Positions 1 through 32,442 of a DNA stretch of 32,442 nucleotides are shown one piece after another (position 1 is the first letter of the stretch; every line of letters begins with the position of its first letter). The notes below the pieces were generated by a model that was not told the origin of the DNA, made no database searches, and saw nothing but the letters and a program-made list of their open reading frames with translations. Source of the DNA: Alphaproteobacteria bacterium (GTDB taxonomy: Bacteria; Pseudomonadota; Alphaproteobacteria; SHVP01); contig VGES01000038.1 in NCBI GenBank assembly GCA_016869765.1, positions 1 through 32,442 of the forward strand, written 5' to 3'. The translations under genes and the position numbers were made by a program.

Positions 1-99
1 CCCGAGGCGACCTGGCGAGGCATCGGTCAACTCCTCGAGGCCTTCTCCCCTCAAGAGTGCGCCAACTACCTCACCAACGCCGGATATGCTTCAACCTAA
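1..99 (+). CDS. IS630-type transposase, C-terminal fragment (cut by window edge)
   Basis: An open frame enters from the left edge and stops with TAA at 97-99. The 32 visible residues include W-R-G-I-G-Q-L-L-E-A-F and end E-C-A-N-Y-L-T-N-A-G-Y. This pattern of a short helix followed by (E)C-x-N-Y-x-x-x-A-G-Y at the extreme C-terminus is typical of IS630-family DDE transposases. The catalytic residues would lie outside the window, so I cannot say whether the gene is intact. It converges on the dehydrogenase gene, whose stop codon lies 13 bases further on. No convincing terminal inverted repeat was found between the two stops. Confidence 0.6.
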   Translation, partial: PEATWRGIGQLLEAFSPQECANYLTNAGYAST

Positions 100-111
100 G
101 AGAATCGCGCT

Positions 112-1140
112 CTAAGGATTCAGCACCAGCCGTCCGAACACGGTGCGGCTTTCGAGCAGGCGATGGGCCTCGCCGGCATCCTTCAGCTTGAAGCGCTTGT
201 GGATCACCGGCTTCAGCTTGCCGTCGGCGGCGAGTTGCAGCACCTGGGCGGCGATCGCCTTGGTCGAGCGGCCGCAGCCGTGCAGCGAGATGTGCTTGCG
301 GAAGAACTCGATGAAATCGACGCTCACCACCTCGCCGGCGTGGGCGCCGACCGTCACCAGGCGCCCGCCGGGCGCCAGGGCCTTGATGGTTTCCTTCAGC
401 GTGTCGCCGCCCACCATGTCGAGGGCGATTTCGACGCCAAGGCCACCGGTCAACTTCAGCGTGGCATCGCCGATTTTCTTCTTGCGGTAGTTGATGCCGT
501 GATCGGCGCCGATGGCCCTGGCGCGCTTGAGCTTGGTGTCCGACCCGGCCGACGTGATGACCCGCGCGCCGGCGAGCTTGGCGACCTGGATGCCGGCCGA
601 GCCGACGCCGCTGCCGGCGGCGTTGACCAGCACGGTCTCGCCAGCCGAAAGCTTGCCGACCGTGATCAGCGCCTCCCATGCCGTGGCGAATGGCACGTAG
701 GCCGACACCGCGTCGTCGTAGCCCAGGTTGTCGGGCAACCGCACGAGGTGGTGCTGCCCCACCTTGAAGTATTCGGCATAGCTGCCCCAGGTCGTCGCCC
801 CCAGGATGTCGAAGCGCAGGCAGATGTTCTCCAGGCCCTTGAGGCAGTTGGCACAGGTGCCACAGGACAGCACGAAGTGCGGCGCGACCCGGTCGCCCTT
901 TTTCCATTGCGTGACGCCGGCGCCGACCTTGGCGACCTCGCCCGCCGCGTCGACCCCCAGGATGTGCGGGAAGCGGCCTTCCATGCCGGAAATGCCGTTG
1001 CGGATGTCGATATCGACGTGATTGACCCCGGCCGCCCGCGTGCGCACAAGCACTTCGCCGGGCCCCGGTTCCGGAGTCGCGATCGACTCGTATTTCATCT
1101 GCTCCGGTCCGCCGTTCCTATGCAGGACGATTGCCTTCAT
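112..1140 (-). CDS. Zinc-type alcohol dehydrogenase / quinone oxidoreductase (MDR superfamily)
   Basis: The product is 342 residues, normal for the medium-chain dehydrogenase/reductase superfamily, which uses NAD(P)H to reduce or oxidise alcohols, aldehydes or quinones. The start M-K-A-I-V-L-H is the classic N-terminus. A GroES-like domain carries G-V-D-A-A-G-E and a structural-zinc cysteine set in the C-G-T-C-A-N-C-L stretch plus a following cysteine. The Rossmann domain has the dinucleotide motif A-A-G-S-G-V-G, and the protein ends in the family-like G-R-L-V-L-N-P. A longer upstream frame exists, but the ATG at 1140 is chosen because it matches the family start and overlaps the previous stop as ATGA, which suggests translational coupling to the cyclic-nucleotide-binding gene. 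The substrate is unknown. Confidence 0.9.
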   Translation of the reverse strand: MKAIVLHRNGGPEQMKYESIATPEPGPGEVLVRTRAAGVNHVDIDIRNGISGMEGRFPHILGVDAAGEVAKVGAGVTQWKKGDRVAPHFVLSCGTCANCLKGLENICLRFDILGATTWGSYAEYFKVGQHHLVRLPDNLGYDDAVSAYVPFATAWEALITVGKLSAGETVLVNAAGSGVGSAGIQVAKLAGARVITSAGSDTKLKRARAIGADHGINYRKKKIGDATLKLTGGLGVEIALDMVGGDTLKETIKALAPGGRLVTVGAHAGEVVSVDFIEFFRKHISLHGCGRSTKAIAAQVLQLAADGKLKPVIHKRFKLKDAGEAHRLLESRTVFGRLVLNP

Positions 1141-2003
1141 CCGTTCCCTCCCTGGGATCCATTGGGCGCTTGGCGACGCAGTTGTGTTTCGATTCGGCCG
1201 AGGCGTGTTAGCACGGCGGCCTGCAGGTCGTCGACCTTCTCGTGCAGGTGCGAGACCTCGAGTTCGGCCTTGAGGTTCACGTCGTATTCGATATCCGAGC
1301 GGATGCGATCTTTTTCGGCCTGACGGTTCTGGCTCAAGAGCACGAACACCGAGAGAAAGATCGCCTCGAGCGACACCGTCATGGTGAGGAGCCCGAAGGG
1401 AAACGGGTCGAAGGGATCGGCGGCGCTGACGTTCCAGCCGATCCACAACGCGAACCAGACGATATGAATGACGAGGAACGGAAAGCTACCGGTGAAGGCG
1501 GCGATCCCGTCCGTCACATGCTCGATGATCGAGCGCTTCTGCTCGATTTCCTCGTTGACATTGCGCGCCGCGGTTCGCCGCAGGTGTTCGTCGGTCGCCC
1601 GCATGCGGTGGGCGAGGACCGCGAGGATGTCGAGCGCCGCGTCGGGCTTGCGCCGCAAGTACCCGGTCATGTCGTCGTGGCCGATGACCAGCAGCTCGGC
1701 GTCTTCCATGACGCGCGCCGTCGCGGTCCGCGGCCCCGGCGCAAACATCGAGACTTCGCCGAAGAAGTCGCCCGGTCCCGCCTCGATCAAGGTGATCTTC
1801 TGGCCCAGCTTGTCGGTGATGAACAATTCGATCTGGCCGGAGGCGACGATGTAGGTCTCGTCCCCGGGCTCGCCGGTGCGGAAAATGATCGCGTCCTTGG
1901 TGACCCGCTCGTCGCGCATGACCGCGGCCAGCGACGCGCGCTCCTCGGCGTCGAGCAGCTGGAACAGCGGAATGTTCGCGATGAGTTCGTCGCGGGTGGC
2001 CAT
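1137..2003 (-). CDS. Cyclic-nucleotide-binding domain fused to DUF1003 membrane domain
   Basis: The 288-residue product starts M-A-T-R-D-E-L-I. Residues about 10-125 form a cNMP-binding (CAP/PKA-type) domain with a recognisable phosphate-binding cassette, F-F-G-E-V-S-M-F-A then R-T-A-T-A. Residues about 150-270 match DUF1003: two hydrophobic helices (F-L-V-I-H-I-V-W-F-A-L-W-I and a segment starting L-T-M-T-V-S-L-E-A-I-F-L-S), then the charged stretch Q-N-R-Q-A-E-K-D-R. A coiled-coil-like tail follows. There is no helix-turn-helix, so this is not a CRP-type transcription factor. It is probably an inner-membrane protein responding to a nucleotide, or with a degenerate sensor. Its TGA overlaps the dehydrogenase ATG. 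The ATG at 2003 is preferred over one 27 bases upstream because the upstream residues enter repeat-flanking DNA. Confidence 0.85.
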   Translation of the reverse strand: MATRDELIANIPLFQLLDAEERASLAAVMRDERVTKDAIIFRTGEPGDETYIVASGQIELFITDKLGQKITLIEAGPGDFFGEVSMFAPGPRTATARVMEDAELLVIGHDDMTGYLRRKPDAALDILAVLAHRMRATDEHLRRTAARNVNEEIEQKRSIIEHVTDGIAAFTGSFPFLVIHIVWFALWIGWNVSAADPFDPFPFGLLTMTVSLEAIFLSVFVLLSQNRQAEKDRIRSDIEYDVNLKAELEVSHLHEKVDDLQAAVLTRLGRIETQLRRQAPNGSQGGNG

Positions 2004-2030
2004 GGCCCGCAGACTAGCGGCTCCCCTCAC

Positions 2031-2174
2031 CCCACGCTATCGCCCCTCACCCGGCGCTCCGCGCCACCCTCTCCCGCTCCGCGGGAGAGGTCGAACGGGC
2101 GGAGCGAAGCGACGACCGTTCGGGTGAGGGTGAACGGGCGGAGCGAAGCGACAACCGTTCGGGTGCGGGGGGAG
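2031..2174. repeat. Palindromic intergenic repeat block 1
   Basis: The block starts with CCCCTCACCC-type tracts and contains a perfect hairpin, CTCTCCCGC/GCGGGAGAG, at 2069-2089. Two copies of an element bounded by CGAACGG/CCGTTCG follow (2092-2122, and 2132-2160 with one fewer base pair). The loop, GCGGAGCGAAGCGACGA, is nearly identical in both. Elements of this style are common dispersed extragenic palindromes in alphaproteobacteria. It fills most of the gap between the 2OG oxygenase and the cNMP gene and could act as an mRNA-stabilising or terminating structure. Confidence 0.85.
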
Positions 2175-2187
2175 GCGTGCCGAAAAA

Positions 2188-2805
2188 TCACTCGCGCTTG
2201 GCGTTGAAGGCGATCGAGATGCGCGGACGTTTGCCGAAGTACGGGTAGACCTCGTGCGGCAGGTAACTCGGAAACACCAGCATGAGCCCGGCGACCGGCC
2301 GCACGACGTAGGACTGCGGCGTGATCTCGGGAAAAAACCCCATCGCCGCCGCCAGGTTCGGATGATGCAGCACGAAGGCGCCCGACTCCTTGTTGTCCAC
2401 GGCTTCGTCGCCCTCATCGACGTAGTACACCCCCGACCAGGTGGCGCCAGGGTGGATGTGCGTGCGGTTGAAATGGCCCTTGCGATTGACGTTGGCCCAC
2501 ATCGTGACCCGCCAGCGAATCGGCTCCTTCAGCGTGTGGTTGCGATAGTAGAGCGCGGTGGCGTGATTGATCTGCTTGCCGAGGCGCTGAATGAGCTGCT
2601 GGCCAGTCTCGCCCGACCAACGCTCGAAATCGCCCTGGGAGTGCCAGCCGCCCGCGTTCGACCGCACCTCGCCTTTGTCATCCTTCTCACGCGCCAGCAC
2701 GATCTTGCGCAACTCGGCGTTGAGAGAATCGACGTCGGGCCAACGATGTTCGACGATCGGCGTCGAGAACAGGTGGACGAAGCGTTTGTCGGAGAGTTCG
2801 GTCAT
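2188..2805 (-). CDS. Putative 2-oxoglutarate/Fe(II)-dependent oxygenase (TIGR02466-like)
   Basis: The 205-residue protein starts M-T-E-L-S-D. Visible features fit the double-stranded beta-helix oxygenase family. T-H-I-H-P-G (H116, H118) precedes S-G-V-Y-Y-V-D, a later histidine sits in L-P-H-E-V (H184), and R195 in R-P-R-I-S-I-A-F-N is well placed to bind 2-oxoglutarate. The F-N-A-K end is typical of this family of small putative oxygenases, whose substrates are unknown. An ATG seven codons upstream is possible but lies closer to the repeats. Downstream it is separated from the cNMP gene by repeat block 1, so the two may not share one transcript. Confidence 0.8.
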   Translation of the reverse strand: MTELSDKRFVHLFSTPIVEHRWPDVDSLNAELRKIVLAREKDDKGEVRSNAGGWHSQGDFERWSGETGQQLIQRLGKQINHATALYYRNHTLKEPIRWRVTMWANVNRKGHFNRTHIHPGATWSGVYYVDEGDEAVDNKESGAFVLHHPNLAAAMGFFPEITPQSYVVRPVAGLMLVFPSYLPHEVYPYFGKRPRISIAFNAKRE

Positions 2806-2827
2806 CGCCGGCTGACGATAACCCACC

Positions 2828-3000
2828 GCTCACCCGCTCGCTACGCTCGCCCCTCACCCTCGCCCTCACCCGGCGCTGCGTCCCCTCACCCTCACCCTCA
2901 CCCCCTCTCGCTACGCTCGCGACCTCTCCCCGTTGGGGAGAGGTCGAACGGGCGGAGCGAAGCGACGATCGTTCGGGTGAGGGTCGAGCGAGCGGGAGGG
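2828..3000. repeat. Palindromic intergenic repeat block 2
   Basis: Tandem CCCTCACCC tracts and two copies of the CTCGCTACGCTCGC motif are followed by a perfect hairpin, CCTCTCCCC-GTT-GGGGAGAGG, at 2923-2943. A CGAACGG...CGTTCG element with one mismatch lies at 2945-2975, and the end is GAGCGAGCGGGAGGG. It lies between the divergent starts of the 2OG oxygenase (minus) and the DUF559 gene (plus), so it occupies what would be the promoter region of both. Confidence 0.85.
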
Positions 3001-3031
3001 GAAATCGCCCTGCCCCGCGCATATCCTTGAT

Positions 3032-3559
3032 GTGGTCAGACGCAAATTTGGAAGCCAGATTGCCTTCGCGCGGCGTCTCCGTCGTGAAAGCACGGACGTC
3101 GAAGCGATGTTGTGGTCATTCCTGCGCAATCGGCAACTTCTCGGCGTCAAATTCCGTCGCCAGGTGCCGATCGGGCCCTTTGTCGCCGACTTCGCCAGCC
3201 TCAATCCGCGCTTCGTGATCGAACTGGACGGCGGCCAGCATAGCGAAAGACAGGTGTACGACGCGCGAAGAACGGCGTTCCTCGAGCGGCGTGGGTTCAC
3301 TGTGCTTCGCTTCTGGAACACCGAGGTGTCGGAGAACCTCGAGGGCGTTTGGGAATGCATTGAGCAAGCGCTAGCGGCGCTCGCCCCCTCACCCGGCGCT
3401 TCGCGCCACCCTCTCCCGCTCCGCGGGAGAGGGAAGAGCGCCGAAGGCGCGAGGGTGAGGGCCGCTCCGCGGGAGAGGTCGAACGGGCGGAGCGAAGCGA
3501 CGACCGTTCGGGTGAGGGCGAGGGTGAGGGCCGGAGCGAAGCGACGACCGTTCGGGTGA
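3032..3559 (+). CDS. DUF559 endonuclease-like protein with repeat-encoded C-terminal tail
   Basis: A GTG start gives 175 residues. Residues about 8-117 match DUF559 (restriction/Vsr-like fold): T-D-V-E-A-M-L-W-S-F-L-R-N-R-Q-L, K-F-R-R-Q-V-P-I-G-P-F-V-A-D-F, then I-E-L-D-G-G-Q-H and L-R-F-W-N-T-E-V. D53, E64/D66 and Q69 are candidate nuclease residues. After A-L-A-A-L-A-P about residue 118 the frame runs into repeat block 3, so the last ~57 residues (rich in R, G, P, S) are translated repeat DNA and not part of the fold. No strong ribosome-binding site is visible. Both sides carry the same palindromes. DUF559 proteins have no settled biological role; a nuclease acting on repeats or mismatches is inference. 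Confidence 0.8.
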   Translation: MVRRKFGSQIAFARRLRRESTDVEAMLWSFLRNRQLLGVKFRRQVPIGPFVADFASLNPRFVIELDGGQHSERQVYDARRTAFLERRGFTVLRFWNTEVSENLEGVWECIEQALAALAPSPGASRHPLPLRGRGKSAEGARVRAAPRERSNGRSEATTVRVRARVRAGAKRRPFG

Positions 3560-3573
3560 GGGTGAGGGCGAGC
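3382..3573. repeat. Palindromic intergenic repeat block 3, overlapping the DUF559 3' end
   Basis: This block contains hairpin CTCTCCCGC/GCGGGAGAG at 3411-3431 (same sequence as in block 1), GCGCC-GAA-GGCGC at 3438-3450, CGAACGG/CCGTTCG at 3480-3510, and a partial repeat of the last element at about 3531-3553. Tandem GGGTGAGGGCGAGGGTGAGGG tracts fill the rest. About 175 bases overlap the DUF559 reading frame, and the block ends five bases before the stop codon of the converging glycoside hydrolase gene. Confidence 0.85.
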
Positions 3574-3577
3574 ACCA

Positions 3578-5482
3578 TCACCGCGCGAGCGTCACCGTGG
3601 GCCAGCGCTGCGGCCGATCGAACGCCGTCCCCGGTGCCCCACCGCCCCACGCCATCCAACGCGAACGGTGGTAGGCCCTGGCGCCGGCGTAGAGCTTGAG
3701 GACCTCGGGCGCCCGCTCCACCCCGAGCGCGGCCCAGGGAATCGTGAGTTCCGCCGTGATCCTGGGCTGGTCGGCCCCGAAGTATGTGGCGACGGCGCCC
3801 GGCACGGCCTCGCAGCGTTCGCCTTCCTGGGCGCAGAACCGGATCGCAAAGTTGGCCGCGCCCTGCTGCGGCAAACTGGTGGGCGGCACCATCTTGAGCA
3901 CGAGGCGGCGCACGCCGGCGCCCGCGTCGATCCCCCAGTGCACCTGCAAGACTTCCGAATCGGGCACCGGGCCCGGGGCGAGCAGATCCGGATCGAAATA
4001 GTCCATGGCGATCACGGCCAGCGCCAGCCCCTGTTCGCTCCACGAAACATAGAAATCGCCGAACGGGATCTCGCCGGAACCGGCCACCACCCCCGGGCGC
4101 CAGGATTCCCGTTTGGGCCATTCTCCGAGGTGCCCATCGCGCGCATCGATGACGGCGTACGGCACCCGTGCTCCGACCGACGTGTCTGGTCCGCGGGCCA
4201 CTGCGTGCAGCGAGGCGAGCGACCGGTTGGCGCCGCCGAGCTGTTCGATCAAGGCCTCGTACGGTCGGTCGGTGATGTCGACCAAGCCGAAGTTGTAGTC
4301 CTCACGATCGGCGCGACCGCCCACCGGATAGTCGTGGAACTGGAACCAATGGATGCCGATGATATTGGGGATTTGCGCCAACTGGCGTGCCCCGGCTGCG
4401 GCGCCGCGGGCTCGTTCGGCTTGCGTGGCGACCGTCATCAGGTGTCCGGTGTTGCGGTTGCCGCTGCGGTTCTCGCGCGCCGCGAAGAACCACTCGCTGG
4501 CCACGACCGGGCGCTCCGGCGCCAGCGCGCGCAAGCCCGCGAAGAAATACGGTGACACCCAGCCGTCCGGCGCATCCAAATTGTAGTTGGCGGCGATAGC
4601 ATCGACATGACGTGCCATCGATCGTACGGCCATCGGATCGTAATAGATCGGCAGGCGGTCCCCGAAAAACAGCGCCTCCGGGTCGGCCGCTCGCAGCGCC
4701 TCGGACATCAGCTTGTAGTAGTGGTCCGTGACCACGCCCGTCCAATGGCGCACCGCCTGGATGCCCTCGCCACCCGCGCGCAGCCGCACCGGCTCACGAC
4801 TGGCGAGCAGCGCCCCGAACGTCGTCGCGCCGGACGGCGGAAGAAAGTCGCGGGAAAAATGGTTCCAGTCACCGGCGTAGAAGCGTTCGAGGAACGCGAC
4901 GAGGCGTCGCTTGGTGACGTTGTCCGGTGCGGCCTTGGCGTAGAAGTTGAAGAGCGCGCCACTCCACCAGCCAACCTCGTTGTCCGCGGTGTAACCGATC
5001 CGATGCGGGTTGCCGCGGTGGGGCGCCGTCAACTCGACGGCAAGCCGACGCACCTCGCGCTCGGTGGCCGGGGAGAAGCTGTCGAACCAGTGGAACCGTG
5101 CGGTTCGTCCCAGCTCGAGGTTGGGCAGCGACGGCATCCGCAGCATCGCCGGCGAAAGTGAGAAGCCGCCGGCGCTGTTGAAGCCCCACCCCGCGAGGCG
5201 CCCGCGCGTCCGGTCGGCCCAGGCCGCGAGACTAGGGTCGTAGTCGCTGAAGCGATAAGCGCGGACCGCGGGCGGCGAGGAGAAAAACCCGCCGTCGAGC
5301 ACATTGACCCCGGTCGAGAAGAAGCGCTCACCGCAAGGTGTCTCGAGCCAGGCGACATCGCCCTGCCAGTCGATCCGCCAGCGGCTGTCGGGCGCTCGCG
5401 CCAGATCCGGACACGCCCAGGCGGCCGAAGACCAACCCAGGGCACCGAACACAATGGCGAGGCTCCAGCGGCGGCGCTTCAT
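3578..5482 (-). CDS. Secreted clan-A-like glycoside hydrolase (agarase/beta-galactosidase-like)
   Basis: The 634-residue product begins M-K-R-R-R-W with a hydrophobic segment ending S-A-A-W-A-C at residues 19-24, consistent with a Sec signal peptide and periplasmic or outer location. A TIM-barrel-like region follows. G-Y-T-A-D-N-E-V-G-W-W places a candidate acid/base at E169, and V-V-A-S-E-W-F-F places a candidate nucleophile at E330; this spacing and the N-E motif resemble clan GH-A, including GH50-type agarases. After about residue 440, A-V-I-D-A-R-D-G-H-L-G-E-W opens a beta-rich region like family 9 carbohydrate-binding modules. It is the last gene of the glycan operon; its ATG directly follows the glycosyltransferase TAG. 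I infer trimming or degradation of the exported glycan. The substrate is unknown. Confidence 0.75.
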   Translation of the reverse strand: MKRRRWSLAIVFGALGWSSAAWACPDLARAPDSRWRIDWQGDVAWLETPCGERFFSTGVNVLDGGFFSSPPAVRAYRFSDYDPSLAAWADRTRGRLAGWGFNSAGGFSLSPAMLRMPSLPNLELGRTARFHWFDSFSPATEREVRRLAVELTAPHRGNPHRIGYTADNEVGWWSGALFNFYAKAAPDNVTKRRLVAFLERFYAGDWNHFSRDFLPPSGATTFGALLASREPVRLRAGGEGIQAVRHWTGVVTDHYYKLMSEALRAADPEALFFGDRLPIYYDPMAVRSMARHVDAIAANYNLDAPDGWVSPYFFAGLRALAPERPVVASEWFFAARENRSGNRNTGHLMTVATQAERARGAAAGARQLAQIPNIIGIHWFQFHDYPVGGRADREDYNFGLVDITDRPYEALIEQLGGANRSLASLHAVARGPDTSVGARVPYAVIDARDGHLGEWPKRESWRPGVVAGSGEIPFGDFYVSWSEQGLALAVIAMDYFDPDLLAPGPVPDSEVLQVHWGIDAGAGVRRLVLKMVPPTSLPQQGAANFAIRFCAQEGERCEAVPGAVATYFGADQPRITAELTIPWAALGVERAPEVLKLYAGARAYHRSRWMAWGGGAPGTAFDRPQRWPTVTLAR

Positions 5483-6646
5483 CTAGACGCCCGCCTGCTC
5501 CATCATGTCGCGGAGCAGCTTGTCGGAATCGAAATAGGCTTCGGCGATCTCGCGCGCCCATCGGCAGTGGGACCGGTAGTCGCCCTCGATGGCGTCGAGG
5601 GCTGCGAAGATTCCGTCCCAGTCGCGATAACAGAACAGACCGCGACCGTGCGGAATGAACTTCTCGGCGGCGGTGGCCTGGGTGATGACCGGACGGCCAG
5701 CCGCCAGATACGACACGCTGCGGTCGCTGCACCAGCCGATGCTGGTCCGGACGTAGATGTCCTTGGCGACGGTGAATTCGCCACGGGAACGACGGATGAA
5801 ATCGGCGTAGCTTTCCATCGACTCCGACACCGGCACGGGGTCGACCAGATCCCAGCCGTACCCCTTAAGCTCGTCGTTGAGTTCGCGATTGGGTGTGATC
5901 ATCGCCAATCGGAACTTCCTGGTCGACGCACGGCGCGGCAGGTCGAGGAAGCGGATGAAGTTCAGGTGCTTCGACCACTGGTAGTTCTCGCCGCCGAACT
6001 CGATGTTCTTCCCTTTGTTCTGCCAGGTCGCGATCGAGGTGTAGTGCGTCGTCGGCAGATCGAAGTCGGGTTGCCACTCTGTGAGGACGACGGGCGGCCG
6101 GGTCTTCTTCCAGGGCAGCGTGAGCGGCACGGGGCAATCGGCGCCGCCGAAGTTCTCGCCATAGGTGAAGAAATGCGTATGCGCGCCGATGTAGCTCAGC
6201 GAATCCGCTTCCCCCTTGAACAGACGGATCTGCTCGTAGGGCGGGTCGGTGTCGAGAAAGATGCGGACCGGACACTTGAGATGCTCATCGCGCAGCTTGG
6301 TCACCCCGCACAGGTTGATCAGCGCGTCGGCGCCGGCGTAGAGCGCGAACAGCTCGTCCTTGCTCAATCCGACGTATTGCCCCGTCACCGGATCCCAGTA
6401 CGCCCAGCGGTTGCCCAACCCCGAACGTTCCATCATGCGCCGGACAAAGGCGATGTTCTCGGTCGAGTCCCAAACCACGCTGTTCTGGCGCGGCGAGTAG
6501 GGATTGGCGCCATTGTCTTCGATGTACCAGACGTCGTAGCCGAGGCGCTTCAGTCCAAGCACATAGGCCATCGACTGCCAGGCGATGCCGCCCAAGGGCA
6601 TCAATCCGGAAAAATGCTGGACCAGAACGGTCTTGCGCCGGCTCAT
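5483..6646 (-). CDS. Glycosyltransferase (GT-B-like), glycan operon
   Basis: This is a 387-residue soluble protein. The N-terminus, V-L-V-Q-H-F-S-G-L-M-P-L-G-G-I-A-W-Q, resembles the substrate-binding loop of GT-B enzymes. The C-terminal half has R-S-R-G-E-F-T-V-A-K and S-Y-L-A-A-G-R-P-V-I-T-Q, the nucleotide-sugar-binding region style of GT1/GT4-like families. It ends with the usual helical W-A-R-E-I-A-E-A-Y-F segment. Donor and acceptor cannot be deduced. Its ATG overlaps the exporter stop (ATGA), and its TAG abuts the next ATG, so it is translationally coupled on both sides. It probably adds a sugar to the polymer or precursor handled by the operon. Confidence 0.75.
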   Translation of the reverse strand: MSRRKTVLVQHFSGLMPLGGIAWQSMAYVLGLKRLGYDVWYIEDNGANPYSPRQNSVVWDSTENIAFVRRMMERSGLGNRWAYWDPVTGQYVGLSKDELFALYAGADALINLCGVTKLRDEHLKCPVRIFLDTDPPYEQIRLFKGEADSLSYIGAHTHFFTYGENFGGADCPVPLTLPWKKTRPPVVLTEWQPDFDLPTTHYTSIATWQNKGKNIEFGGENYQWSKHLNFIRFLDLPRRASTRKFRLAMITPNRELNDELKGYGWDLVDPVPVSESMESYADFIRRSRGEFTVAKDIYVRTSIGWCSDRSVSYLAAGRPVITQATAAEKFIPHGRGLFCYRDWDGIFAALDAIEGDYRSHCRWAREIAEAYFDSDKLLRDMMEQAGV

Positions 6647-8433
6647 GCCGTCTTGGCCTCGGCCAGGGGCTTGAACTGCGTGTGATAGAGATGCGCGAAG
6701 GCACCACCGCGCGCGATCAGCTCCGCGAACGGCCCGGATTCGATGATCTTGCCCTGATCGAGCACCACGACACGATTGGCGTTGCGTACCGTCGACAGGC
6801 GGTGGGCGATCACGAAGCTGGTTCGGCCCTTCATCAAGCGCGCCAAACCATCCATGACCATCGCCTCGGTCTCGGCGTCCAACGCCGAGGTCGGCTCGTC
6901 GAGAATGAGGATCGGCGCATCGCGCAGGATGGCGCGCGCGATGGTCACCCGTTGTTTCTCGCCCTCCGAGAGCGCGGCGAAGCCCTCCCCGATCGCCGTA
7001 TCGTAGCCTTGCGGCATCGCCACGATGCGATCGTGGATGCGCGCGAGCCTGGCCGCTTCGATGACGTGCTCGTCGCTGGCGCTCGGACGGCCGTAGGCGA
7101 TGTTGTCGCGGACCGACAGCGGGAAGATCAGCGGCGGCTGCAGCACCATCGAGATCTGCTGGCGCAGCGCCGCGACGCGATACTCGCGCGCGTCATGGCC
7201 GTCGATCTGCACGCTGCCTTCGACCGGATCGAAGAAGCGCGGAATCAGACTCAACATCGTCGATTTCCCGGCGCCCGTCGGACCGACGACCGCGATGCAT
7301 TCCCCGGGCATCACCTCGAGATCGACACCGGCCAGCACCGGCACACTTGGGTTGTAGCGGAACGCCGCCTGGCGCCAGATCACGTGGCCGCGCGCCCCGG
7401 TCGGCGGGAACTCCCGGGTTCCGTCCTTGACATCGGCCTCGACGTCGAGAATTTCGAACACCCGGCGAACGCCGACGCGCGCGCCCTGCAGCGAACCCCA
7501 GGTTCGCGACAGTGTGTCGATCGGTTGATAGAGCGCCGCCAGATACGCGATGAACACGAGGAGTTCGCCGAGCGTCATCGTGCCGCCCATGACCGAGCGT
7601 ACACCGAGCCAGACGATCAGGGCGGTTCCCGTCGCGATCACGACGCTGACCATGCCGCCGTAGAGGGTCTGCAGGTTGTAGAGGCGCAGTGTCGTCTTCA
7701 GGCTCGAGCGGCTGGCGGCCATGAACCGCGAATGCTCGTCGCGCTCCTTGGTGAAGGCCTGAACGACACGGATGGCCGCGATCGACCATGTGGCGAGCGA
7801 ATAGACCGCGCTCTCCTTCTCCTTCATCTCGGTCGCGGCCGCGATGATGAAACGGTTGAGCAACACGATCACGAGCAACAGGGGCGGACAAACGACCATG
7901 GCGACGACCGCGAGCAACCAGTCGATCTGCACCATGATGACGAACATGCCGATGAGCAGGAGGCCGGACGTCACCATGGTCAACAGGCCGTTCATCAACA
8001 GCGACTGGACGGCGAACGTGTCGGCGGTGACGCGGTACATCAGATCGCCGACCTGGCGACGGCTGTGAAACATCAGCGACAGGCGCTGGAGATGCGCATA
8101 GAGCGCCGCGCGCAGATCGTTGATCATGTCGTGACCGATGGCGATCGTGATGTGATTGTGCGCCAGCGCGATCACGCTCAAGACGATCTGCACGGCGACG
8201 ACGGCGAGAACCGCCCCGAGGAACCACGCCGATTGATCGCCCAGGGCGATGAGCCACGCGGGCGCGGGTCGATCGCCCAGGACGTGGTCGACGATGATCT
8301 TGAGCGGCCAGGGCTTCAACAACTCGAAGCCGGTCATCGCCAGGACCAGGGCCAAGGCCAGGATCACGCGCCGACGATAGGGTGCGAGGTAGACCAGGAC
8401 CCGCCCGACCGTGGCACCCTGCTTCGTGGTCAT
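6643..8433 (-). CDS. ABC exporter, fused membrane and ATPase domains (MsbA/NdvA-like)
   Basis: The 596 residues are typical of half-size ABC exporters acting as homodimers in the inner membrane. Residues about 20-320 hold the six-helix transmembrane domain. The ATPase domain has Walker A G-P-T-G-A-G-K-S-T (384-392), Q-loop at L-Q-P-P (431-434), Walker B I-L-I-L-D-E (508-513) and H-loop I-A-H-R-L-S-T (H544). The signature reads L-S-E-G-E-K-Q, with glutamate replacing the first glycine of LSGGQ; the second glycine is kept. Similar exporters move lipid-linked sugars or glucans (MsbA, NdvA). The stop is four bases from the fusion gene's reading end and overlaps the glycosyltransferase start. I infer it exports the glycan made by the GH/GT2 protein. 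Confidence 0.88.
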   Translation of the reverse strand: MTTKQGATVGRVLVYLAPYRRRVILALALVLAMTGFELLKPWPLKIIVDHVLGDRPAPAWLIALGDQSAWFLGAVLAVVAVQIVLSVIALAHNHITIAIGHDMINDLRAALYAHLQRLSLMFHSRRQVGDLMYRVTADTFAVQSLLMNGLLTMVTSGLLLIGMFVIMVQIDWLLAVVAMVVCPPLLLVIVLLNRFIIAAATEMKEKESAVYSLATWSIAAIRVVQAFTKERDEHSRFMAASRSSLKTTLRLYNLQTLYGGMVSVVIATGTALIVWLGVRSVMGGTMTLGELLVFIAYLAALYQPIDTLSRTWGSLQGARVGVRRVFEILDVEADVKDGTREFPPTGARGHVIWRQAAFRYNPSVPVLAGVDLEVMPGECIAVVGPTGAGKSTMLSLIPRFFDPVEGSVQIDGHDAREYRVAALRQQISMVLQPPLIFPLSVRDNIAYGRPSASDEHVIEAARLARIHDRIVAMPQGYDTAIGEGFAALSEGEKQRVTIARAILRDAPILILDEPTSALDAETEAMVMDGLARLMKGRTSFVIAHRLSTVRNANRVVVLDQGKIIESGPFAELIARGGAFAHLYHTQFKPLAEAKTA

Positions 8434-8437
8434 TGGG

Positions 8438-11068
8438 TCAGCCCGGGCGGGCGTCGGCGCCGATCGCGATCAGGTTCTTGGAGCGGCTGATCCGCTCGAT
8501 CACGCGGTTGACGATGCGGCCGAGCTGTACGGTCTGGTGCGCCATGGTGGCGCCATTGGCGAGCGCGATCACCGCCACCACCACGGCGAGACTCGGCACC
8601 CCCAGAACCAGCGCCGCGCCGAACAGCACGGCGTAGACCCGCAATAGCAGGGTCGACAGACGCGACAGGCGCAACTCGCAGCGCACGCGGTGCAGTCGTT
8701 TGGTCGCGCCGTGGTTCTCGGTACCGACTTTGATCAGGGCCCGTCCCCAGAGTCCGCGAGCGACCTTGAGGTCCCAATCGTCCCACCCCTGATCGGTGAT
8801 GACGAAATACTTCCGCGGCGTAAGATAGTCGATCAAGCCGCCCAGGATGGCTTCCTTCTCGGTGCCGTCCTCGGCCCAGTACGAGAGGTAGACGGCGCGG
8901 TCCCGCCACGAGATTCGCGGCTTCTGTCGCAAATCTTCGAGCTGGGCGGCTTCGGTCTCCGTGAACAGCCGCGTGCGCCACTTGAGACGCTCCCAGCTGC
9001 GCACCAACGGACCGAGGAAGATCAGAACGGCGATCAGGGCTCGTGATCGCAGCCCGCTGAACCGGGGGTCGACGGGAGCCTGCAGGGCCTGACCGACGCA
9101 CAGCGCCCACGTGATCAGGATCGGCAGGGCGCCGAGCCAGGCCCAACCGCCGAGGCCGATCGCGACCAGGAACAGGAGCGCCGCCACCGTGACCCACTCC
9201 AGGGTCAATGGCAGGAACGCCGCCAACGATGACGGGGGCTCGTAGAGCGTCTGGAACATTCCGCGACCGAACACGCCGGAGTAGATCAGCGGCTTACGCG
9301 AGAGCAGGAACGACGCCGACAGATCGCCGTAGATGCGACCGAGCCAGCGGGCCTGCCCGAGGAGATTGAACCGCGTCGGATGCTTGGCGTAGACCAGCGC
9401 CTCGGCCTTGCCGTACCCCCGTTGCTGCTGGAGGTAGGCTTGCACGGTGTTGCGACGATAGTGCCAGACCACGGCCGACGGGCTGAATCCGATGGTGTAA
9501 CCCGCGTTCTGCAGACGCCAGCACAGGTCGACGTCGTCTCCCGCCGAGCGATACACCGGATCGAACAAACCGACTTTTTCCAGCGCCTCGCGCCGGAACG
9601 CCATGTTGCAACCGGCGATGTGTTCGGCCGTATCGTCGCTCAGCAGCACGTGCGTCGGCCCGCCCGGGGAAACAGCGACGGCCGACGGCACGAGCGTGTC
9701 CTCTGGCGGCGGAAAATTCGGGCCACCGACGGCCTGCAGGTTGTTCGATTGCATCTTGGCGACCAGATAGGTCAACCAATCCGGATCGGCGACGCAGTCG
9801 CTGTCGGTGTAGGCGATGATCTCGCCGTTCGCTGCCTGGGCGCCGACGTTGCGCGCCATGGAGAGCCCCTTGTTCTCCTGACTGATGATCCGGCAATAGT
9901 CGTAACGCTGGGCGATCTCGAGCGTGCGATCCTTCGAGCCGTCGTTGACGACCACGACCTCGTAGTTGGGATACCGCAGGTCGCGCAGCGACGCGAGGCA
10001 GGGCTCCATCGTGCGCTCGGCGTTATAGGAGCAAACGACCACCGACACCCGCGGGTAGTGATCGAGTTTGGGCGGCAGGGTGTCCTTGTATATGCGCTGC
10101 ACGGCATGGAACGACGGCTTGGGTTGGCGCGCCCGATCGACGAGGCCGAAGGCCCAGTCCTCGATGGCGTGGCCGCCAGTGAACCATTCGTCGGTCCAGG
10201 AGAACACGAACGCGCCCGCGACACCTTCGAGGAAGGCGGTCGGCAGCTGCCAACCGAGGAACTTGGCCTGCGCCTCGTTGCCCTGGCGCATCGAATCCAT
10301 GCCGAGTTCGGTCAGCACCAGCGGCCGGTCGACCGACAGGTTGTGCAGCCGCGCCAGGTAGCGCGTGAACGGCGCCCGGTCGTGCAGGTAGACGTTGAAG
10401 GCGAGGAAGTCGGTGAACTCGGTGTTCAGGTACTCGGTCGAGGGAAAGTTGGCGTACGAGAGGAGGGCGTTCGGATCCTCGTCCTTGGCGACATCGACCA
10501 AATCCTCGAGGAACCGGCTGACCCTGCTGGGCCCGTGCCAACGCACCATGTCCGGCGGGATCTCGTTGCCCACCAGATAGCCGAAAACCGCGGGGTGGGC
10601 GCGGCGCTCACGGACGTTCTGTCGAACGGTGTCACGAATTCGTCGCTGTTCGGTGCTCGAATCGAGGAAGGCGATGTGCTGCGCCCACGGCAGGCCGGCC
10701 AGGACCTTGAGCCCCTTGTCTCCGGCGGCGTCGAGCAACCAGGTGGGCGGTGGCGTGAAGACGCGCAAGGTGTTGGCGCCGAGTTCGACCATCAGCGACA
10801 GGTCCCGCTCGACGACGGCCTTCTCGGGAAATTGGCTGCCGTGACTGCCCTCCGAGAAGGGACCATAGGTCACGCCCTTGACGAAAAACTTCTCATCGCC
10901 GCGGAAGAACGATTTGCCCGACACGGTGATCTGCCGGCCGGCACCGCCGCTGATGACCCCCAGCGTCGGAGCCGGGCTTGCCTCGGCCGACCTTACCTTG
11001 GCGGCACCACCGTTGGCGTAGCGCGAGGCCCAAGACACGCTGTGCAGGGAGCGTGCGCGACTAGCCAC
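8438..11068 (-). CDS. Bifunctional glycoside hydrolase - family 2 glycosyltransferase fusion, membrane anchored
   Basis: This 876-residue protein has two catalytic modules. Residues about 50-330 form a GH2/GH-A-like barrel: V-K-G-V-T-Y-G-P-F, L-V-G-N-E-I with candidate acid/base E169, and V-L-T-E-L-G-M-D with candidate nucleophile E254. Residues about 340-600 are a GT2 domain: V-S-V-V-V-C-S-Y-N, V-N-D-G-S, A-Y-T-D-S-D (D422/D424), G-D-D-V-D-L-C-W-R (candidate base D511/D512) and a Q-Q-Q-R-G variant of QxxRW. Transmembrane stretches follow at about 619-660, 676-692 and 808-838. No signal peptide or membrane helix precedes the GT2 domain, so both domains should be cytoplasmic. The GTG start overlaps the galE stop by eight bases. 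It is probably the polymerase of this operon, with the hydrolase-like module perhaps acting as a transglycosylase. Confidence 0.85.
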   Translation of the reverse strand: MASRARSLHSVSWASRYANGGAAKVRSAEASPAPTLGVISGGAGRQITVSGKSFFRGDEKFFVKGVTYGPFSEGSHGSQFPEKAVVERDLSLMVELGANTLRVFTPPPTWLLDAAGDKGLKVLAGLPWAQHIAFLDSSTEQRRIRDTVRQNVRERRAHPAVFGYLVGNEIPPDMVRWHGPSRVSRFLEDLVDVAKDEDPNALLSYANFPSTEYLNTEFTDFLAFNVYLHDRAPFTRYLARLHNLSVDRPLVLTELGMDSMRQGNEAQAKFLGWQLPTAFLEGVAGAFVFSWTDEWFTGGHAIEDWAFGLVDRARQPKPSFHAVQRIYKDTLPPKLDHYPRVSVVVCSYNAERTMEPCLASLRDLRYPNYEVVVVNDGSKDRTLEIAQRYDYCRIISQENKGLSMARNVGAQAANGEIIAYTDSDCVADPDWLTYLVAKMQSNNLQAVGGPNFPPPEDTLVPSAVAVSPGGPTHVLLSDDTAEHIAGCNMAFRREALEKVGLFDPVYRSAGDDVDLCWRLQNAGYTIGFSPSAVVWHYRRNTVQAYLQQQRGYGKAEALVYAKHPTRFNLLGQARWLGRIYGDLSASFLLSRKPLIYSGVFGRGMFQTLYEPPSSLAAFLPLTLEWVTVAALLFLVAIGLGGWAWLGALPILITWALCVGQALQAPVDPRFSGLRSRALIAVLIFLGPLVRSWERLKWRTRLFTETEAAQLEDLRQKPRISWRDRAVYLSYWAEDGTEKEAILGGLIDYLTPRKYFVITDQGWDDWDLKVARGLWGRALIKVGTENHGATKRLHRVRCELRLSRLSTLLLRVYAVLFGAALVLGVPSLAVVVAVIALANGATMAHQTVQLGRIVNRVIERISRSKNLIAIGADARPG

Positions 11069-12077
11069 GGCCGGCCACCGCGCGAACCGGGGTGGGCGAG
11101 AATGCCCGGGTATGCCAAGCCACGGCGGTCGCGACGATCGTATCGATCGCCGAATGCCGAGGCAGCCAGCCGAGGACGCACTGCGCCCGACGCGGATCGG
11201 CGATCAGCGTCGGCGGATCGCCCGGGCGGCGCGGGGCGAAACGGACCGGCACCGGTCGACCGGAGCCCCGCTCCACGGCGGCGATGACCTCTTTGACCGA
11301 GTGGCCGCGCCCGGTCGCCAGGTTGAGCGCGAGCGATTCCCCGCCCGACAGCAAATGATCGAGCGCGCGGACGTGGGCATCGGCGAGGTCGCTGACGTGG
11401 ATGTAATCGCGCACCGCCGTGCCGTCCGCGGTGGGATAGTCGCTGCCGAAGAGTTCGAGGGCGTCCCGCTCGCCGAAGGCCGCTTGAATGGCCAACGGAA
11501 TGAGGTGGGTTTCCGGATCGTGGTTCTCGCCCACTTCGCCACCGGGGTCGGCGCCGGCGGCATTGAAGTAGCGCAGCGCGGCCCAACGCAGGCCATACGC
11601 CCGCCCCTGCCATTCGAGCATGCGCTCGACGACGAGTTTCGATTCGCCGTACGGATTGATCGGGCGCTGCGGCGCCGTCTCGAGGATCGGCAGCGTTTCC
11701 GGAATTCCATAGGTCGAGCAGGTCGACGAGAAGACGATCGTGCCGACGCCGACGTCGTTCATGACCTCGAGCAGGTTGAGCGTGTTGCTGACGTTGTTGC
11801 GAAAGTATTCGGCTGGTCGCTGCATCGATTCGCCGACGTAGGCGTAGGCGGCAAAATGCATCACCGCCTCGACGCGATGTTCACGGACCGCTCGTTCGAC
11901 CGCCAGCTTATTGCCGAGGTCGCCCTCGACGAACGGACCGAAGCGAACGGCGTCACGGAAACCGCGACTGAGGTTGTCGAACGTAACCGGAACGTGGCCA
12001 GCTTGGGCCAGAGCCTTACAGGCGTGGCTGCCGACATAGCCAGCCCCGCCAGTAACCAATATGCGGCGACTCGTCAT
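11061..12077 (-). CDS. galE: UDP-glucose 4-epimerase
   Basis: The 338-residue product starts M-T-S-R-R-I-L-V-T-G-G-A-G-Y-V-G-S-H with the NAD-binding G-x-x-G-x-x-G. F-D-N-L-S-R-G contacts the cofactor, and the catalytic pair Y-G-E-S-K (Y143, K147) is preceded by F-S-S-T-C-S-T-Y-G. R-Y-F-N-A-A-G-A-D and V-R-D-Y-I-H-V-x-D-L-A are GalE hallmarks. It interconverts UDP-glucose and UDP-galactose in the cytoplasm. As first gene of the glycan operon it suggests that galactose or a galactose-derived sugar enters the polymer. A longer frame exists upstream, but the ATG at 12077 is the family start. No clear Shine-Dalgarno is seen. A UDP-hexose epimerase with other specificity remains possible. Confidence 0.93.
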   Translation of the reverse strand: MTSRRILVTGGAGYVGSHACKALAQAGHVPVTFDNLSRGFRDAVRFGPFVEGDLGNKLAVERAVREHRVEAVMHFAAYAYVGESMQRPAEYFRNNVSNTLNLLEVMNDVGVGTIVFSSTCSTYGIPETLPILETAPQRPINPYGESKLVVERMLEWQGRAYGLRWAALRYFNAAGADPGGEVGENHDPETHLIPLAIQAAFGERDALELFGSDYPTADGTAVRDYIHVSDLADAHVRALDHLLSGGESLALNLATGRGHSVKEVIAAVERGSGRPVPVRFAPRRPGDPPTLIADPRRAQCVLGWLPRHSAIDTIVATAVAWHTRAFSPTPVRAVAGRG

Positions 12078-12485
12078 TGGAGGATGGACGATGTTTGAGG
12101 GATGACGGATGAACCGGCGAACGACCGTTGCACAACTCATCCTGGCGTCGTTGCCCAACGCCGCTATCGACTCGCGCTCCTAGGAGACCGCCGCCGCCCG
12201 TCGACCGAAGGGGCCAGCCGCTCGGCGGCAACGGATACCCCCGTTAACCCCCTAGCGCAAGCCGGTTTCCTAGGGCAGACCGGCACGACGCTCCGGACAC
12301 CCTTGGACCGTCCAGCGCCGAGCCGTTCTCCGAGGCTGCCCCAGGAATTCTGGCGCCCTCAGTCGTTGGCCAACAGGGCGGCCAATCATGGTGGAACTGT
12401 GGCACCTCCCTGCGACCAAGGGCCCCAGGGGGGCTTAACCCTGCCGCCCGTCAACCCTAAGGTGCCCCGCCAACAGGGGGACCGA
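12078..12485. other. Intergenic region between divergent galE and FAD-dehydrogenase genes
   Basis: This is about 400 bases without a convincing gene. An open frame runs through it in phase with the FAD gene, but its residues (many P, R, T) look noncoding. Small dyads are present: CGTTG-CC-CAACG near 12145, and GCCGGT...ACCGGC at about 12262-12285. The end is C-rich with GGGGGG and CAGGGGG runs, the latter serving as ribosome-binding site for the FAD gene. Promoters for both operons should be here, but I cannot assign -35/-10 boxes with confidence. No known riboswitch was recognised. Confidence 0.5.
12475..12480 (+). promoter_or_regulatory. Ribosome-binding site of FAD dehydrogenase
   Basis: AGGGGG lies five bases before the ATG at 12486. 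It decides this start over the several in-frame upstream options of a long open frame that begins near 12102. Confidence 0.7.
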
Positions 12486-13847
12486 ATGTGGGACACGAAG
12501 GCCGACGTACTCGTGGTCGGTGCCGGGGCGGCGGGCTGCATCGCGGCCGGGGTTGCCGCGGCCGATCCCGCCCTCGAGGTCGTCGTCCTCGAGAAGGACA
12601 CGGGCCAGCCGTGCAACTCGACCATCGCCAGCGCCTTTATCCCAGGGGCCGGCTCGCGCTTCCAGCGGGCGAAGGGCATTGCCGATGATCCCGCAATTCT
12701 GGCCGAGGACATCTGGCGCAAGAGCAAAGGTCGGGCGGACAAGGCCCGGGCGCTCACGCTCGCCCGACGGTCCGCCGATGCCGTCCATTGGCTTGCCGAC
12801 GTTCCCGGCATCCCGATCGAACATGCGCCGGAAATCGAGTGGTTCGGCCATACCCGGCCGCGGATGCACAGCCACCCGATTCGCTCCGGAATTCCCATCA
12901 TCGCAACGCTGCGCGCCTACCTTGCCGCCCAACCCAACGTGACGTTCCTGGACAAAGTTCCGGCGATCGATTTGCTCGCCGACGGCGGTATCCCGATCGG
13001 AGTCGTCGCCCGCGGCGAACGTGAACGGCGCATTGCTGCGCGTCGCATCGTGCTCGCCTGCGGCGGGTTCGGCGGCAATCCCGAAATGGTCGCGCGCTAC
13101 ATCCCGGAAATGGCCACCGCCTGGCACATCGGCGGCACGACCAACACCGGGGAAGGCATCCGTTGGGGTCTGGCGCTCGGCGCCGCGGTCGAGCACATGG
13201 GCGCCTACCAGGGACGCGACACGATCCGCGAAGACGGCACGCGCGTGACGCCCGGCGTCGTTACGGGCGGCGGAATCGCCATCGACGTCGGTGGTCAGCG
13301 CTTCGTGCGCGAGGATCGCGACTATTCGGAATTGGCCGCGGTCTATCGCCAGCAGCCGGGCGGGTTCGTCGTGCTGATCTGGGACGCCGGCATTCAACAC
13401 TCGGTCGACGCCTTGCACGTGATGCAGGAGGCCAAGCGCAACGGCGGCATCGACCGTTTCGAGTCGTTGCGCGCGCTGGCGCACCATCATGGGCTTTCGG
13501 AGAACGTCCTCGGCGCCACGCTCGACGACTACAATCGCGGGGTCCTGGCACGCAAGGATGGGCTCGGGCGGACCGAACTGACCCGGCCGCTCGCCCCACC
13601 CTACTTCACGGCGCGCGTCACGGGAGCCATCGCCCACACCCAAGGGGGCCTCAAAGTCGACGATCGGCAACGGGTTCTGCGCCAGGACGGTCGCGCGATC
13701 GAGCCGCTCTACGCCGTCGGCAATACCGCGGTCGGCGTGTCGGGCAGTGACGCTGGGGGCTACATGTCGGGAAACGGCCTGATGGTCGCGTTTTCCAGTG
13801 GCCTGATCGCGGGGGAAGACGCCAGCGCCACCCTCGCCCCTGCCTAA
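12486..13847 (+). CDS. FAD-dependent dehydrogenase, fumarate reductase/flavocytochrome c-like flavoprotein
   Basis: The 453-residue protein opens with A-D-V-L-V-V-G-A-G-A-A-G (G12-x-G14-x-x-G17), with ribose-binding E36 in V-V-L-E-K. The middle has R-R-I-V-L-A-C-G-G-F-G-G-N and G-I-R-W-G-L-A-L-G-A-A-V-E. The C-terminus, L-Y-A-V-G-N-T-A-V-G then G-G-Y-M-S-G-N-G-L, closes the FAD site as in the FrdA/3-ketosteroid-dehydrogenase superfamily. It likely oxidises or reduces a C-C bond adjacent to a carbonyl; the substrate is unknown. There is no signal peptide, haem motif or iron-sulfur partner nearby, so it is a stand-alone cytoplasmic flavoprotein. It is 46 bases upstream of the broken methyltransferase gene. 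Confidence 0.88.
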   Translation: MWDTKADVLVVGAGAAGCIAAGVAAADPALEVVVLEKDTGQPCNSTIASAFIPGAGSRFQRAKGIADDPAILAEDIWRKSKGRADKARALTLARRSADAVHWLADVPGIPIEHAPEIEWFGHTRPRMHSHPIRSGIPIIATLRAYLAAQPNVTFLDKVPAIDLLADGGIPIGVVARGERERRIAARRIVLACGGFGGNPEMVARYIPEMATAWHIGGTTNTGEGIRWGLALGAAVEHMGAYQGRDTIREDGTRVTPGVVTGGGIAIDVGGQRFVREDRDYSELAAVYRQQPGGFVVLIWDAGIQHSVDALHVMQEAKRNGGIDRFESLRALAHHHGLSENVLGATLDDYNRGVLARKDGLGRTELTRPLAPPYFTARVTGAIAHTQGGLKVDDRQRVLRQDGRAIEPLYAVGNTAVGVSGSDAGGYMSGNGLMVAFSSGLIAGEDASATLAPA

Positions 13848-13893
13848 CCCCTCGTTAACCATTGTCGGTGACGATCGGCTTGGGAATCTGCCC

Positions 13894-14904
13894 ATGGACC
13901 GTTCGCCCGAAGAACTCTATCCGGTCGTCGCCGTGCCCGAGTCGCTGGTCACCCGGGTGGCCGGCCTGTTCGACCATCTGACGCCGTGGGAGGGCGAGGT
14001 CCCGGCCGGGCGTTCGCGCAATTTCCTGGGCGCGCTCCTGCCCTACGTCGCGAAATCCGACCTGCCGCCCGGCGCCCTCGTCCCCCTCAAGACCCGACGG
14101 CCCGAGGTCCGCGACGGCGAGGGTCTCGCGGAGTACTACGCCAGCCTGCGCGCGATCGAAGGCGCGCGCGAGCGCTTCACGATGATCTCCTTGGGTGCCC
14201 ACTTCGGCGGCCAACTCGTCAACACCGCCTTCATGCTGCGTCAGATGAAGCCGCTGCCGACGCGCCTGATCGGGGTCGAAGCCAATCCCTTCATGTGCGG
14301 GCAGCTGCACGCGCATTTCGCCGAGAACGGCTTCCGGCCCGACGACTATGTCGTCGTCAACGCCGCGATCGGTGCCGACAACCGGCCGATGCTGTTTACC
14401 GTGTGCAATGCCCGCACGGGCGCGGCACGTGCCTTCCATGACGGCAACCGGCCGGACGAGGTCGCCAACATCATCGAACAGGCCGGGCAGTCGGCGCGCG
14501 TGTTGCGTCGCGTCCTCACCGAAATGTCGACGGACTTCGAGATGTCGCTCAACGACGGCGATCTCACGGGCCGCCTCGACATCGTGAGCACGCTGACCAT
14601 TGCCGATACCATCGACCCGCACGACTGGGTCGACTAACTCGAGATGGACATCCAATCTACCGAAGAGGTCGCGGTCCCGGCGTCGATCAAAGCGATGAAC
14701 CGCAAGGTCCGCTGGACGCTGATCGGCACCCACGGTGGGGCCACGCACCAGAAGCTCTCCCGCCTGTTGCGGGACGAGGGCTGGCGGGTCCACATCGATT
14801 TGTTGCCCAACACGCGCTATGAGGGCCCGGCCGGCAGGTTCACCATGAACGACGGCGCGCTGTGCGCCGAGAACACCTGGTTTCGCTGGCCGTCGCGAGG
14901 CTAG
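13894..14904 (+). pseudogene. FkbM-family methyltransferase interrupted by one in-frame TAA
   Basis: The first part (13894-14637, 247 residues) has a SAM-binding-like region: S-L-G-A-H-F-G-G-Q, then L-I-G-V-E-A-N-P-F and V-V-N-A-A-I-G-A. It stops with TAA at 14635-14637 after H-D-W-V-D. The same frame continues without shift: L-E, then ATG at 14644 and M-D-I-Q-S-T-E-E-V-A-V-P, R-W-T-L-I-G-T-H-G-G and N-D-G-A-L-C-A-E-N. This is the C-terminal half of FkbM methyltransferases, where (H)(I/M)D-I-Q-G-x-E is a normal core motif. Removing that stop gives an uninterrupted protein of about 336 residues, the expected family length. A single C/T-to-A change in a tyrosine codon would explain it. A sequencing error, readthrough, or reinitiation seven bases later are alternatives. 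Confidence 0.8.
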
Positions 14905-16052
14905 CTCGCGCGCCCGTTACGAACACGGCGCGCCCGCCCAAGTCCGATAGCGAAACTCCCCAAGGCCAGTGGCCGGCCATTGAGCACCGCTTCGACGCGG
15001 TGGCGACCGGGATAGTGCTTTCGCGTCGTGAGGTCGACCAGCACCAATCCTTTGCGCAGCCTCGCGCTGGCCCGCGGTGGCAACGCCAGAGTCTTCAGTT
15101 TGAACACCTTGGCGGCGGTCCGGCCGCTCGCCTTGACGAAATGGACGCGGAGATCGACCAGAACGCGCTGCGCCTTGGGCCGCTGGTTCACGACCTCGAA
15201 CGCAATCTCAACGCGACCGCCGATGATCGGGGCCTGTGGCGTGATCCGGACGTTCTCGATCGCCACGTCCGCGGTCGCACCGAAGCCGAGCGCGGCCAGC
15301 GCTCCCGGCTCGCCACGCTTGACCGCCGAGCGCAGCGCATGGCGCACGATCCAGCTCCGTTCCGGCCCCGCGCCCTCGAGCCAGCGTCGCGCCGTGGCAG
15401 CGAGCAGATCGGGGTGATCTTTGCCGATGTCGTTCAGGTTGTTGGCGACCGACCGCCGGACGTAGAGCGCCGGGTCGTCTTTCAGGAGTTCGAGGAGTTC
15501 GAGCACGGGACGAGGATCGCGCTGGAAGGCCGGAAGCCGCGCCGCCCAGGGCAAGCGCGGGCGTGTTCCCTCGGATACCAGCCGTCGCACCGCCGGCCGG
15601 GGATCGCGCGCCCAACGGCGAAGCCGAACCAATGTCTTCTCGGGATAGCGCTCGAGGAACGGCCGGATGCTGAACTCGGCCGTGAACTTCTGGGTCAGGA
15701 GGTACTGCGCGCGCATCGACGCTTCGAAGTGATCGAGGCCATGGCGCGCGACGAACAACACGTGCGGCAGGTAGAGGAACGACGCCATCCCGGGTGCCGC
15801 TTCGTGGCGAACGTTGCCGCGTTCGACCGAGGCGATGAGGATTGCGATGGCCTCGGGATAGCCGTCCGGCAGGTATCGGTGCAGGGCGTCGGCGATCCGT
15901 CGCCCGCGATCCATCAGCGCGAGCGGACCGTAGCCGGCGAGCACGTCCGCCAGGAACCGGCGCGCCGGGAATTCGGGCCAAACAGCGGCAATCATCGCCG
16001 CGATGGTCCGCGGCACCTCGGGTCCGAACTGGTTCTTGAGTGGCTCCGCCAC
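14901..16052 (-). CDS. alkC: AlkC-type DNA alkylation repair glycosylase (HEAT-like repeats plus Ig-like C-terminus)
   Basis: A GTG start gives 383 residues beginning M-A-E-P-L-K-N-Q-F-G, the characteristic AlkC opening. The body is made of HEAT-like helices (for example W-A-R-D-P-R-P-A-V-R-R-L-V-S-E-G-T-R-P-R-L-P-W and V-R-R-S-V-A-N-N-L-N-D-I-G-K-D-H-P). The last ~105 residues are beta-rich (I-G-G-R-V-E-I-A-F-E-V-V-N), matching the Ig-like domain of the larger AlkC subgroup. AlkC removes N3-methyladenine-type alkylated bases from DNA by base excision without flipping the base. It is a monocistronic gene. Its stop overlaps that of the converging FkbM pseudogene in the sequence CTAG. Confidence 0.9.
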   Translation of the reverse strand: MAEPLKNQFGPEVPRTIAAMIAAVWPEFPARRFLADVLAGYGPLALMDRGRRIADALHRYLPDGYPEAIAILIASVERGNVRHEAAPGMASFLYLPHVLFVARHGLDHFEASMRAQYLLTQKFTAEFSIRPFLERYPEKTLVRLRRWARDPRPAVRRLVSEGTRPRLPWAARLPAFQRDPRPVLELLELLKDDPALYVRRSVANNLNDIGKDHPDLLAATARRWLEGAGPERSWIVRHALRSAVKRGEPGALAALGFGATADVAIENVRITPQAPIIGGRVEIAFEVVNQRPKAQRVLVDLRVHFVKASGRTAAKVFKLKTLALPPRASARLRKGLVLVDLTTRKHYPGRHRVEAVLNGRPLALGSFAIGLGRARRVRNGRAS

Positions 16053-16104
16053 GCGAATTCCCTGCCGGTGATGCCGAAGTCTAGTCGCGGACGGCGACGG
16101 CGCC

Positions 16105-17535
16105 TCAGCCGCGCGGCAGGTGGCGGCCCTCGACCCAGGTGGCGTGGAAGCCGAGGGGCACGCGCTGGGGCAATTCGATTCGGGCGACCGGCGGCTTCGT
16201 GAAGTCCTGGGCGTCGATCACCACCGCTTCGCTGCGGTCGGCGTCGGCGTCGTAGACGAACGAAACGACATAGCCGTCGTCCTCTTGCCTATTCGACGCG
16301 CGCGGCGCGAACGGCGACTCGCTGCCAAAGCGCCCGGGGCCGAAGTCGTGGCGGCTGGCGCCTCCCCGCTCGTCGTATTTGACCAGACCGTCGAACAAGA
16401 GCGTCGGCGAATCCTTGATGCTGACGTTGTAGCAATAGCGCGAGCGCCGGCCGCGGACATTGAGATTGATCGACGGAAACTCGGTATTGCGATCGGGATC
16501 GATCGTCTGCTCGCGGCAGGCGCCGGTCTTCAGGTTGAAGCGCCACACGTGATGGCGGGTATCCAGTCGGAGCGTCGCCATCATGCGCGCGAGATCGTCG
16601 GGCAACTGGTTGTTCGCCTCGGGCCAGGGGTCGGCGTAGCGGCACGCCAGGAGGACGATCTCGTCGCCGTCCTCCCACGCATTCGTCGTATGGTAGACGT
16701 AACAGGGGCTCGCCTCGAACCAGCGGACGTCCTGCGCTCCACCGCGCCGCGGAAGGATTCCGAACCGCGCCGGCAGTTCGCGATCGAAGATCACGCGCCA
16801 GCGCCCGGCCTTGAGCGCCGCCATGTCGTTGTAGAGCGGCAGGTCGAGCAGGATCGAATAGTTCTCGGTGATTGCCATGTCGTGCGGCAGGCGTGCCGCC
16901 GGCAGATCGATCGGAACCTGGTGGACGAGGCGGCCGCCCGGATCGACGACGCCGTACGTCATGTAGGGCTTGACCGGACCGTAGTCGAAGAACATGAGCT
17001 CGTTGGTCTGGTAGTCGACCTTGGCGTGCGCCGACACATGTGTTTTCAGCGTCCCGCCGAAATCGTCCGCGCCGAGCGTGGCGAGCGTCGCGGGATCGAG
17101 CGCATAGGGCTGGCCCGACAGATACCAAAGCGCGAGCAGCTTGCCGTGGTGAAAGATGATGTCGGTATTGGCCGTGTCCTTCAGCGGCATGTCGCGGCGC
17201 GCCCGGTTGGGTCCCTCCATGATGCCGCGCCACAGAGCCCGTCCCGCGGCCTGTTCTTCGGCGAACGCCCGCGTCGACACCCAGCGATTGCGATAGTGCG
17301 CCCGCCCGTCGCGAAACCGCACGGCGTGGACCATGCCGTCGCCATCGAACCAGTGGTAACGACCCTCCGGGGCAAAGTGCGGATTGGGACCATTGCGGAC
17401 CAGGAGGCCGTCGAGGTCCGCGGGGATCGCCCCCGCAATCACGCGACATTCGCGCTCGACCTCCTCGCCGGTCGGCGCATACGCGCCCTGCAGGTAAGGG
17501 TTGCGGGTATCGAGGCGAAGCGCAGCTTGGACCAT
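16105..17535 (-). CDS. Carotenoid oxygenase (carotenoid/stilbene cleavage dioxygenase)
   Basis: The 476 residues match the 8-vane propeller-like family in length. All four iron-binding histidines can be seen: H170 in V-S-A-H-A-K-V-D, H218 in R-L-P-H-D-M-A-I-T, H282 in Y-V-Y-H-T-T-N-A-W-E and H464 in L-G-F-H-A-T-W-V. The N-terminal L-V-R-N-G-P-N-P and H-W-F-D-G-D-G-M-V-H are family signatures. It should cleave a conjugated double bond with O2, giving aldehydes or ketones from carotenoids, apocarotenoids or lignin-derived stilbenes; sequence alone does not tell which. The ATG at 17535 is chosen over a longer frame because of AGGAGC upstream (17541-17546). It lies one base after the stop of the flavoprotein gene, so the two form an operon. 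Confidence 0.92.
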   Translation of the reverse strand: MVQAALRLDTRNPYLQGAYAPTGEEVERECRVIAGAIPADLDGLLVRNGPNPHFAPEGRYHWFDGDGMVHAVRFRDGRAHYRNRWVSTRAFAEEQAAGRALWRGIMEGPNRARRDMPLKDTANTDIIFHHGKLLALWYLSGQPYALDPATLATLGADDFGGTLKTHVSAHAKVDYQTNELMFFDYGPVKPYMTYGVVDPGGRLVHQVPIDLPAARLPHDMAITENYSILLDLPLYNDMAALKAGRWRVIFDRELPARFGILPRRGGAQDVRWFEASPCYVYHTTNAWEDGDEIVLLACRYADPWPEANNQLPDDLARMMATLRLDTRHHVWRFNLKTGACREQTIDPDRNTEFPSINLNVRGRRSRYCYNVSIKDSPTLLFDGLVKYDERGGASRHDFGPGRFGSESPFAPRASNRQEDDGYVVSFVYDADADRSEAVVIDAQDFTKPPVARIELPQRVPLGFHATWVEGRHLPRG

Positions 17536-17536
17536 G

Positions 17537-18526
17537 TCAGGCTCCTGTGGCAGCGGGGCCGCTCGCGCGCGGCCAGGAAGCGTCGCGCGCCTGGGCATCG
17601 GCCGCTCGCCAATACTGGGCGCGCAGGTTGGCGACGATCGTCGCGACCGGCTCGATGGCGCCGACCGCACCAACGCCCTGCCCGGCCGACCATACATCTT
17701 TCCACGCTTTGACGTTCGAGTGGATGTCGCCTTTGAAATCGGCGCCGGTGGTGCGGACCAGATTTTCCGGCGTCGCGAAGCCGGCGGCGACCAGACTCGG
17801 TCGCAGCCAATTGCCGGTCACGCCGGTGAAGTAGTTCGAGGGCACGATGTCCTCGGCACCGCTCGCCGCCACCATCTGCTTGTAGCCCGGTTCGGCACGG
17901 CTTTCCTCGGCGGCGAGGAAGCGCGTTCCGAGGTAGGCGAGGTCGGCGCCGAGCGCTTCGCTCGCCCGAATCGCCCAGCCGTCGCCGATCGCGCCGCCCA
18001 AGACGATCGGCTTCGGCCAGAACTTGCGGACCTCGTGGACGAACGCGAAGGGCGTGAGCATGCCGGTGTGGCCGCCGGCGCCGGCCGCGACCAGCACCAG
18101 GCCATCGACGCCGACGGCCGCCGCCTTGCGGGCGAACGCGACCGAGTTGACGTCGGCAAACACGAGCCCGCCGTAACCATGGACGGCGTCGACCACCGAC
18201 CGCGGACTGCCGAGCGAGGTGATCACCAAGGGCGGACGATGCTCGACCGCCAGCTCGAGTTCCTTGCCGGCGCGCTCATAGGTGCGGTGCACGATCAGGT
18301 TGAGCGCCCAGGCGGCCGAACCGGGCTGGCGCGCGCATTCGCCGACCTCGGCCATCCAGCGGTCGAGTTCATCGAGCGTCCGCGGGTTGATCGCCGGAAA
18401 CGACCCGATCAACCCCGCCCGGCACGCCGCCATCGCGAGCTCCGGCCCGGAAACCCGGAACATCGGCGCCACCACCGCCGGCAGCACCAGACCCTCGAGC
18501 AAATGCGCGGGCAAACGATGGCTCAT
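17537..18526 (-). CDS. Nitronate monooxygenase-like FMN flavoprotein (2-nitropropane dioxygenase family)
   Basis: The 329-residue TIM-barrel flavoenzyme contains V-V-A-P-M-F near residue 20, a phosphate-binding-type region A-G-A-G-G-H-T-G and later P-I-V-L-G-G-A-I-G-D-G, then A-D-L-A-Y-L-G-T-R-F, all hallmarks of the family. Members are class-I/II nitronate monooxygenases or NAD(P)H:quinone reductases, so the real substrate is open. It is first gene of a two-gene operon with the carotenoid oxygenase. That suggests a redox step on the same pathway, for example reducing an enone or quinone product. The operator-like box shared with other genes here lies about 55 bases before its ATG. Confidence 0.88.
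   Translation of the reverse strand: MSHRLPAHLLEGLVLPAVVAPMFRVSGPELAMAACRAGLIGSFPAINPRTLDELDRWMAEVGECARQPGSAAWALNLIVHRTYERAGKELELAVEHRPPLVITSLGSPRSVVDAVHGYGGLVFADVNSVAFARKAAAVGVDGLVLVAAGAGGHTGMLTPFAFVHEVRKFWPKPIVLGGAIGDGWAIRASEALGADLAYLGTRFLAAEESRAEPGYKQMVAASGAEDIVPSNYFTGVTGNWLRPSLVAAGFATPENLVRTTGADFKGDIHSNVKAWKDVWSAGQGVGAVGAIEPVATIVANLRAQYWRAADAQARDASWPRASGPAATGA
17541..17546 (-). promoter_or_regulatory. Ribosome-binding site of carotenoid oxygenase
   Basis: On the minus strand AGGAGC precedes the ATG at 17535 by five bases. It lies inside the end of the upstream flavoprotein gene and supports coupled translation and this start. Confidence 0.7.
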
Positions 18527-18581
18527 CGCGTGCGTTCATCCCCGGTCATGGGCGCCGGTCGCGGCAGCGGTACCATAGTCA

Positions 18582-18597
18582 GTTTCTTAGTGCAAGT
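18582..18597 (-). promoter_or_regulatory. Shared operator-like box, site A (upstream of NMO/carotenoid oxygenase operon)
   Basis: Minus-strand ACTTGCACTAAGAAAC lies about 55 bases before the flavoprotein start. It closely resembles sites B and C of this window. In A and B the similarity extends to a TATGGT/TATAGT end ten bases further on. It could be the binding site of the tandem HxlR regulator or part of a promoter. Confidence 0.5.
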
Positions 18598-18621
18598 TAC
18601 TCCGACTCCGGCTGCCGGCCA

Positions 18622-19560
18622 TCAATGGCCGCGAACCGGTCCGCCGCAGCTCTCGCAACGCCACGTCGCCTTGAGCGGCCGCCCGCACGGAAGGTGGATG
18701 AGCTGCAGCGGCGCCCCGTGACGACCGGAGATCCAACGGTCGCTCCATTCGAGGAGCGCGACGATCAGGTTGTAGCAATCGTGCCCGCGCACCGTCAGCC
18801 GGTACTCATGGCGCAGCGGCCGGCCCTGATAAGCGACCGGCTTGAGGATGCCGCAGGCCGCGAGGTGCGCCAGACGCCGCGACAGGATGTTGGGCGCGAT
18901 CCCGAGCGCCCGCTCGAGATCGCCGAAGCGCCGGACGCGAAAGAACCCGGCCGCCACGACCATCGCACTCCAATGGTCGCACAGCACGTCGGCGACGCTG
19001 TCGAATTCCGGACGACGCTCCAACGCGAGCGCCCGGGCCCGCCGACCGATGCCGGTCGAGGCCTTCCGTCGCCGGTGCGATCCGAGTCCGTCGCGGTAGG
19101 ACACCTCGTGGGGATCGACGGCCCGGCCACACGCGGCGCAACACAGCGACAGCAGGAGCGGCTTGCCACAGGCATCATGGCGTACCGCCGCCCTGCCGAG
19201 CCAGCGGCGATCCCATTCGGCGATCGCGAGCAACACGTGGCCGAGTGCGCGACCTTTGGCCGTGAGGCCGTATTCATGGCGCGCCGGACGCCGCATGTAG
19301 AGTTTCCGCCCGACCAGGCCGGTCCGCGCGAACGCGGCGAGCCGTCTGACCAGCGTGCTGCGCGACACCCCGAGCTCGTCGTGCAGCGCGTCGAAGCGCC
19401 GCGCGCCGCGCTGGAGCGCGGCGAGTATCCGCCACGACCAGCGGTCGCTCATGATTTCGAGCGCACGGGTGACGCCACTCTCGCCGATGCGCCGCCGCAC
19501 GGCCTCGATGTCGAGCCCCGTCGAGTCGCTCCGGGTGTCGCGATGTCTGGTGGCGGTCAT
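18622..19560 (-). CDS. Tandem double-HxlR winged-helix transcription regulator
   Basis: The 312-residue protein contains two HxlR-type winged-helix domains in one chain, whereas usual HxlR proteins have one (about 100-150 residues) and act as dimers. Domain 1 (about 30-150) has W-S-W-R-I-L-A-A-L, S-R-S-T-L-V-R-R-L and R-H-E-Y-G-L-T-A-K-G. Domain 2 (about 188-310) has H-W-S-A-M-V-V-A-A, A-P-N-I-L-S-R-R-L and R-H-E-Y-R-L-T-V-R-G. Each is followed by C-G-(K/R)-P-L then C-x(2)-C (C131/C141/C144 and C292/C302/C305), suggesting a small metal site or redox switch. The gene sits between the flavoprotein operon and the divergent liv operon, as expected for a local regulator. The ATG at 19560 is preferred; upstream residues are R/G-rich. 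Confidence 0.85.
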   Translation of the reverse strand: MTATRHRDTRSDSTGLDIEAVRRRIGESGVTRALEIMSDRWSWRILAALQRGARRFDALHDELGVSRSTLVRRLAAFARTGLVGRKLYMRRPARHEYGLTAKGRALGHVLLAIAEWDRRWLGRAAVRHDACGKPLLLSLCCAACGRAVDPHEVSYRDGLGSHRRRKASTGIGRRARALALERRPEFDSVADVLCDHWSAMVVAAGFFRVRRFGDLERALGIAPNILSRRLAHLAACGILKPVAYQGRPLRHEYRLTVRGHDCYNLIVALLEWSDRWISGRHGAPLQLIHLPCGRPLKATWRCESCGGPVRGH

Positions 19561-19627
19561 GGTTCGTCGGCGCCCGACCCTAGCGCATCCGGCGGGTGCC
19601 CGCACGCCGAGGGCTACGGACGGGCGA

Positions 19628-19644
19628 GTTCCATAGTGCTAGTC
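19628..19644 (-). promoter_or_regulatory. Shared operator-like box, site C (between HxlR gene and livH)
   Basis: Minus-strand GACTAGCACTATGGAAC matches site B (GACTTGCGCTATAGAAC) at 14 of 17 positions. It lies about 67 bases before the regulator start and only 11 bases before the livH ATG, so a protein bound here could control both divergent genes. Confidence 0.5.
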
Positions 19645-19655
19645 TATGCCGCGCG

Positions 19656-20537
19656 ATGGACCCCTGGACCACACTCGCGCAACTCATCGTCAACGGCCTC
19701 GCGGCGGGTTGTGTTTACGGGCTGGTCGCGCTGGGTTTCGCCCTGGTTTACAAAGCAACCGAGGTCGTCAATTTCGCGCAGGGCGACCTCCTCATGGTGG
19801 CGGCCTTCGCCGGCTGGACCCTGATCGAGGTGGCGGGCCTGCCTTACGCGGTGGCGTTCCCGGTGACCGTCCTCCTTTTGGCGGTGCTCGGATTCGGCCT
19901 CGACCGCGTCGTCGTGCGGCCGATCCTCGGGCGGCCGCAGTTCGCGACCATCATGCTGACGATCGGCATCGCTTTCGCGATGCGCGGCGTGGTGTCGATG
20001 ACCTGGGGCCCGCAGGCCCGCACCTTCGAAACGCCTTTCAGCCGCAAGAACACGCCGTTTTTCGACGTCGTTCTCTCGGACGTGAGCCTGTCGATCATCG
20101 CCGCGACGGCGGTGTTGAGCGCCTTGTTGTTCGCGTTCTTTCGTTGGAGCTGGCTCGGCATCGCCATGCAATCGGCATCGCAAAACCAGATGGCGGCCTA
20201 CCTCATGGGCATCCCGGTCAAGGCCGTAACGTCGTTGACCTGGGCGTTGAGCGCCTCGGTCGCGGCGTGCGCCGGGCTGCTGCTGGCGCCGATCGCGCTG
20301 GTCGACATCGCGCTCTGGTTGGTGATTCTCAAGGCCTTCGCCGCCGCCGTGCTCGGCGGCTTCGGCAGCATCCCGGGGGCGATCGTGGGCGGCCTGTTGA
20401 TCGGTTTGGTCGAACAGTTCGTCGGTGTCTACCTGCTGCAGGAAGCCAAAGGCATCGCCGGTTACGTCGTGCTGCTCGCGGTGTTGCTGGTGTGGCCGCG
20501 GGGCCTGTTCGGCGGCGGCGAGCGGAAGCGCGTCTAG
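19656..20537 (+). CDS. Branched-chain amino acid-type ABC transporter permease (LivH-like)
   Basis: The 293-residue, very hydrophobic product starts M-D-P-W-T-T-L-A-Q-L-I-V-N-G-L-A-A-G, the standard LivH opening. A-L-G-F-A-L-V-Y-K-A-T-E-V-V-N-F-A-Q-G-D and A-A-V-L-G-G-F-G-S-I-P-G-A-I are family motifs; the latter is the loop contacting the ATPase. It forms the inner-membrane channel with LivM. Its TAG is two bases before livM. A longer frame exists upstream, but the M-D-P start fits the family. Such HAAT transporters move amino acids but also aromatic and other carboxylic acids, which fits the CoA-ligase neighbours. Confidence 0.92.
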   Translation: MDPWTTLAQLIVNGLAAGCVYGLVALGFALVYKATEVVNFAQGDLLMVAAFAGWTLIEVAGLPYAVAFPVTVLLLAVLGFGLDRVVVRPILGRPQFATIMLTIGIAFAMRGVVSMTWGPQARTFETPFSRKNTPFFDVVLSDVSLSIIAATAVLSALLFAFFRWSWLGIAMQSASQNQMAAYLMGIPVKAVTSLTWALSASVAACAGLLLAPIALVDIALWLVILKAFAAAVLGGFGSIPGAIVGGLLIGLVEQFVGVYLLQEAKGIAGYVVLLAVLLVWPRGLFGGGERKRV

Positions 20538-20539
20538 CG

Positions 20540-21616
20540 ATGCGCTTTCCGTTCATCACCGAATACCGCGACGACCTGCGTCTCCTGCGCTACCGCTCGG
20601 ACTGGTGGTCCTACGGCGCGTTGCTGGCGGTCCTTCTCGTTTTGCCGGCCGTGCTCGGGCGCTTCTACCTTGGCGAAGTCGCGTTCATCTTCGTGCTCGC
20701 GATCGCCGCCGTCGGCCTGATGACCCTGACCGGGTTCACCGGCCTCGTGTCACTCGGCCACGGTGCCTTTCTCGGTGTCGGGGCCTACGCCCACGCGCTG
20801 CTCATGGCGAACGGGGTGCCGTTCGTCGTGGCGTTGCCGGCGGCCGGAGTGGCCACAGCCGCGATCGGCGTTGCGGTCGGGTTCCCGACCCTGCGGCTCA
20901 GCGGCCTCTACCTCGCGATCGCGACGCTGGCGTTCAGCGTCATCGTCGAACACGTGCTCGGCCACTGGCGCTCGCTCACCGGCGGCTTTCTCGGATTGAC
21001 CGTTCAACGCCCTGACTTGTTCGGCTGGTCGCTGGCCGGCCGCACCGAGTTCTACTATCTCTGCCTCGCGGTGCTGGCGGGCGTCGTGCTGGCGGCGCGC
21101 AACCTCCTGCGCAGTGAAACCGGACGCGCGTTCATCGCCCTGCGCGATTCGGAGACGGCGGCAGCCGCGTTCGGCGTCAACGTCGCCTGGTACAAGACGC
21201 TCGCGTTCGCGGTGTCGGCCGGCGTGACCGGGATTGCCGGCGGCCTCTACGCCCACAAGCTCGGCCACATCACGCCCGAGGCGTTCGGGCTATTTACCTC
21301 GCTCGAACTCGTGCTGATGGTGGTGGTGGGCGGCCTCGGCAGCCTGCGCGGCGCGGTTCTCGGCGCGATTTTCGTCGGGGCGCTGCCGCAGGTGATCGCG
21401 TTTTTCCGCGACGTGCTACCCAAGGGCTTTCTCCCGACCACTGGCCTCGAGCTCACGCTCTACGGCGGCATTCTGGTCTTGTTCCTGCTGTTCGAGCCCG
21501 ACGGACTCAACGGCCGCTGGCTCAAGATCAAGGCGTTGTTCCAGACCTTTCCGCTGTACCGCCGGCGCACGTTTCAACGCACCAAGACCTACATGCGGTC
21601 GGAGCGCTACCGATGA
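20540..21616 (+). CDS. Branched-chain amino acid-type ABC transporter permease (LivM-like)
   Basis: The 358 residues start M-R-F-P-F-I-T-E-Y. The central membrane domain carries T-G-F-T-G-L-V-S-L-G-H-G-A-F-L-G-V-G-A-Y, the strongest LivM signature. G-R-A-F-I-A-L-R-D-S-E-T-A-A-A-A-F-G-V and V-V-G-G-L-G-S-L-R-G-A-V-L-G follow. It pairs with the LivH-like protein. The last ~30 residues are basic (Y-R-R-R-T-F-Q-R) and cytoplasmic. Its TGA overlaps the livG ATG as ATGA. No defect was seen. Confidence 0.93.
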   Translation: MRFPFITEYRDDLRLLRYRSDWWSYGALLAVLLVLPAVLGRFYLGEVAFIFVLAIAAVGLMTLTGFTGLVSLGHGAFLGVGAYAHALLMANGVPFVVALPAAGVATAAIGVAVGFPTLRLSGLYLAIATLAFSVIVEHVLGHWRSLTGGFLGLTVQRPDLFGWSLAGRTEFYYLCLAVLAGVVLAARNLLRSETGRAFIALRDSETAAAAFGVNVAWYKTLAFAVSAGVTGIAGGLYAHKLGHITPEAFGLFTSLELVLMVVVGGLGSLRGAVLGAIFVGALPQVIAFFRDVLPKGFLPTTGLELTLYGGILVLFLLFEPDGLNGRWLKIKALFQTFPLYRRRTFQRTKTYMRSERYR

Positions 21617-22373
21617 TCGGCCTTGCGGTCCGGGGCCTGTCGGTGAGTTTCGGCGGGGTTCGCGCCCTGCGCGACGTGTCGTTCGCGGTGGCCCCGGGCG
21701 AAATCCTGTCGATCGTCGGCCCCAACGGTGCTGGCAAGACCACCGTGTTCAACCTGGTGTCGCGGTTGTTCGACGCCGATGCCGGAACCATAACGGCCGG
21801 CGATCGCGACATCACGTACCTTGCGCGCCACGAGATCGCGGCCGTCGGCATCGCCCGGACGTTCCAGAACCTCGAACTGTTCGACCACGCGAGCGTTCTC
21901 GACAATCTCCTGCTCGCGCGGCACGCCCACCGTCAGTCGACGGTCGTGGCGCAGATTCTGCGGTTGCCTTCGGCGATGCGGGCCGAGGTCGAACACCGCT
22001 TGCGCGCCGAACAGGTCATCGAACGCTTCGAGCTCGAGCGCTTCCGCAGTGCGACCGTCGCCAACCTGCCCTACGGCGCCCGCAAGCTGGTCGAGTTCGC
22101 GCGGGCGCTGTGCCTGGAGCCGAAACTCCTGCTGCTCGACGAGCCCGCGGCCGGCCTCAATCCCGAGGAACGTGCCGATCTCGCGTTCCGCATCGCCGAC
22201 GTGCGCGACGAGCTCGGGACCACCATCGTCCTCGTCGAACACGATATGGGCCTGGTCGGCGAAGTATCGGACCGGGTGCTGGTGCTGAACGACGGCCAGC
22301 TCCTCGCCGAAGGCACGCCCGACGTCATTCGGCGCGATCCTGCCGTCATCGCCGCCTACCTGGGAGCCGCGAC

Positions 22374-22377
<4 letters not shown>
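21613..22377 (+). CDS. Branched-chain amino acid-type ABC transporter ATPase (LivG-like)
   Basis: The 254-residue nucleotide-binding subunit has Walker A G-P-N-G-A-G-K-T-T, Q-loop region A-R-T-F-Q-N-L-E-L, and signature L-P-Y-G-A-R-K in place of the more common L-S-Y-G-x-Q. Walker B reads L-L-L-L-D-E-P-A-A-G-L-N, and the H-loop is V-E-H-D-M. The A-G-L-N-P and E-H-D-M combination is typical of LivG. It drives transport as a heterodimer with the LivF-like subunit. The GTG of livF overlaps its TGA (GTGA), so expression is coupled. Confidence 0.93.
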
Positions 22378-23140
<763 letters not shown>

Positions 23141-23144
<4 letters not shown>

Positions 23145-24976
23145 CGGACCAACCAGCCGCCGCCAAGGCACGGACGCCGGCCGAGTTGTTCTGGCGCCGA
23201 ACCGACGAGTGGTCGACTCGCGTCGCGCTGCGCGAAAAGCGCCTCGGACGCTGGCGCTCCATCACATGGCGCGACTACGGGCTCGCGGCAACGTGGACGG
23301 CGCACGGCCTGCGCGAACTCGGGCTCGCCCGGGGCGACGTCTGCTCGATCCTGGCCGACAACCGCCCGGAGTGGCTCTACTGCGATCTGGCGGCGCTTTC
23401 GCTGGGCGCGATCGGCAACGGCATCTATACGACGTCCTCGCCGCAGCAGGTCGCCTACGTGCTGCGCGACTCCGATACGAGGATCATCGTGGTCGAGAAC
23501 GACGAACAGCTCGACAAGGTGCTCGAGGTGCGCACCGCCTGCCCCCGCCTCGAACGCATCGTCGTGATCGACACCGACGGACTGCGCGACTTCGCCGATC
23601 CGCAGGTCGTCGGTTTTGCCGAGTTGCTGACGCGCGGGCGGGCCCGCCTCAACCGCCTCGACGATCTGCGAGCCGAGATCGACGCCGCCGGCGAGAACGA
23701 CACCGCCATTCTCGTCTACACCTCGGGCACCACCGGGCCGCCCAAGGCCGCGTCGATCGGCAACTCGAGCATCATGGCCCAGATCGCCCGCGCCCATGTC
23801 ATCATGCCGCTCGGCCCGGGCGACGAAACGCTTTCCTTCCTGCCGCTCTGCCACATCGCCGAGCGCATGGGGAGCGTCTTCAACCCGCTCGCCTGCGGCT
23901 CGACGGTCAATTTCGCCGAGAGCCCGGAAACGGCGATGGCCGATCTGCGCGAGGTCGCGCCGACCGGCGTGTTCGCGCCGCCGCGGGTCTGGGAACGCAT
24001 GTATTCCGCGGTCACGTTGGCGATGAACGATGCGCTGCCGATCGCGCAATGGGCCTACCGCTGGGCGGGCCGGGTCGGGGCGGCGGATGCGCGGGCCCGG
24101 CTCACCGCCGAACCGCGCCCCCTCGCGAAGCGCGGGGCCGCGTGGCTGGCACGAGCGATCGTATTCAAGCACGTGCGCCAGAGCCTCGGCCTCGACCGCG
24201 TCCGCTGGGCGGTTACGGGCGCGGCACCGATCGCGCCGGAGCTGCTCCATTGGTTCCTGGCGCTCGGCGTCGACATTCGCGAAGCCTACGGCCAGACCGA
24301 GACCACCGGACTGGCGACGATCAACCCGCTCGGCGCCAACCGCCCGGGAACCTGCGGCCCGGCAGCGCCGGGCGTCGAGCTGCGGATCGACGCGACGGGC
24401 GAGATCCTGATCCGCGGGCCGGTGTTGTTCGCGGGCTACCGCGGCAAACCAGAGGCGACCGCGGCCGCGATCGATGCCGATGGCTGGCTCCATACCGGCG
24501 ACGTGGGTGAAATCGATGCCGCCGGCTACCTGCGGATCACCGACCGGCTCAAGGACATCTTGATAACGGCCGGCGGCAAGAACATCGCGCCGACCGAGCT
24601 CGAAAACCGCCTCAAGGCGAGCCCCTACATCGCCGATGCGGTGGTGATCGGCGATCGTCGCCCATTCCTCACCAGCCTGATCATGATCGACCACGACACG
24701 GTCGCCGCTTTTGCCCAGGACGAGGCGGTGCCGTTCACCAACTACGCCAGCCTGTGCGCGGCAGCGGCCGTGCGCGACCTGATCGCGGGCGAGGTCGCGC
24801 GCGTCAACCGCGATTTTGCCCGCGTCGAACAAATCAAGGATTTCCGGCTGATCGACGTTCTGCTTACACCCGAGGATGAAGAGCTGACGCCAACCATGAA
24901 GCTCAAGCGCCGGGTCATCGCCGAAAAGTTCGCGCCGCTGATCGCGGCGATGTACGGCGCGCCTGGCGCCCTGTGA
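23141..24976 (+). CDS. AMP-forming acyl-CoA synthetase (long-chain fatty acyl-CoA ligase-like)
   Basis: A GTG start gives 611 residues. It is a member of the adenylate-forming (ANL) superfamily: L-V-Y-T-S-G-T-T-G-P-P-K-A-A (P-loop, with alanine where glycine is common), A-Y-G-Q-T-E-T-T, G-W-L-H-T-G-D and the hinge R-I-T-D-R-L-K-D-I-L-I-T-A-G-G-K-N-I-A-P. The length and the K-N-I-A-P form fit FAA1-type long-chain ligases rather than short benzoate ligases. It should activate a carboxylic acid to its CoA thioester using ATP. The usual late catalytic lysine may be in T-P-T-M-K-L-K-R-R. Its start overlaps LivF (GTGA). I infer that it activates the acid imported by the liv proteins. Confidence 0.92.
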
Positions 24977-24991
24977 CTTGCGCTATAGAAC
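24975..24991 (+). promoter_or_regulatory. Shared operator-like box, site B (upstream of binding-protein gene)
   Basis: GACTTGCGCTATAGAAC begins inside the acyl-CoA synthetase stop codon region and lies 46 bases before the binding-protein ATG. A GACT...AGTC dyad spans 24975-25002, and TATAG is repeated at 24984-24988 and 24996-25000. The site suggests a second promoter or operator within the gene series. Confidence 0.5.
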
Positions 24992-25023
24992 CCAGTATAG
25001 TCAGCGGATCGCAATGACCGCCC

Positions 25024-25032
25024 AGGGGAGGG
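25024..25032 (+). promoter_or_regulatory. Ribosome-binding site of binding-protein gene
   Basis: AGGGGAGGG lies five bases before the ATG at 25038. It selects this start over the ATG at 25014 and gives a clean signal peptide. Confidence 0.75.
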
Positions 25033-25037
25033 TGACC

Positions 25038-26213
25038 ATGGGAATTCGTGTCGCGGCCGCATCGGCGGCAATCGCTTCATTCATCGCGCTCGGCGCTGCG
25101 GCGCAGGGCCTCAAGACGCAGGGCGTGTCCGCCACCGAGATCGTGGTCGGCAGCCATCTCGACTTGTCGGGCCCGGTGGCCGCCGGCATGCCGCAGTTGC
25201 GCAACGGCATGCAGATGCGCTTCGACGAAGCCAACGACGCTGGCGGCATCAACGGCCGCAAGTTTCGCCTGATCGTCGAAGACAACGCCTATGCGCCGGC
25301 GACGGCGGTGCGGGCGGTGCAGAAACTGGTCGAACGGGATCAGGTCTTCGCGGTTTTCCAGCCGTTCGGAACCGGCACCGGCGTGGCCGGTTATCAGGCC
25401 GCGGCCGGCGCCAAGGTCCCCCATCTGTTTCCGTGGGCGGTGTCGCAACCGTTCCACGCCGACAAGAATCCAGGCAGCTTCACCTACGTCGTCGATTACG
25501 TGTTCGCGGCCGAGGCCGGCGTCGGCCACATGGTCGATCAACTGAAGTCGACCAAGGTCGGCATCCTCTATCAGGCCGACGCGTTCGGCGAGATGGTCAA
25601 GGCCGGTACCGCCAAAGCGCTCAAGGCGCGCAACCTGGAAATCGCCGCCGAGGCCAGCTACCGGCCGGGCGACATCGATTTCTCGGCCCAGGTGCAGCGG
25701 CTGCGCCAGGCCCAGGTCGACCTGGTCGTGCTCGCCACCATCATCCGCGAGACCATCGGCGCCGTCGGCGAGATCAAGAAGATCGGCTGGAACGTTCCGG
25801 TCCTCACCCACGTACCCGGGCGAACGGTGATCGTGACCGCGCTCGGCAAAGAGGCGATGGAAGGCCTCTACGGCATCGGCCAGTGGAACATCCATTACGC
25901 CGACAACGCGCCCGCGCCGATTCAGGAATGGACGGCCAAGTTCCGCGCCAAGTTCAACACCGCGCCCGACGAAAACGCGATGGTGGCGTATTCGCTGACC
26001 GACTGGTTCCTCAAGGGCGTGTCCGCCGCCGGACGCGACCTCACCGCCGACGGCTTTGCGACCGCGTTCCGCAAGGTCAAACACCGCGACATGTTCGGCA
26101 ACCCCGAGCAGTCGCTCGACGACGGCAACCACGCCAAGCCCGAAACCGTCTTCGTCGAGCAGGTCAAGGCCGGCCGCTGGACCCGGGTTTCCGGGCCGCT
26201 CGTCGCCAAATAG
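25038..26213 (+). CDS. Periplasmic substrate-binding protein of the liv-type transporter
   Basis: The 391 residues begin with a signal peptide, M-G-I-R-V then an alanine-rich hydrophobic run ending L-G-A-A-A-Q-G. The mature part opens T-E-I-V-V-G-S-H-L-D-L-S-G-P-V-A and N-D-A-G-G-I-N-G-R-K-F, typical of Leu/Ile/Val-binding-like (type I periplasmic) proteins. E-D-N-A-Y and V-G-I-L-Y-Q-A-D-A-F-G continue the fold. It should capture the substrate in the periplasm and deliver it to the LivH/LivM-like channel. Similar proteins in CoA-ligase clusters bind aromatic or other organic acids; which one cannot be told here. It is separated by 61 bases from the ligase and by 13 from the first thiolase. 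Confidence 0.92.
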   Translation: MGIRVAAASAAIASFIALGAAAQGLKTQGVSATEIVVGSHLDLSGPVAAGMPQLRNGMQMRFDEANDAGGINGRKFRLIVEDNAYAPATAVRAVQKLVERDQVFAVFQPFGTGTGVAGYQAAAGAKVPHLFPWAVSQPFHADKNPGSFTYVVDYVFAAEAGVGHMVDQLKSTKVGILYQADAFGEMVKAGTAKALKARNLEIAAEASYRPGDIDFSAQVQRLRQAQVDLVVLATIIRETIGAVGEIKKIGWNVPVLTHVPGRTVIVTALGKEAMEGLYGIGQWNIHYADNAPAPIQEWTAKFRAKFNTAPDENAMVAYSLTDWFLKGVSAAGRDLTADGFATAFRKVKHRDMFGNPEQSLDDGNHAKPETVFVEQVKAGRWTRVSGPLVAK

Positions 26214-26226
26214 CGGGGCGGTCCCG

Positions 26227-27462
26227 GTGGCGGCGGGCGTCCGCGTCCTCGGCGGTTACCAGACCGATTTCCGCCGCAACCTGGGCCGCGAGGGCAAAGG
26301 TCTGTTCGAGCTGATGCAGGAGGCGGTCGCCGGCACTTTGGCTGCGACCGACCTCGCCCCCGACGACATCGAGGTCGCGCACGTCGGCAACTTCGTGGCC
26401 GAGCTGTTCTGCCAGCAAGGCCACCTCGGCGGCATGTTCGCCGCCATCGATCCGGCGTTTTCGGGCCTGCCCGCGGCGCGCCACGAGGCCGCCTGTGCCT
26501 CGGGCTCGATCGCGTTGTTGGCCGCCCAGGCCGACATCCTCGCCGGACACTACGACGTCGCCTGCGTGCTCGGCGTCGAACTGATGCGACACACCGACGC
26601 CAAGACGGCGGCCGACAACCTCGCCACCGCCGCCTGGATCGGACGGGAGGGCCAGGAGGCGCGCTGGATGTGGCCCTGGATGTTCGCCCGCCTGGGCGAC
26701 GAATATGAGCGCCGCTATGGCCTCGAGCGCGAGCATCTGGCGGCGATCGCACGCAACAATTTCGCCAACGCGCGCCGCAATCCGAACGCCCAGACCCGCG
26801 AGTGGATCTTGACCGACGAGAGCTTCGGTACCGACGAGGCCGCCAATCCGGTGATCGAAGGCCGCATCCGGAAAAGCGACTGCGGCCAGATCACCGACGG
26901 CGCCGCCTGCGTGGTCGTCGCCTCCGAGCGCTTCGCCGCGCGCTACGCCGAACGGCGCGGGGTTGCGTTCGACCGCATCCCGCGGGTCGCCGGCTGGGGC
27001 CATCGCACCGCGACGCTGCGACTCGAGGACAAGTTCCGCGAGAGCCCCAACGATCCCTACATTCTGCCGCACGTCCGCGGCGCCATCGCCGACGCCTACC
27101 GCCGGGCGGCGATCGCCGGGCCCGACGCGCTCGACGTCATCGAAACTCACGACTGCTTCACCACCACCGAGTACCTGGCGATCGATCACTTCGGGATGAC
27201 CGAGCCCGGCGAGAGCTGGAAGGCGATCGAATCGGGTCGGATTGCGCTCGGCGGCGATCTTCCGATCAATCCGAGCGGCGGCCTGATCGGCGCCGGCCAT
27301 CCGGTCGGCGCCACCGGCGTGCGCATGCTGCTCGACGCCTGGAAGCAACTGAGCGGCACGGCCGGCGGCTACCAGGTCGAAGGCGCGCGACGCGCCGCGA
27401 CGCTGAACATCGGCGGCAGCGGCACCACGACGGTCAGCTTCATCCTCGAACGCGATGCCTGA
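26227..27462 (+). CDS. Thiolase, SCP-x type acetyl-CoA acetyltransferase
   Basis: A GTG start gives 411 residues. Catalytic elements of the SCP2/SCP-x thiolase group are all present: nucleophile C90 in H-E-A-A-C-A-S-G-S, H308/C310 in E-T-H-D-C-F-T, and H358 in G-A-G-H-P-V-G-A-T-G. The end, L-N-I-G-G-S-G-T-T-T, also fits. It should cleave a 3-ketoacyl-CoA with CoA, the last step of beta-oxidation of a side chain. The start is chosen for its position 13 bases after the binding-protein stop and a G-rich preceding stretch; an exact start is uncertain by a few codons. Its 3' end overlaps the second thiolase by eight bases. Confidence 0.9.
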   Translation: MAAGVRVLGGYQTDFRRNLGREGKGLFELMQEAVAGTLAATDLAPDDIEVAHVGNFVAELFCQQGHLGGMFAAIDPAFSGLPAARHEAACASGSIALLAAQADILAGHYDVACVLGVELMRHTDAKTAADNLATAAWIGREGQEARWMWPWMFARLGDEYERRYGLEREHLAAIARNNFANARRNPNAQTREWILTDESFGTDEAANPVIEGRIRKSDCGQITDGAACVVVASERFAARYAERRGVAFDRIPRVAGWGHRTATLRLEDKFRESPNDPYILPHVRGAIADAYRRAAIAGPDALDVIETHDCFTTTEYLAIDHFGMTEPGESWKAIESGRIALGGDLPINPSGGLIGAGHPVGATGVRMLLDAWKQLSGTAGGYQVEGARRAATLNIGGSGTTTVSFILERDA

Positions 27463-28663
27463 ACCGGACGCGCTGATCTTCGACGCCGTGCGCACGCCGC
27501 GCGGCAAGGGTTCGGCCAAAGGAGCGCTGCACGGCGTCAAACCGATCGACCTCCTGAAGCCGCTGTACGACACGCTGCGAGCGCGATTGCCGCTCGATCG
27601 CGTCGGCATTGACGATGTCGTGCTTGGGGTTTCGAGCGTCACCGGCGAACAGGGCGCCAACCTGGCGCGCATCTCGGCGCTCTACGCCGGTCTCGGCGAC
27701 CGCGTGCCGGGCATCACCGTGAGCCGCTTCTGCTGTTCCGGCCTCGATGCCGTCAACCTGGCGGCGGCGAAGGTGACGGCCGGCGAAAACCTGGTGCTGG
27801 CTGGCGGCGTCGAATCGATGTCGCGGGTGTCGATGTTCGCCGACAACGGCGCCTGGTTCGCCGACCCGGTGGTCGCCGAGCGCACCGGGTTCGTCTTCAC
27901 CGGAGTGGCGGCCGACATCGTCGCGACGATGGAAGGATACGCGCGTGCCGAACTCGATGCCTACGCAGCCGAGTCCCATCGGCGCGCCGCGGCGGCGATC
28001 GCCGCGGGGCGTTTCACGGCGAGCGTCGTACCGGTCGCCGACGCCGCGGGCAAGGTCCTGCTCGCCGTCGACGAATGCGTCCGTGCCGGCACCACCGCCG
28101 AAGGACTCGGCGCGCTGGCGCCGGCTTTCGCCGCCCAAGGATCGGATGCGCGGGCGCGGGCGCACCTGCCGCAACTCGGGGAAATCCGTCATCTCCACCA
28201 CGTCGGCAATTCACCGGCCATGGCCGACGGTGCGGCCCTGGTCGCGGTCGGGAGCCCGTCGCTCGAGCGCGCGGGGCTCCGGCCGCGCGGCCGGATCATG
28301 GCTTACGCCAACGTCGCTTGCGATCCCGTCATCATGCTGACGGGTGCGGCCGAGGCCACCCGACGGGCGGTGGCCGCGGCGGGCTTGTCGCTCGCGGAAA
28401 TCGACCTGTTCGAGGTCCAGGAGCCGTTCGCGGCGCCGATGCTGCACTATTCCCGGGCGCTCGGGGTGGCGATGGACCGCATCAACGTCAACGGCGGCAC
28501 GATCGCGCTCGGTCACGCGCTCGGGGCAACCGGCGGGGTCCTGGTCGGCATGGCGCTCGACGAGCTGGCCCGGCGAAACGGGCGGTACGCTGTGGTGGCG
28601 ATTGTCGGCGGGGCCGGCCTCGCTGTCGCGACCGTGATCGAGGCCATCGCAGCTCCGGCCTAG
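27455..28663 (+). CDS. Thiolase-like acetyl-CoA acetyltransferase lacking the second catalytic cysteine
   Basis: The 402-residue protein of the classical thiolase family starts M-P-E-P-D-A-L-I-F-D-A-V-R-T-P-R-G-K. The nucleophile is kept (C93 in S-R-F-C-C-S-G-L-D), as is the histidine H354 in L-G-H-A-L-G-A-T-G. Two usual elements differ: N-E-A-F-A reads Q-E-P-F-A (Q322), and the C-terminal C-I-G-G-G-x-G motif reads A-I-V-G-G-A-G, so the cysteine acting as base is absent. The enzyme may be slow, use another base, or do a related reaction such as acyl transfer. It overlaps the SCP-x-type thiolase gene and ends this operon. Confidence 0.87.
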   Translation: MPEPDALIFDAVRTPRGKGSAKGALHGVKPIDLLKPLYDTLRARLPLDRVGIDDVVLGVSSVTGEQGANLARISALYAGLGDRVPGITVSRFCCSGLDAVNLAAAKVTAGENLVLAGGVESMSRVSMFADNGAWFADPVVAERTGFVFTGVAADIVATMEGYARAELDAYAAESHRRAAAAIAAGRFTASVVPVADAAGKVLLAVDECVRAGTTAEGLGALAPAFAAQGSDARARAHLPQLGEIRHLHHVGNSPAMADGAALVAVGSPSLERAGLRPRGRIMAYANVACDPVIMLTGAAEATRRAVAAAGLSLAEIDLFEVQEPFAAPMLHYSRALGVAMDRINVNGGTIALGHALGATGGVLVGMALDELARRNGRYAVVAIVGGAGLAVATVIEAIAAPA

Positions 28664-28689
28664 CCTCCTTGACCGTTGGCAAGGCGCAA

Positions 28690-28731
28690 CCGGGAACATA
28701 GTTGACGCTATAGACCGGGAACATGGTTGAC
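28690..28731. repeat. Direct repeat CCGGGAACAT(A/G)GTTGAC, IS-terminal-like
   Basis: Two 17-base copies at 28690-28706 and 28715-28731 differ at one base. The following 28732-28850 includes GGTTTGTTCGGTCGTAGGCACCAG-like DNA that resembles, from memory, noncoding end regions of IS481-family elements. No transposase frame is attached, so this would be a leftover end. Confidence 0.45.
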
Positions 28732-28839
28732 AGTTTTCCGGTTTGTTCGGTCGTAGGCACCAGCCCGGCCGGGCTGGCGCGAAGGGCCGTAGGCGTCGGT
28801 TTCCGCCGATCGATATACGGCTCTTCAACGCCCATCTCT

Positions 28840-28990
28840 CAGGTCTGTTTGGCCCCGGCGCGTCGATCCCGAAAAGGCGGATGCGTTTTCCAGCCACATC
28901 GAAAATGTCGCCATCGATGATCTTTGCCGGGCCGGCGATCGGAGGCGTGGGCGGCAAGCGGCCGTAGGACGGCGAGAGCGGCCAGGACAT
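28840..28990 (-). pseudogene. Staphylococcal nuclease-like gene fragment (N-terminal part)
   Basis: The minus-strand frame starts with ATG at 28990 and reads A-K-I-I-D-G-D-I-F-D-V-A-G-K-R-I-R-L-F-G-I-D-A-P, the conserved N-terminal strand pair of thermonuclease (SNase) proteins, where I-D-G-D-T and R-I-R-L-x-G-I-D-A-P are hallmarks. After G-I-D-A-P the homology ends abruptly and the frame enters IS-like DNA. The gene is truncated, probably by insertion or recombination. Catalytic residues further on are missing. A second, more decayed copy of its 5' part lies at 30879-30952. Confidence 0.65.
28906..28979. repeat. Left copy of 74-base direct repeat flanking the Sel1 genes
   Basis: The stretch beginning TGTCGCCATCGAT and ending GGACGGCGAGAGC recurs in the same orientation at 30879-30952 with only a few differences. 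It is part of the SNase-like remnant. The pair brackets the two Sel1 genes. Confidence 0.8.
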
Positions 28991-29044
28991 GGCGAGGCCA
29001 GCACCCCACGTGTCGTGGTACCCTGTCGGAAAGAGAACGCTGTC

Positions 29045-29434
29045 ATGCGACGCCTACACCTTATCATCGCGCTTTTCCTTGCGCTGTGGACGGGCGCAGC
29101 GCACGCGGGGCCATTCGAGGATGGGGTCGCAGCGGCACAACGGGGCGACTTTGCGACCGCCCTTCGCCTCTGGAAGCCGCTGGCCGAGCAGGGTGACGCG
29201 TCGGCCCAGAACAACCTTGGGCTCATGTACCACAACGGCCGGGGCGTGCCGCAGGACTACGTCCAAGCTCACAAGTGGTTCAACCTCGCGGTGTCGAGGT
29301 TTTCCGCTGATCGGAAGGAAGATCGCGACCACGCCGTCAAGAACCGCGACTTAGCTGCCGCCAAGATGACGCCTCAGCAGATTGCCGAGGCGCAGAAGCT
29401 CGCCCGCGAGTGGACGCGGAAGCCGGAGCGGTGA
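29045..29434 (+). CDS. Small secreted Sel1-repeat protein (one repeat)
   Basis: The 129 residues start M-R-R-L-H-L-I-I-A-L-F-L-A-L-W-T-G-A-A-H-A-G, a signal peptide with cleavage likely after A-H-A. A short stretch, F-E-D-G-V-A-A-A-Q-R-G-D-F-A-T-A-L-R-L-W-K-P-L-A-E-Q-G, is followed by one Sel1 repeat (D-A-S-A-Q-N-N-L-G-L-M-Y through N-L-A-V-S). The tail M-T-P-Q-Q-I-A-E-A-Q-K-L-A-R-E-W is also common in this protein type. Sel1 repeats are helical pairs used for protein-protein binding; the partner is unknown. Paralogue of the following gene, probably a contracted or ancestral copy. A GTG-led longer start is possible but would spoil the signal peptide. Confidence 0.82.
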   Translation: MRRLHLIIALFLALWTGAAHAGPFEDGVAAAQRGDFATALRLWKPLAEQGDASAQNNLGLMYHNGRGVPQDYVQAHKWFNLAVSRFSADRKEDRDHAVKNRDLAAAKMTPQQIAEAQKLAREWTRKPER

Positions 29435-29442
29435 TCGAATCA

Positions 29443-29574
29443 GCGTTGCATCGACGACGTGGCCCGACAATCCGGCGCACGACCGAGAGCCTCGTGCGGC
29501 CGTTCGTGATTGAAGTCTTGGCGGAAGTGATCGAAGCGGGTCTGTTGGGCCGCGGCGTTCGCCGCCACATGCGT
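29443..29574 (-). pseudogene. Transposase C-terminal scrap (IS481/integrase-core-like), copy 1
   Basis: The minus-strand frame reads Q-Q-T-R-F-D-H-F-R-Q-D-F-N-H-E-R-P-H-E-A-L-G-R, the typical end of DDE integrase-core transposases of the IS481/IS3 type. Nothing upstream resembles the catalytic core, so this is a fragment. It lies just after the first Sel1 gene and is duplicated with it. Confidence 0.7.
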
Positions 29575-29710
29575 TCGTGACGGCCGTTTTGTTGCGGCGC
29601 CGCCGGATCGGCGCGTGTCTACCCGGCTCAGACCGACCGGCCCCCCTCCCCTTTGGGTAAGGCCGGCACCCCACGTGTTCGTGGTACCCTGTCGGAAAGG
29701 GAACGCCGTC

Positions 29711-30634
29711 ATGCGACGCCTACTCCTTGTCATCGTGCTTTTCCTTGCGCTGTGGACGGGCACAGCGCAGGCGGGGCCATTCGAGGATGGGGTCGCAGCG
29801 ACGCAACGGGGCGACTTTGCGACCGCCCTTCGCCTTTGGAAGCCGCTGGCCGAGCAGGGTCACGCGTCGGCCCAGTACTTTCTTGCCCTCATGTATGGCG
29901 ACGGCGAGGGCGTGCCGCAGGACGACGCCGAGGCTGTGAAATGGTATCGCCGCGCGGCCGAGCAGGGTCACGCGTCGGCCCAACACAATCTTGGGGCCAG
30001 GTACTCTGACGGCCAGGGTGTCCCGCGGGACTACGCCGAGGCGGTGAAGTGGTATCGCCGCGCGGCCGAGCAGGGTCTTGCGGAGGCCCAGAACAATCTT
30101 GGGGGCATGTACTCGAACGGCCGGGGTGTGCCGCAGGACCACGCCGAGGCGGTGAAGTGGTATCGCCGCGCGGCCGAGCAGGGTCACGCGTCGGCCCAGA
30201 ACAACCTTGGGGTCATCTACAACGGCGGCCAGGGCGTGCCGCAGGACTACGCCGAGGCGGTGAAGTGGTATCGCCGCGCGGCCGAGCGGGGTCTTGCGGA
30301 GGCCCAGTTCAATCTTGGGGTCAGGTACTCCAACGGCCAGGGCGTGCCGCAAGACCACGCCGAGGCGGTGAAGTGGTATCGCCGCGCGGCCGAGCAGGTT
30401 TACGCGCCGGCCCAGTACAATCTTGGGCTCATGTACTCCAACCGCCGGGGCGTGCCGCGGGACTACGTCCAAGCTCACAAGTGGTTCAACCTCGCGGTGT
30501 CGAGCGCTGATCGGAAGGAAGATCAAGACCACGCCGTCACGAACCGCGACTTAGTTGCCGCCAGGATGACGCCTCAGCAGATTGCCGAGGCGCAGAAGCT
30601 CGCCCGCGAGTGGACGCCGAAGCCTGAACGGTGA
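29711..30634 (+). CDS. Secreted Sel1-repeat protein (six repeats)
   Basis: The 307 residues have a signal peptide, M-R-R-L-L-L-V-I-V-L-F-L-A-L-W-T-G-T-A-Q-A-G. Six Sel1 units of exactly 36 residues follow, each of the form A-x-A-Q-x-N-L-G-x-x-Y-x-x-G-x-G-V-P-(Q/R)-D-x-A-E-A-V-K-W-Y-R-R-A-A, the last ending H-K-W-F-N-L-A-V-S. The C-terminal tail is as in the first copy. It should form a superhelical protein-binding scaffold in the periplasm or outside; related proteins act in envelope or host interaction and in signalling. The near-identical repeats suggest recent expansion. It is not clearly in an operon with other genes. Confidence 0.87.
   Translation: MRRLLLVIVLFLALWTGTAQAGPFEDGVAATQRGDFATALRLWKPLAEQGHASAQYFLALMYGDGEGVPQDDAEAVKWYRRAAEQGHASAQHNLGARYSDGQGVPRDYAEAVKWYRRAAEQGLAEAQNNLGGMYSNGRGVPQDHAEAVKWYRRAAEQGHASAQNNLGVIYNGGQGVPQDYAEAVKWYRRAAERGLAEAQFNLGVRYSNGQGVPQDHAEAVKWYRRAAEQVYAPAQYNLGLMYSNRRGVPRDYVQAHKWFNLAVSSADRKEDQDHAVTNRDLVAARMTPQQIAEAQKLAREWTPKPER
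29861..30508 (+). repeat. 108-base in-frame tandem repeats (six) encoding Sel1 units
   Basis: Units start at 29861, 29969, 30077, 30185, 30293 and 30401, each 108 bases. Two alternating subtypes are seen at the unit start: CACGCGTCGGCCCAG (units 1, 2, 4) and CTTGCGGAGGCCCAG (units 3, 5), with unit 6 reading TACGCGCCGGCCCAG. The shared core GGTGAAGTGGTATCGCCGCG is the same in nearly all. Such repeats readily change number by recombination. Confidence 0.9.
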
Positions 30635-30644
30635 TCGCGAATCA

Positions 30645-30780
30645 GCGTTGCGTCGACGACACGGCTCGATAATCCGGCGCACGACCGAGTGCCTCGTGCG
30701 GCCGTTCGTCGTTGAAAGTCCTGGCGGAAGTGATCGAAGCGGGCCTGTTGGGCCGCGGCGTTCGCCGCCACATGCGTTCG
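30645..30780 (-). pseudogene. Transposase C-terminal scrap, copy 2 (frameshifted)
   Basis: This is the duplicate of the scrap at 29443-29574. It reads Q-Q-A-R-F-D-H-F-R-Q-D-F, then an extra base breaks the frame, and E-R-P-H-E-A-L-G-R continues in another frame. It confirms that this is decaying DNA copied together with the Sel1 gene. Confidence 0.65.
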
Positions 30781-30878
30781 TGACGGCCGTTCTGTTGCTG
30801 CGCCGCCGGATCGGCGCGTATCTACCCGGTTCAGACCGACCGGCCCCCCTCCCCTTTGGGCTAAGGGTTGGGCGATGG

Positions 30879-30952
30879 TGTCGCCATCGATAAATTGCCG
30901 GGCCGGTCAGTTCGGAGGCGTGGGCGGCAAGCGGCCGTAGGACGGCGAGAGC
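30879..30952. repeat. Right copy of 74-base direct repeat (SNase-like remnant)
   Basis: Same-orientation copy of 28906-28979. On the minus strand it still encodes F-I-D-G-D-T, but a stop codon lies just before, so it is a dead SNase gene piece. The rest of the gap, 30953-31067, shows nothing recognisable. Confidence 0.75.
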
Positions 30953-31067
30953 AAGCTGCGTGGACCGCGCCGCATCCCCACTGGGATTCCCGAACAAAAT
31001 GGACGGATGCACGAGTCAGCGCAACTCGTCGCACCTCATCATCTGGCCCTAGAGACGCGCGATGCGG

Positions 31068-32442
31068 TTAGAACTGAGCGGCCAGATCATTGATGTCGGG
31101 CACATGGTCGATCTCTTGCAAGGCACGGTAGAGGCTCAGGGCGCGCTCCCTCGTCAACGACAAGGACGTGGACTCCAAGAACTTCTTCCGAACCATCGCT
31201 TCAGTCATTTGCTTCCCGGGCCGGCCGTAGGTCTCACGCATCGTGAGCCGCTTGCGGTAGGTTTGTCCGCCAGAGTCGATTTCGGCGGTGCCCGCGATAT
31301 CGAACCAGTTGACTCCGTCCCGGCTGCCGCGGGCACGCGCCAAAGACTCGCCTTCCTTGCCCCAGTAAGCCCGAGTCGCTTCGGGATCCTCGATGATCTT
31401 CACCATCGCTGACAGGCGCCGGCTCAACGGATCCGCAATGCGTTCCTTGCTGGCCCATTTGGGACCGGCTGGTATGCCCAAAATGATCATCGCCGTTCCC
31501 CATTGGGTGGAGTAGATCGCCTCCCAATAGTTGTCGGGTGCAGGTTCGTCCTGCCAGGGTCTGGTGTACATATTGGAAAGATAGAGCCGAACACCGGTGA
31601 TTGACCGTGGATCGAGGGAATGCTCGCCCATCAACTCAGCCACCGCTTGATTGGCCGCTTGGCCATGGGCACTGCTGACCCAGGGTTTCAGTTCCATCTC
31701 CTCTTCGACCCAATGGTAGGGCGTCGGCTGTCCGACAAGCACCGGCACATCATAGTCGTTCCGATGTTCGTCAATCTCGTCCGGTGCGCTCTCGAATCCA
31801 TGTCCAGCCATGACGGCAGCCTGAACGCCCATTCGGGCATTCACCAACGGGACAGCGATGCCGGCCGCCTGGGCGAACGGCGACATCCGTTTCGCAATAA
31901 ATGGATCGTCGGTCATGTTCTTGCGGGGCGGCATCTCCCACGCCAGGCTCATGGCCCGGGCGGTCGTTGCCGCATCATGACCAAGAAGCCGAGAAGCGAT
32001 CGCTGCCGCAACCGTGCGGTGCTGGACCGGTCCGGTCCGCGGCCAATCTCGCACCCGCGAAAAGTGGAACCGTCCGGCGAGAACATAACCGAGGCTCGTG
32101 GCCGTCATCACGTCGCGGCCGGATGCGCGCGTGCGCTGGCCCACAGCCAGGGCGGTATGCACACAGAGTGGCCCGATGTGGGTGCCGGGCCCAGTCTCCT
32201 GAAAGTTGGTCTGTCGGCATAGTTGTCCGTTCACCCCAGCCGCCAACTCGGCTGGCACCCTGGCGCCGTCGCCGATCAAGACGGCCTCGGGACGACCCCC
32301 CAGTTCCTTGGCGTATGCAAGAAGCGCCTTCCCAGTAAATGCTGCGCCCATGTAGGTGATACAAACTTGGTCGATAACCATGCGTCGGATCGCATCGAAA
32401 GTCGTACCGGGTATGGCCGTCCAGGGTGTCTCCGCGACTTCT
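31068..32442 (-). CDS. MmgE/PrpD family protein (5' end beyond the window)
   Basis: At least 457 residues are visible. An ATG at 32381 exists, but the frame stays open to the window edge and reads E-V-A-E-T-P-W-T-A-I-P-G-T-T-F-D-A-I-R-R before it. That matches the usual PrpD N-terminal helix, so the true start lies outside. Further on are Y-M-G-A-A-F-T-G-K-A, Q-T-N-F-Q-E-T (near the family's active-site loop), S-S-A-H-G-Q-A-A-N-Q-A-V and a C-terminal K-K-F-L-E-S-T region. The family includes 2-methylcitrate dehydratase, cis-aconitate decarboxylase and many uncharacterised dehydratases/lyases. This one is divergent from PrpD itself, and no other methylcitrate-cycle gene is in view, so the substrate is unknown. 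Confidence 0.85.
   Translation of the reverse strand, partial: EVAETPWTAIPGTTFDAIRRMVIDQVCITYMGAAFTGKALLAYAKELGGRPEAVLIGDGARVPAELAAGVNGQLCRQTNFQETGPGTHIGPLCVHTALAVGQRTRASGRDVMTATSLGYVLAGRFHFSRVRDWPRTGPVQHRTVAAAIASRLLGHDAATTARAMSLAWEMPPRKNMTDDPFIAKRMSPFAQAAGIAVPLVNARMGVQAAVMAGHGFESAPDEIDEHRNDYDVPVLVGQPTPYHWVEEEMELKPWVSSAHGQAANQAVAELMGEHSLDPRSITGVRLYLSNMYTRPWQDEPAPDNYWEAIYSTQWGTAMIILGIPAGPKWASKERIADPLSRRLSAMVKIIEDPEATRAYWGKEGESLARARGSRDGVNWFDIAGTAEIDSGGQTYRKRLTMRETYGRPGKQMTEAMVRKKFLESTSLSLTRERALSLYRALQEIDHVPDINDLAAQF

Follow-up and report, generated by a model that had tools for sequence, protein, structure and literature searches.

A glycosidase-type barrel joined to a GT2 glycosyltransferase and predicted to face the cytoplasm, encoded beside an ABC exporter

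In the Agrobacterium tumefaciens Cgs protein, every soluble domain (GT84, a GH144-like cyclase, and GH94) lies in the cytoplasm, and control of chain length is believed to match the glucan to its exporter (PMC10901819). Ring closure or the setting of chain length before export is believed to be the work of the GH-type domains of Cgs. Another family with related modules is the pseudomonad GH17-GT2 family, whose GH17 domain is predicted to be periplasmic (PMC10237404). These proteins and NdvB are proposed cyclic beta-1,3-glucan synthases, in which a signal peptide and three transmembrane helices put GH17 in the periplasm and the GT2 domain is BcsA-like with a QxxRW motif. Among free-standing glycosidases, a GH157 enzyme has been shown experimentally to be an endo-beta-1,3-glucanase that cuts linear beta-1,3-glucan (PMC10229575).

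Here we describe an 876-amino-acid protein of an Alphaproteobacteria bacterium (contig VGES01000038.1), encoded on the reverse strand at 8438..11068 of the window, meaning the whole 32,442-nucleotide stretch analyzed. It resembles Cgs in that its glycosyltransferase and GH-type domains are all predicted to lie on the cytoplasmic side and in having an MsbA/NdvA-type ABC partner, but it is much smaller, carries an MftF-like GT2 domain rather than GT84, and has a single GH-A barrel of the GH157/GH2/GH72 type in place of the GH144-like and GH94 domains. It is not a Cgs protein, as Pfam finds just the GT2 and GH-A domains in it and PF10091 was not found in the genome. The pseudomonad proteins share its order, an N-terminal GH-A barrel and then GT2, and the proposed link to beta-1,3-glucan; however, the fusion described here has no helix before GT2 and an ABC exporter follows it. 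A direct Pfam scan gives no GH17 match to the protein and no transmembrane segment parts the two domains, which sets it outside that family. The barrel and its catalytic pair are those of LaGH157 and the GH72 and GH2 glycosidases, but these enzymes stand alone, whereas here the barrel is joined to GT2 and has no signal. The fusion can be classed as one more version of a synthase that has its own glycosidase and is partnered with an exporter. Searches by topic and by name, with most subscription papers outside their reach, found no published description of a barrel-GT2 fusion, and the architecture is apparently undescribed so far. An earlier note on this DNA had called the arrangement unusual, which is a fair description, although there is precedent in Cgs, and the pseudomonad GH17-GT2 proteins (PMC10237404) also exist.

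The fusion gene and its GT2 domain

Codon-position G+C values of 0.65/0.46/0.86 indicate that the open reading frame at 8438-11068 is a real gene. From N to C terminus the product comprises a tail (residues 1 to 44), a (beta/alpha)8 barrel (45 to 335), the GT2 domain (340 to 565), a pair of predicted membrane hairpins, and a small domain at the C terminus, and the full-length AlphaFold2 model has a pLDDT of 82.7. The disorder of the tail (pLDDT of approximately 22) leaves the actual start codon in doubt, although none of the candidates would add a signal sequence. The 45 in-frame codons 5' of the GTG start contain neither a start codon nor a hydrophobic stretch, which rules out a missed upstream start with a signal peptide. 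No second copy of the gene was found in the source genome.

The GT2 domain (9374..10051, reverse strand) carries the motifs DGS, TDSD, GDD, HYRR, and QQQRGYG, and residues 342 to 499 match PF00535 above its cutoff (E = 5.1e-35), placing the domain in GT2. No variation occurs among 52 homologues at the key residues D422, D424, D511, D512, Q548, and Q549. The QxxRW motif of processive synthases is absent and QQQRGYG stands in its place. The best NCBIfam relative of this part is MftF (TIGR03965), whose score of 162.3 bits falls under the required 280, so that the protein is not assigned to MftF; MftF is not known to occur with a GH barrel or beside such an ABC exporter. As MftF forms an oligosaccharide and the processive motif is replaced, the GT2 domain may add just a few sugars.

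Gene neighborhood and possible products

The gene immediately downstream (6643..8433, reverse strand) codes for a 596-residue ABC exporter with fused permease and ATPase, of the MsbA/NdvA/HepA type, and such a gene follows the fusion in 66 of the 68 testable loci. It is followed by a gene for a 387-residue GT-B-like protein (5483..6646, reverse strand), and a GT-B-like family of approximately 390 residues lies further downstream of the fusion in 29 of 50 loci. PF13524 (Glyco_trans_1_2) weakly matches 15 of the 33 members of this family (best E = 1.5e-6), no significant PDB match was obtained, and matches to GWxTD were taken as chance; the family may be an unassigned glycosyltransferase family. 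On the other side, galE (11061..12158, reverse strand; TIGR01179, 414.7 bits against a cutoff of 262.3) codes for UDP-glucose 4-epimerase. The two genes overlap where the fusion gene begins, and galE is found directly upstream of the fusion at 36 of the 51 non-cyanobacterial loci. The cyanobacterial clusters also contain hexapeptide acyltransferases, a YdjC-like or polysaccharide deacetylase, and a second ABC gene.

Our favored reading, to which we give somewhat better than even chances, is that the protein synthesizes an oligo- or polysaccharide on the cytoplasmic face and that its GH-A domain acts on the growing chain, by cutting, transfer, or closure, before an ABC exporter carries it out. 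To judge from its family, GT2 would sit beneath the membrane hairpins and extend a beta-linked chain in the cytoplasm from UDP-Glc, or from UDP-Gal supplied by GalE. The barrel, tethered on the same face, would act on that chain through the putative retaining pair E169/E254, either transglycosylating it (to elongate it, branch it, or close it into a ring) or cutting it back to a fixed length. Gene order suggests that the adjacent exporter would move the product out, and the GT-B-like enzyme could decorate it before or during export, joined in cyanobacteria by acyltransferases and deacetylases. We infer that the nascent chain is the substrate of the barrel and that the barrel transfers rather than hydrolyzes; the sugar, its linkage, and any ring are inferred in the same way. 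OpgG (PF04349) and the Cgs GH144-like family (PF10091) were not found in the source genome in searches whose controls worked, which fits, but does not prove, a role of the window cluster in place of such a glucan system.

The same genes could instead make a lipid-linked glycan or glycolipid, with GT2 and the GT-B-like enzyme glycosylating a lipid, the MsbA-type exporter flipping it, and the barrel removing or editing misassembled sugars as quality control. The window exporter scores highest against MsbA-type models (TIGR02204, 448 bits; MsbA, 425 bits) and lower against the glucan-exporter and HepA models (about 277 to 372 bits; 371 and 277 bits for the glucan exporters), so that it is equally MsbA-like and a lipid-linked product would fit. 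QQQRGYG where QxxRW is expected and the hexapeptide acyltransferase and YdjC or polysaccharide deacetylase genes of the cyanobacterial clusters point the same way. However, the MsbA-type models also score the ChvA/NdvA and HepA exporters, the window protein passes the cutoff of none of these models, and no lipid carrier enzyme of the WecA or WbaP type was recognized among the scanned neighbors of the fusion. We regard this alternative as unlikely, though it is the strongest competitor to synthesis and export of a chain edited in the cytoplasm.

A further gene in the same operon (3578..5482, reverse strand) codes for a 634-residue GH-A protein similar to GH50 beta-agarases (profile match, 1.3e-34). 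Its N terminus is signal-like (MKRRRWSLAIVFGALGWSSAAWA) and the protein is probably periplasmic, so that a second glycosidase-type protein would accompany the predicted cytoplasmic barrel; the gene is present in only four related loci besides the window. Given this protein and GalE, the product may also contain galactose. Two other features of the window are noted. A dispersed GC-rich repeat with units of approximately 40 to 80 bp containing GAACGGGCGGAGCGAAGCGAC occurs at 2043-2190, 2826-3004, and 3369-3583, in intergenic sequence and reaching into the terminal part of a DUF559 gene (3032-3559), and an RPE65-type carotenoid oxygenase is encoded at 16105-17697 on the reverse strand (Pfam, 5.9e-142).

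The N-terminal barrel and its predicted orientation

The barrel (10064..10936, reverse strand) is predicted in isolation with a mean pLDDT of 94.8. The putative acid/base E169 (codon 10562-10564) lies in the motif VGNEIPP, the putative nucleophile E254 (codon 10307-10309) in VLTELG, and the fold matches, the model, and residue invariance together place the domain in clan GH-A, with an N-E acid/base after strand 4 and a glutamate nucleophile on strand 7. The earlier note had placed hydrolase-like and GT2 modules in one chain, with an E169/E254 barrel ahead of a GT2 domain bearing TDSD, GDD, and QQQRG; the open reading frame, the Pfam domains, and the invariance of the key residues bear this out, and the active site whose absence would have told against the proposal is present. 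Pfam matches residues 46 to 263 with Glyco_hydro_72 (1.8e-6) and Glyco_hydro_2_C (1.1e-5). The GH2_C model PF02836 matches 50 of the 52 aligned members (25.2 to 30.6 bits; cutoff, 21), and PF03198, the GH72 beta-1,3-glucanosyltransferase model, matches 45 of 52 (28.0 to 30.7 bits against 25.9), in the first half of the domain only. GH2 membership was rejected, since the N-terminal GH2 sandwich and immunoglobulin-like domains are missing and residues 1 to 44 are disordered.

The best solved structure for the barrel is LaGH157 with laminaritriose (Z = 32.3 over 289 residues, 2.5 A), nearly tied with GH2 beta-glucuronidases and galacturonidases (Z of approximately 31), and its lead is clearer in the sequence profile comparison (2.6e-23 versus 1.1e-15). 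The LaGH157 residue mutated in E224A aligns with E254. Both the LaGH157 and the GH2 matches are at approximately 20% identity, at which the barrel substrate cannot be read from the matches and hydrolysis and transfer are indistinguishable. The nearest enzymes with tested activity use beta-1,3-glucan, and a beta-1,3-linked product is therefore a first guess.

Carbohydrate modules in fusions are often binding modules, and the barrel might accordingly bind the chain or hold a primer, its active-site residues contacting ligand without cutting or transfer. Catalytically dead barrels usually lose one catalytic glutamate, but here both are invariant in all 52 aligned members (the window protein and 51 homologues), including homologues of other phyla in which barrel identity is just 36 to 49%, and N168 is conserved in more than 90% of members in the different phyla, against an average column identity of 65% over the barrel. 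A pure binding role is thus distinctly improbable, and the barrel is very likely an active enzyme of clan GH-A, leaning toward beta-1,3-glucan.

The side of the membrane on which the barrel would act depends on the segments around it. The best 19-residue hydropathy mean before residue 340 is 1.17 and falls within the barrel, in comparison with 2.2 to 2.7 for the strongest C-terminal transmembrane segments; the N-terminal maxima of the 51 homologues have a median of 1.23 and a top value of 1.62, with barrel segments responsible in all of the top cases listed. By hydropathy, the region ahead of GT2 contains neither a signal peptide nor a membrane helix in the fusion or in any of the 51 aligned homologues, the full-length model has no membrane helix before residue 340, and only a few residues, with no helix, join barrel and GT2. 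The absence of a signal peptide or transmembrane helix ahead of GT2, as the earlier note had read it, therefore holds in the hydropathy profile, the upstream codons, and the homologues alike. With no membrane segment between them, both modules should lie on one side, that of GT2, and the barrel is predicted to face the cytoplasm, in support of the note's premise of a hydrolase-like domain on the GT2 side. The note's wider suggestion of transglycosylation, ring closure, or chain-length control is supported in part, through this structural premise. That the barrel crosses the membrane without a recognizable signal and works in the periplasm is highly improbable, since the pseudomonad GH17 domain that is placed there, though no signal peptide was detected on the DC3000 protein (PMC10237404), is parted from GT2 by three transmembrane helices, whereas here the absence of a helix and the few linking residues mean that both must share one side.

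C-terminal to GT2, the AlphaFold2 model has helices at residues 623-639, 643-663, 673-704, 803-821, and 825-863. The first two form a predicted hairpin (TM1/TM2, residues 623 to 663; 9080..9202, reverse strand), also indicated by hydropathy and loop charges, and residues 715 to 863 (8480..8926, reverse strand) comprise a small alpha/beta domain (a soluble domain at 715 to 801) and the second membrane hairpin. Hairpin loops have a net charge of approximately 0 and the flanking segments about +2 to +4, which favors two hairpins and an interfacial helix at 673 to 704, with GT2, this helix, the C-terminal domain, and the tail all inside. In Nostoc-type cyanobacteria a gene of its own, of approximately 190 codons and starting near or overlapping the stop of the GT2 part, encodes the C-terminal domain at 15 loci (L020, L022, L024, L025, L027, L032, L037, L040-L043, L052, L055, L061, and L076), and it carries no signal peptide. 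The stop is at the same place in all 15 and the next gene is in varying frames, so that the split is real and a frameshift artifact was rejected. The domain remains fused in the Synechococcus relatives L045 and L049.

Distribution of the fusion family

A contig scan of genomes returned 79 loci, 71 with enough of the gene to compare, and the barrel precedes GT2 within one open reading frame at all 71, including every complete homologue. Carriers are Alphaproteobacteria, Cyanobacteria, Myxococcota, a Desulfobacteraceae bin, Nitrospirota, Phycisphaerae, Chloroflexota, and Acidimicrobiales; the fusion is a conserved but patchily distributed family of about eight phyla. It is present in 10 of 289 genomes sampled from the class of the window organism; nine other genomes of its own family that were searched yielded no full-length relative. 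No plasmid record covered 80% of the protein. Members sort mainly by phylum in the tree, in which the cyanobacterial and alphaproteobacterial clades are close.

We suggest, as a tentative and rather doubtful extension of the synthase reading, that these loci represent a separately evolved route to size-limited or cyclic exported glycans, in which a compact GT2 synthase is paired with a cytoplasmic GH-A transglycosidase that closes the chain, probably a beta-1,3-linked one, into a ring or sets its size, and with an MsbA-type exporter, across approximately eight phyla. If the barrel does act on the growing chain in the cytoplasm, editing before export by a cytoplasmic glycosidase fold would be a general practice and not a special feature of the rhizobial cyclic glucan synthase, and the fusion, with one barrel, one GT2 domain, and one exporter, would be a compact model of such editing. 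In many environmental Alphaproteobacteria, and in Nostoc, Scytonema, and their relatives, the product may be a glycan of the envelope or the extracellular space that has gone unrecognized. We also note that a gene for a NACHT/STAND-type ATPase of approximately 790 residues lies upstream of the fusion at 11 cyanobacterial loci (L020, L024, L025, L026, L032, L037, L040, L041, L043, L052, and L061).
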